Assembly: GCA_963978905.1 (NCBI GenBank)
Contig: OZ022257.1
Span: 15,271,664 to 15,335,663 of the forward strand
DNA length: 64,000 nt
Direction of reading: 5' to 3'
Origin: Trichostrongylus colubriformis
Lineage: Eukaryota; Nematoda; Chromadorea; Rhabditida; Trichostrongylidae
Every line of letters begins with the position of its first letter. Within the stretch, counting starts at the first letter, position 1. The notes beneath the pieces are model-generated. The model did not search any database. It worked only from the letters and a program-made list of their open reading frames with translations, and was not told the DNA's origin. Below, one piece after another: positions 1 through 64,000 of the stretch. The position numbers were made by a program, and so were the translations under genes.

Positions 1-2517
1 GCAATTCAAAAATGATCTGGAAATGAAAAGAAAGCAGAGGCTTACCTTAGTGATAATGATCAAATTACGATGAAACAGCGCAGATTTGTCGAGAGCGTGA
101 CAAAATCGAATGAGCAGCGGAGTAGTGAGGACAGTTACCATGCACTCGATGCAGTAAAATGCATAGAAAACAGCGGGAGAAGTCGCTAATGCAAGGTCTG
201 AGGGAAAAACTAAAGGAAATAGTGGATTCCCGAAAATTGCGCTGACGATCCTCATTTCTTTTGTCTATGGAAGATAGCAGAATTTGTTTCTGATGAAGCG
301 TCTCAGAAATGTGTCTGAAATTAAACTAGAGGACACCGGACAAGCAGACCGCTTCTATGGTACGTATGTCGTTCAGACAGCTCTAATTGGCGAAGAAGCC
401 AGAGCTGTCGGTGAGAGCAAAATCCATGTGGCTAACGTCAATGGTGAGGTAAAAACACCTAATTATCGCGAATTGTTATAGTATGGTATCCAACAGTGAT
501 GATATGTTTTCGCCTTTACCGCCATAATAGTATGGGATTCTGGTAAAACAGTATTGTAGAATAGCCTCCTAGTGTCAGACATCTGTGATGCTTTTTCAAT
601 CAACGGCCTTGAAACTGCGAAAAACACATATGAGTGAAAATTCGAACAATTCAAAAACATGCTCATTCCAAAATCTCACATCAGCCAACAGCTGAAATGA
701 GAATAGAGGCTATGCAAGTCAGCATCTCACCCGGCAAAAGACCTAAGGTTAGAAGCTTTAATTTCATTTGCAGAATTGAAAGACCGCGACCGCCTCTGGG
801 GACATCATCGGTGCTGATGACCCAATTAGAGCATTTTCTGAGAAAAAGCATTTGTATTTAATGGGCCTTCTGAGAATGCGTCACTGTCTCAAAGGTTTCT
901 GGTGGTTCTTTCGTCTGTTGGACTCTCACTGTAATATAGGTTTATTTCGCTACAATTTACAAGCATGCAATAAAGCGGATTACACTACGTACATGCGAGA
1001 ACTAACAGTTCTCCTACGACGACATTGTGTGAGCCCATTTCTACTGTTTCCATCTCCTACCTTCCATAATTACTTCGCTCCTGGTGTGGGTCCGCGAGGG
1101 GCAGCAAGACTTGCCTCGCACTCTGTTTCCGCTACCGCCTGTTACCGTATTCTAGTACCGGTGACCCACTGAGGTCGCCGTCATGCCGGATTACTACAGA
1201 GAGCCGTCGCGCTCGGCTGAGCCCCTTCTTCACTCAACAGCCCTGTTGGATGCCCCGCCTCCATTTTATATCCTCGGCGCCGGCAGGCTTATCTATGAGT
1301 CATCGTGATCCGTTTCACGAGGACCCGCTACCATTTGTTTGAACTGAGTATAGTGAAAGTTACAGAATTGTTACATTACAAATTTCTGCCATGATTTCTG
1401 AGTCACACTGAATTAGTTCATGACATGCCCCATAACATGGAGGTCTTTAGTCTGTACAAATGCTCTTCAGCAGTTTTACATCACCTCTATCGCATTGCAT
1501 ACTTAACAGATAATCTTTCTTGACAATCACCCAGGTAAAGGTAACTTACTGAAATAGTCATGAGATTTTTCCGTTGTAGCTTTGGCCGAAAGTTTCCCGT
1601 TTTGCGAGCCTGAGAAGCTTTCGAAACAATAAATTCATCGGCGAGCATACTTTATGGCGAAGTAAGAAACCACGTGCTTTTACCCAATGTGTTCCGGCAG
1701 TATATCCCATGGAAACGCAATAGAAATGCCATAAAACTGCTCTAATATTATGTTCAAATGGTGGTAAAACATCAATTATCAAAGTTCACGCTGGTAAAGA
1801 AAAACCGAGAAGTGGATCTGTAGCCGACTCTGTCATCATGCAGCTCATGGAGGGCCACTTATTATTAGATCACGGCTGTGACTTGTGATGATAACTGGTT
1901 GACCAGCTTACTTGACTCTTTGCTCAAGAGAGAAACCAATTTGGTCGGAACCTAGGAATAACAGAAGAGGAATCCCTCCAATGATTGGGAGCATTGAGTT
2001 GAAGCGAGGTGAAAGTTGCTCCTAGCAAACCAGAATGGTATAACGGTTTTCAAATGGAACGATGATCGTGACATTCTCATGCTGTCAACAAAGCATGATG
2101 TGGCTTCAATTGGGAAAACAAAGCAGACTGTCGTGGAGGACTACAGTCAAATAAAGAGCTCGTAGGTTTGAGCGACCATGGCATTTTATACTCCGTTCGT
2201 GTGTAAGACCACCAAGTGCTTTCTTCCATCTCTTGACGCAGGCTTCGGTGATCAGCTCGTGGATTTCGTGCTGCAAAACTAAGATTACTAAAATCAAATT
2301 GAAAATTAAAAAATTGAGCTTGTAGAGTCATTACTTGGTTGCGATGAAACTTATATGAATACTCCCACTCGGAGACTCGATGAGTGTGCGAAGATAAGGG
2401 CAAAGTCGCAGACGATTCGTTTGCTGCTATAAAGAAATGTGCAATAACCAAGGGCGCGTAAAGGCTTCATCTCATGCCAGGAGAGTCTGTAGCCTCTGCA
2501 GGAAGCGCAAGTAAACA
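1..2517. other. Region with no recognisable gene
   Basis: Short open frames occur (for example 284-481, 852-1172 plus, 2077-2451 minus), but none has splice-site context or a family motif that I recognise. A GC-richer patch lies at about 1080-1320. I see nothing assignable here. Confidence 0.4.
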
Positions 2518-3575
2518 TTTCTTCTATTGTGCCAACGAGGTTGTTAAGTGGAATATTTATTCATTGATGGCCTGACGTGTCGACCAGATCGTCCTCCTCA
2601 AAGGCCTAAACGTTGCTCAAGATCTAGGATTTTGTTCACTATACCGTCAAATGCCTCATCCCCCCAGCAGTTCTGACGAAGATCTAGGAAAACACCGAAG
2701 AAATCCCGTATGTCAGACGTATAGTTTGGGACATGCACGTCTCCCATTTTAGATCAGTAGCTCGCAATGTGGTGCAAATGGCAAGAGGTCATTTCTGACG
2801 GATAAGCACTCATTTCGGTTGTTCATACTTGTATACTATCAGGTTTTTCATACTATACTATATGTACAATACCGCTCACGTCGCGTGATTAAAAAAGCCG
2901 TGCGACGGTTAGTTCGCGAACAAACTGTCGCACCGTCATAACATCGTTCAAACTGGATAAAATGGGAAGATCTTGGAAGCATTGGATTCGACTCAATGAG
3001 GCGAGTTTAATAATATATGAAATGTGAAATTTTTCATGAGTAATCTTCCTAAAAATCGCGCGAAAACGCGCGATTTTGAAATGCGCCATCGCGCGAAAAC
3101 GAAAATCGATTTGCACTGTAAATCGCGCGATTTTTAAGAAGATTACTCGTCAAAATTTGACATTTCATATATTATTAAATCCGCCGAATCCAGTGCTTCC
3201 AAGATCTTCCCATTTTATCCAGTTTGAACGATGTTATGACGGTGCGACGGTTTGTTCGCGAACAAACCGTCGCAAGGCTTTTTTTTAATCACGCGACGTG
3301 AGCGGTATTGCATAAGGACAGCATGGCATCTATCATTCATTAATAACAACTGACACTGAGTGGCATTGTTCCGATCTTGTGGTGGTGGAGTGGTGAGTTT
3401 GTTTCTGACGTACGGGGTTTCTCCGGTGTTTTCCTAGATCTTTGTCAGAACCGCTGGGGAGATGAGGCGTTTGACGGTATAGTGAACAAAATCCTAGATC
3501 TTGAGCCATGTTCAGGCAGGCCACTAATGAATAAATATTCCACCTAACAACCTCGTTGCACAATAGAAGAAGTCT
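2518..3575. repeat. Outer foldback element with a second foldback nested inside
   Basis: The stretch 2518-2710 reappears inverted at about 3395-3575; both contain the words CCTAGATCTT and GGTGTTTTCC in matching order. The two halves flank an independent palindrome at 2867-3310. A relative of the outer arms occurs at about 47946-48227. No transposase is visible, so this is a non-autonomous element. The gaps between outer and inner arms are unequal (about 155 and 85 bp), which fits decay after insertion. Confidence 0.65.
2867..3310. repeat. 444-bp foldback MITE (ends CAATACCGCTCACG)
   Basis: The left end CAATACCGCTCACG at 2867 is matched by CGTGAGCGGTATTG ending at 3310. The two arms are near-identical inversions up to a centre at about 3088, where several copies of the word GCGCGATTTT occur. 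The arms include GGTGCGACGG and a TTCGCGAA palindrome. A single diverged arm of the same family lies at about 50225-50402. Confidence 0.75.
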
Positions 3576-3971
3576 TATAATAATATCGATGCCGTGGTTC
3601 TACGATAAGAGAAGTTGGAATCTATTGCGAAGCAAGTAAACACTATTGTGGTGTTTGCTTTCAATTAACCACCCTGAATGAGCTCAATGATTGCTATTTA
3701 TCCCTTTATTAAGATGCTCATTAATTCAAAAACCCGAAGTTATTCTAAGGGACCGCACCTTGTGTAAAAACCTTTATGTTTGAAGTATACAGTGAAAAAG
3801 GATCGCACAAGGGTTTGAAAGGAAGTAAATAACAAGTAACAAGACTGTGACACCGCATTGTGTCACACGGTCCTGCGCGGTCATATGGTTTGACACGACG
3901 TCGTGTCAGTGTCATAGGGACGTCAACGTGTTAAACGTGGCACCTCATGCGAAGGTTTGTCAGATTATATA

Positions 3972-4708
3972 TAGGAGGTGCCAAAAAGTAGTATTTCGTT
4001 TACGGCCCACATCCGCCAAGTATACAAAACACAGGAAAATGAGCGCGATAAAAGTATTGGGGCAAGATAATCCCAAAATGTTTCTTTAGAGACAGGAGCA
4101 AGCTGACACTCACTACTTTGCCACCTTCAAAATACGGAGCCTTCAGTCAGCGCATATGGGCTTCAGAACACCTACGGTATCAAGATCCGCTCCAAACAAT
4201 GGAGCCACGTTTCGTGGTACGTCTTTTGGGGGAGATTTTTGGGGATTAGCGCTTCGTTGCATGAAAGTCACAGAGCCCTTGCTGCTTGGACAACGCTTCT
4301 ATGATCTGAAGTGTCATTTTTTATGCCTCAAACCCTCTTTCGGAAGGGTTTCAGTGGTAATGGCACGTTTTGGCTCTTGGAAACGAAGGGCTTTGGGTAC
4401 TCGAAGAAAAGGGAATTTTCAAGAACACCATCCATTATGAATCCCTTCAAGTACACAGAGCGAACGGACCTCAGCAAGGTTGTGAGCGAGAGCGACCAAA
4501 TCTCGGATTCTGCCGTGTTGAGGCGACACATCATGTTCACTCGGAATAAGCTCCCGATTCTGTTCGTGCAGAAGGCTGTTACGGGTTTAGTAATAGAGGA
4601 GGTCTGGTACTGAATTTGGGGATGGAAGTACCTCGTCAGAGTTTGCTGAAGCTCGACCAAAAAAGGATTGAAAGTAGAGGAGAAAAAATAATTTTTTTGG
4701 TACCCCTG
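3972..4708. mobile_element. MITE family M1, copy 1 (737 bp, TA-flanked)
   Basis: The left terminus (AGGAGGTGCCAAAAA after a TA) and the right terminus (TTTTTGGTACCCCTG before a TA) form imperfect terminal inverted repeats matching the ends of the 24687-25478 copy. The interior is collinear with that copy and with the broken copy at 17602-18141. TA duplication and a CAGGG-type end place it with Tc1/mariner-mobilised non-autonomous elements. Several open frames of 90-110 codons inside it are incidental. Confidence 0.75.
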
Positions 4709-4710
4709 TA

Positions 4711-5869
4711 TAAAACACCAAAGCTACTGTAAACAAGGGCATGCAGAAACTGCTACTGCTAGAGTACACATCTCTCTGGAAAACCCGCACTTATTCGAAA
4801 TTTCATCTGTGATACTTTATGTCACGCACCACGAGCTCGCAAAATTCGTAATTCTTAAAGATGGCGAGCATGTTACATTCCACTGGTAAGTTCGCACTAC
4901 CTGCTATCTCCAGGAGCCGTGAACTGTGTCCTACTCTTTTTCCTATTTCAGGGGTGTACGCTTCGTCTTGACATGTCGCACACTTAAAGAATAACAAAGG
5001 GTATGGCGCTGGGCGATGGCGATGGTCGTGGGAGATCTGTGTATGAGAAACGAATTCATTTATTTCAAAGCGTGAACTGCAGAAATGCTTTCCCATTGAA
5101 AGGACAGCGGTTGTGTTTCTTCCACAGACAAAACCGCCCACAGCGAGCAATTCCAAGCTCTTGTTTCGGAGTCAGTCATGTCTACAAATTAAGTCACACC
5201 TATTCCTTTCTTAATTACACAATCAGGTACCGACACCTCAGAAGAACCAGCCGACATCACAGGGGATCATAGACAGCAGCACAGGGGATAACACATCTAC
5301 TTGAGGGACCCCACTCGTTACTCTTTTAATATCCGAGGATGATTGATCAATCTTAACCTGGAAGGTTCTGTCCCTGAGGTAGTTTGAAATCCATTTGGTA
5401 AGTACTGGGTGAAAACTGAGGGAGCATCGTGAATGTCTCTTTCATGAGGCTAGGCGATCCAACAGATGGGACGAATTCCTAACTTTTACTCAGAAATTCT
5501 CGGTACAACTCAAAAAACAACTGTTATTTGGGAAAAAAAGTTATTGATTCAGGCAATGTGCGATATTTCCATAGGTATTTGAGCAAAATATTACAGGACT
5601 CCAGGCGCATCAACTAAGCTGACCAAATAGATCTCCACTTCGGAAATTCTTCGACGGAGGCTCTGATCCAGAACTTGGTATCCACCATCTCACCGCTTCA
5701 ATCTGATAATTCCGATTCCTTTTGGAAGCGTCAACAATACTAGGGTCACTATTTATATTTCGGTTATTATTTATTTTATTTATATTGTATTATATTCATT
5801 CACTTTTATATATTACTGCTATCATGAAGTATATCTGATGGTTTCATCGTGAATTTCGACCTTTTACTA
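4711..5869. other. Intergenic, nothing recognised
   Basis: No supported exon or RNA gene. The opposed 117- and 89-codon frames at about 4800-5270 have no motif that I recognise. An AT-rich run lies near 5750-5820. Confidence 0.35.
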
Positions 5870-7621
5870 CCCTAAAGTCTGATAGATAGGTCCGCCGCGC
5901 GCGATGTCGCGCGCGGCAGCGGCGAAAGCAGGCGCGGTCTCAAAGAACGCGGGCTCGCAATGCACCCTTCATTGGTAAAAACGACAGAATTGTAGAACTG
6001 TTTATTCAAATTCATTTCTATTATCTAAAAATACCACGTAACAAAATCTTCGTTAAACCCGTGTAACAATGATCATCCATCTTGAATATTCTACGCAATC
6101 TCCTCTTTACCGTCACAAACATTCATAAGGGGTAAAATTCTCACTCATCTCATCTAAGAGCGACTCCTGGTTCAAGATCTTTGGAAAGCTGTTCACAATC
6201 GTCTCCTCAGAAATTGATAGAAGCTATCGCAAACTAAAGCAGTTACCTCTCCGTTGCTCATCCTTTTCCTGATGCCGCTCTTGGTATATCTGGCTTTTGT
6301 TGGGTCATAACAGGAATGAGGAAAAGTTTTTATTCAACCGCTATTTCATCGCCAAAACCATCGTTGCATTGATACCCCCGTTGAACAACGATTCTTCTCT
6401 CATTTCTTCACTTTCCTCTGCCAACTGTGAACTTTCCGTATTCACCTTTCGTACGACCCCAACTTAACTTGCTACTCGCTTTTATATAAACAAATACAAT
6501 ATACAATACAATACAAACTCGTTACTAATATTGGGTCATTCCATAAGTAATGTCGTTTTTTTTCAAGCATAAAATTTTCCTATGAAATTACCAGTTTTTG
6601 CTGCACGTCATATATCATTCGCAAGAGGTTTTCCTGCTCTACAAAATAACATGTACAGTTCCCGAGTTTGCTAGAGTGGGGCCGACATTTAGGCTGGCGA
6701 AGTGGTAGGTCCAACCGACAAAAATTGGCCAAACCGGCAATCAATTGAAACACTATATTTTACTTGAGGAAAACTAACCAACTATGTGTTGCGTACTTAG
6801 TTTTGACCTCTTCTACAATTTCCAGTATTTAGTTGATCAAGAAGTCGTGTCGTTCTTTTTCTAAAATTTCTTTTTCGAAAGCACCCACACTTATTCAAAA
6901 TGGATTTTTCTTTCAAACTCCTTGCTTAGAGTTGTTTTATGAACCAACTCGAAGAACTTTTTCTGCTGTATCGAAAACATCTTTCTAGTTTGTTTTGGCT
7001 GCGATTCGGATTGAGTTCTAATATCATGTGATAGGAGTCCAGTTGACATTTTTCACATTTTATTTTTTCCATGAGAAAGTTAAGGAATCCGGTCAGTAGT
7101 ATTTTCCTGTTTCTACCCACCACCTCTTCTTACCATTTCACCACTCTTTCAACTGATTGGTTGAGAAAATTTTCTTGCCTTGGTTCGATGAAATCGTCTA
7201 AAATCACCGAGTTGTGGCGGAAGAACTAAATGTGAGAAAAGAGGCGCTTGACTTTCCAAGTAACCAGTTAATGGAACTTGCAGAAGAGGTTGGAGCTAAG
7301 TACGGAAGTTTTGTGCTGGACCTCCTTCTTCGCCAGCCTGAATGTCGGCGCTATTCTAACAAACTCAAAAATCGAGCATACTTTTTTGTAGAGCAGAAAA
7401 TTCGCTTTCGAATGATATGTGACATGTAGCAAAACTTGTGATTATATGGCAAAAATTTTTGCTTGGAAAAAAACGACACTACTTATGGAATGACCCAATA
7501 CAATCAACAAATCATAGCTTCTTCAATTTCCTTCATCTCTGATTGACTCCTTGGAGACTGCGGTCGCCTATGCCGCGCGCGACACCGCGTGCAGGTGGAC
7601 TTATCCTATCGGTCTTTAGGG
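5870..7621. mobile_element. 1752-bp element with CCCTAAAG ends, TA-flanked
   Basis: CCCTAAAG at 5870 is matched by CTTTAGGG ending at 7621, each bordered by TA (5868-5869 and 7622-7623). The similarity continues inward for about 80 bp through a GC-rich block containing TGTCGCGCGCGGCA on the left and its diverged complement on the right. A second TA-flanked element (6531-7498) sits inside it. No intact transposase is visible. Confidence 0.6.
6531..7498. mobile_element. 968-bp mariner-type element nested in the 5870-7621 element
   Basis: The ends are TTGGGTCATTCCATAAGTA at 6531 and the complement ending TGACCCAA at 7498, with TA on both sides (6529-6530 and 7499-7500). The inverted match runs for roughly 30 bp and includes GTCGTTTTTTT. 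Open frames inside (6926-7123 minus, 7214-7429 plus) show no recognisable DDE triad, so it is probably non-autonomous or decayed. Confidence 0.65.
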
Positions 7622-7698
7622 TATATACCTGGTCATTCATTTTACCGTACGGCAAAATTTTGTCCTCCCAGGAAAAGGAACTGAATCGTGAACATTAC

Positions 7699-7785
7699 GC
7701 GACGATTTTTTACGATTTTCGACGTGATCCATGATTCATCAGCGGTCACGATTTTATAAAAGTCTCGCTCTGATGATTTGAAAAG
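7699..7785 (-). pseudogene. Mariner transposase fragment (first catalytic D region)
   Basis: The minus-strand frame reads ERDFYKIVTADESWITSK, matching the mariner core around the first catalytic aspartate (usual form: FL.RIVTGDE.W). The frame loses resemblance on both sides. The fragment abuts the outer edge of the left arm of the large inverted repeat, and no equivalent is visible at the right-hand edge. Only about 30 residues of a roughly 340-residue protein are recognisable, so it is a relic. Confidence 0.55.
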
Positions 7786-8286
7786 CAAATTTGAAATCAG
7801 CGCTAAAGGTACGTACACTGAGATATAAAACACTGCAAATGATCCCCTCGACCTGTTATTCTTTCCTTGTCGGATATATGAGTCGCTAACATTCTTCTGT
7901 AAGTGACTGGACTGTACTTTTGGAATCATTCTTCACTTTATAAAGCCTGATCAACCGTATGACGGTACACCATTATTGAATTGTGAACCATAGAAGTTTT
8001 AGCTAGGAGATGTACCTTGCCTCATAATGGCACTGCTGAGGAGGGAGCTATGCACAAGATAGCCTGCCAGTGGTCATTTTACAATCTGAGGAATACGTAT
8101 GTAGCTGGCTGTGACTTGTTCGAAGTCTTGCAGTGCGATGTTAGTAGTTTCCATTCATTTGGTTGCCACAATGTTACCCGTTCTAACCCACCGTATTGTT
8201 ACCTTAAAGAAGTGATAATGCGATGAACTTCTAAGAATCTGTGTTTACGCACCATTGTACTGCGCTTACGCCTGAGGTTTTACCGG

Positions 8287-8352
8287 AAGGTGCCGTCGCG
8301 ATGGATGATCGAAAAGATCTTGCAAGACTTTTGGGACAACCTAATACATCAC
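8287..8352 (+). pseudogene. Mariner stub in left arm
   Basis: About 65 bp matches, in mirror orientation, the 3' part and terminal repeat of the mariner at 14877-15431, including CTTGCAAGACTTTTGGGACA followed by ACCTAA and a TA. The rest of the element and some flank are missing. Since both arms carry the same insertion at the same site, the insertion probably predates the inverted duplication, or was copied across by gene conversion. Confidence 0.7.
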
Positions 8353-8981
8353 GGAATGGCTGCGAGTGTAGTGAGTAGGTGCTCATACATGGCATTAGAT
8401 GGATAGTAAAGTACCAATCACTTCCCCATGCTTTGAGCTGTAAACTTCCTCTATCGTTCCCTATCCCAACTACTCAATTACAGATAGAGACCGATCAATC
8501 GACACACAAAATAAGTGATTTATATAACAGAAGGAATCGAAAATGGAACATTTGAATTGGTTGTCATTACATTCGGCCAGCTGATATTTGGGACAATCGC
8601 GGGTGACCGCTTCAGCGTAGATGAAAGTCGTTACTTGGGTCCTTGATGAGCTTCATGCAGGCACAGCGGCAGTTGTACAGAAACCTCCGCATGTTGAACA
8701 AATCCGCTAAAGTGCAAACGGCCCCCGAATCTTGTATACCCTTGTGACTTCAGCAGCTCGTAGTTGGCATCCCTTTCGTAAGCTGCAGATCAATTTGAGC
8801 AGGAGAAGTAAACGTGAGCTGGCTCATCAAGCACTGCATCCTCAATGAATGTGCCAAATTTCGACTATAACATGCTGCAAATCTTGGGACTGTGTTAGAA
8901 TCATAACGATGTTCGGCGAACTAAAAGAACCTTCGGTAGATTTGGCAGCCTAGCAGAGTGACTGCTTGTGTGCAAACATTT

Positions 8982-9735
8982 TGCATCCGTTAATGCCATT
9001 AAGTGCTACTGGAACTCCGAGTCGTCACTACCATCATTCCTCCTCGCCACCGTTGTGATAGCCACCGTTGAATGCTATTTTTGGAACCAATGACGACGCG
9101 TAGAAAAGAGGTAGAACAAACATTCTTTTGCATCCGTTAACGCCATTAAGTGCTTCCAAAACTCCGAGTCGTCACTACCATCATTACTTTTCGCCGCCGT
9201 TGTGAAAGCTACCGTCGAGTTGTCGGATGGACCCATGCGGGGTCACAAAAGGGCGCGCGTGTGACCTACACGCGGGAAGGGAGGAACGAACTTTGTACCC
9301 TGAGGGCCATATATAAGGGGCACCTTCCACAAGAGGTATAGATTTTTTTGGAGACTACCCGGACTCGCCATTCGACGACATCCCGGCAGCCCTCACCCGG
9401 AAGACCTCTCGCCGTCGCCTGCAATTTTTTTTACATCGTTATTATTATTGTTGTGTTTTTTACTAATAAACCGTTCGCTACTGTTGTGTTTACCACCCTC
9501 GCACTCTGGGAAGGCAGCCATATCGTGCAGAATACTATTTTAGGAACCAATGACGACGCGTAGAAAAGAGGTAGAACAAACATTCATTCGCATCCGTTAA
9601 CGCCATTAGGTGCTACTGGAACTCCGAGTCGTCACTACCATCATTCCTCTTCGCCACCGTTGTGAAAGCCACCGTTGAATACTATTTTAGGAACCAATGA
9701 CGACGCGTAGAAAGAGGTAGAACAAAATTTTTAGT
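8982..9735. repeat. Three-unit minisatellite (about 146-bp unit), left arm only
   Basis: Units begin near 8982 (TGCATCCGTTAATGCC), 9129 and 9588, each containing AACTCCGAGTCGTCACTACC and GAACCAATGACGACGCGTAG. The first spacing is 147 bp; the second is 459 bp because a 309-bp LTR-like insert with a 4-bp duplication interrupts unit 2, leaving 146 bp. The right arm has only the start of one unit (near 14190-14235), so the array expanded in the left arm. Confidence 0.75.
9221..9529 (+). mobile_element. Probable solo LTR (309 bp)
   Basis: It begins TGTCGGATGG and ends ATCGTGCA (TG...CA), flanked by GAGT and GAAT, a near-perfect 4-bp duplication. It contains a TATA-like TATATAA at 9310-9316 and AATAAA at 9465-9470, in the order expected for an LTR promoter and polyadenylation signal. 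Removing it restores the 146-bp minisatellite unit exactly. No internal retrotransposon sequence is present. The family (BEL/Pao or another) cannot be told from the LTR alone. Confidence 0.6.
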
Positions 9736-10301
9736 GAAGGAGTGGTAGTATGTGGTACGCGGTATTGACAGCGTCCACATGTATTTTATTTGACGTCTGC
9801 CATCAACAAAGAGAAGACTAATATTATTTACCCAACGTCGTCAGGATGCTGGACCCACAACCTTTGCACTGCAGTTGTGAACATCACTGACTTTGCCGTT
9901 GCAAGGTATCGGACGTGATGTTTTCGTGTGTGGAAAACAACGGACAATCCACGTTCTTATTTGATTCTTTCACTACGGTGATCGCTTTTAATTGGCGCTC
10001 CAATGTTCTATCACACAGCCCATCCTGTGCCTTCGAATGGCGATGCCCTCCTCTCATACTCATGAAGTGTGTCCACGGATCATAGAGATATAATTTCATG
10101 AATTATTTCCTTCTTACATTCAGCCAGAATTTTCTGTGATTCATAATTCTTTCTTCAGAAATATGATAATCTTTCTAAAGAAATAGCAGTAATAAGAGAA
10201 ACGCCTCCGTGGGTATAGGTAGATGATCACAAGGAGAATCCATATTCTATGTTCTCTCATCTCATGCATGTCAATATCTGCAGCGTGCTTTATAAAAAAC
10301 A

Positions 10302-10307
10302 TTTATT
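10302..10307 (-). terminator. Polyadenylation signal of left-arm peptide gene
   Basis: AATAAA on the minus strand, 26 bp beyond the stop codon at 10334. It is conserved in the right-arm copy at 13646-13651. Confidence 0.65.
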
Positions 10308-10333
10308 GATTTTGCAGCAAAATATGAAGCACT

Positions 10334-11110
10334 TTAGACGGGGGTCCCTTCATTGCTGTCATCAACCGAGGTGCCTTCCTCAGAACTTACATCTTCCGAA
10401 AAACTCTGTGGCGCCTCAGGAACACTTCCTTGGGACGTGGTCGGCACCCAACTCGGGCGCGCCATATAATTCTTCGAATTCTCCATCACCCTCCTCAAAG
10501 AGTCGAATGGATATGACGCCTAAAAACTGACCTGTTAACGTTCGATTTATTCTTCAAAGGGAATCATCCATGAATATTGGGCCATTGGGTGCCATTGGAG
10601 CTCTACATATGGTGATATCTTAGCGAAATATTCTATATCTAGCTTTATCACTTGCGGAGCACTCTTCCGACCTTCTACGAAACACATAGAATTGGCTTTA
10701 TATTTTTACATTGACGATTTTCCCCTTCTACCTTTCAGCATTACTCCCTTCCACTTTAAGGCATGACTACAAAAGAGCACTGCTTCCAAGCCCCCGGCCA
10801 GCTGCATGAACGTTAACAAAAAATTGCTGTACCGCGTGGAATTCGCAGTTTAAAAATAGAGGAATATCCTTTTTATGTGGAACTCCTCATAGCGCCACGC
10901 CTTGATTCGATTGCACTGTTACGATAGAAAGCGTGCAATATACGAATTCCCCTACGAGCATGTTTCGAAATTTCTTATTACAACGGTACAGGAAACGGTT
11001 GTCTCTGGGCTCTATGCTCCGGCCTGATTCTGGTGCCAACTTACCGCGTTAATCATTCCATTATAGAATCCGATAACAAGAGCAAGGCTAAGGAAGTAAA
11101 AGAGCCACAT
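10334..11110 (-). CDS. Predicted secreted peptide, left-arm copy (two exons, 83 aa)
   Basis: Exon 1 is 11110-11045 and exon 2 is 10519-10334; the 525-bp intron starts GTAAGT and ends TTTTTAG, phase 0. The product starts MWLFYFLSLALVIGFYNGM, a hydrophobic signal-peptide-like segment with probable cleavage near residue 22. It continues with about 61 residues, including SYPFDSLRRVMENSKNYMAR, a proline/serine-rich middle and an acidic tail ending DDSNEGTPV. There are no cysteines. An in-frame stop lies just upstream of the ATG, and AATAAA follows the stop closely. The only differences from the right-arm copy are six third-position changes, all synonymous. An in-frame GTAAGT inside exon 2 after SFSED could be an alternative donor. 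I do not recognise the family. A secreted signalling or effector role is inference. Confidence 0.7.
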
Positions 11111-11249
11111 CACTGGATGCCTGCTTCGTTGCTGCCCTGCTTATATGAAGCTCGATACGTGCAGTATTGCAATCCAACGAACATAGCGCGCCTGGTGTAT
11201 ACGTGGTTTCTGCAGTTTGCACTTCCACATGCGCAGTGTGTTACAGGAG

Positions 11250-12697
11250 AATTACTCACATGAAGATTTTGAAAATTGCTTGCCAGGATTAGTTGCCCGT
11301 GCTATGTCTGGTCTATGGAATGGTTACCCCTGAACATTAATCACCATTAAGAGGAGCTTATGTGGAACGCCCCGCCTGGAACGTTCATCACTAATGAAGA
11401 GGAACTCATGTTGCACTGATTAGAACATTATAATCAAGCCCATAACCATACAAGGGAATTCATGAGATTAACAAGATTGACACTGATATTGGCATCAAGG
11501 CACAAATATGCTTGTCAAAAGCAATGAGTTAGAGAAACCGAAAAGGGGCACATAAGTGCGCAGAGCAAAAGACATTACCCTTTACATATGTTCCCTTGGA
11601 TCCAGTTTACTCAGTCAAATGATGCATCAACTTTTGACTGGTTTCCGTTTCTCTTTGTGTGCTATGTATCTCCAGCATGTGTTCGCTGATGACAGTTGAA
11701 AGTTACAGGGTGGTTCATCGTCAAATAGGAATTACCTCTTTTATTCGCTTTCAAAACAGCTGATTTAGCTTCAGCTTAAGACATTCCAAGCTAAGCCAGG
11801 AAAGTCTTCGAAATTGCCAGCTAATTTCAATCCAACTTGATGCACATTTTCCAAGCGTTCCTGTTTCTTTGTATGGAAGAACGGTGCTTAACAGAGGAAT
11901 AGAAATCCGTCACAATAAGCAAAGGTTAATCTTTTCTTAAAGAGGACACTAACTGTCCCTAAGAAAGTCTTATTTCAGAAACTACGTATGATCATGTAGA
12001 TATCTGTACGTTTCGCTAACTTGTAAGTAAAGGCTGGCACGAGGAAACTAACAAAGCGGGTAATGTTTTCTGTGCTGAATATTCTCCCAGGCCCCTAAAA
12101 GATTACTGTGCTGCCAATGGACACGTGCGGATGACGCTATGTATACAAAAAAGAAACGGGAACCAGAGATAAATTGAGGAACCATCTGGCTGGCAAACAT
12201 ATGCGATTTGATTTCAATTTTGCTCGCAAACCCTGACCGTTCTTGAGTTTTGCTTGTGCCCCCAATGTATTCGAAAGCTTCTCAAATTGCTGGATCGTGA
12301 ACAAACAGCTCCCAATATAAAATAGAACATGGAGGGATGATTTCATTTTCCAAGCATTGAATTCGTATTGACATTATCATAACAACAAGGCTGCCATACT
12401 GTCACCTGTGGTCATCCGCAGACATTTAGTGAGCCACAAATCTCATGATTGTACTCGTGAAACGATTTCATATTAATATTTTTCGAAATACTTGAACTGC
12501 AATGGATTTGGTCAATCAAATGTGGGCAGCAGTGCGAACAGGTGAGTAACGTGGCGAAAAGATCGACGTCTTAAAATCAACGTGTATAAAAGGTAATATC
12601 TTTAAGTAGGTGCAATTACATGTACTTTTTTGCAATATCACTGTTTGCGATACTTTTCAGTAGACTTTATATTTGGAATCCCTCCGAATTAGGGGAA
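11250..12697. other. Unique spacer at centre of the large palindrome
   Basis: About 1.45 kb with no inverted counterpart. It lies between the divergent 5' ends of the two peptide-gene copies, so it could act as a shared bidirectional upstream region. I see no supported coding exon in it. Confidence 0.5.
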
Positions 12698-12802
12698 ACG
12701 CTCCTGTAACACACTGCGCATGTGGAAGTGCAAAATGCAGGAACCATTTATACAGCAGGCGCGCTATGTTCGTTGGATTGCAATACTGCACGTATCGAGC
12801 TT

Positions 12803-12811
12803 CATATAAGG
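12803..12811 (+). promoter_or_regulatory. TATA-like motif upstream of right-arm peptide gene
   Basis: CATATAAGG lies about 30 bp before the ATG at 12840. The same motif (CATATAAGC) precedes the left-arm copy. If used, the 5' leader would be very short, so it may instead be chance or a site within a longer leader. Confidence 0.3.
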
Positions 12812-12839
12812 AGGGCAGCAACGAAGCAGGCATCCAGTG

Positions 12840-13619
12840 ATGTGGCTCTTTTACTTCCTTAGCCTTGCCCTTGTTATCGGATTCTATAATGGAATGATCA
12901 ACGCGGTAAGTTGGCACCAGAATCAGGCCGGAGCATAGAGCCCAGAGACAACCGTTCCCTGTACCGCTGTAATAAGAAATTTCGAAACATGCTCGTAGGG
13001 GAATTCGTATATTGCACGCTTTCTATCGTAACAGTGCAATCGAATCAAGGCATGGCGCTATGAGGAGTTCCACATAAATAGGATATTCCTCTATTTTTAA
13101 ACTGCGAATTCACGCGGTACAGCAATTTTTTGTTAACGTTCATGCAGCTGGCCGGGGGCTTGGAAGCAGTGCTCTTTTGTAGTCATGCCTTAAAGTGAAA
13201 GGGAGTAATGGTAAAGGTAGAAGGGAAAAGTCGTTATCGCAAAAATATGAACCCAATTCAATGCGTTTTCATAGAAGGTCGGAAGAGTGCTCCGCAAGTG
13301 ATAAAGCCATATGTACTTGGATTATTTCGCTGAGATTTTACTACACATAGAGCTCCAATGGCTCCCAATGACCCAATATTCATGGATGATTCCCTTTAAA
13401 GAATAAATCGAACGTTAACAGGTCAGTTTTTAGGCGTCATATCCATTTGACTCTTTGAGGAGGGTGATGGAGAATTCGAAGAATTATATGGCGCGCCCGA
13501 GTTGGGTGCCGACCACGTCCCAAGGAAGTGTTCCTGAAGCGCCACAGAGTTTTTCGGAAGATGTGAGTTCTGAGGAAGGCACCTCGGTTGATGACAGCAA
13601 TGAAGGGACCCCTGTCTAA
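12840..13619 (+). CDS. Predicted secreted peptide, right-arm copy (two exons, 83 aa)
   Basis: Exon 1 is 12840-12905 and exon 2 is 13434-13619, joined in phase 0 across a 528-bp intron (GTAAGT...TTTTTAG). The predicted protein is identical to the left-arm copy: a 22-residue hydrophobic leader ending MINA, then about 61 residues with one dibasic RR, a serine/proline-rich centre and an acidic C-terminus. The exons differ from the other copy at GCC/GCT, ATC/ATT, TTT/TTC, GAA/GAG, GTG/GTA and CCT/CCC, all silent, whereas the introns differ at many positions with indels. This pattern argues for purifying selection or for gene conversion limited to exons. AATAAA lies 26 bp after the stop. The two copies are divergently transcribed, with ATGs 1.73 kb apart. 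No known family was recognised. Confidence 0.72.
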
Positions 13620-13645
13620 AGTGCTTCATATTTTGCTGCAAAATC

Positions 13646-13651
13646 AATAAA
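13646..13651 (+). terminator. Polyadenylation signal of right-arm peptide gene
   Basis: AATAAA 26 bp after the TAA stop at 13617-13619, within TTTTGCTGCAAAATC-type flank shared with the left arm. Confidence 0.65.
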
Positions 13652-14261
13652 TGTTTTTTATAAAGCGCGCTGCAGATATTGACATGCATGAGATGAGAGA
13701 ACATAGAATATGGATTCTCCTTGTGATCATCTACCTATACCCACGGAGGCGTTTCTCTTATTACTGCTATTTCTTTGGAAAGATTAGCATATTTCTGAAG
13801 AAGGAATCATGAATCACAGAAAATTTTAGCTGAATTTAAGGAGGAAATAATTCGTGGTATTATATCTCTATGATCTGTGGACACACTTCATGTTATACAG
13901 AGAGTAGGACCTCACCACTTGAAGGCAGAGGATGGGCTGTGTGATACGGCATTGGAGCGCCAATAAAAAGCGATCACCGTAGTGAAAGAATCAAATGAAA
14001 CCGTGGAATGTCCGTTGTTTTCCACCCACGAAAACATCACGTCCAACACCTTGCAACGTCGAAGTCAGTGATGCCCTATAATTGCAGTGAAAAGCTTGTG
14101 TGCCCAGCATACAGATGACGTTGTGGAAGCAATATTAGCCTTCTCATTTTTAAAGGCAGACATCGAATAAAATACGCGTGGCTATGAATGCTCTCAGTGG
14201 AGCTTCAGCAGCTCTTGATGGCGTTGAAGGATGCAAGATGTTTGCACACAAGCAGTCACCC

Positions 14262-14600
14262 TGTTAAGCTGCCACATCTATCAAAAGGTTCCGTAAGCTC
14301 GCCGAACATCGTTATGATTCTGGCACAGTCCGAAGATTTGCAGCATGTTATAATCGAAATTTTGGCACATTCATTGTGGATGCACAAGTCCTGATTAGCC
14401 AACTCACGTTCACTTCTCCTGCTCAAATTGAACTCCGCAGCTTACGAAAGGTATGCTAACTACGCGCTGCTGAAGTCACAAGAGAATACCCAATTCGGGG
14501 CCGTTTCCACTTTAGCGGAGTTGTTCAAGAAACGGAAATCTCTGTTCAACGGCCGCTGTGCCTGCATGAAGCTAATCAGGGACCTGAGTAACGACCTTCA
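14262..14600 (+). pseudogene. Decayed coding region shared by both arms
   Basis: One frame reads KRFRKLAEHRYDSGTVRRFA and onward to TSPAQIELRSLRKVC, then stops. The next frame continues ANYALLKSQENTQFGAVSTL and onward to CACMKLIRDLSND. The left arm (about 8600-8960, minus strand) has similar peptide strings (AEHRYDSNTVPRFAACY, then RCACMKLIKDPSNDF) broken by different frameshifts and stops. It looks like a relic of a real protein-coding segment, or an intron may separate the two frames. The family was not recognised. Confidence 0.35.
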
Positions 14601-14876
14601 ACGCTGGAGCGGTCAACCACGAATCTCCCAAATATCAGCTGCCCGAATGTCATGTCAACCAGCTCAAATGTTCCATTTTCTTCTATTATATAAACGCTTA
14701 TTTTGTGTGTCCGTTTCCGGTCTGCATGTCTGTCTGTCTGTAATTGAGTAATTGGGATAGGAAACGATAGAAGAAATCTAGCGCTCAAAGTGTGGAGGAG
14801 TGATTGGTACTTTACCATCCATCTAATGCCATGTATGAGCACCTACTCACTACACTCGCAGCCATTCCGTGATGTA

Positions 14877-15431
14877 TTAGGTTGTCCCAAAAGTCTTGCA
14901 AGATCTTTTCGATCATCCATCGCGACAGCACCTTCCGGTAACCGGGCTCGTGGAGGCGACGGTTTACGGTTATGGGTGCTTGTCCATTCCTGTCCGCCAG
15001 CTCGCGCATGGTGGTTTCAGGATCGGCGCGAACGGTGGAGAGCAACGTCTCGTTGTCGAATGCGTGTGGGCGTCCCATGCGTGGCTTGTCTTCCATGTCA
15101 ATCTCGCCGTTGCTGAAGCTGATGAGCCAGCGGCGCACGATCACGTAGCTCACACATCCCTTGCCCAATGCAGCGTTGATGGAGCTGCAAGCTTCCGTCG
15201 CTTTGCTGCCTCAAGAAAACTCATACATAGTAAATGACACCCCGTGTTGGGTGGGTATCGACTACAGGCCTTGTAGTTCTCTCCACGGAATCTGGTGGGT
15301 CAATATATATTTTTCTAGAAAGCTTAGAGAACGTTCTGCCAAATTCCTAAACCGCCTAGACCTGCCTCGAAGTAAACAAGAGTTACTGATTTTTTTTGGA
15401 AAAATCCTGCAAGATTTTTGGGACAACCTAA
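14877..15431 (-). mobile_element. Internally deleted mariner element (555 bp)
   Basis: The terminal repeats TTAGGTTGTCCCAAAAGTCT at 14877 and the complement ending ACCTAA at 15431 are each bordered by TA (14875-14876 and 15432-15433). The interior holds only the N-terminal part of a mariner transposase on the minus strand, joined directly to the far terminal repeat, so the catalytic half has been deleted. It could only be moved by a transposase supplied from elsewhere. A stub of the same insertion remains in the left arm at 8287-8352. Confidence 0.85.
14905..15228 (-). pseudogene. Mariner transposase N-terminus (truncated, one in-frame stop)
   Basis: The reading begins MYEFS, meets a TGA stop, then continues GSKATEACSSINAALGKGCV, VRRWLISFSNGEIDMEDKPR and MGRP. 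This is the helix-turn-helix and GRP linker region typical of mariner transposases (FRSGDFDLEDKPRSGRP-like). The second helical domain (TMRELADRNGQAPITVNRRL) follows, and the sequence then runs straight into the terminal repeat. The DDD catalytic domain is absent, so the protein cannot be active. Roughly 100 of about 340 family residues remain. Confidence 0.8.
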
Positions 15432-15942
15432 TACATTCATCGTACTAATCGTCAGCGCAGTAGTATGCTGCGTAGATACAAATCCTTAGAGGATCATCAC
15501 ATAACCACATCGTTAAAATAACAATACGGTGGGTTGGAACGGGTAACACTGTTGCAACTGAATGAATGGAAACAACTAACAATGATTGCAAGATTTCCAA
15601 CAAGTCACAGCCAGCTACATACGTATTCCTCAGACTGTAAAATGACCGTTGGCAGGCTATCTTGTGCATAGCCCCCTCCTCAGTAGCGCCACTGTGAGGC
15701 ACGGTACATCATCGTAGCTTAGGCTTGTATGGTTCACAGTTCAATAATGGTTATTGCCGCCATACGTTGATTATGCTTTATGAAGTGAAGAATGGTCTCA
15801 GAAGTACAGTCCAGTCACTTACAGAAGAATCTTAGTTGCTCATATATCCGACAAGGAGAGGATTACAGGTCGAGGTGATCATTTGCAAGGTTTTAGATCT
15901 CAGTGTACGTACTTTTGAGCGCTGATTTGAAATTAGTTTCTA

Positions 15943-16830
15943 AATCTGCAGAACGATTCTTTGAGCGGAGTTATGGAGGTTTTTCTGAATGCACCGCTTT
16001 CACATGTCCATATAAGCGTGTTCTTGCCCCCTCGCATATAAATGCAGGAAAAATTCATGATTTACCCGCAGCACATACCACAGAGGTAGAAGTGGCGATT
16101 TGAAGTGGTCATCTGCAAAAAGACACATAAAGGTGTGATCATGGATGGGATCCTCATTGAAGCACTTTTTTGCTTTTTAGAAGGCTATATCATTTATGTA
16201 TGGTATAAAGTCCCTAAAAGTGACACTAATTGTTGTATTCCGCTTGCTGCAATATCCCTGTCTGCATGATTGTTGAGAACTCGGTGATCCAACTTGTTTG
16301 TATGAGTGACTCCCGTAACACACGAATCGGGCGTGGAGTGATTATTATTTATATTTGTGCTCAAAGGGTCTAATTCCCCTCGGTGACAGTTTCAGCAAAG
16401 CGCGTTTTTGGCCTAACTTCGGAAAATTGGGGCTGTACATGTGGTAAGTAACGAAAATTTCCTACAATACCATTAACCACAACCAAGATAACGAATCTAC
16501 TACAGCTGCCTTCACACTAAATGTGCGTCGCAAACGTCAAATGAAGGCATTTGCTCGCCAAGTATCAACGACTCCTCTTTGTTCAATGTGTTGCCATCCA
16601 AAGCTCATAGATTTTCCCGAACTCTGGTCAAACTCTCAAATCGACTGAAAATTGGTTCTATAGCATGATTTGATTCTTCGAACACGAAAGTCTAATTAGG
16701 TTGTGCGCGACACTGCCTGGCTCGCGCGCTGCTTGCCGAACTTACCACTCATTAATATTATCTATACACAGAAGGCCCGATAACTCCATTCGGAAAATAG
16801 TTCGGCCGATTTTTAACACTTATTTGAAGC
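15943..16830. repeat. Diverged half-copy of the 61-62.9 kb palindromic family
   Basis: Words in the same order as the palindrome at 60929-62873 can be followed: CGATTCT..GAGCGGAGTTATGGAGG near 15953, GTTTTTGGCC.AACTTCGGAAAA near 16404, CAACGACTCCTCTTTGTTCAA near 16566, and GGCTCGCGCGCTGC near 16720. Similarity is patchy. No coding function is supported; the 94-codon frame at 16701-16985 lies within the repeat. Confidence 0.5.
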
Positions 16831-16984
16831 AGCGTCCCAAACCGAGACTAGTGTGTGTTTTATCGCAAATGGTTCCTCCGACCTTGTATCCTCTCCTGTT
16901 GTTGGGGTCCGTCATCCAAAAGCGTCAGCTGCCAGCCGTTATGCCATTCCCACTGCTCGCTTTTCGAGAGGAATTTTCTAAATA

Positions 16985-17601
16985 GGCTTCACAAGACCCT
17001 AGCTTCCATGTGACTGACTTCTTCCAGGGATTTCTCAATATCCACATTAACCCTAATGCTGTCTTTAACAAACTATCAAGCGCAAGTAACGGAGTTTTTG
17101 CAAACTCGACGTAGAATGACGGGCAATGCGAATCAGTCAGAGCCCGCTTACACCATAAAGTGTGTGCCGTAGGACACTCGAACTGGGCCGCTCAGGTCGC
17201 GGCGATCAGCAAGCAGGGCTAAGTCTAGAGAAGAAGTAATTTCATGGAAACTGAAAAAATGAGAATTCGCCGGTCATCGTTCGCGACACCACCTAAATTT
17301 ACCGATGTTTCCCTAAAATGGAAGGGTTGCAAATTGATCATAGCATTGCTACCAAGTTCTAGGCATGATTAACGGTACCCCCTCAATCTTGAAAGATCTC
17401 TTTCGCTCCAGAAATTACTCAGAAAGATTGTGGTCGGCGACGAATGGTACAGGGGCACTCTTAAACCTAAAATACAATCCCCTGAAGAATTCTCAAGTCA
17501 GCGGGAACACCGAGTGCGCTGTAACGCACTTCCGCGGCGCGATTCAAGCGTGTCGCCCATCAGGAGAAAGCGGAGTTGGCCTTTGCTCAGCGTAATGTGT
17601 A
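16985..17601. other. Intergenic, nothing recognised
   Basis: No supported exon or repeat boundary. Short frames at 17365-17615 overlap each other and lack splice context. Confidence 0.35.
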
Positions 17602-18141
17602 AATCCGAAGTGTAATTCTTCATGCCTCAAACTCGATAGGTTTCAGTGGTAATGGCACGTCTTGGTTCTTGGAAACGAAAGACTTTGGGAACTCGACGAG
17701 AGCGGAATGTTCAAGAACACCACCCAATATAAATCCCTTCAGGTAAGAGTGAACGGACCATTGCAAGTTTGTGAACTGAGTGAAAATCTCAGATTTTGCC
17801 GAGCTGAGGTGACACCCTCATGTTCACTTGGAAAAACCTTCCGATTCTGCCCACGCCAAAGGCTGTTACAGTCCATTTAGGAGCGCTTCATAGGGCGTGG
17901 CCTACGGACTTGGATGAGGTGTATTGACTCTCTCACCCGGCCACACACTCTCACTCTCGCCACTCTCCCAAGTCCGTAGACCACGCTCCATCAGGCGCTC
18001 CGAGATGACTGTACATGGCCTCGTGATATTGTGAAAGTGTTCTTGAATTTGGGGATGGAAATACCTCGTTAGAACCTACCGAAGTTTTTATAGTAGAGTT
18101 AAAAGTGAAGAAGAAAAAATTACTCTTTTTGGCATCCCCTG
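17602..18141. mobile_element. MITE family M1, 5'-truncated copy 3
   Basis: Homology to the 3972-4708 and 24687-25478 copies starts near 17602 (ATCCGAAGTGTAATTCTTCA) and runs to the right terminus TTTTTGGCATCCCCTG at 18141, followed by TA. The left terminal repeat is missing. A separate short palindrome (17881-18002) interrupts it. Confidence 0.65.
17881..18002. repeat. Small palindrome inserted in the truncated M1 copy
   Basis: GGAGCGCTTCATAGGGCGTG followed by GCCTACGGACTTGG on the left is matched by CCAAGTCCGTAGACCACGCT and CAGGCGCTCC on the right. The corresponding position in the 3972-4708 copy lacks it, which indicates a later insertion. Confidence 0.6.
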
Positions 18142-19180
18142 TATATCAAGAGCTAAGTAAATACTAGGTGTTCATCAACCCTTCCCTGGATGCGGCACGC
18201 AGCTGACTTCCTTCTGAATCGTAGTCACTCCTACTACGAAGTCTACGTCCACAATAGTTAGGGCTAGCTAGTATACAGCTCGGTTCTTTTATCCTTGCAA
18301 ACAATGGTGTACAGGCAGTCATCAGAAATTAGACACTGTTGATTTGGGAGGGATTTGCCAGAATAAACTCTAGGGTGAAGATGGTGTAGAAAAGAGGCGC
18401 CGTATGGACACTGCGTCAGGCGAATAGCATACAGTGCCATTACAAGCCTAAATAAATGTGGAATGAATTGTGTATCTGGAAATGAGTTTGATCAGTTGCC
18501 ATATTTTTCTGAGTGTACGATACATTAGGTAGCTCGGGATGTTCGTGCGGTTCCAAATGTTCAATATTTCCTGTGCCGCTTTCCGCTCTTTTTGAAAGCA
18601 CATTCCACGATAACGAGGTAGGTTGACCTAATCTCTTAGGCCACTTTCGTGCCGCGGGGGTGTGCCATCGAGGCGCTTTACCTGCTCGAATACACTCCGA
18701 CCAAACCTACTTGAACTACACTCCCGCAAAGGCGTAACTCAACTTGTCAGGTTAGGTCATCGTGAAAAGGCCTTCAAAATGAATACGGTTTATGCCCCAA
18801 AATGAATTTCAAACTTTTTTAATGTCTTTAAGAAAGTGTACGAACGTGAGCTCCACATTATGTTCTGCACATCCCTTTTTCCCGGCACATAGGATCCGTT
18901 TCTTACCCGCATCGACATATGATGAGAACCGGATTCTGTAGGAGAATCGACGACGACCTGCGCAGTGGTTGGGCTAATGTCAAGCTCGTAGCGATGAGCC
19001 TCGTCAGCACGGCGGAGGTATGTATGGTGATCTCCGCCTGCTTTAATCTACCAGAGCCTCATGGTTCTGGACGGAGCTCATACGACTGCAAAGTACTGTG
19101 AGGAATGGTGCACAGAAATTCCATGATTCCTACTCCACTCGAAATCATTATCCCTATCCCTACTATAAATAAAACACTTC
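18142..19180. other. Intergenic, nothing recognised
   Basis: No supported gene. A 60-codon frame at 18919-19101 has no family resemblance or splice context. Confidence 0.35.
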
Positions 19181-20700
19181 GCCCTCCGTCCGTCCCTTTG
19201 TCCATCCGTCTGCCACGAAATTAGGTATCATATGAAAAACGACCTATGGAGATGGGGACAAGTGTGGCATGGCTAGGGTATGGGATAGGAACTTAGGACC
19301 ACACATGTAATAAGTTAAGCTCCACCCGCGGTGGGCGGGGCGGGTCCTGGAATGCTCCGTTTTCAGACCGAAAAGTGTAATTGGATTCCAGTATGACCCA
19401 AACGTGATGGAAATCTGGATAAGGTCAGGAATTAGTTCTTCAAAGTCATGAATGAGGCGTGAGCACAGTGGCCGGAGCATTTGTAGTGGTGGACGGAGCT
19501 TGATCGTCACATGAAAAATGGCCTGGGGAGATAGAGACAAGTTTGGCATGGGTAGGGCATGGGGCAAGAAGTAAGGAGCACCCATACACCAAGTTGAGCT
19601 ACTCTCACGGTGAGCGGAGCGCGCACTGAAATACTCTGTTCTTATGAAAAGAGCAATTTCGATCGACCTACTAACGCACATGGTGTTTTGCGAACAGTAA
19701 TGTGCGCCAGCCAATTATGCATGAAACGCTTCGTCTGTTTGCCCGACAGTCTGTCCCTAAGTCCGTCTGTCACGAAGCTAGAAATTACATGAGAAACAAG
19801 CTGTGGAGATGGGTTCGAGTTAGCGATGGGTAGGGCATGGGACAAGAAGTAAGGAGCACAGATGACTCAGGCTTAGCTCCACCCACGGCGGACTCGATTT
19901 TCAGAACGAAAATTGCTAACTAGGTTCTCCAACGTGATGGAACCCCAACGAGATGAAAATATGGGTTAAGGCCAGCTGTGAGGTTTTGAAAGCCATGAAA
20001 GAAGCCAGGACGCAATGGGCGGAGTGCACCCCGAATGGGCGGTCCTAATGACAAAGCTCCACAACTCGGCCCAACGCGAGGAATTCAGTAAAGATATTTG
20101 TAGGGATGACCAACGTCGAAGCTATATCATGAGCAGACTTGAAATGAGCGGTAACCCGCGCAGCGGGCGGAGCATGTGTGGTGCTCACTGTAAAAGTTGC
20201 AGCTTATTCCGAAATGAATGAGAGACAGGAGAGAAAAGGAGGTGATGTGGGCAAACCTTTTCGCGGAGCTTGGGTACATGAAAAACAACCAGTGGAGATG
20301 GGGACAAGTTTGAGATGGTTTGGGTAGGGCTCGGGACAAGACGTTGAGGATAAGCTCACACATAAACCAAGCCAAGCTCCGTCCACTGCGGCGGAGGGTG
20401 CACTGATACGTTCGCCTCTCAGAACGAAAACTGTTCCCTCGCTTTATAAATGGTCCAAACATAGTGAAAAGATGGATTAAAGTCAGCCATGAATTTCTAT
20501 TGCCATGAAAGAGGCCTGCGCATAATGGACGGAGCGCTCCCCGAATTGGTGGTCAGTACAACAAAAATTCATAACTCGGTTCCATCGCAGTCTAGTGACT
20601 AGAAAAAAATCGGCAAAAATGACCACAGCCCAAGTTATCTCGAACATACTTAAAATTAGCGGATACCCTCCCACAACGGCTAGAGCATGCATACTTCGAA
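19180..20700. repeat. Diverged tandem array, unit about 277 bp
   Basis: The motif GGAGATGGGGACAAG (with variants), followed by GGCATGGGTAGGGCATGGGA, recurs at about 19249, 19526, 19803 and 20291. Spacings are 277, 277 and 488 bp. Between them, AAGCTCCACCC.CGG and a GGAGCATGTGT-like word also recur. Units have diverged heavily. A subsequence at about 19640-19720 (CGATCGACCTA and GTGCGCCAGCCA) reappears at 21355-21415. The long minus-strand frame at 19244-19714 is a product of the repeat. Confidence 0.6.
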
Positions 20701-22140
20701 AAGTACTAGCAGCAGAAATTGCAAGTCGATTCTAAAAGGACCGGGGGAAAGTAGGATGGTCAGTATGGGCTAGGGCTATCTAAGGGAGACAAAACTCCAC
20801 GGTAGGAGGGGCCTTTGCGAGGGTGGAAAAAGCACTAGCCAGAAATTCTGGTTCGTAATGGGGTTCCGGGAAGATCTGGAGTGAGGGGAGAAGAAAAAAG
20901 TGAAAGGCAAGTACAGCCAGGGGAGCCCGTGAGGATGCGGGCAGGGCCAGAATTGAAAATGCGCAAAACGATTTGAGATAGTGTGGAAACTGGCAGACTA
21001 CCATATTATATCAAAAAAAATAGTATATTATATTATATAATAGTAATGTGAGGGAAGGGAAAACGCTCATCGAACCACACCAATAGGTGACCAAAATTGC
21101 ACAGGGAATATTTTTATAGATGCAATGTCGATTAGTAATGATCGAAATTATTAGTTTGTGTTAAAGGCCGACTTACAACAACGGATGAATAATGCCGCAG
21201 GGATGATACTAGCCATCGATCGATATCGATCAAACTCATCCACTTCAGTTAGGGGGGGGGGGTATGAGTGATAGGTCACTCTTCTCTTTAGGACGTCGTT
21301 TGTGATGTGCGTTAGCAATGTGATGTGGTGATGTTGCTGAGTAGAGTTCATAGAGAAATCAATTCCGATCGACCTAACACCCATGGTGTTACGCGTACAG
21401 TAGTGTGCGCCAGCCATCCGGTACTGAATACAGCACCAAACAGTAATACAAAATGAACTAAAAATTTCATTTACTCTAACCCGAAAATCAATATTTGGAG
21501 GAAGTGCTACTCATTTGAATACCCATCAAACCATCTATCAAAAGTTTTTGGAGGGAATAAAGCGCTCTTGAAAGTTTCGCGCCCAGTGTTGATTTGCTTC
21601 TCACTCTGCATCTTCAATTACGTGTCTGCCCCCCCCCCCCCTTTATTCCAGAGTTCTCTAGGACCCTCCTGCACGTACGGCACTGTACGTCGGGCGTTAC
21701 ATTGAGGAGCCTTTGAGGAGGATCTCTGATAGATTTCTGCTTTTTTTTTTTTGCTTGAAGCTTTGTATGTGGCTCCTAGTATGCAAAGACAACATAATTA
21801 TATGGGTAAAAGATTAACAAAAATCTGTGGGTGATCCTTCTGAAATCGACCACTTCGTCTTCTCGTTTATACGGTTTCGCTTGTAGTAGATTCAACATCA
21901 TGATTATTATTTGAAAAATTAATCAGAATTATTGAGCCACCCGAAACCGACGGATGTTTTGAGAACACTGAGGCTTATTGTTAGTGGTGTAACTTGAGAT
22001 CCTGTTTATTCATATTGCTTCGCCTTGCTTCAGTCCCCTCAAGACACAAATATCCACAATCCACTAGAAAACAGTTCTGTGACGGCGCTATCGGTTGTTG
22101 GAACCATGTTGGTGCTGGCATCATCTGAAGCGCGTTCAAA
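20700..22140. other. Intergenic with homopolymer runs
   Basis: An AT-rich patch lies near 21010-21040, a G run near 21250 and a C run near 21630. No supported gene. Confidence 0.35.
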
Positions 22141-22149
22141 TACGGACTT

Positions 22150-22520
22150 AAAAACTCCGGAAGGAGGGCAATTCTGGTTAACGGTAGGGGGTTACGGTGG
22201 GTTGCAGTTGCCGCAAAGCACATGCGACACCTTGCCAAGACGTCAAAAGTTAATTCGTCAGGTTTTAATTGTAATCACACTCTTTTCTTGCGTTTTCGCT
22301 CATTGTTCATTCAATTGTTTTACTTGTTACTACTACCTTACTTGTGTTGTTCCACTTATTTCACATCATCACGAATGAATGAAATACACTCTACGAAACA
22401 GCAAATGACATCTTTACAGCGGACAACTCGGAAAGTCAGTGTATGCAGTTCGAAGTGATGCGAATACACACCACAGCGTCGCGTTTTCAATCCAGGTTTG
22501 TCCACCGATTATCGCTTCTA
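22150..22520 (+). repeat. Dispersed repeat family R2, uninterrupted copy
   Basis: Shares CGGAAGGAGGGCAATT, ACACCTTGCCAAGACGTC, GCGGACAACTCGGAAAGTCA and GATGCGAATACACACCACAG with an inverted copy at about 49100-49470 and with the interrupted copy at 23920-25530. It carries the empty site for both later insertions seen in that copy. Confidence 0.7.
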
Positions 22521-23986
22521 ACTTTGAATGTTCGTTACAAAATTATCATCTCTTTGCATCTCTCCCTTTCGTCGGACTCCTTCCGGTTCCTTTAAGGCCG
22601 CTCTTACCGCCGATTTGATCAACTCGGAAACTGAAATGAAATGTGTGAAAAAATGGTAAAGAAGCCCGTTTCATTCGCCATATGATTCCTTTTGCACTTG
22701 ACTATCTCACTACCAATGCCAATCCGTAGTCACATTGTTAGAAAGCCCATCATATTGATGATATTTTAGCGGATATGCCGTTCATAGCAAACACCTTTTT
22801 TGGAGGCGGGAGGTCATCAGAGAACCGATCAACCATCCCCGTATCTCACAACATGTCATTGTTTGCTGAATGTCTCCATAAAAACAGTGTTCTCGCCCAT
22901 TTCGATGTTTTTGGATCTGTGGTATTTACTGCCAAACAACTGATTGGATTTCTATGCAAATAAACGCACCAATCGTTGAATATGTACGTGAAGCCCAAAA
23001 CGTTGCAAACCATGACAAATTGGTGGAAGAAGCCTGAATTGGTCATCGCTGCCAGTTGCTCAAAGGCAAGAAATCCGCGTTAAAAGACATGTTTATAGCC
23101 TTTTGCTGTGACGTGCGCAGTGCGAAAGCCCGTTCGCTGTGGGATGTGGTAAAGGCCACTGTGATGTCTGGTTGTTCCCCAACCTCCTAGAGGATGCAAC
23201 GCAGGCGAAAACACATCCGCATGAGAATCAAGAAGAGTAAGGGCCCATTCGTCAGATTTTTTGCCGTTCATTCTCAGCTTCTTTGTATGTACTATACTTT
23301 TGTACTGCTAGGGGAACCAATTGAGCACTCCAGGTGTCCCTGCATCCTGCATTACACTCCCCGGGTAGAGGTTGGTCCTGTAGCGAAATCTAATTTGACT
23401 GCGTACCACTGCCACGCAAAACTGACGCGCTTGCCTCGGACCGACAATCGGCGATGCCTCACCGGGTGTATACACTTGAGCAGGATTTCGCGGAGTGCGG
23501 CGTGCGACGTTTCGCGCGGATGCCTGGACTCGCTGGGAATTGTGGGTACTTGCGTAGGAAGAGCGACAATGGTGTCCTACGCCTAATTTTATTTATTTAG
23601 CCGCTGACTCGAGTTTGTTCTCAACTTTGTTTCATTTCAATGGACTCAACATTTTCGGTTTACAATTGGTTGGCGATTTCTCATGCATTCGTTTCATGCT
23701 AGACTATGTACGATTTTTACTTGCATCATTGTATACGAAGGAAGCAGAAAAACTTTCTAAAAAAAAGTCCTTGAATGAACAAATATTTTAGGTCCTCCTT
23801 CATAACGACGGATTCAATAACTTATTTGATTGGAGTGCTGCTGGGCCCAGGATGCTGAAGGTGATTCATACAGTACCTGGTAAACAAAGAAAGGAAAAAC
23901 TAGAAAATTCGCGATATCCAAGAACTTTAAAGACATCGGAAGGGGGCAATTTTGGCCAACGGTAGAACGACGTAGTTCGGACGAGT

Positions 23987-24419
23987 TTAAAGGAATCGTC
24001 CACGGAAAATGAGTTTTCGTGTTACCCATATATTTATGTTGTATTTGCCTAATGTAAGCCTCATGCAAAATTTCACGCGAAAAAATGTGAATCTGGCTGA
24101 GATACAGCACCACAAAGTGCGGTCCCAGTGGGCGGGGCCTCCGTGTAAAAGCCTCGTACCGCGTCCGCCGTGGTCTGAGACACATTGTAGGAACAGAAGG
24201 TTACGTAAACAGTCCCACCCTCCGTTCCCAACGGCGGCGGAAGACGGGACGAGGCTTTTACACGGAGGCCCCGCCCACTGGGACCGCACTTTGTGGTGCT
24301 GAATCTCAGCCAGATTCACATTTTTTCGCGTGAAGTTTTGCATGAGGCCAACATTAGGCAAATACAACATAAATATATGGGTAACACAAAAACTCATTTT
24401 CCGTGGACGATTCCTTTAA
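23987..24419. mobile_element. Near-perfect 430-bp palindrome between TTAA sites
   Basis: TTAAAGGAATCGTCCACGGA on the left is matched by the exact inverse, ending TTTAA, on the right. The arms are almost identical for about 200 bp and contain GTGGGCGGGGCCTCCGTGTA. The TTAA at each border could be a piggyBac-style target duplication or part of the terminal repeat. Long frames in several registers on both strands are a by-product of symmetry. Confidence 0.75.
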
Positions 24420-24686
24420 GTGGCGCCATTACACAAACTCGCCAATTTGACGCCTTGGCAGGGTGCCAAGAGGAGATCTTTTTATGATAAAGTTGTTCTT
24501 TTCTTTTAGTTTTCCTTTTGTTCCTTTTTTAAATGTTTCTAGATGTACTTACATGGATGCTAATGTAGTTGGGAATGGCCTCTCCACTGTGCTGGGAGTC
24601 AGGTGCTACAACTGTTGGCCCGCGGCCCGTCCCTTACAGCGGACAACTCGGAAAGTCAGTGTGTTGATGCGAATGTGATGCGAATA

Positions 24687-25478
24687 CAGGGGGTGCCAAA
24701 AAAAAGTAATTTTGCCCACAGCTCACATCTGCCAGTTATACAAAGCATAGGGAAACGAAAGCGATGAAAGTATTGGGGCAAAATATTCCCGAAATGATCC
24801 TCTAAAAGCAGGAACAAGCTGAGACTCACTACTTTCACTTTCATAAAAATATGGAGCTTTCATTCGGGACTCACTACTTTCACTTTCATAAAAATATGGA
24901 ACTTTCATTCGGCGCAGTCGGGCTTCGGAGTACCTACAGTATCGAATGCCGCTTAAAACAGTGAAGCCAGGCTTCATGGTAGGTATTTTGTGGAGCTTCC
25001 TGAGGATAGGCCCTTCGGTTCATGGAAGTAACACAGCCCCTGCTGCTTGGACAAGGCTGCTATGATACGAAGTATCATTTTCATGCCCAAGTCCGCCTCC
25101 GGAGGGGTTTCAGTGTCAGTGGTAAAGGCACGTTTTGGCTCTTGGAAACGAAGGGTGCTGGGAACCCGGAAAAACGGAATGTTAAAGAACACCACCCAGT
25201 ATGAATCCCCGTAGGTACCCAGAGTGAACGGACCTCAGCAAGGTTGTGAACGAGGGCGACGAAATACCAGATTTTGCCCAGTTGAGGTGACACATCTTGT
25301 TCACTCTTTTCTCGCTCTCGTTCGTGCTCGTGCAAAAGGCTGCCACGGAGTATAGTGATAGAGTGAGGTCTGCTCTTGAATCTGGGGATGTAAATACCTC
25401 AACAGAATTTGCTGTAGTTCGACTAAAGTGGGGTGAAAAAGGAGGAGACAAAATTACTTCTTTTTTTGGCACCCCCTG
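24687..25478. mobile_element. MITE family M1, full copy (792 bp, TA duplication)
   Basis: The ends CAGGGGGTGCCAAAAAAAAG and its inverse ending GGCACCCCCTG are flanked by TA at 24685-24686 and 25479-25480. The paralogous sequence at 22456-22480 (GATGCGAATACACACCACAG) is the empty site, proving insertion with duplication of TA. It has no transposase of its own. A 29-bp motif is tandemly repeated at about 24820-24905. Confidence 0.85.
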
Positions 25479-25989
25479 TACACACCACAGCGTCGCGCTT
25501 TTGAATTCGAATCTTTCAGTGCAGAGTCCGGGAATCATTGTTGTTTTCCTACTTTTTTTACATTCTTCATATAGAATGATGCAAATGAGAATGGTATATA
25601 TCACAGCAAGTGAAACGAATGCATGCAAAATTTTACCAACCCAACCGGAAAAGTTGAGACCTGTTTAATGAAAGGAAACAGTTTGAAAAGAAACAAACTC
25701 GAATCAGCGGCGAAATAAATAAAAATATTAGGCGTGAAACACGGTTGCTGCACTTCTTATGCAATTACACATAATTGCCACCGGGTCCAGCCATGTTGCG
25801 CGCAAACGTCGCACGCCGCACCTCGTACTCGAAACTCTGAGTAAGGCCACGGTCATACTTTGCGGTGCCGGTGGCAGGGCGTGGTTGCGTATCTCTGCGT
25901 TTCCACCTATGCCACCCTGACTCTTTGCCTGCGCCATCTGTGCATCTACCCGTGCCACTTTCCGTCGCTGCCTGTAAACGCAGCCACGC

Positions 25990-27248
25990 CCCGCCGGCGG
26001 TGAGTATGACCGCTGCCGTACGCACCCCGCAAAACTCGTCCCTGCCGACATTATAGGGAAATTGTGAAACCCCTTTTCTGGTGTTTCGGCTATTTCATTC
26101 TTTTTTCTCCAGTATGATACAACAAAGCACATCCGCTTCCATGTTTGGCGTTCTTTTACATTCCCGCTACTGATTCTTGTTTTTTGCATCTTGAAAATAA
26201 AGCAAATGCTTCCAGCACGCATCATAAATAAAATACAGTTGTGTAAATCCGACAAATATCCTTTTACATAACAAATGGAGTCGCCACAGCCAATCAAGTC
26301 TCCAATCCCTTCGGGCGCGCGCTATTAGAACAAGAAATGCTGCCTGAAAGAATGAGAAATGAACTGAATATTGGCTGGTGTGCGAGGGTCAATAATGGCC
26401 TAAATGCGTGAACGAATCCATATTTTAGCGCGTGATGTGTACTAAACGGGTTCATTACGGAGCGGCCCCTTTATCCTTCATCCTTCATTTATCCTGTCAT
26501 TTGCATGACCTAGGTGTATTGGTCACCGGATTCTTCCTGTTAAGGTCAGCTTACCGGCTTCCGGCTTCCCTGTTTTTGATTCACGGAAAGTAGGTTTTAC
26601 TATCAAACTTCTGCTACTTCCTAGAGACAATTTTACAGACAAGTTTTTTTTTGTTTTTACATATTGTTTTTAAAGACAATTTTTTATTGAAGCACAGCGA
26701 AAATACGATACATGAGAAAGAAAGAGGGGAACAAACAGATGGATTTCGACGACAATTCCAATCGATATTGATAGGGAGGTATTTCATAGAAGAGGCAGCG
26801 TTGTTCTTCATTGTTTTATAATGAATATTCAATGAGAATTTGACAATTATGCTAAACGATGGGCTAAAATGATCGATCGATTTATGAATGATTAAATATA
26901 CGAGAGATAAGATCAATAGTAGTAGCAGCAGCAGCGGAACGAGCAGCAGCAGCAACAACAACATGCAGTAGTATCTGAATCAGCGACAACGACTAGGCCT
27001 CCTCAACAACTCTGAAAAAAGAGGCTTTTGGGATTTTTTATAAAGTAAAAAAATTTCTAGCTGAGCTAATTCTACACTACATGAGTATTCAAAATCTGTT
27101 CGTACTTGAATGAAGCCGGTTCGATCAGCTGAGGCTAAAATATCCAAGAAAATGCTCAGATTTCTCGATTTTACACGCTCTCTCTTACTTTCTAACTCTA
27201 CCTAAACCTGGCGGCCTAAATAAAGGACTTCACCCAAACATGGATAAC
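25990..27248. other. Intergenic; CAG/CAA microsatellite near 26930
   Basis: Low-complexity AGCAGCAGC and AACAACAAC runs at about 26918-26962 produce a leucine-rich minus-strand frame (26614-26964) that is not a gene. This stretch lies 3' of the aquaglyceroporin stop codon and may include its untranslated region. Confidence 0.4.
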
Positions 27249-30200
27249 TTACTCCTTTCCGGTAAGAGGCTTGAGTTCCTGATTTCCAGTCAACACGACG
27301 TATTTCTCTTCAGGATCTTGAGGAGTATGGAATCCAATGGTCAACTGATACAGCCAAGCTCCAATGAGGGCTCCGATGAAAGGTCCAACAATTGGCACCC
27401 ACCACCAGGACCTGTGTCTGAAATACATGAAAAAAGCGTTTATCTGAATAAATCCAGCTCTTGGCAGGAGCTGGAGCTAAAAGACTATCTACAAGACGAC
27501 ACAACGATTACATGCAGGACAGCGCACGATCGCGTTCCATGAAGCGATACCCTAGATTGGTGGGGTTGTTCAGCACCAAAAGTTGTAGAGGAGAGGGAGT
27601 TATGAAGGACATGGCTCGGTACCATCCGCTTCTCCTTTGATGAAACATATTACCGTACCCAAGGTAATGGCATGACTCTGGTATCACGCCAGTTTTCATG
27701 AGTTTCGCAACTTTGACCAGACCACTATTTTGGCATCGGAGTAACCTCTGCGAATCTCAACAAAACCCCGCGTGCATGGTTTATCCTGGTAAAGATCATG
27801 GTGACCGAGGCAGGGTACACCGGAAGTCGAGGATACCTCGACAGGGGGGTCGTATTCGATGGGACAGGAGGGGGGGGTCGTCTTTGAGAGGTCTGCGATA
27901 AGCGCTAGAATCTCAACTTCCAAAAATCAGATGAGAGGGGAAAGGTAAACTTTTTGCTCCAAGTAAGAATACACAGCAATGAATCACATTGCAACTATGC
28001 ATTCCGGCATGTAACCGGTAGAGGACAAAAAATGGGATGGGGTCGTACTGAAGCGGCTATTTTCCTCGACACCTAGGAGTGCCCTGGACCAAGGTCTGAT
28101 TGGACGATCAAGCCATCTACAGGTACTGTTTTCCGCGCCTTTGTCATCAGCTGGAAGTGAATACAGCAGTGGCAACACACCCGCTGAGCCTTTCTTCAAC
28201 AAACGCTGAGCCCAGATTTCTGAGACCATTCGAGCCCTAGGCCTTGCTGAATTGGAATGGGGAGTTCAACTAGACGATGGGCGACCGCAAGAGAAATGTT
28301 CCCGATAGAAGTCATTTCCAGTTCCGTTGAAACAGCGTATAACGATCGTCCAACACGCAATGGACTTCTACTTAGTATTCGCAACACGGAGGCATTGGTT
28401 CTGGTCATTGGTCATTCGTGTAATTATTCTTGCAGAAGCGTGTAATTACGCATGAGCTGCTGCCAGTGGCAAGCGAACGGATACAGCGCAAATCACGTTC
28501 AGAAGCGCTATTCAATTTGCAATAGCAGTAGCAATCGTAAAGACAGGGATTATTGCGGTGTAGAAGTGATTATGGAGCTTTACTCAGAAAAACTCATCGA
28601 CTATACCATTTACTGCCTAGAAACTTGAAGGGAACTTGAGGCAGCAAAAACCGGCAACGGTAGCGTCAAAGCATTCTGAGCAAAACTGTCTGACTATAGG
28701 ATTGAAAAAGATACACCAGGAGCTTTCACTATTTTCTCCAGCAAAGAACGAGTCGCCCCACAGAACGATGAAAGGGTCTTGTAGGCAGCATTGGGGTGAG
28801 GAAAATTTGGAGAAAGACTACCCCCTCCGCCCCCCTCTATAAAGCTCATCCCGATCACTTGACAACCTTCCTAGGACCAGCCGACTGCTCCGAAAATCAT
28901 AAAAACAGATGTCGTTGGGGTTTTCCCGATTTCCTTCCCATGTACAACCACCTCTCTAATCCGAAATATGACCTCCTTAAGGATTTCTCGCCCTTACTTG
29001 ATCCTGTTTGCGGAGAGGCACAATGCTGTGAAATCACTCAAAAACCCTTACGTTCGCCTTTCAACTTAGTGACATGGATACTGATTTTGTGATAGAATTC
29101 CTGATTTATGACTTTTACAGACACACACACGCCAAAGTCCACTAATGGAATTTGATGACAGTGCCACCTATCAAATCCTCAATCGGGGGCAATAATTCCA
29201 TAGCGCCATCTATCTGATTGTCATCAAAAGTTAGGATTGACATGCTCAATCAACCAGACGCGATTCTCCCCCCCACCTTCTCCCCTGGAATGACCGGATA
29301 CGCGAATATTTCGCGTACATAATGGGAGCGATTCGGAACGGGAAGGCTGATAGACTGAGAACACCCCTTGGTGGAGATCGATGTCCTATTTTGGAGTCTT
29401 TCAAGCCACGACGCCCCTTCGAGTACTTCCGCTATCAAACCTCATTGTAAATTTTAGTCAAATCAATAGGTCTTTCGGCCTGCTGGGCTCGAACGGCGTG
29501 GGTAATGGTGACGCCCGGATCTCCCATGAGGGTTATACTAAGCCTCCTTTCGTTGATTAACGTCGTCGTCGAAACTTTTTACTCTGTAACTCACGAAAAG
29601 ACATCTCCGCCATATCCAATGATGAAAGTGAAAAGACGTGGTCCAAAGTCTCTGGCAGGATTACAGGGATATCCGCAGTTGTATCCGAAGGCGGTTCCAA
29701 CAGCCACAAAGGAGAGTCCAATCTGAAATGATTACATCAGCTTCCCTTCTCCACGTACTGTGAGCTCTTTAAACTTACAAGGAGGGGCTGAAGCCATTGT
29801 GGATATGAGTTTCTCTTATCGGTGATGTGAGCGATGAGGAAGCAGAAGACAGCCGTGGCGATAATCTGAAGGGTGATCCGTTAATTAATTAGAAGGGTAA
29901 GAGGTTAATTCAAAGCTCCCTTCAACACAGCTAAATGGGACTTCCGTTTGGCTGCTTCCCATGGCGCGCGATAGCCAGCTTCAGCTCTCAGGTATCCCCC
30001 GTGTGCTAATTTGTACCTAATCTCCGTATTAACGCAGCGTGGGGTGACTCGATCGGGTTGCCACGGTGACATCGTAACCGGCAATTCATGCCTTTGCGAT
30101 AATTAGAGTCGGTTGTGTTGACGACATACAGTCGAGCAAAGATCTGGTGAGCAGCGTTTTCTAATTTCCGGGTGTTTTCGGACTGCTGGGAAACGTTCAA

Positions 30201-32849
30201 GCAGAGGATTGGAATACAACGCACAAAGGGGACTAATAGTTGAGAGATCCTTTTTCATATTTACCGCTCTAAATTGCTGGGCATCGGCTCATTGAAAGTT
30301 CTCTGTAGAGTAAGGTAGATTATCCTACTGTATCTTGATATGAGTACAATGGACGCGCCACTCCCGATAGTGCTGCTCCCGACCCCGATGCGACTGCCCC
30401 GGAAACGAGTAATTTCGTCCAGCGAGAGGACAACGGGCATGACGGGGATTGGCGAGCGGGAGGTCGGGTCACTAATGAGATGAGACCGTTGCACGCAGTC
30501 GACCACCAGTCCCCATAAACAAGCTCCTCGTGGATCCCAGAAGGAAGGCAACATGCAGCACGACGAACCTGATCAATGAGCCCTCCGAAAAGACCCAGAT
30601 GATTGGCCGGGTACGAAGCGAAAATGCCGGCGGTGGCTTTTGGTCCAATCACCGCTCGAATACCTCCGTCAAAGCTGTTGATTGCCTCTGAAAAGAATAA
30701 TGCAGCAGTGTAACTGCTCCTGACCTGCTCCTGAAGACGGTGAGCAGGAAATCGACGACTTACCGTGATACAGAGCATAGGCTAAGGCAGAGCCGACCAG
30801 AGCACCAAGGGTCTGCACGATAGTGTAGAGGATGAAGCGAGCAGGCGCCAGCTGGCGGAAGCTCAAGAACATCAACGACACAGCCGGATTGATATGACCT
30901 CCTGCAAAACCTTTAATGTGCTGACGACCTTGGTGAATAAACGCCGCAACAATCGTCAACGTTAATCGTCGATAACAGAAGCCAATGAAAAGGTGACGAT
31001 GAAATGCTCTCAAGGAGAATCACATTTTTCGCATTTCAAAACAGCGATCAAATCTGGTTTCCTAGGTTTTTGCAGCCATTAACTTCTGTTGCGTTACTGA
31101 AAGCAGTTAATAAACGAATGAGCAGAATTTTTCCCCTTTAAAATCTCCATTTGACTGAGACTTAGTCATAAAGCTTACTGTGAGGGTGTAAAACTGCAAG
31201 TGCCTTTCGGGACCTGCTGCATTATTAGAATTTTTCAGGCTTCCAGGAAGGTAACTTAGGCAACTGAAACGGTGGGCTGAGTAGAGGTTTTTCCAAAAAA
31301 CGACGGGCGCGGGAAACACAATTTGAAAGCCGTTAGGTCAGACTTTAAGAGATCCGGAACGGTTCTGAACCATTTTGGAAGATGCTGAACGATCTTTCTT
31401 CTTCCGAATTCCTTCTAAGCTAATTTAATTCCTCAGAACCGCTGTGATTTAACTCCTTAACCCCAAACATCCTGCCCCCGACTCTGAGCCCTGTTATCTG
31501 CTAGTTCAGCAGATTTCGAAACATGACTCCACAGATGTGTCTCAGAACCCTAAAGCACACTTTTTTACCCAGAAATAGCTCCCCAACCCCTGGAAAATAC
31601 GAATCGACTTCTGTTCTTATAACAAACCTCCCTGAGGCCCTAAATGGCTCCAAAACTGTGTCATCAGGTGTTTTTCCACCTTAATCCTGCTGTTCACTTC
31701 TTCAACTCAATCTGAAACATGGGGTCCCAAAAAAGAATTGTCGTCCTTACTATCACAGCCGACTTCCTCTTCCTGCCCTTTGCCACTCCCATACTTTGCA
31801 GTGATAGCTGGTTCCAGTCTGATTCAGGACGGTGAACTTTTGAAACAAACGTGGACATTTTGTTCGTCATTGCTCCCCCCCCCCCCCCCCTCATTGTTTA
31901 CCAGTCCGCTGAATCGACCCAACGCAGTTTCTCTCAAGGTGAAGGTCATACGGTCATCTCCTAACCCCCCTTTCGCTTTATGGTTTTTCGCGTCCAAGTC
32001 AATACCCAGCGTAATTATCCTTTACTAGATCCCTCCAAAGAAAACTCTTTCTTACCTGAGATCTTTGCAGATATGGCAACACCGAATGCGATAGCCAAAC
32101 CGAATCCGACGTTTATTCCGATCATTTCATTCAGTCTTGGACGTGGTAGTACACTTTGGGCGACGACACAGTTGCCGATCAGCTGAACAAGGCATCATTA
32201 AAGAGCGAAGGTCCTACAGCTGTAAGGATTACCCCGATGATCCTGCCCCATGCAAACCTTTCTCATCTCCTTCTTTAAAAGCAGTTTAGTCTGTTTTGGC
32301 ATGCAAAGAGGAGTCTCTTGAGTACCTCACAGCAACCAATGCCATTCATTTTCCCATGGGACTCGACCAGCCAGATAATAGCGGCCCATTTGTCGCCGTT
32401 GAAACGCCAACTGGGGACACAACGAAGCTCACAGCAGCATAATACATATTATGCGATGCGTGTCATTTGCAATACTATGGACGGGCTGGCTGGCCGGCTC
32501 GCTGGCTGGTCGCGGCGGCCGACTGGCCGATGTCCCTTACAGATGGATGGCTCGTCGCGTCGTGAATTTCTCTCCGCAAAGGCATTAAACGGCATATCAT
32601 TGCCATTGTGTATAGCGAGGGAAGAGTAAATAGCCATTGCTTCTGGCTACTGATGTGAATTGAGTCATAATCAAAGCTCAGTAGTAGCTATTCCTAGCGA
32701 CCAATTATCGCCATTTCCTCGACCGGTGAAATACGCTAAAAATAGGTAAAAATGAAGCTTACCAGCAGCAGAGCTGTGCCCATGAACTCGGCGATCAGAG
32801 CTCGTCCCAGCTCGTTCCGAATATGCATTTTCGTACGTAATTTATCCAT
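27249..32849 (-). CDS. Aquaglyceroporin (MIP family channel), seven exons, 284 aa
   Basis: Exons (minus strand): 32849-32763, 32182-32056, 30901-30764, 30687-30569, 29865-29779, 29722-29595 and 27417-27249. All junctions keep frame with GT donors and acceptors such as TTGTTCAG, TTTTGCAG and TTTCAG. The protein is a six-helix plasma-membrane channel for water and small solutes such as glycerol. Both pore half-helices are present: GGHINPAVS and [13 protein letters not shown]. The D after the second NPAR is the classic mark of glycerol-conducting members. The [10 protein letters not shown] and [20 protein letters not shown] stretches resemble vertebrate AQP9/AQP3-type proteins. Length is normal for the family. 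The start [20 protein letters not shown] was chosen because it follows an acceptor-like TTCAG by two bases. Introns range from 56 bp to 2.2 kb. It is probably one of the nematode aqp genes, but I cannot name the orthologue. Confidence 0.93.
28030..28100. repeat. Fragment of MITE family M3 in the last aquaporin intron
   Basis: GGGTCGTACTGAAGCGGCTA followed by TTTTCCTCGACACCTAGGAG matches the 46735-46925 palindrome and, inverted, 56586-56660. Runs of GGGGGGTCGT near 27846-27886 are probably related. Confidence 0.5.
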
Positions 32850-32859
32850 ATCTGAAGGT
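32850..32859 (-). promoter_or_regulatory. Possible trans-splice acceptor of the aquaporin gene
   Basis: Minus-strand ACCTTCAG ends two bases before the predicted ATG. Nematode spliced-leader acceptors often sit this close to the start codon. It could equally be a cis acceptor of an untranslated first exon. Confidence 0.3.
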
Positions 32860-35800
32860 AATCTTCAGAGCACAGCAGTCTGGTAATGAGAGTTCCGATG
32901 ACTCTTTGAGCACCTGTTGAGCACAAAAAAAAAAAGAAAGTCACAACTGATGGCGAAAGATCAAAGAGATGAGAGAAAGCGATAGGAGGCCAACGACCAC
33001 TGAGGGAGGTGTAAACCAGCGCACGCGGAATGAATGAAGAGGATCGAACGAGCGAAGAAGGAAGCAATATGAGGGTTGAGACAGCATGGGTGGTGTACCC
33101 ACAGGGCTCATGGCTTCATGGACGACAGGACGCGGGACGGGTTGTTTTGGCTGCTGCGATGGTTGTTTTCGTGATGAAAGGGTGCTCACACATCATGTAG
33201 CCACTCAACAACGGTGTGCACGCGGGTGCATACGCTCTTTTGAGGGCACGTCAGGTGTAAAAAAGAAGCTCTCGCCACCTCGGTGACCCTACCCCATCCC
33301 AGGGTACTGCAAAGACGAATAATAGACAAAGCAATGTGGACGCGTAGATCAGATTGGTGATTGACAGAAACAGATGGTGGACGTTGTGAGTGCAACGTCC
33401 GCGCTGTTTACTAGCACGCGAGGCGATTGTTGTTGGTTGTGGCTGGCGGCCACGCCCACTCTTCTCTCTTGCCTTGGCGCCACGCCAAATTACCATGCAA
33501 AGCAGTCCTGGTAATGATATGCCATTGGTTTCATGTTGGGTGAAGGAGGAGATTTGGATAAAACAGCTAGCCATGGTAGTGTCTAAGCAAAATCAGGTGT
33601 GCATTACGGTAAACAGTAAATCGGTAAACAATAAAGATTGTAAATCACATTGCAGCTGTCATTTGTCACATGTTAAGAGACGGTAGTTGAATAGGTCGAG
33701 TAGAAAGCGGACCGGACCCGTGTATCCTTGACCGGGATCAGGATGGATCAGGAAATTCACGGATGAGAGATTCGGGAGCGTATTACGCGTCACTGCGGCG
33801 ACGGTGATGAGGTCCAGCCATTTGGCGGCGACAGGCGACAGGCTGGCCAACCGCCGGGTGAATGGTGGCTCCCGGAAGAGTGAGTGTGGCGAGTGCCGAA
33901 GATCAAGGTTGTTCTTCACAATTCTATTCGCTACTCGCCCCTATTATTATGGAAAATAATAATAGTAGCGAGCGCGCGCACACACACAGTGGGTAAACAT
34001 GGCAATAAAAGGGTGGAACTTACGGGCAAGGGAAATGAATGAATAAACGGGCTGATGGTAAGTGCATCGTTGTCTTTACTAGAGTAAAGAGCGTGGGTAG
34101 AGTGGATACAGAGCTGGGTTCGGGGTCTCTGGGGGCATCCGTATGGTGAGGATCTGGAAGAAATCAGTGTAACACAGATGGGATCGCTCCCGATTGGCAT
34201 TTATGAATGTCCTGAGAAAATCCACGGAAATGAGTCATTTCCTAGATGAACCTGGGAGAGCGTGGTCTGGAACAGGGTGGAACACTTACTGTGACAGTGT
34301 TCCGGTATAAATGTGATTTTTTTGTGGAATAATACCAGAAATGGCAGCATAACGCAGCCTCCCATGCCCGAAGGAGGTGCTTATTAATTGAAATAACTGA
34401 TTTACTGAAATGAAAATGGCTTGCTTTGCGTGGAAGCACTCGATGGTACATCGAAATGTCACATTTATGACTGTACAGTCGGGGGTATGATCGCGGAGTG
34501 AATGGCAGTTGTAGTTCGGAGGGTGCCGAGGGATTTGAATAATTACACACCACCTGAATAGAACTATCGCGCTAGGGCTATCGTGCAGAGTTGGAACAGC
34601 GTAGAGTCCGTCCACACCTCCCTCGGCGCCATATAGTATGAAGGGATTGCTGACACTGCCATGGGAATACAGGGGAGGAACCTGAGAGTACTGCCTATGG
34701 GTGGGTGCCCCATTCTTGATTGTTGTTGATGAAAAAACGTGCTGCCATTAAGAATCGATGAGATGAAGTCAAACACCGACAATGCAGGGCACCAAGTGGT
34801 GGTGCTTATACTGTGATATTGACTTGTTGTTGTTTCCGTCGGCTACCAACTTCTACCAGCCCTTTTATAACTATATGAGGGGTCTTAGAATGCTGCCGTT
34901 AGCTGCAAAAGGTTTGAGCCTAGGGCTTGTTGCTACCACTACCGATTTCGGAACATACGATATGCCTGCAAGCGTTTTCTCATCGACTCATCAAACACAC
35001 GGACCGCCTTGAAATGTGAACGTTAGTATACATAGTACGTTAGTATACAGTGTTGTGTCGTTATGACAAAATCAATAAAATCATAAAATTGAAGTGGCGG
35101 GAAAAGCATGAAAACAGCTTAGAGTACCAACAAGCGAAAGCGTTTACTGCACCGCAAGTAGAAAGGTATTTATCGTGGCAATAGATAGAGGTGGTGATGT
35201 TTTATGACCCAAAACATATTCGGCAAAAGACTTCAATCAATTTTTTTGTATTTTCTCGGTTTTATTGTCAATTGGATTTTTGGCCTACACTCTGAGACAC
35301 AAAAATTCCCTAGTGTGCCGCTTGCAACTTTGATTTGCTTCAAATTTGGCAAAAAACGTGCGCCTTGAAGTGGTTTTATAAAAAAAGGATTTTTGAAGAT
35401 GGGGCAGTGAGGAGATGGAAGAAGGAGAAATGAGCTTTCTATAAAAATGTGACTCCCTGAGTTAAGCATGACGTGCTACAAGCCCTCATTTGAAGAAACA
35501 ATAACAAAAGGTTGATGGAAAATTTTAGAATAAGTCTGGAAAGCTTACATAACAGTGATATGCCCTAACTCCAAAGGCCAGGTCTTTTAGAGTTTTTAGG
35601 CATTCTGAATCATCGAATATATGTGTCAACATCGACATCGAAATGTTGATATTTAATAGAAAAAGCAGTATTGATTTCCTTTATCAAACAAGCACTGTAC
35701 CCATATATTAAAACTTTCGCTCAATACGCCAAGAGCAAAGTAATAATTGCTCCAATTTGCTAACTGTAACCAAAATCAGTTGGGAAACCAGTGCTTTTGT

Positions 35801-38800
35801 AAATGGAAACCAGCTGACTACAAGGAGGGGGTGAGGACTGGCAATTATTATATACTCATGAATTCTAAAGTTCTTCTTTAAAGGAGATAGAGGCTCAGAA
35901 ATCAGAAAAAAAATACTCGGAGCCGACCAATCTCTTCAAGACGTGCCCTCCCATCGTGATCAATAAACCATTGAATGGATATTTCAGCCTCTTATTTTCT
36001 TTTCTTTTTTTTAGGTGAATTGACTTCTATTCAGACAGCCTTTCGTTATTGTCAGCAAACCGGGCGCAAAGTAACCGATCCCGAGAGATCGAAATCTTTA
36101 TTTACAAAATCTCGGTTTTCCCATGGTCGCTTACCGTCACGCTTCCTACACCATGAATTCCGGATCTTTTGCCGATGGCGACTTCAATTGTGCCTGTACT
36201 TTCAGAACAACTCAAATATAGAAAAAATTGAATATTTTGAGATTAGAGGGCATTAAGTGAGTGCACCATCCTTCACCATCACGTGTAAACATTCCACGCC
36301 ACATTAGACCGTCAAATGCAGCAGCCGTTTATTTTCGCCAGCATTCGAAATGACGGGGTGCATCCCGTTCTCCAAGCACAGGAATGTTTACCTTTCAAAT
36401 GGAATTCACCAAAAAAAGCGAAGGGAATCATATCAAAGGGGTAACGAGAGATGATTTTCGAATAATCCCCTAAAATTTAGAATAATTTAGAATAATTCAG
36501 AATAGAGGATTATTCTGCCAGCAAATCCTAAGAGATTCCTGTCATACATTTCATCCGACGATATAGTTAATCGAGTGTGTTGTGCATTTTTTATTGTTGA
36601 AACTGGTTGTGGGCCATACCACTACTGTACTGCACGGCTGAGTAGCTTCGAAAATGGCTGGAAAAAAACGATCAGGATTTTACGGTGTTTTTCTAAGGAA
36701 CCACTAGGGAAAACAAAACACTTGAAGAGCAGTTGTGCTTGCATACAATGACTAACTCGATTTCTCCACAGTGTTAATCCCATCTAGGACCATTAGAGGT
36801 TCACTGAGGGGTATAGAGCTAGTGTGGTATAGGGCTCGTCCAAACGCAAACTTCAAAAACACAGGAGATTGTGGCAGTACCATGTGGTCCCTCAAAGGTA
36901 AGTTAGAAATGAAAGGAGGTGCTCTCGCAAGGGGGGGGGGGAGCATCTTAGAAGAAGTTGCTCATCTAACATCTCGGAGGGAACTTTGAGGGATTAATCT
37001 GCATACTCATGCGTATATTTTTGCCTAAGCCCTGGTGAAGAAGAGAAGCGGTTCCTTTCCCTCTCTAGGCTTAGGTCAAGATCATGTTCATAGTGAGATG
37101 CCCCCCCCCCCCCTAATGCGATAGCACTTGCAAGGAATTATTCAATGAACTAAGCTTTTGTGTTCACTGAGCAGGCATATCCGCACATATCTTCTGCTGA
37201 GTATCTGTTCAGATTCTTACTGTTTTGAACACGAATAATTCTGTCTGAACGTGACGGTCGTGGAGGGAATCACAAATCCCTATTCCTATACTTGCAAGCG
37301 GCTTAATACAAAAATGCTGAGGTTTGTTTGGTCTGAGCAGTACTCCCACCTACGTTTCAAAAAAATAGAAGAAAATAGAAAAATCTACTTCTAGACTATG
37401 TGAACACCAGTTTATTGTTATGAGCTGGATATAACAAATATGAAGTTACCTGGCCCGGCCAATTTCAATTTTCGTGCGCATCACTAATTTTCAGTTTATT
37501 TTAAAGTTCAAATGAAGCTGCGGACTACTGAGCCGTTTATACAAGCTTTTCCCCAAACCTTTCCATTGGTACTTTTTGGCTTCCTAATTTGAAGCTATAT
37601 AGGCTTCTTAGGAGTGACGTTTATGCTAGCATCTGAAGTTTAATCAGCTCAAAGTATCAAATGGCAGCTGGTTAGGTCAACGTCTGGTGACAGTGTTCAA
37701 ATAATGTTTATAACAGAACATCGCAGGGGCATCCTACGGCACTTGCTGTTTTGTGGCTCCGTTTAAACGCAAGCATGGGACCTATTAAATAAATTACGAA
37801 AGGGTGGCACCATTTTTGCACATGGAACTGGGACACATTGGTGTTTTTCACGATTCACTAGATGAAATATGGAGGTCTAGTGTTTTCTGAGCAATTCTTC
37901 AAGTGCCTTTCAGCTTTGCTTGTTGTTGCTCTTCTAGAATCCAAAGACCTGTCGTGCATGGAAGCCATGGATTTACTAGCTCACGAGCAGACCTCACGTA
38001 TACTCTTATTTACTATGAATGGTTTGGAGCTTAGCAGACCAATAGCTCAACACAAGGGCAAGAATCATCGAGCGCCCATGTTTTGCGAAAATCGCGATTA
38101 AGAAGCATAAATCTGCTGGACTCTGATCCGCGTCGGAAGCCGTCGAAGTTTTCGATCCAGGAGTAAACATAAGTGCTAGTGAACCTTATTTTTCATTTCA
38201 TGCATTCTTCAACGTGCCTTTCCAAACTATTTTATAGCGCAAAAAAATTTCGAAAAAAACTCTTCGTTTATTTTAGTTGCTCTTAAAAAAGTGCAGATTT
38301 TGCAAAGTGGCGTTGATATACAAATATTTGTATAAACTTGAAAACAGAATCCCGCAGCTACCACAGGAGCTACTTTTTCAATAGTTACGGACCGACAGGC
38401 TTTTCGTTAAACTTCTTGTGAGCCTCCTCTTATACATCCTCCTTTTCCATTCGCCATCCTAACTCTATCAAAAGCAGAAACAGTGGTCAATCAATTACCG
38501 GTCCTTGTAGTGTCCTGCCTTTGTGTTCCGTTTGGACAACTGCAGTGAAAATCGAAGGCGTCTACGATTTTACTACCATTACTGTGGGGACCAGTCCCGC
38601 ATAATTCATGCCCAGGCATTTATCGTCCTCATATGGTCAGCTAAGAACAACAGCGATTGGGGGCACTGATGAGCAAGATTTCTGGTTCCGCTTACTTTTT
38701 GAGTTAATTCTAGGTATCAAAGGATTTCTTTGGATCTTATGTTCACAGACTATTCTAGGAATGACGCATCCATAATAAAAGTGGTAAAATATAAATGATT

Positions 38801-39588
38801 CGTTGAGGATTTCAAAGATCAATATTTCAAAATAGAGCCACTGAGCTGGTGGGCATGATCAAGCTGTGGCCATAGGTCCTGCCAAAAGATGAGAAAAACT
38901 GACACATATGATCAAAAATCTACAAATTATCTGAGAAATTATCGTTAAACTGACAATTTGCAAGACCTACCCCATGTTTTTGTTTTTGAAACTGATGTAG
39001 TACTTGAGATGGGCCACAAATACCTCACTGGGCTACAAGTACCTTATTTGCTATTGTAGTAGCACCGATTCTGCTTTGTGACTCATCATTCTGTGAGGCA
39101 ACGTCTGAAGGGGTTTCCAGCTGCCAACTCCTATTCCTGAGAAATCGAAGAACCAGAATGTTCGGTGAAAACTCTCACATTTCAACTGATCACACTCAGC
39201 TGATGCGTGAACCTTAACAATACGACGATGCCCCATGCATTGTGTGTGTTATTTGCGACCATTACTATCGAACAGTTGCGATTTGATGTTTTTCTCAACA
39301 ACAAAGTAATGGCAACGAAGGAATCACGTCACTTCCTATCAATCACTTCAGTAGCCACAAATCAATAATGTCTCACTGATATCAAATCAGATAAATTTCG
39401 TAAGAACAGCTGAAATTACTGCAGTGAAAAAGGTGATAGTGGTATAGCAGTATAGCCGGTGGGAAAAAGTTTCCCACCAATTGATGAGCCACCATCATAA
39501 AACCCTTCGTGACCAGATGGTGGCAGCAACATCTGGTCTAGCCGTGGCCAAATTGCCTCTATTCTGGCTGAGTGCCTAAAGAACTAAC
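32860..39588. other. Long gene-poor stretch
   Basis: Upstream of the aquaporin I find no supported exon. Notable only are a GCGCGCACACACACA run at about 33973, short AGAATAATTTAGAATAATTC repeats near 36480-36510, and G or C runs near 36933 and 37101. Frames of 60-110 codons here have no recognised motif. Confidence 0.4.
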
Positions 39589-39810
39589 TTATTTACGAAT
39601 TAGATCGACTAGAGTACGGGCTAAATGCTCAGCACCAGGAGGCATAAAAGCTTTCCAGAATGCATCAGTATTCAGCTTTAACAAATATTCAAATGAGTCC
39701 ATAGTTCCTGGTTCCAAAGTCCGAGCATTGTCATTCAGAAGCAGCTGACCCTGGGACATCCGAGACGATCGATAAAGCTTTTTGGTAACAGCTAAGCCGA
39801 AGTGACTCAT
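39589..39810 (-). CDS. Unassigned ORF, possible dehydrogenase-like relic
   Basis: A 73-codon frame with protein-like composition. The stretch QLLLNDNARTLEPGTMDSFE followed by YLLKLNTDAFW faintly recalls the NNAG and LN. motifs of short-chain dehydrogenases, but the glycine is replaced and the YxxxK active site is absent. If related, it is only an exon or fragment. No splice partners were identified. Confidence 0.22.
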   Translation of the reverse strand: MSHFGLAVTKKLYRSSRMSQGQLLLNDNARTLEPGTMDSFEYLLKLNTDAFWKAFMPPGAEHLARTLVDLIRK

Positions 39811-40261
39811 CCGACTGCTGGTGGTGATTAATGGCTTATAACTGTTGCATTGACTGAACGTCTTACACTGACACCATCGACCTTCGGGGCCGATGTTGCG
39901 AACTCAATCAGCTGGAAAGTGCAGTTACAACTTAATCAGGGACACAGGGAGAGAACACGGAACAAAGTGACAAATAGCTGAGCTGCAGGCTCACAAGGGA
40001 GGTCTAACAGGGAATGGAACGCTTCTGCATTATGAGGGAGTACGGGCATGGAACATATAACTAACGTTTATCGTTCCCTATGAAAAATTCTCCAAAGTGA
40101 CGATTTTAACGCACTCATGATGTTGTGTACTCCTTGTGGAGCTGAGTATGTGCAGATTCAGAGGTTTTCTTTCAGTGTTGCATTGAAAACGTTTAAAATT
40201 ACATAGAGGAATGAAGTGGGAGTGCACAGGAGTTTAAGCAGCGTTCCCGAATGACAAGCAT

Positions 40262-40339
40262 GGCGAGCGACCCGATGATGTGGTGATAAGGCGCTGAACT
40301 CTCATTGGAACGGTGGGCATGGGTTCGGATCCCGACCAT
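40262..40339 (+). tRNA. tRNA-like sequence (class II type), probable pseudogene or SINE head
   Basis: GATGATGTGGTGATAAGGCG followed by CTGAACT resembles the D-arm and A box of tRNA-Ser/Leu. GGGTTCGGATCCCG provides a B box and T-arm with a good stem. The anticodon stem does not pair convincingly and the acceptor ends do not match, so a functional tRNA is unlikely. Confidence 0.35.
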
Positions 40340-41789
40340 TGTGAAATTTTGCATTTTTTGGGTTTTTACTTTTTTAGCCTCATATATGTCCCTTATCAAT
40401 ATTATTTGATAGGGTGTCAGGTTGATTCCAATCACGAATTTTCAGCGCATTTGCTGATCCGGCTTCTTTAGGCGCGTAAGGGCTCGCAGCACTTCCAAAA
40501 AATCGCGTTTTTCTGCTGAATGGGTATCCTGTTCTGGGAGTGAAACTACCTCTGCAAACACATTTGTAGCCGGACCCCGTTTTTGCCCTACCTTCGAGGA
40601 ATTATGCTCGGCAGTGGGATGCACAGCATGAGCGCCTGTCGCTATATCTGCACAAATAGGAGCTCCCAACCTGCGAAACCGTCGTCACCTTCGTGAATGT
40701 ACGTACAGTTGACGGCAGAGCGCATACGCCTTGCTCAAAATTTCGAATTAGGGGCAAAACCTCGACTGGGCTAGAAATTCGTCTCTGTGGTTGGTTCGAC
40801 CCCTGAGCACGATTACAGTATTCGTCAGATTCGCTAAAAAATGTATTCTGAAAAGGGTTATTCTTTGCATCCAATCTTCATATTCCAATGTTTACGACTC
40901 CAGAAACTGAACATCCGAGCTTTGAAAAAATTCCTCCTCAGTTTTGATCGAACCACTAACCCTTTTTGGCATGCGCACGGCCGAAAAGGAAATGGAGGTC
41001 AGTTGTACGCTTCGTGTACGTACCCCCATACGGTGGGAAGGAACGCTCTCAAAAGCGAGCCGTGCTCTGAAAAATTTCGTCGTCAGCATCTTCTTGAGCC
41101 GTCTCCATCACTGAGCTTAGCAATACTTTTTGAGATTCATTTGTTCGGATTTTGAGCCACTTGAAGCTCTTCACCTCTTAAATGAAGATCAGTGGAGCAA
41201 CGATATTGTGGTAAACAAAAGTGAAAAAAGAAATAACAAAATCTGTTGCGAAAGGGGCCCAGTATTAGAAGAGCGATTGTTATGAAAAACGGATCTGAAA
41301 CGAAGGCATGAGTAACATAACAGGATTTGGCGAACCGAGCAGCTTTTGAACCTTCAGGCACTCTTCATCTGAAGAATCTTTTTCAACCAATTTTGCCCTT
41401 TCTTGCTTCCGATGGAAGCTCTAAAAACAGTCGAGTTAGGATCGCTAGACGCAACGACATTTAAAACTAAGACAATAAACAAAAATGAAAGCAAACTATA
41501 ACGAAGATAGCGTGAAAGTTTATTTAATTTCAAAAGGGCGAGAGTTATGAGAATGTATCCAGACAGAGGCATGCGTACCAACATGAGACTTAGCGACTAA
41601 AGCCGTTTCATCCCTTTCGATCCGCTGGCGAGGCCATGAAGCTAAATGGGACACGATAATGACGATATGAATAACCATAGCGCATGTCAATGAGAACTAT
41701 CATATTCATGAGACCACGCATGCAGCTTTGCCTCGTCTGAAATGCTGGATGAAGGGTTCCCTATGACCAAACACCCATTCGAGGGTTCG

Positions 41790-42044
41790 TCATCTGGTAT
41801 TCGTCAGAAACATATCTGAATCCCATTCGAGGTCGTCAGGAGGTTGAATGAATTGTTGAAGTATATGGTCTTCAAGGCTAATTGGCGCTACTTCATCCAT
41901 TTCTAACAAAAGTTGGGAATTTGGGCCGGTCCACGGCGTTATTGCAGATTCTTCTTCAAAACACTGTGAACTAGTTCGCGTAAAAGTTCCACGCATATGC
42001 TCTGAAAGCGAATTTTCCTTCATCCTAAGCGGGATTTTGCTCAC
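41790..42044 (-). CDS. Unassigned acidic ORF (84 codons)
   Basis: The frame contains LLLEMDEVAPISLEDHILQQ and ends FIQPPDDLEWDSDMFLTNTR before the stop, an acidic, non-repetitive composition that looks protein-like. No domain is recognised, no upstream or downstream exon was established, and no polyadenylation signal was tied to it. It may be a lone exon, a relic or chance. Confidence 0.25.
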   Translation of the reverse strand: MSKIPLRMKENSLSEHMRGTFTRTSSQCFEEESAITPWTGPNSQLLLEMDEVAPISLEDHILQQFIQPPDDLEWDSDMFLTNTR

Positions 42045-42292
42045 GCCTCAGAATGCGACATTACTTATTTTCCTATTTAAGGTTTATAAGGATTAAGTTT
42101 TTTGCCATTGCCTTCTCGGGATGCTCCACCATTTTAGTTCCATTCAGGACTGTGGTGGCTGGTGAATATGAGGCGGTCCATACAATGACTGGCGGTGGCC
42201 AGCCGATGTACAAAACGGTGCTTTTATCCTCCCAGACGAGTCTGGAACCAATTTGCCGACCCCGAAGGGATGGAAGGTTTGGTTGGTCTGAG

Positions 42293-42368
42293 CGGGCGTT
42301 GAAGCGGGATTTGATCCCCGTACCGTGAGTGCGGGGTGCGCGCCATTTGTTGCTACGCCACCTCCGCC
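42293..42368 (-). tRNA. tRNA-like sequence, probable SINE or pseudogene
   Basis: On the minus strand a segment of about 76 nt begins GGGCG and ends CGCCC, with an A-box-like TGGCGTAGCAAC and a B-box-like GGGGATCAAATCCC. The T-stem and outer ends pair, but the anticodon arm is poor. It is best read as a tRNA-derived repeat. Confidence 0.3.
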
Positions 42369-42709
42369 CATTTTCCCAATTTTTAACAGCTATTCTCACG
42401 TTTGGTACCATATGTACTACTTCAAAAGTTGACACCTTGAGGCTTCATTTTTGTTTTCATCCCCATATCGAGCCACTGACACTCACCGTGGTGATCTTCA
42501 AATTTGCAACCCGCTGACATGGTGAATACAAAAATTGATAACTCATTTTCCTTGAATTCGAATAAGAACCGAATTAATGTAGCCACTATGAATTGCCCAT
42601 GCATTCGTAAGCGCTGGAATTTGACGATAAAAATCACGAGATTAATGTCGCCTCTCAAAGTCATCCATTACCAGTAGCTTTTTGCAGTAATGAAGTATAC
42701 AGCTATTAA

Positions 42710-43345
42710 TCACGAGGTTGCATTCGCTTTAATAAAATGTCGATATCTGCACGCTGGAGACGTTTTTATGATTGAGAAATACTGAATACCGTGGCCATTC
42801 GCGTCTTTAGGGGTTGCACCAACTCTTTTGAGACACTTAATAATTAGTTCGCAATCCTTAGGGATGCTTTGATAGAAACTGGTGAATAGCTTGAGGACCT
42901 GGCTAAGGCCGTGGTTGCAGTGTTCGAACTGTTCGGTCACTGTGAAGCATTCAGCTTCAGACGGGGTAAGGTCATACAACCGAATACGCTTCTTGTTCCT
43001 TCTTAAGGCCGCCGTCAGACTTCGCGATTTTGCAATTTGACGCTTTTGCGGCGCAATATTGCGACCTTGAGATCTTGCATTGCCGCAACTTCGCTTGTGA
43101 ATTCGCGACACCGCAAAATCGTAAAGTCGCGACCTCAGTATGCGCACGACCCATAGAGCTCGACTAGCTCTTGTATGTCCTGGACGGCTTAAACAGTGTA
43201 CAAGTCGAAGGTAGGGCGTATTGTGGATGCGCTGCAGCGGCAAGCTTACTGTAGTGGGACGTGGTGACTTTGTACCGTTTACAGTTCTGTGACGCGGTCT
43301 CCCCTGACGACAGCTTCCGTGGCCCATTGAATAAATACAGCTCAA
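42710..43345 (-). CDS. Long unassigned ORF (211 codons) partly built from a GC-rich palindrome
   Basis: This is the longest open frame after the transposase. Its middle (about 43000-43140) is an imperfect palindrome with TTCGCGATTTTGC and GCAAAATCGTAAAGTCGCG, so that part is repeat-derived. The C-terminal hundred codons (SEAECFTVTEQFEHCNHGLS and onward) have ordinary composition but match no family that I know. No splice sites or signals support it. Probably not a complete gene. Confidence 0.2.
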   Translation of the reverse strand: MSCIYSMGHGSCRQGRPRHRTVNGTKSPRPTTVSLPLQRIHNTPYLRLVHCLSRPGHTRASRALWVVRILRSRLYDFAVSRIHKRSCGNARSQGRNIAPQKRQIAKSRSLTAALRRNKKRIRLYDLTPSEAECFTVTEQFEHCNHGLSQVLKLFTSFYQSIPKDCELIIKCLKRVGATPKDANGHGIQYFSIIKTSPACRYRHFIKANATS

Positions 43346-46300
43346 AGAGTACTTGAGAAGTACTCTAGATTAGGAGTGACAGATCATGAAGACGGAACAT
43401 GAGCAATTTTGGAAGATAGGCATCCAAGCTCTGCCCAGCCATGAAGGGGCCATTATAAACGTTGAGTAAGCGCTTTACTTTTAAATGAGTGAATAAAAAA
43501 TGTGAGGCTCCAAAACTTTATCTCAAAAAACTCAAAAAAAGAGGCTCATATTTCTTTCGCAAAATTTTGTGGAATCTTTTGAGTCTTTTGAGATTAAAGT
43601 ATCGGAGCATCACATGGTAAATGAAATTTTGGAGCCTCATATTGTTTTTTCATTCATATGGATTGGCATGAGGCTTCGGAACAGAACAATTTTTTTTTCA
43701 ACTTTTTTCCCTTTTAGTAAACTATGTAAACTAATTGTTGCCATAAAACAAAGCGTTTTGAATTTATAAACCTTATCAAACGTATCACTACTCTGCATTG
43801 GGCTATTGCTGAATTCACTATATTTGCTGATGCAGGACTAAGTCTTTTGCTTGCTCAGCATTGAAAATTTGTGAATATCGTACGTGAAGTGGACAAAAGT
43901 GCTTTGCACTTTTGCCAATAATAGGATTGATCCATTCTTTCCCACTGAACTTGCTAGGACTACTATCGAAGATTTGAGTTTCCGCAAGAACAACTTTTCG
44001 AAAAACTGGGGCAAAAGTGTCTTCGTCGCGGTGTGTGCAGTATTCGCCATGCTGAGGTCAAATCGAGTAATTTGTGGCTGTAGTAGGGAGAGAATGAGCA
44101 TGCATGACTTGTAAGAAGAGGGGTGGTATTCGGGAACGAAATCCTTCGAGAAATCTTCGAAGAGCTACCGATTTTTGCGGGAGGCGATCAAGTGCTCTTC
44201 TGGGCCTCTTAAAGGAGTCTCATCAATATTTTCTTGAAGATATTACAATAAAAATTATCAACTGACGACCTTTCCCTCTGTTTTTTTCAAAGACGTATTT
44301 TCACTTTACACCTTAATTTACTTAGTTTGATTAAATGCCTGTACCAACTACATCTACCGGGAAGGAAGAGGGTCAGGATAGATTTGAGATGACGCTTTGA
44401 GGTTGACGCTTTTAAAAACATCCCAAGAGTATGTAATGCTTGAGAATGGGAGAAAAATGGATGTTGCAAGGGAAAAATGCAATGGCTCGAATAGTAAAAG
44501 CTGCTGTGCAGCAAAAACCTAAAAATCTTGAACCTGAGCATAATGTAAAAGAATATGCTTAGCCTTTTAACTTATTTACTCCTCGGTTTGCATCCACTAT
44601 CACCCTCCCCTCCAACTGCATGCCACTTTTTGTTGCTTTTCGTGCTTGGGTTTGATATGTTATTTGACATATCAAATAAATGAATAAATCTTTCGCAACA
44701 TCAAGATACTTCTTTCTTTTATTCTGTCTCGCCTGGTGAAACTTGTAAACGGAACTGCGAACCAGTTTCCTCGATAGGATGCATGCGCCCGTCTTGACCT
44801 TGGGTATTGTAGAACTTCACCGACAGCATTAACGGCTGCATTCTATGTTCGGGAGAAGACAAGAGCTTAAGATTTCTTTGATGATAATATGCCTCATAAT
44901 TTTCACGTATAACAGTGACAGACCTGTTCGTATTAGGTACGGCTGAATTCTTCCTTCACACCTAGGGTGGGAGTCAGGTTACGCGAAGAGGTGGTGGACA
45001 AGTCCCTTACTATAAAAGGGTATTACATTCCCATAGAACTTCGATATAATGAAGGGTAGTCAATAAATAATTGTGAAAAAATAGAATAATCGAAAGATAT
45101 GGTTCTTTTCCCCTGTTTACCTCATGCGAACCATTATCTTCAGCGACCCCCGAGGCTCCTCAGTGAGGTGCGGTTGGGGAAGATTTAGGTGGGCCGATAG
45201 CGCTGATTACAAACATGAGAATCAAATTTGCAAGATACTGATTCGAAGAGAGCTAGAAGGGGACAAAAATTGATAGTAATGGCTCCTTAACCAGGTACAT
45301 TGCTTGGCATGACTCATCGAAAGCTATAATCGAGGGGCAAACTCACCGTTCACCTTTTCGATGATAAATGTGTTACCACTATGGCAAGGATAACCGTTGC
45401 TGCACACATGGTTAGCTTCGTTGATGCGTTATTTTGAGCGAAGTAGCCTGCCGATTAGTCAAGCAAACTTCGACCCCTCTCACCTCGCTTAGGAGCTGTG
45501 GTTTGCAATTTTGGTTTTCATGGTTTAAAATCAGCATTAGAGAACCAAGAGATGCACACAGCTATCATTTCAATGACCCACAGAATGCTGAAACGCTTCC
45601 ATGGTTTGGGCGCGACCAGTTTATGACGGCATCTGCATGGTAGTCGCTGCGCTGTGACCCTATTCGAGTGTCCTAAAACGTAGCAGTACGACTCCTTGGA
45701 CCAATTCACTGATGGTCTTATTAATGATTTTTATCGCTGATCATCGCTGACCTACTCAGAATACCATTCTCACACACAGAAAAAGACGACTCCTGGACCA
45801 TCGAGTGACATACGAGACCGGCTGGTCTCATTTAGGCGTGACATGCATCAAAACGGTTTTTATACTTTGGATAGAAGGAAAATGCCTGGCGATAACGTAG
45901 GCTATCAACTTCCTGGCACCCTGCTGTTCAAATCACTCATCGCAATCACTCATCCATCACTTTTCATTATAACTAATTGGAAGAAAGGGAAATAATGGGA
46001 AATTGGTACTATTAATGGCACTGCTTGACTACGCCTTGCTACTTGCTGCTATGTCATTCAAAGAATAGATATCTTTGCGAAAGTAAATAGATAAGTAGTT
46101 TTAAGGAAGTAGGAAGAGATGCTCTCATTGATGTGACGAATCTCCCAGATGGTTCCGTTCTAACCTGGTGACATATGGAAAAGATATGTTTGCCGGACTA
46201 ATCTAGCAAATGAAGATTTTGGAACGTAGAACAAAAGTAGAAGGGAACGAAATGGTGGTGCTCGCATACAGTGATGGAAGACTTCATCAAAAATTTTGTT

Positions 46301-46734
46301 TTTCATACAGATGGTGAAAGTTGGCAAACACATACACCTTCATGAAAACAAAACGGTCAGCGAAAACAAGCCGGCGATGAAGCGCAAACAACGATGAAGC
46401 TGGATTCAAATGTATTTAATGCATGTGACTGTATTTCTAAAGAGTTAAATTGTTTTCGTTCGCACAAAATCTGCACCATACAGCTTGCTCTGTAAATCAG
46501 TTTAACAAAAAACCGTCGCGTGAAGTCGCGTAGAGTGATGGGCACAACGCACGATAATTGGATCAGTCCACTCAAATTTCAGAGTGGAAGCTTATATACG
46601 AGTGGAAAAGTGGGGCGTTCATACTTTGCGCCGACAGGGCTTGGCTCGACAGGGATTATACTAATAAAATACTTCATAATACTATGCAATCGTAAATACA
46701 TGCTGATACTGTACAGGTCGTGCAGAAGTTGAAA
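43346..46734. other. Gene-poor stretch
   Basis: No supported gene. A short palindrome, TTTGATATGTTATTTGACATATCAAA-like, lies near 44650-44675. Other frames are short and unremarkable. Confidence 0.35.
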
Positions 46735-46925
46735 CGGAGGTCGTACTTTGGTCACCGTTGAAGGGGGTCGTACTGAAGCGGCCATTTTCCTGGGTGTGCC
46801 TTGGTTGGGAAACCAGGCCGCCAGGTCACTCGGCGACCAGGGCACACCTAGATGTTGTAGATGTTGAGAAAGATGGCCTCTTCACTACGACCCCCACCCC
46901 CTCAACGGGGACCTAGGTAGGACCC
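46735..46925. repeat. MITE family M3, about 190 bp palindrome
   Basis: GGGGGTCGTACTGAAGCGGC followed by CATTTTCC on the left is inverted as AAGATGGCCTCTTCACTACG and ACCCCC on the right. Outer GTCACCGTTGA and TCAACGGGGAC also pair. Relatives occur at 28030-28100 and 56586-56660. Confidence 0.6.
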
Positions 46926-47945
46926 TCGCCCTTTCAACGTCTACACAATCTCTACAGTATCAGTAACCATTGCCAATTGCACAGTATTGCTGAGGGTTTA
47001 TTACTGTAACTTTGTGTTGATCGCTCAAATTCAATCATATGTCCTTACATAACCCGGTAAGCTGACAGCGCGTTCCACATCAGCTAGCCTAGGCATTGAT
47101 GACCAATGCATTTACGACCCCCCTCAAATACGCCCTCCTGTCAAGCAATTCTTGACTCCTGGTATATCCTGTTCCCATCCCTCACCCACAGAGCTTGAGA
47201 TGATTATGGAACCATGTTTATAGAATCACTAACAGAACAATCATGGTTACCTTCCGTGGTTTGCGAAATGGTCACAGGAAGGGTACTCAAAGAGAAAGCC
47301 GGAAGAAGGCATTGACGATCTTTGTAGAGCAAGCCAAGTAATTCTGACAGGAGTGGAACAGAACTAGGTAATCTCATAAGAGCAAGGTTGTCCATGACAC
47401 TCCTTTCTGTCAGCCACGCCCATCAACTTTCCTGCAATACATTTGACGCAGAACGATTTAACCTTTCAGTTTTGCCTTCACGCGCTGCTCGCTCTGCACT
47501 GTCTTCAGTTTTGCTGCTTTCCTACCTTTCTACCAAGTGGCTTTATGGGGGGCTTGGACTGAATCAAGCAGAAGAAGCATGCCATTCTTCTAAAACACTT
47601 GAAACGGCAATGCACACAAATGATGAAATGTTTTATTAGAAGTTTTGTTTTAATTGAAGTCAAAGAAGTGATCTTTGATTCCATTAAAACATCAAAGATC
47701 ACGCGGCCGAGCACGACGACAAGCTGGATCTCTATAAATATCGGATGAACTTCTGGAACACTGGTTGGCCAATGGCCAGTCTTGCTTGTGGAGCTGCTAT
47801 ACGAATGGAAAGGTGGGGAGATTGCGGGTAGGCTATTTCTCGATTAAGAACTTCATATTTAGATCAAATCAAATATCAAAAAAGTCCAAACGAGTAAGAT
47901 TTTAACCTCTCTCATGGTAGAACCTTGCCAACGATTTTATTTCGG

Positions 47946-48227
47946 ATCCTTTTCTGTCATGCCTAGGAGGTGTGGGATGGAATATTTAATGACGGCCTAA
48001 GGTTTAACCAGATCGTCCTCCTCAAAGCGAAGATTTTGCCCTCTTTTTCAACAAACCGTTAAGGGGATGGGGTCTTAGCGGTGTAGTGGACAGAATCCCA
48101 AACCTTGAGCCACGTCCAAACCTTTGAGCAATACGAGGAGATCGAAACGTCAGGCCCCAATAAATAAATATAAATAATAAATAAATGTTCCACCTAACAA
48201 GCTCGTCGGCATGACAGAAAAAGATTC
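47946..48227. repeat. Palindromic relative of the 2518-3575 outer element
   Basis: GATCCTTTTCTGTCATGCC on the left mirrors GGCATGACAGAAAAAGATT on the right. The interior has ACCAGATCGTCCTCCTCAAA and GTGGACAGAATCCCAAACCT, matching words in 2518-2710 and 3395-3575. No foldback is nested here, so it shows the uninterrupted form. Confidence 0.6.
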
Positions 48228-49099
48228 AAACCAAACGAGAAAATTTTGAGGTATTCTTCTTCTTGATCGTTGTGATGGTATCAGGAGATGAACGACGCAT
48301 AATGACTTCGTTGAAATTCCATCATAACTTCAAAAGATTACAAACCGCAACAGTAGACCACTGCGATACTCAAGACAATGAAGAAAGTCAATTATAAAGA
48401 TAATGCAAGGAGTATTACTTCTTAGAATCGCAATGGATAAGCCCGATATTCGAAAAGTCGAAGTGGTGGATCGAACACTCCACGACTGAACATTTGCCTA
48501 TAATTCAGCGTCCTTGCAAAATCACTAGCATGAAGGATTGCGTTGCATGCCAGCAGTTATTAAAAGCAAAAAATTCAAATTCATACATTGTTAACAGTCA
48601 CTTCACACAGATGAGAAAGGCAATAAATCGGACCATTGTCGTTCGTAACAGAATGTCACCAAATTCGATTTCGCGAAACTAAACTCTTCAATTCTTCGAT
48701 TCTTGTAAGCATTCCATGAGCATTATTCACAGATCTAGATTCATCGAGTGACGATTTACGAAAATATGGAATCACCAGCTGAAAAAAAAGATCATAACGG
48801 AACACTGTACTCATACTGGAGAGGTGAGTATCAAAAGGTATCGATAGCTGTTTCATCGACCCCATTGAGGGCAGTTCTCGGGTTCAATTGCGCAAAACAC
48901 TGGTTTTAGCGCGTTGTCGTGGTTCTTGAGTGAATACGGTGAGAGGGTCCATTTCCTGGGGAACACCGCCCACGGGAACAGACCCCGCCCTTCGAGCAAT
49001 ACTCGCCATGTTACGTGATGCTCGCAAATGAATGCGACGACATAAGATGCAACAGTGGGAATTTGCATTAACCACGGTACGCGCAAATGCTCGTTCAAA

Positions 49100-49470
49100 G
49101 GAACCGGAATGGGTCCGAAGAAAAAAGAAGATGCAAAGAAATGATCATTTTGTAACGAACTTTCAAAGTCCGTGGAAAAATCCGTATTCGAAAGCAAGAC
49201 GTCGTGGTGTGTATTCGCACGCATTCGCATCAACACACTGACTTTCCGAGTTATCCGCTGTAGAGATGTCATTTGTTGTTTCGTAAAGTGTATTTCATTC
49301 ATTCGTGTTGATGTGAAATAAGTGAAACAACACGCAGCAACAAACAAGTAAAACAATTAAATGAAGAATTTGCGAAAGTAGGAAAAAAGAGCGGATACAA
49401 TTAAAACCTAATGAATTCACTTTCGACGCCTTGGCAAGGTCAACTGTAATCCCACGCCGTAAACCAAATT
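49100..49470 (-). repeat. Dispersed repeat family R2, inverted uninterrupted copy
   Basis: The reverse complement matches 22150-22520, including GACCTTGCCAAGGCGTC, the CGGATAACTCGGAAAGTC region and TGCGAATACACACCACGACG. It is a second empty site for the M1 insertion at 24687. Confidence 0.65.
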
Positions 49471-50224
49471 GCCCTCCTCCCAGTGTCTCTAAGTACCGTT
49501 AGAGTTAAAGAACATCAACCGATTTTGAGTACGGGAAGAAATGGTTACTGAAGAAAAAATGAATAGGCAAAGTTGGAAATGTTTGCTTATTCTGATGATT
49601 CGTCGAAACTACTCAGCTGAAACAGCGATGATGCCGAATGTGGTAAATGAATTCACTCAGCTAAGACATCCATCAAAATTCCCTGGAGTTTCCAGCAATC
49701 TATATCGACACATTGAATAGAACGCTAATACGGCCAAACGAATGGTTAAGACAGCAATAAATAACAAAAGCAATAGAAAAAAGGTTTCGCGTCAATGAAA
49801 TTCTTCTTTCGGATGCGCCACGCATCTTTCTCTCGTCCACAATCGTGGTGATTGGCGAATACGGAGTATACTCAACCCTCCAAGTCAAGTCCGATACCTA
49901 TTTACCTATCCCGGATTGATAGAAGGCTTGGTTGGCTGGGGCAGGTTTCGGCGCGGATATTATTCTGCACATGGGAATGCGCTCCACTGTCACTGTAGCA
50001 CTTTCGCTCGAGTAGGTAAATAGATAAACAACCAATTAAATACTTGAAAGCATAGCGAACTTCATACTTCAACTTTAGAGCTCTTTGAAGCAAATGGTAC
50101 ATTGGAGTGGATTGTTTTTGTCGTGAAATAAATGATGGGTTAAGTATTTTCGGGATGGTATGGGAGAGCAGTAACTCAAAGGTTTCATCACCTAGTAGGT
50201 ACGTACAAAATAACAACCTATTAT

Positions 50225-50402
50225 AGTACTTATCGAAATTCGACATCTCATAGGTCGTTGAAGTCGTCGCATCGAGACACCCACGCTTCGAATTCCTTCC
50301 CATTTTATTCTTTTTTAAAGGAGTTATGACGGTGCGACGGTTTGTGCCGTTTAATCGGTCGCCTGCCGTCGATTTCTCAAAAAAATGTGAGCGGTATCAC
50401 AA
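50225..50402. repeat. Single arm of the 2867-3310 foldback family
   Basis: CCTTCCCATTTTATTC, GTTATGACGGTGCGACGGTT and GTGAGCGGTAT occur in the same order as in 3200-3308. The opposite arm is missing. Confidence 0.55.
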
Positions 50403-51487
50403 CGAGCGAACCTTTGTTTAGGTTCTGAACTTGTTAACTAGCAAAGTGGTATTCGCTTGGTATAAATGATAGGGGTGCACAGAAGATAGAGAGGACTTGA
50501 GGACCATTTCCACAAATTTACACTGGTGGTAATGCTCGATAGCACAGGAAATCTTTACTTGTTAGACTGTTCTGGACGCAAAAACCGTTTTCGCTACAGT
50601 AATTATTGGTAATCAGTCATAGATGATTAGACTAAATCTGTGACAGTATAATGGTAATTAAAATGTTCTGCTGTAACAATTCCGTAAGTTGATGGCTAAC
50701 ATTAGCCTGACGATTACGTTTTTGAAGCTGGGATAGCTCCACTTTTTCTGCTGAGAATCCACTCATGAACTCGTGAGTGAAATAAACTCGAAAACTGACG
50801 GAAGAATACATCCTTTGCTCAATGGTTTCCCTATGAGGGGGGGGGGGGGCTTATCGGTTCCACATGGCTTACTCATAGTATGGTTTGTTTGTTAATACAT
50901 GAAGTACGCGTACTTTGTACCTTCTACTAATAACGATTCATTATCCCATTTCATGGTGAAAATGGCTAAGTTTGTAGCCAAACGCGCCTGAATGCCATCT
51001 CAAGGAGGTTCGCGTCAGGAAATCTCAAAGTCTCGAAGCACGATCAGCGAGCAAATAATTCCTCTCGCAAATACATAGGGAATAGTACTTTTACAGAGCG
51101 ATAAAGTAACTGGTAAGCGCGTACAGACTCCAGTATGAGATAGCGCCCTCCGTGGCAAGATGGCCGACACGCGCCTTCGTTTGACCAGCGTAACAGAGAT
51201 GACAACTAGTTCGTAAAATAAGGCTTGTTACCAATCGTGATAGGATACGATTGACAAAATTCTATTATTGGAAAGGGTAGTTTCGTTGAATTCTGATGAT
51301 AACTGGAAACCTTGCAAAGGCTACCCTACTTTTGTGCTATGATCACGTCCAAGGAGAAGGTCTGAAACGCCTTCCAGTGCTTTCAAGGGTTTGCTCCAAT
51401 TTTTCTCTGCTGTTGGATTTCACCGTCTTCAGAAACTTTATTGAACGCGATGATCGACGAAGACTACTTTGAAGGCACATTCCAGGA
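50403..51487. other. Intergenic, nothing recognised
   Basis: A G run lies near 50837. No exon or RNA gene supported. Confidence 0.35.
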
Positions 51488-51706
51488 TTATTGGGGCATT
51501 ACGGCTCCCACCGTGGTCAGATAGTTCGACCCACCGCCAGTGTGCCGTACCTTTACCGAGACGTCAGTGTCGATTCCTTGAGCGTGCGCAGCCAAAGAAG
51601 CAAGCGCGACTCCACCGAGCAGCCCAGCCTCGCCCACCCCAGACGTGATTGTTGGCAATGACGGTGGGAACGGTTGCAACCACATGGTAAATGAAGCCTT
51701 GATTTG
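51488..51706 (-). CDS. Exon-like GC-rich ORF, unassigned
   Basis: A GC-rich island in AT-rich surroundings. The minus-strand frame reads GVGEAGLLGGVALASLAAHA and ends TTVGAVMPQ. A GTAAAG donor lies in frame near its middle, and two other frames are also open over part of it, so the true register is uncertain. It abuts the terminal repeat of the element at 51717. No family recognised. Confidence 0.22.
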   Translation of the reverse strand, partial: QIKASFTMWLQPFPPSLPTITSGVGEAGLLGGVALASLAAHAQGIDTDVSVKVRHTGGGSNYLTTVGAVMPQ

Positions 51707-51716
51707 TGTGATAATA

Positions 51717-52256
51717 TTAGGTTGTTCGGAAAGAAATGCGCTTTAAATTTGCCCATTTTTCTCTCCTACTATAGAAGTTTCTCTAGAACAGTTTTATCTA
51801 TTAGAAAAAGATTTCTTTGCGCATCTTTTCATAAATCCTTGTCTATGTCTACCTTGTTTTTTTAGGGAAAAAAAGTTTCAACGATTTGAGGCCGACCTCC
51901 ATTTCCTTCGTCCTCCGAGCTTTATTACCGTTTTTGAAACGCTGGAACTTTGCTCGACACTTTATACAGCCAGATTCATCCGCAAACGTTATTACGCACT
52001 GCGACAAATATTTGTCGATTATCGCTTTGAATCTTGCATTTTTTTTTGAAAGTTTTCTCAAAATTTTGAAGAAAAAAATTGAAAAATACTTCTTGAATTA
52101 TTTCTTTGAAAAAAACAAAGTAGACATAGACAAAAATATTTCGAAAGATGCACAATAAAATCTCTCTTTAATAGGCAAAACTGTTTTACAAAATATTCTA
52201 CAGTAGGAGAGAAATAAATGGACAAATTCAACGCGCATTTCCTTCCGAACAAAATA
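51717..52256. mobile_element. Mariner-type element with decayed right end (about 540 bp)
   Basis: The left end TTAGGTTGTTCGGAAAGAAA, with TTTCTCTCCTACT further in, is mirrored on the right by AGTAGGAGAGAAATAAATGG and CCTTCCGAACAAAATA. A TA precedes the left end. A minus-strand frame (51849-52061) contains ITFADESGCIKC, which loosely recalls the first DDE-motif region, but nothing more of a transposase is visible. Confidence 0.5.
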
Positions 52257-53068
52257 TAAGGAGCAGATGCCAATAATAAAGGAGACGTTGACATGAGGAA
52301 GCAGGTGATTCCTCAGAGCTCCTTATGATACCACCCAGCGGGAACTGATTCTAAGGCTTGTTTTCACGCGGTAATCTCGTCTAAGGTCAGGTGTCAGAAG
52401 GTTTTATTTTAGTAGTTTTCAGGGATTTCTTTCGGATTTTTCGTTGTCGACGTATTCCTCAGCACCTTTGATTTCATAATTCAGCGCTTTAACCCATTGA
52501 AGGTAATCCTGGAATTGTCTTAAAGGGACATTCGGTAACATATGTTCGTATGATGAGAAAGGAAAACGATTCATTTTGCACCATTATATCGTATTTGTGG
52601 AGTCGTCTCAAAAGTTTTCCTTTATGTAATTGATCGTAAGCGCCGCCAATCTTGTCATTCCTGGGCCATCGTTATCAACTTTCGCTGTGTCGTAAAGGTT
52701 TTGGCTTGCAGTTGTTTTCGTAGAGGTGCTTTCGATCCTGTACCTGTTCCACGTCATTTTAGCATCAAAGATCGACAAATGCGAAGCTAGGCGCCGGCGT
52801 TTCTGGTTTTGCACCTGACTTCAGTCTCGGATTTTTCTGAGATACTTCACACCGAAATGCAGCTGTGAAGACCCGGCGTCATTCCGGAAACACCATCACG
52901 AAAGAGCATCGCGTCTTAATGTCGTTAAGTATAACATCAGGTGACCAAGGTTCGCTGTCGCTCGGTAACGGACGGCACGCGGGGCAGGCATTGTGCAGAC
53001 GTCGCGCTAGTCGCCCATGTGATCCCGGCACCGAGCGCGTAAACATGTTGACAAACTCGAGTGCGAGC

Positions 53069-53077
53069 TATATAAAG
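53069..53077 (+). promoter_or_regulatory. TATA box of the 53.16-kb gene
   Basis: TATATAAAG lies 91 bp before the predicted ATG, downstream of a GC-rich segment. A start site about 30 bp further on would give a leader of roughly 60 nt. Confidence 0.55.
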
Positions 53078-53159
53078 CCCCTCGCAGCAAATCTCGTGAG
53101 CGTCTCGCATTTGCTTCGCTGTTACAACTGTTCCAGTGCTCAACGATATCTCAACGATC

Positions 53160-54015
53160 ATGGGTGTAAGTTCCGAAATGTTGTGGGTGTGATGTAGATG
53201 CCTAGCGGGTAGTCGCGTAGCTCCAATAGATCACAGATGCTCGAGGAAGATCTAGTCCAAGCTGAAGCTGCTCACCTTCAGGATGCCGATAAAACCCTCT
53301 CGAACGCAGCTTCTTCGGTTGCTTCTACAACAAGTGGTGCGACTAGTGGAATACTAGGAGCCGTACGCAGGACATCTGTATGTTTTTTTTAGCTGTTTTT
53401 GTTTCATTATTATATTTGGGAGGGAGCATTAGTGAGGGTCGACGGGTCCTGTAAGTGAAGGTAAAGTTGTATGCTAGCACGGCGGTAGTATCCTGTGAAG
53501 TCACTCTACCAAGGCCATTAAAAGCAATCGTTTCTCATAGACGGAGCACGATGGCGAAAACATTCTTTTTTCGGATTGCCGCAATGGTGTTATCGATGCA
53601 GATCTTCGCGCGATTTCCTTTGGCACCGCTTTATTGCCGACCGCGACGGACTAACTCGTTCTAGGATGACGGCAATGGACCAAGTATTCAATTAAACAGG
53701 GATCAACAGTTATTTTTTCAGGATGCCTTTGCTCATGCTCTCCATCATGTGGCCCATCCATTGGAGGAATATAAGCAGGTGGAATACTCATGTGGGAAAA
53801 AATAGGGGTTTTTCATTGATGCGAATTGTTTTCAGCCTGATCTACCCACTGCTGCTGTCGACGCCGTTAAAGATGCTGTAGACCCTGATGTGAGTGAACC
53901 CCATATTACTGTTGGTCTAATCAATGGTGTACCTATGAGTCGTTTTTAGGGTAAACGCAGACTGTCCGATGTTGAACATTTGTGGAAGAGTATCGAAAAA
54001 GTCCATGCACTCTAA
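53160..54015 (+). CDS. Unrecognised five-exon gene, 107-aa protein
   Basis: Exons: 53160-53165 (M, G), 53237-53377, 53722-53778, 53836-53889 and 53950-54015, with GT donors (GTAAGT, GTATGT, GTGGAA, GTGAGT) and AG acceptors (ATCACAG, TTTTTTCAG, TTTTCAG, TTTTTAG). All four introns are phase 0. The protein is small and largely helical in character: MLEEDLVQAEAAHLQDADKT, then a Ser/Ala/Thr-rich stretch ending GILGAVRRTS, a His-rich AFAHALHHVAHPLEEYKQ, an AVDAVKDAVDPD segment and the end LWKSIEKVHAL. No signal peptide, membrane span or cysteine is evident. A TATA box lies 91 bp upstream. The tiny first exon is the least certain part; translation could start at the second exon's ATG. The family was not recognised and no function is assigned. 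Confidence 0.7.
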
Positions 54016-54290
54016 AACTGCTGAATTCAAATAGGATTCACATTGCGATTTCATTGCACATATTCCTTTCACTAGTGCAGTATTCGGTTAGTACGTGTAC
54101 GGTCTTATTTTTGAGAGCTGTGGAAATTTCATTCCGTTGCTTATCCCTGATCTGATCGCTTCACGTTAATTAAGCTCACAATGATTCGGAAATTGAAGAA
54201 TTGAAGTGATGTTTGGTTATGTACCTCGTCACTCTGTTGTAAATACAAGCGTTATAAATGTAGATAACTTTATTGTGATTATGGTTAACA

Positions 54291-54296
54291 AATAAA
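54291..54296 (+). terminator. Candidate polyadenylation signal
   Basis: AATAAA 276 bp after the stop of the five-exon gene and before the mariner at 54414. It is the clearest candidate on this strand, although the resulting 3' region would be fairly long. Confidence 0.35.
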
Positions 54297-54413
54297 AGGT
54301 TTTATTGGTATCACTTTGTTTTGAAGCAGACGCTCAGTGTTCGACAAGTATAGCGTTAAATTGTAATCATTAACTAATAATTTGATGATTACGTACTATA
54401 GTTATCCGTATTA

Positions 54414-55312
54414 TTAGGTTGTAAGGAAAGTTCTGGCCGCTTTTTCGTTATCACAAGATAAATTTAAATATCAGAGCGCGTCAACATGAATCAGCTGACA
54501 TATTGTGCTCGTTAGATAGAGAAAAAGTTGCTCTTTCAGAATATATGTTTTATTCGGAATGCCATAAGGTTTTCAATTTATTAGGGAAGTTTTAAAGTGC
54601 TGCGAAAATGGCACTTTTAAGATGACTTCACTTCAAGAGTTCTTGTTTAGCCGAGTCCCAGCGAAGGTGACCACAAATGTGAATACTGCAAGAGGAGGGG
54701 GTGTATCACTGGATGGAACACATTGTCTCCGGTTTCAGAAGTGCAGAAATGAGGACGAGCTGCTCGAATTTTCAATTGATCAAATCGCTTTAACTAAAAC
54801 GGCAGAAGGCGATGAGCGTCCATATTTGCAGGGGATATCCACAAGTATTGGCCCTCAACAAGCAACCTTAGCTGACCACCTCAAGTGGCCTCGATTTGGA
54901 AAAATCCAAAAAAATGGGTGCCGCGGGACCCCTCACGGCAGTCATGCGCAAGCGCATTTTTCACAAATCCTCTTCCACTAATTGAAGCAGTTGCAGGGTG
55001 AGGCCCTTACTCGTCTATCATGTTCATCAGATCTAGCGCTAACTATGCCCCACTTCCCAAAACATCTGGCCAGCTCCTTCAGTAGCAGTGTGTTCAGAAA
55101 GAGTGGCGATTTGAAGTCGACTTTTTTTCATTTCGCGCAATATAAATTATCAGCCCTTTATCAAATTGAGATGTGTAGGTATGCATAGTGTTGCCAAGAG
55201 TGTGGCGAATCTAATGGTGCTCACTCTGTGAGAAAAGATGCACTCTGAGCCGAGTTATGATCTCTCGAAGTTGAAATTTCAAAAACCGGCCAAAACTTTC
55301 CTTACAACCTAA
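54414..55312 (+). mobile_element. Decayed, internally deleted mariner (899 bp)
   Basis: TTAGGTTGTAAGGAAAGTTC at 54414 and its inverse ending AACCTAA at 55312 are flanked by TA on both sides. The plus-strand interior keeps a transposase N-terminal relic (ATLADHLKWPRFGKIQKNG, then GTPHG, resembling the HLKKIGK..K.GRWVPH linker). Close behind is a C-terminal relic (SDLALTMPHFPKHLASSF, then DLKSTFFHF, resembling SPDLAPTDYHFF). The segment between them is missing and the frame is broken, so it is inactive. Confidence 0.7.
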
Positions 55313-55314
55313 TA

Positions 55315-58300
55315 TATGCCACCAGCTTGTTGGAGTTGCAAAGCACTTCAGATCGTACATCTGGGTGTTGTGGGATAATTTGTGCAACATCACCACTTCT
55401 TTATTGGGGCTTCCACAGACTTCTTTGGGTGAAGTTCATGTAGGGGGCTCCCACTGCAGTTTGAAAGTTAATCTGGATGACACCACTCTCTGGGTGCGAG
55501 ATAAAAATGACGGTTTCTCGGCAACGCTTTAATTGTACCCTCCTTCCGAGTGTTACTTGGGCTCCAGCGCGTGCGACGAGGTCGTGGAATCCTAGATAGG
55601 CACGATGAACTTACTAAAACAGATATTTTTCTCTCAACTTGGAAATTCACCTCTAATTTTGAACAATCAATTCACGTACAAGCGTCGATGAATCGATATA
55701 AATTAAATGGACGAAATACCAGGTTTGTAGCACGAATGTTGGCCCCAAAAGAACAGCTCTTGAGAGATTGTTGCAAACCGATGCCATGCAGACTACGAGG
55801 AGAAGCCAACGGATTGTCAAAAAGTTCACGGTTCACCGTCAAAAAAAATTTACAATGTTTATCAAAATCTGTGTTCTTCCCTTCAGATATCATTAACAAC
55901 ATCATTTAAAGCCCATATTCGAGTGTGTTGGCTCCCTTTACAGTTCTTTTTTAAATTTATTGTGACAACCATACGCTTGCTTATTTTTTTTATTTTTGCG
56001 CAATTTTTATGCTGAAGCTGAGTTGCCCTCTATTTCTTCACCGGAAATTTGAGCAGTATGAGCGACGGTAACGAACCCACCTAATTCCAGGAACTTCGAC
56101 ATCGAAAATTCGCTAAAGTTGCGACAAGTGAGATCTCTGGGCAATCCTAATTTGCAGATAAAAATTACAAGTTTCGTTGTCGCTTTTCGCAAGTTCTCAC
56201 ATCGTGAGCAGTGAACGTCGTGCGAATAGATTTGTTTGCAACCAACATCTGAACAACTGCCGACGACTGGCAACGTAGACGTCAGGAAGCATTTGTAGCA
56301 AAACAACTCAGCATGCGATGCTTATTATGAAACGGCGATGTTGGCTAGAAAACCCGGGACTAAGGAGGAAACATAGCGCTGTATGCATATGTAGCTCATA
56401 TAATGTGGTTTTCAAATTCAACAAATGATTTCAAACGTTTCAGGTCTCCGTCAAGTGAACTAAAAATCACATTTTTACGGCCAGCACAGTTTTAATCTGC
56501 ATGTTACATATTCTCTACTTTTATTTTCAATCCCACGGCCTTTTGCTTAATCAAGCAAAATTACCCTTAATCGGATGACACGCAGGACACTCCCAGGTGG
56601 CGAGGAGAATAGCCGTATCGTACGAGTCCCTCCCTACACGGGGAACAAATACGACCCCTTATAAAGGACCAAATACGACACTCTCCCTTTTTTGGCCTTT
56701 ACAATACGGGCAGCTGTGACCGGAGTATAATTGCAATGTTTTCATTGTCATCTGAAGCAAAAAAAAAATATTTAATTCACATTTCTACACATGCGTTGCT
56801 GTACAATGCCCTTAGCTTCTCATCTGCTTATCGAAAATCAAACTCTAGTGCTTATCGCTGTTCCTACAGGTACGCCCCCTTCTCGTCTGGCCAACTGCGA
56901 CCTCTCTCCGTCGAGAAATCGTGGGCTCCCGGTGTACCTTGATAACACAGATCATCATGGTTCATAACAGTTTGCAAGCGTGCGGGCAACTTTTTAGTGT
57001 GAATTCGTCAGTTTTATGTGGTATGCAGTTATGCATGTAAACGCAAAAAATAGATCAGTTAAGACGGTCTCAGGAAATTTCTTACACATGGGGTTCTTCC
57101 TGAATGTCTTTGCGTTGCACCAACCTCTTGCAATCCTCACAGCAGCACCTACGGATTTTTCTGTAAAAGTGTATTGCAGCTTGATACACGTTGATATGAA
57201 ATAAGTATCGATTTTATGCGCATAACCTTTTGTAGAGACATAGCAGGGGCTTTCTTAGTTACAAAAACTGACACCCGCACTTGAAAAGACATTTCATAAG
57301 CGGCTTTTCTCTGGCTGCTGAAATGCATTTCATTGAAAATCAGACGAAGCCAACAAGAACCCAAAATAACATGATCACAGCGCCATTATACCTGTACGAC
57401 ATCTTGTTGCAACATCTTATATTTTTGGATAAAACGGTATCAATCTTTTCCACATCTGCCATAAAATTAATAAAGGTTTGCAGGCTTAGTCGACATTCTT
57501 TTCACTCACAGTGTGTGGGCGGTCTCAAGCATGACAACAGTTCGAATTTCGCTGATGCAAAAGTGTTTTGTAGACGTCGGTTTACCTTCGTCTATGGAAA
57601 TGCGTACAGACAAAACTTGAAGCGATCTTTATATAATTAGTATCAGAAAAGTTGTTCAATGCTCCTGTTCGGAGCGGAAGTGCAGCCCATAACTGCAATT
57701 TATTCAACCCCTTCTGGTTTGTTGTGGTCTGCAATGCAGAAGTCCTGTTCCATACATTTACATGCAGCGAATACCTGGACGAATTTCATCAGAGCTTCGA
57801 ACATGAGTACCACGGAAGCGCCTGTTCGCCATATGTACTTCGTCGGTCAGGTCGTCTCATCAACACACATTACTCACATAAAACCCAGCACAAACACCAC
57901 TGTATTCATCAGTAGGGCATACGTGAAGAGTTGCTTGGTCGTTCCCTGGGTAGGACTCGTTTACCCTTCCTAAAAACAAAAGGTGTAGTGTACTGTGCGC
58001 GAGTATAGGCTGTTTGCTATGCCTTCATTAGATTGTGAGTACAACGGGTGAATTACTATCATGTTCTTTGCTCGGATCGATATTACTCGCATAGTGCCTC
58101 GGATCGTTGCCTCGAATTTGAAGGCACAGTTCACGATAATATGGAGATTTTGGTTCTATCCTCGATTAGATAGGCCCTTTTATAACTGCAAAATGCGTAC
58201 CATCACTGTGACGCGAATGTGAGTGCTAAATGCTATGACATGGCGGTAAGGGGTCTGGATATGATATTCCACCAAGACCAGGCATGTTACCTATGCTATT

Positions 58301-58529
58301 TGAAAGGCCTCGATAATTTGCGGAATTCTAGCTCAATCTGTTCGAATGAAGCCTTGACTCTATTTCTACCAAGCCTCTATAAACAACAGCCACGCACTCA
58401 AATGTTCGCCGATTTCAATGAATGTCCACCGAGCTCCTCTCAAAGAGACGTTAAACCCAGCGTCTTTTTTTCAATCCCGTATTTCCTTCGTAATATCGAA
58501 TAGTTCGTCTTTAAGCTGATGAGTACTAG
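55315..58529. other. Gene-poor stretch; M3 fragment at 56586-56660
   Basis: CACTCCCAGGTGGCGAGGAG followed by AATAGCCGTATCGTACGAG matches family M3 inverted. A minus-strand frame at about 57700-57970 has hydrophobic segments but two internal stops (see rejected list). Nothing else is supported. Confidence 0.35.
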
Positions 58530-58605
58530 TATTAGGTGTATGCAGAATAAATGGCCAAAACGGACCACTTTTTTCAAAACGCCATAACTCTGCTCAGACA
58601 CAACT

Positions 58606-58929
58606 TTATTTGTCGAAATAAAAACCATTCGAATCTACACAACCTTGCCAACGATCTGGTAAAGAAAATATGCCATCATGATCAAATTCTGGATTGCGAA
58701 AATTAATAAAGTCAACGATGGCATTTTCAACCTGCTTCGTATCGACGAACTCCATTTGACGCAGGATTGCATCGAGAACACGGTAAAAGTGGTCAACCGG
58801 CAGGGATAGGTCTGGGGAATATGGGGGTGGGGGAAAGTCTCGATTATGCATCAGTTTTGCCGGGTGACTTGCGAAGTGTGGGGTTTTGCGTTGTTTTGCG
58901 CACCCGGCAAAAACGATGCAGTTAGGCAT
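58606..58929 (-). pseudogene. Mariner transposase C-terminus, left half of palindrome
   Basis: YSPDLSLPVDHFYRVLDAIL, then VENAIVDFINFRNPEF, then RWQGCVDSNGFYFDK match the end of mariner transposases (YSPDLAPSDYHLF..., then RWQKCVD.NG.YF). The third catalytic aspartate region is present, but the rest of the protein is absent. Only about 85 C-terminal residues are recognisable. Confidence 0.75.
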
Positions 58930-59187
58930 CGAGACTCTGCCTCATTCCCCTTATTCCCCAGACCCATCTCCAACCAATGACCATTTTTTCCGGGTTCTCG
59001 ATGCAAATCTGCGCCAGAAGAAATTCGCCGATACTACAGGGTGCGCCATAATTATAGCGAATGTGCGCGCGCAAGAGATTTGACCCCTTATTCAAACCCG
59101 TTACTTTTTTCTGGGCATTTTATGTTTTCATAGCGTTACAATGATCATAACAAAATCATACCACTATTCATTCAAATCCCTTCTAGA

Positions 59188-60198
59188 ATGGTTAAGAGTT
59201 CCTGCCACCGAATGTCCATAATCGAGCTTCACCTCCGAGGAGTTTCGGCACGCAAGATCCACCGCCGTCTTGGAGTTCACATCAGCGTTGTCTACAGGAC
59301 CATAAAACGATATGAAGATCTAGGAACTGAAGACGACCGTTTTAGACCTGGAAGACCCGTCTCCATTTCTACGGAGAGGAATCTCAAGAAGGTACGTGAA
59401 AGATTTCGCCGTAATCCCGAGAGGTCGGTTCGCCAAATGTCGCGAGAACTGAAGATAAAGGAGACTACCCTAAGGAGAATGGTTCGAAGTCTCGGACTGA
59501 AGGCATTCAAAAAGAATAAATGCCAAAAGCTCACTGATCGTCAGAAAATCAACAGGAAGGAGAGGTCGAAACTGTTGCTCAGAAGATTTGGAGACCAACG
59601 ACACCGCTCGATCCTGTTCACAGATGAGAAGCTGTTTACAGTTGAGCAAGCTGTCAACAAGCAGAACGATCGTGTTTATGGCGTTTCGAACCCGCATGCT
59701 ACCGTGAGCCGGTGTTCTCATCCTGCTTCAGTCATGGTTTTTGCTGGTATCACATCTGATGGGAAGACCCCACTGTGGTTCGTTCCAGAAGGAATAAAAA
59801 TCAACAGCCGAAACTACCTGGACCTGCTGAAGAAGGAATTGCTCCCCTGGGCTAACAGTCATTTTGGGAGTAGCCCATGGACGTTCCAGCAAGATGGGGC
59901 TCCTGCCCACAAGGCGAAAATCGTGCAGGACTGGTGCGAGGTCAGCTTCCCAGACTTCATCGCCTTCGACGAGTGGCCACCCAATTCTCCTGATTTAAAT
60001 CCCATGGATTATAGCGTGTGGTCTATCTTGGAAGCCAAAGCATGTTCGAAACCACATCGCTCCCTCGATTCGTTGAAGAAAACCCTCCTGAAAGCATGGG
60101 ACGATCTTGACACCACCTACTTGCGTGCCACCGTCGATGCGTTTCCAAAACGTCTCGAGGCCTGCGTTGAAGTCAACGGTGATGTGTTCGAAGTATAA
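59188..60198 (+). CDS. DD37D Tc1/mariner transposase, 336 aa, intact
   Basis: A cut-and-paste transposase. Residues about 1-50 and 65-105 form two helix-turn-helix DNA-binding domains separated by a RPGRP motif (53-57). The catalytic core has D146 (ILFTDEKLF), D236 (WTFQQDGAPAH) and D274 (SPDLNPMDYSVW), with 37 residues between the second and third aspartates. That spacing defines the DD37D (maT) clade, as distinct from DD34D mariner and DD34E Tc1. The end VEVNGDVFEV is mariner-like. The 336-residue length is normal for the family. It is intronless with no stop or frameshift. The start was chosen as the first ATG giving a complete N-terminal helix domain. Confidence 0.95.
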   Translation: MVKSSCHRMSIIELHLRGVSARKIHRRLGVHISVVYRTIKRYEDLGTEDDRFRPGRPVSISTERNLKKVRERFRRNPERSVRQMSRELKIKETTLRRMVRSLGLKAFKKNKCQKLTDRQKINRKERSKLLLRRFGDQRHRSILFTDEKLFTVEQAVNKQNDRVYGVSNPHATVSRCSHPASVMVFAGITSDGKTPLWFVPEGIKINSRNYLDLLKKELLPWANSHFGSSPWTFQQDGAPAHKAKIVQDWCEVSFPDFIAFDEWPPNSPDLNPMDYSVWSILEAKACSKPHRSLDSLKKTLLKAWDDLDTTYLRATVDAFPKRLEACVEVNGDVFEV

Positions 60199-60223
60199 TT
60201 CATTTTTCACTTAGTAGCAGACC

Positions 60224-60229
60224 AATAAA
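60224..60229 (+). terminator. Polyadenylation signal of the transposase gene
   Basis: AATAAA 25 bp beyond the transposase stop and inside the element, before the right terminal repeat. Confidence 0.6.
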
Positions 60230-60515
60230 TGTTATGGAGGTTTCGGTTTTTCCAAATGCTTTAATTGTCATGCTATGCGACTTCGATTTCGATTCGCTAT
60301 AATTATGGCGCACCCTGTATGCATGGTGAAAATGCCATCGTTGACTTCATTAATTTTCGCAATCCAGAATCTGATCATGATGGCATAATTTTCTAAACCA
60401 GATCGTTGGCAAAATTCTGTAGATTCCAATGGTTTTTATTTCGACAAATAAGGTTGTGTCAGAGCGAAGTTACGGCCAGTCATGCTTTGGCCATTTATTC
60501 TGCATACACCTAATA

Positions 60516-60928
60516 TTATTTCGCAAAGTAATTCTTTCAGCTAATGCAAACAACGCCGAAACGAATGCAACGACATTCATCGCTCTTTGATGCTTCACTT
60601 ATCGCACCCTATTTTCTAATCAGAGATCAGGAAGACTGGAACGCGTTTCACATAACAAGTCGAGATCAGTCAGAGCCAAAACATGACTGAAAACACAGCA
60701 AAATTAGACGTTGGCACAGCCCTCAGATTACCAAAAACGACAGCATTTGACTTGGTCAAACGTCGTGTTCTTCGGGGAAGCCAATCCCAAGTTATTTACA
60801 TCGGGCACGCAAAGATCATTGAAGTTATTAGAGAACATTATAGATACCCATGGGAGCTTTTCAATTCTCTTCTGTGTCGTCGTGTGTATATCATGGACCA
60901 CCGCCTGTGGTCAGCGCTACGAGCTTAA
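60516..60928. other. Short unassigned stretch between two palindromes
   Basis: Contains an 81-codon frame (60683-60928) and an overlapping one, both without motifs. No exon is supported. Confidence 0.35.
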
Positions 60929-61130
60929 AGGAAAGGCTCCCGGGTCACCGTGGCCATTCGAGATGAGTTGTATATCCTCCTATGTAGTTTCGAGCGGGGA
61001 TCTCAAATCCGCCCTCCAAATCTGCTAAACGATTCTGGAAAGGAAGTTACGGAGGCCTGAAAGTCCTGAAAGATACGGCGCAAAGCGCAGGTGCTGGTCA
61101 TATATGGCTCGAGAAACTACGCTTTCAGTG

Positions 61131-61200
61131 GTCGGATGGAGCAGCTGGTAGCGTGACGGGATACGAATTGTGGCATGAGGGTTCGAACCCTTGATGCAAC
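61131..61200 (+). tRNA. tRNA-like motif in left arm (probable pseudo-tRNA)
   Basis: TGGAGCAGCTGGTAGCGTGA matches an A box and D-arm. GAGGGTTCGAACCCTTG is a perfect B box and T-arm at the expected distance. The anticodon stem and acceptor do not fold well. A mirror copy is at 62604-62673, minus strand. Confidence 0.35.
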
Positions 61201-62603
61201 TGCTGCTTTTGCTTTGAGTGTTTTCTAAACGTTTGCAAAACGCTTTTACGCTTCATTGAAGCATCCCGTGCCCCCCACTAATGAGTAATATGTTATTGGT
61301 TCTTTCCTGCATAATTGAATTTCTGCCCATCTTTTTTACCCTATTGTTCTGCGATTGTGAGGAATTTGGCGTTGTTGCGTAAAATGACTATGATATTCGT
61401 GTTCAGGGGCTCGAATTACCACTCTGTGCAAATTTTCAGCCAAATCGAGTTTTTGGCCCAACTTCGGAAAATGGGGGTGCCGAGGGGATAAGTAGTAGTT
61501 TTTGAATTTTTTCCTACAAAAAATTATGCAACCTGAACAAAGGTAATCTAGACATATCTAGTACAGATGCTCATGACAAATATGTACGTAACAGGCGTCA
61601 AATAAGGGCATTTTCCTGGCAAGGGTCAACGACTTCGACTTCGTTGAATGGGCTGCCAGCCAATAGATCACGTATTTTTCCGAAGTTTGGTCAAATTCTC
61701 AAACTGGCTAAAAACTTCTTCCTTGGGATTATTTAATTCCCTGAACACGAGAAACACACTGGTTCTGCACGAGAGCGAGTGGCTCGCGCGCTATGGGCTC
61801 CCGAACTTACCGCATAATAGTATTATTTGTTCAGAAAAACCTCCATAACTCCACTCCCAGAATCGTTTAGCAGATTTGGAGGGCAGAATTGAGATTCCCA
61901 TTTGAAACTACATAGAATCGTACACAATTGATTTTGAATGGTCAGGGAGCGGAGTTACGGAGCGTTTCATGAATAACTGGTCTATTACAGGGTACGTTCG
62001 GAAGTCTATGGCGCGCGAGCCAGACGTTTTCGCGCAAAATCAGATCCATTTTCGTTCTTTTGGGACCAAACCATCCCACAGTACAAGTTTTTAGCCAATT
62101 CGAGAACTTGACCGAATTTCGGAAAAATTCATGGGCTACTGGCTGGCAGCCCATTCAACGAAGGAGAAGTCGTTGACTCTTGCCAGGAAAATGCCCTTAT
62201 TTGACGCCTGTTACGTACATATTTGTCATGAGCATCTGTACTAGATATGTCTAGATTACCTTTGTTCAGGTTGCATGATTTTTGTAGGAAAAAAATCAAA
62301 AACTACTACTTATCCCCTCGGCACCCCCAATTTTCCGAAGTTGGGCCAAAAACTCGATTTGGCTGAAAATTTGCACAGAGGGGTAATTCGCGCCCCTGAA
62401 CACGAATATCATAGTCATTTTACGCAACAACGCCAAATTCCTCACAATCGCAGAGCAATAGAGTAAAAAAGATGGGCAGAATGTTCAATTATGCAGGAAA
62501 GAACCAATAACATATTACTCATTAGTGGGGGGCACGGGATGCTTCAATGAAGCGTAAAAGCGTTTTGCAAACGTTTAGAAAACACTCAAAGCAAAAGCAG
62601 CAG

Positions 62604-62673
62604 TTGCATCAAGGGTTCGAACCCTCATGCCACAATTCGTATCCCGTCACGCTACCAGCTGCTCCATCCGACC
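62604..62673 (-). tRNA. tRNA-like motif in right arm (mirror copy)
   Basis: The inverted counterpart of 61131-61200, with the same A-box and B-box words. Read outward, the two arms place internal RNA polymerase III promoter motifs facing each other. Confidence 0.35.
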
Positions 62674-62873
62674 ACTGACAGCGTAGTTTCTCGAGCCATA
62701 TATGACCAGCACCTGCGCTTTGCGCCGTATCTTTCAGGACTTTCAGGCCTCCGTAACTTCCTTTCCAGAATCGTTTAGCAGATTTAGAGGGCGGATTTGA
62801 GATCCCCGTTCGAAACTTCATAGGAGGATATACAACTCATCTCGAATGGCCACGGTGACCCGGGAGCCTTTCC

Positions 62874-64000
62874 GTTAGTTATCGCCGGCTCCATTTAGCC
62901 AACTTTTTAGTTGCCTTGCCACATTTGTTGTATGAAGCTTGGGGAGGAAGTGAAAAGGAAATGAAAAATATGGGAGATCAAAGGGGAAGAGGAAGATACG
63001 AAGTGATAAAGACAAGGAAAAGGAAAAAATTAAGTGGAGTAGCCTCCGAAAATGCCGTTATATACAGGACTAGACAACTGGTGAATCACTGTAAGGTAAG
63101 GGCCTGGACAAGTATTTGGTCGCTTGCATGCAGTTTATTCCCTTGGAGGCGTCACACCAGCTTCAAAGGCAGCTCCACTACAGAACTTTTCTTGAAAAGG
63201 TACAACTCTCCATTTCCAAGAAATTCGTTTTGCTCACAAGTCCACCTCAGTTCAAAAAAGCATTGCAGAAGTATTTCTCATGAGGGTTGATTGATGAGAC
63301 GATTATCTTTCTGAGCAGTTTTTTGACGTTGTTCTGCTGTTTATTCCACCATCTTAGTTCATTTTATCGCTTTAATTGTTTTTTTTTTTGCACGAATCTG
63401 GGTTATTTTTATTTGAGGTAATTCTCTCTTGGACGCAGTTCACTACACACTTGCATGGCCGTCATGCGCCCGAACTGGGAAACCGCCGCGTGCCGCTTCA
63501 GTCTAGAATCGTCAAGCAGCTCTCCTAAATCTTTATTTCACACACAACCTGCAATTTTACTTTACCACACAATTACACCCCCATTAAGTGACCTACGAGT
63601 GCAGGTACGGGCATTAAGAAGACCAGAAAAATGGAAGAAACAGCACTACTTCAATTTCAGTTTCTCGATTAAAGCACTCTACCGGTAAGATCCCCTAGGG
63701 CGTGTCACATAATGCAAGACGAGAACTTTTGCTGCAAAAATCCGTCCTTAAAGACAGTCCAGAATCTTCTTGGATAGGGGCTAGCCCTTGACCGTCATCG
63801 AATGAAACCCGCTGTGAAAGCCTACACTACCCAACAAAAGAACTCCCTAGCCTGCATCTCCACCTATCTGGCAAGAGCGCAGAGGATGATGGACAACGAC
63901 TGATCGAATCCAATCCTACGTCAAGGAACAGGATAGTTATGGTTATGCACTGTATTAAAAAAATCCTGGGAAAGTACGACCAAATCTGCACAAATGATAT
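62874..64000. other. Intergenic to window end, nothing recognised
   Basis: Frames at 62916-63290 (lysine/arginine-rich) and 63455-63688 show no known motif. A T run lies near 63380. No exon is supported. Confidence 0.35.

Follow-up and report, generated by a model that had tools for sequence, protein, structure and literature searches.

Divergent gene duplicates that lie in inverted repeats and are homogenized by gene conversion are known from hsp-16 of Caenorhabditis elegans and hsp70 of Drosophila, both of which are heat-shock genes residing at one or two loci. Toxin-like multigene families are characterized by conserved introns and fast-evolving exons. Inverted arms that are kept alike by gene conversion are also described for mammalian sex-chromosome palindromes and their ampliconic genes (PMC3403216, PMC3723533, PMC8981503). 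The locus described here resembles these palindromes in having inverted arms that appear to be kept alike, but the main arms in the stretches fetched reach no more than about 3 kb, are 81 to 99% alike, and occur on several contigs. It differs from the heat-shock pairs in encoding a peptide family with 87 exon junction sites in the genome. As in toxin-like families, the signal exon is conserved and the mature exon changes faster than the intron between loci; unlike in those families, silent sites are also raised, which is not the pattern of clean positive selection, and the searches showed no resemblance to any known family. We consider it likely that the two genes form a divergent pair within a large family of secreted peptides of Trichostrongylus-type nematodes, with partners that have been converted arm to arm.

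The window, by which we mean the entire 64,000-nucleotide stretch of Trichostrongylus colubriformis DNA that was analyzed, carries two divergent two-exon genes lying back to back, whose predicted products are identical and 83 residues in length. The preliminary description had proposed these mirror-image genes, and the coordinates, reading frames, and phase-0 GT-AG introns of both copies proved to be as claimed. The parts of the two genes are as follows.

12804..12810, plus strand: TATA-like box ATATAAG of the right copy, about 30 nt 5′ of the ATG (TATA-like element in 33/33 copies)
12840..12905, plus strand: exon 1 of the right copy, ATG and 22-residue likely signal peptide (conserved in 33 aligned copies)
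12906..13433, plus strand: phase-0 intron of the right copy, GTAAGT...TTTTTAG (gene reading and family alignment)
13434..13619, plus strand: exon 2 of the right copy, 61-residue mature peptide and stop (gene reading and family alignment)
13646..13651, plus strand: AATAAA poly(A) signal of the right copy, 26 nt 3′ of the stop (sequence motif)
11140..11146, minus strand: TATA-like box of the left copy (sequence motif)
11045..11110, minus strand: exon 1 of the left copy (gene reading)
10520..11044, minus strand: phase-0 intron of the left copy (gene reading)
10334..10519, minus strand: exon 2 of the left copy (gene reading)
10302..10307, minus strand: AATAAA poly(A) signal of the left copy (sequence motif)

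Each gene is ordered as a TATA box, a short leader, exon 1 with the likely signal peptide, the phase-0 intron, exon 2 with the mature peptide, and AATAAA. With regard to an RNA gene, no Rfam family reached its cutoff within the 64-kb window.

The predicted product agrees with the earlier account of a hydrophobic leader followed by a cysteine-free 61-residue chain with an acidic tail. Exon 1 encodes the leader MWLFYFLSLALVIGFYNGMINA, which has a hydropathy peak of 2.65 and, by hydropathy and the cleavage rule, a permissible cut after A22; the residues at this position are INA in the window protein and VNA in most relatives. The splice point falls at the likely signal-peptide cut. Because of its hydrophobic leader, the product is probably secreted, and it would enter the secretory pathway and be cut after residue 22. 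Exon 2 encodes the 61-residue peptide (pI 4.1). The released product would be a cysteine-free chain of roughly 60 residues that begins with a basic, partly helical portion and ends in an acidic Ser/Glu tail; most members also carry a Thr-rich stretch. In the three copies computed, the first 26 mature residues carry a charge of +1.8 to +3.8 and the remainder −8.6 to −11.6. Structure predictions, which are of low confidence, place one short helix in the mature part, at the basic front.

The window copies differ at six exon positions (codons 10, 20, 27, 57, 66, and 82), and a codon-by-codon comparison agrees with the claim that all six changes are synonymous. The neutral chance of this outcome is 10⁻⁴ to 10⁻³, varying with transition bias and uncorrected for the choice of gene model, and for this reason the family evidence presented below weighs more. 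Among 72 stop-free stretches of at least 20 codons each, exon 2 is the sole one with four or more differences that are all silent. Antisense frames were considered as true genes and rejected: a 107-codon frame over exon 1 has two silent and eight replacement changes, and a 103-codon frame over exon 2 has no silent and five replacement changes.

The preliminary description had also reported that the introns and flanks carry many changes. This is true for intron positions 13200–13376 (25/172 arm-to-arm differences) and for the DNA past approximately 13,776, but not for intron positions 12906–13199, with 5/294 differences (98.3% identical, fewer per base than the 6/252 of the exons), nor for the 3′ DNA at 13620–13760, with 1/141. 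Because half of the intron and the 3′ DNA are also highly identical, the exon-versus-intron contrast within this pair does not serve as proof of selection. In this pair, silent differences (6/60) exceed those of intron 12906–13199 (5/294) with P of about 0.004 (range 0.003–0.015), an excess that gene conversion does not explain.

The genes are more than the local duplicate that they had been taken for. A pattern covering the exon 1/splice-donor junction, with three or fewer mismatches allowed, occurs at 87 genomic sites, and the reversed control occurs at none. These sites are distributed over contigs C7 (54 of the 87, on this one 49.8-Mb contig), C6 (14), C3 (12), C1 (3), C5 (3), and C8 (1). 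A genome search with the window gene gave at least 43 matches, with 40 of 107 candidates scored. Our first alignment combined 31 further copies with the window pair (33 in all); only matches of at least 800 bases were kept, a floor that excluded partners cut by the ends of the stretches. All 33 copies have two exons, a phase-0 GT-AG intron of 505 to 548 nt, and a TATA-like box, and 26 have an exact AATAAA within 90 nt 3′ of the stop. Thirty are intact and encode 79 to 88 residues in seven protein lengths, with exon 2 gaps of whole codons; the other three are broken by a stop within exon 2, a frameshift, or a lost stop. Some further intact copies have shorter introns, down to 274 nt.

A second batch of 18 copies comprised four that are incomplete, nine that are fully or almost intact (one stops four codons short), and five that are broken. 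Note that this batch was aligned quickly, which may overstate breakage, and that a copy was dropped if it had a 240-base stretch identical to that of a copy already included, so that true identical duplicates may be absent. Altogether, 39 of 47 complete copies keep the ATG, the phase-0 GT-AG intron, and an open exon 2 (one being four codons short), and eight look broken. Frame-breaking changes in relatives, named earlier as evidence that would count against a gene, are thus confined to a minority of these paralogs, an outcome that mostly favors the gene.

The divergent arrangement recurs well beyond the window. Adjacent divergent pairs within 7.5 kb, a limit set after the list was seen, account for 50 of the 87 sites, compared with a mean of 18.5 and a maximum of 36 in 5000 strand shuffles. 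At a limit of 4 kb, neighbors are divergent in 23 cases, tandem in three, and convergent in two. Three C6 sites (32,951,142; 36,752,644; 36,768,143) were counted as single, yet each has a partner that the junction pattern missed. At one C7 locus (L028, ~7.229 Mb), the arms almost touch, with nearly no spacer; the start codons there are ~100 bases apart, which suggests a shared two-way promoter.

Purifying selection is evident from seven within-locus divergent pairs, which bear out the earlier claim of a real gene under such selection. Replacement differences number 15/1368.6 (1.1%), silent differences 24/410.4 (5.8%), and noncoding differences 285/5432 (5.2%), giving a dN/dS of 0.18 (replacement versus silent, P = 2 × 10⁻⁷; silent versus noncoding, P = 0.57). 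The replacement rate is approximately one-fifth of the silent or the noncoding rate. When the window pair is removed, the counts are 15/1175.6 replacement and 18/354.4 silent. The seven-pair set omits L009 and L011 (near copies of L012 and L010), L013 and L024 (broken partner), L014 and L018 (incomplete partner), the third gene of L025, and copies with the two partners on different stretches.

Over the family as a whole, dN/dS is milder, at 0.53 in a codon model applied to 18 to 26 distinct sequences, with 0.52 for the mature part, 0.64 for the signal, and 0.25 for the first 28 aligned mature codons; a counting method with 30 sequences gives 0.48 for the signal and 0.63 for the mature part. 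Between loci, the mature exon outpaces its intron, silent sites included (dS 0.43–0.75 versus 0.26–0.29). Specifically, comparison of the window gene with 13 others yields a mature dN of 0.55, a mature dS of 0.75, and an intron divergence of 0.29, and the 13 others compared among themselves yield 0.26, 0.43, and 0.255. Because silent sites are raised as well, plain positive selection would not produce this fast mature exon. Possible causes are alignment error, an older divergence of exon 2, or constraint on or conversion of the intron.

A protein search with the window product as a single sequence yielded no match. This result was misleading, since a profile built from 15 family members (the window protein included) later matched six proteins, all from T. 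colubriformis: GCK32_022502, GCK32_021865, GCK32_022273, GCK32_022205, GCK32_017294, and GCK32_000322 (E values of 1.5e-43 to 4.6e-18). One record is named 'Secreted protein', and the records are otherwise hypothetical or uncharacterized. Two of the six closely match genes read here: GCK32_022502 at 98.9% identity and GCK32_022273 at 98.6% over its 69 residues. This agrees with T. colubriformis, or a very close worm, as the source of the window and with the strongylid origin assumed earlier. The other four show 86 to 98% identity to genes read here over the aligned part; their exact counterparts may be missing because 51 copies (four of them in part) were read of 87 or more. Three of the six records start at residue 19 and lack most of the signal exon, and GCK32_000322 leaves the family pattern after approximately residue 42.

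The window pair is a divergent member of this family, with 36 to 61% identity to the six proteins over the aligned part. The marks taken to define the GCK32 family are a signal peptide, a (R)PSYxDxxxxLxxNSR core, a Thr-rich stretch, and an acidic tail, and the window protein belongs to this family by profile. It keeps the signal, the SY..D core, the NS, and the tail but has ASYPF for RPSYA and no Thr run. The two-exon organization with a phase-0 intron of ~0.5 kb is a feature of the copies read in this genome, as the GCK32 records were compared as proteins. Pfam and PDB searches returned nothing or chance-level matches only, with no known domain in the product, and none of the publications retrieved appears to describe the peptide family. 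The earlier statement that no homologous family is recognized therefore stands with respect to named families, and the profile reached only T. colubriformis proteins. Because Haemonchus, Ancylostoma, Nippostrongylus, and Caenorhabditis sequences are in the database, close annotated relatives probably would have appeared, although distant or unannotated relatives would have escaped notice. In the protein set searched, the family is so far seen only in Trichostrongylus-type nematodes.

The genes in the window lie within the arms of an inverted duplication. Arm-to-arm difference is ~14.6%, save in three main blocks (1.5 to 1.8%) and a 31-base stretch at the arm end. The relevant features are as follows; strand does not apply to the arms, spacer, and blocks.

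7759..11249: left arm of the inverted duplication (arm alignment)
11250..12700: spacer separating the arms, 1451 bases (partly homologous to spacers of the C3 pairs at 17.3 Mb and the C6 pairs at 32.9 and 36.8 Mb)
12701..15962: right arm, ~85% identical to the left outside the high-identity blocks (arm alignment)
12757..13201: block with 1.8% arm-to-arm difference, comprising core promoter, exon 1, and first half of the intron (arm alignment)
13374..13776: block with 1.5% difference, comprising intron end, exon 2, and 3′ DNA (arm alignment)
14810..14937: block with 1.6% difference (2/128), comprising a dead mariner end and its flank (arm alignment)
14872-15436: short mariner-like element with terminal inverted repeats in the right arm (Mos1-type transposase remnant beside the mariner end)

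The blocks are sharply bounded, and their borders do not follow exon borders. In the left arm, just one mariner end survives, near 8280-8349. Among the 11 loci represented by both partners, a tree of whole units places partners as sisters at six (the window and L024 to L028). At the other five, namely the four C3-array pairs (17.30-17.34 Mb) and L013, it is the same-side arms that group together, and the partners do not come out as sisters. The window spacer aligns with C3-array spacers over up to ~1240 bases and with C6 spacers (32.9 and 36.8 Mb) over a few hundred; a second spacer class, at L020 and L024 to L027, is related within itself and not to the window spacer. The arms of two C3 units differ very little in exon 2 (3/180) but by ~10% in the introns, a pattern that selection or local conversion could produce.

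Gene conversion between the arms is indicated as the process that would hold the window partners alike, given the noncoding likeness of the blocks within arms that are 85% identical, the dead mariner end included, and given that the window partners are sisters despite a spacer homologous to spacers elsewhere. Purifying selection without conversion, acting on the coding sequence and on nearby regulatory DNA, could also keep the copies alike: the silent sites of the window pair (6/~56, 10.7%) approach the arm background of 14.6%, and a regulatory role is conceivable for the start of the intron and for the 3′ DNA. Nevertheless, we regard this explanation as unlikely, because the dead mariner end and its flank (2/128) match as closely as the gene does, intron 13200-13376 diverges to the background level immediately next to a 98% stretch, and the window partners are sisters even though their spacer is common to other loci. 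Separate inverted duplications at each locus might instead have made the sister pairs, as would fit the widely varying arm and spacer lengths and the C7 pair at 7.229 Mb that nearly lacks a spacer. However, the alignment of the window spacer with C3-array and C6 spacers implies that pairing at those loci arose before dispersal and before the window partners came to be alike. The second spacer class aligns only within itself, so this argument holds per class, and it leaves separate duplication rather unlikely. Still more improbable, in our judgment, is that the pair was carried or made by a mobile element having long inverted arms, with an open frame that serves the element. Copies are indeed dispersed on six contigs, and the more distant ones have in common a unit of ~1 kb (roughly 12690-13734), but the product has no known domain, and what is under selection is a protein that probably bears a signal peptide.

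The division of the mature peptide into basic and acidic parts suggests either that it is processed or that it forms a glycosylated coat, secreted or at the surface. An antimicrobial or membrane-active peptide, in which the acidic tail restrains the basic helix, would fit the charge split noted above, and the helix segment is amphipathic in 4/4 group-A members tested, a degree that shuffles reach in 1 to 4% of cases. In contrast, 3/3 group-B members tested are not amphipathic (shuffles, 36 to 40%), which makes the helix reading weak; as the product also lacks cysteines and belongs to no known family, we hold an antimicrobial function to be improbable. No repeats ending in Gly and a basic pair, as in a neuropeptide-like precursor, were seen when the family sequences were read by eye. 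Because the mature exon diversifies between loci and the signal exon does not, the peptide may act outside the worm or at its surface, as an effector, defense, or coating peptide. Judging solely by how large the family is, how restricted to one lineage it appears, and how it has diversified, we favor a host- or environment-facing secreted role over reproductive or internal signaling with roughly even confidence. Of the earlier suggestion of a secreted effector or signaling peptide, secretion is thus probable from leader hydropathy, and we infer the function as a lineage-specific secreted effector or surface peptide.

More tentatively, the pairs might constitute a self-homogenizing palindromic cassette that has spread over several chromosomes, in which partners stay alike as loci diverge, yielding a library of distinct host-facing peptides that are each made from two matched genes. 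This worm is a common parasite of the sheep gut, and if the peptides are expressed at the host interface they would be candidate species-specific antigens or diagnostic markers. In addition, the dispersed mirror-image pairs would allow gene conversion to be measured at many loci in one nematode genome.

Elsewhere in the window, a dispersed repeat occurs at 4304-4582, 17603-17869, and 25113-25305, with copies ~79% identical. A partial major intrinsic protein (aquaporin) gene lies at 30669-31019 on the minus strand (Pfam MIP, E value of 3.5e-12). On the plus strand, positions 59134-60198 hold an uninterrupted 354-residue Tc1-type transposase frame that is 71% identical to a Haemonchus contortus protein.
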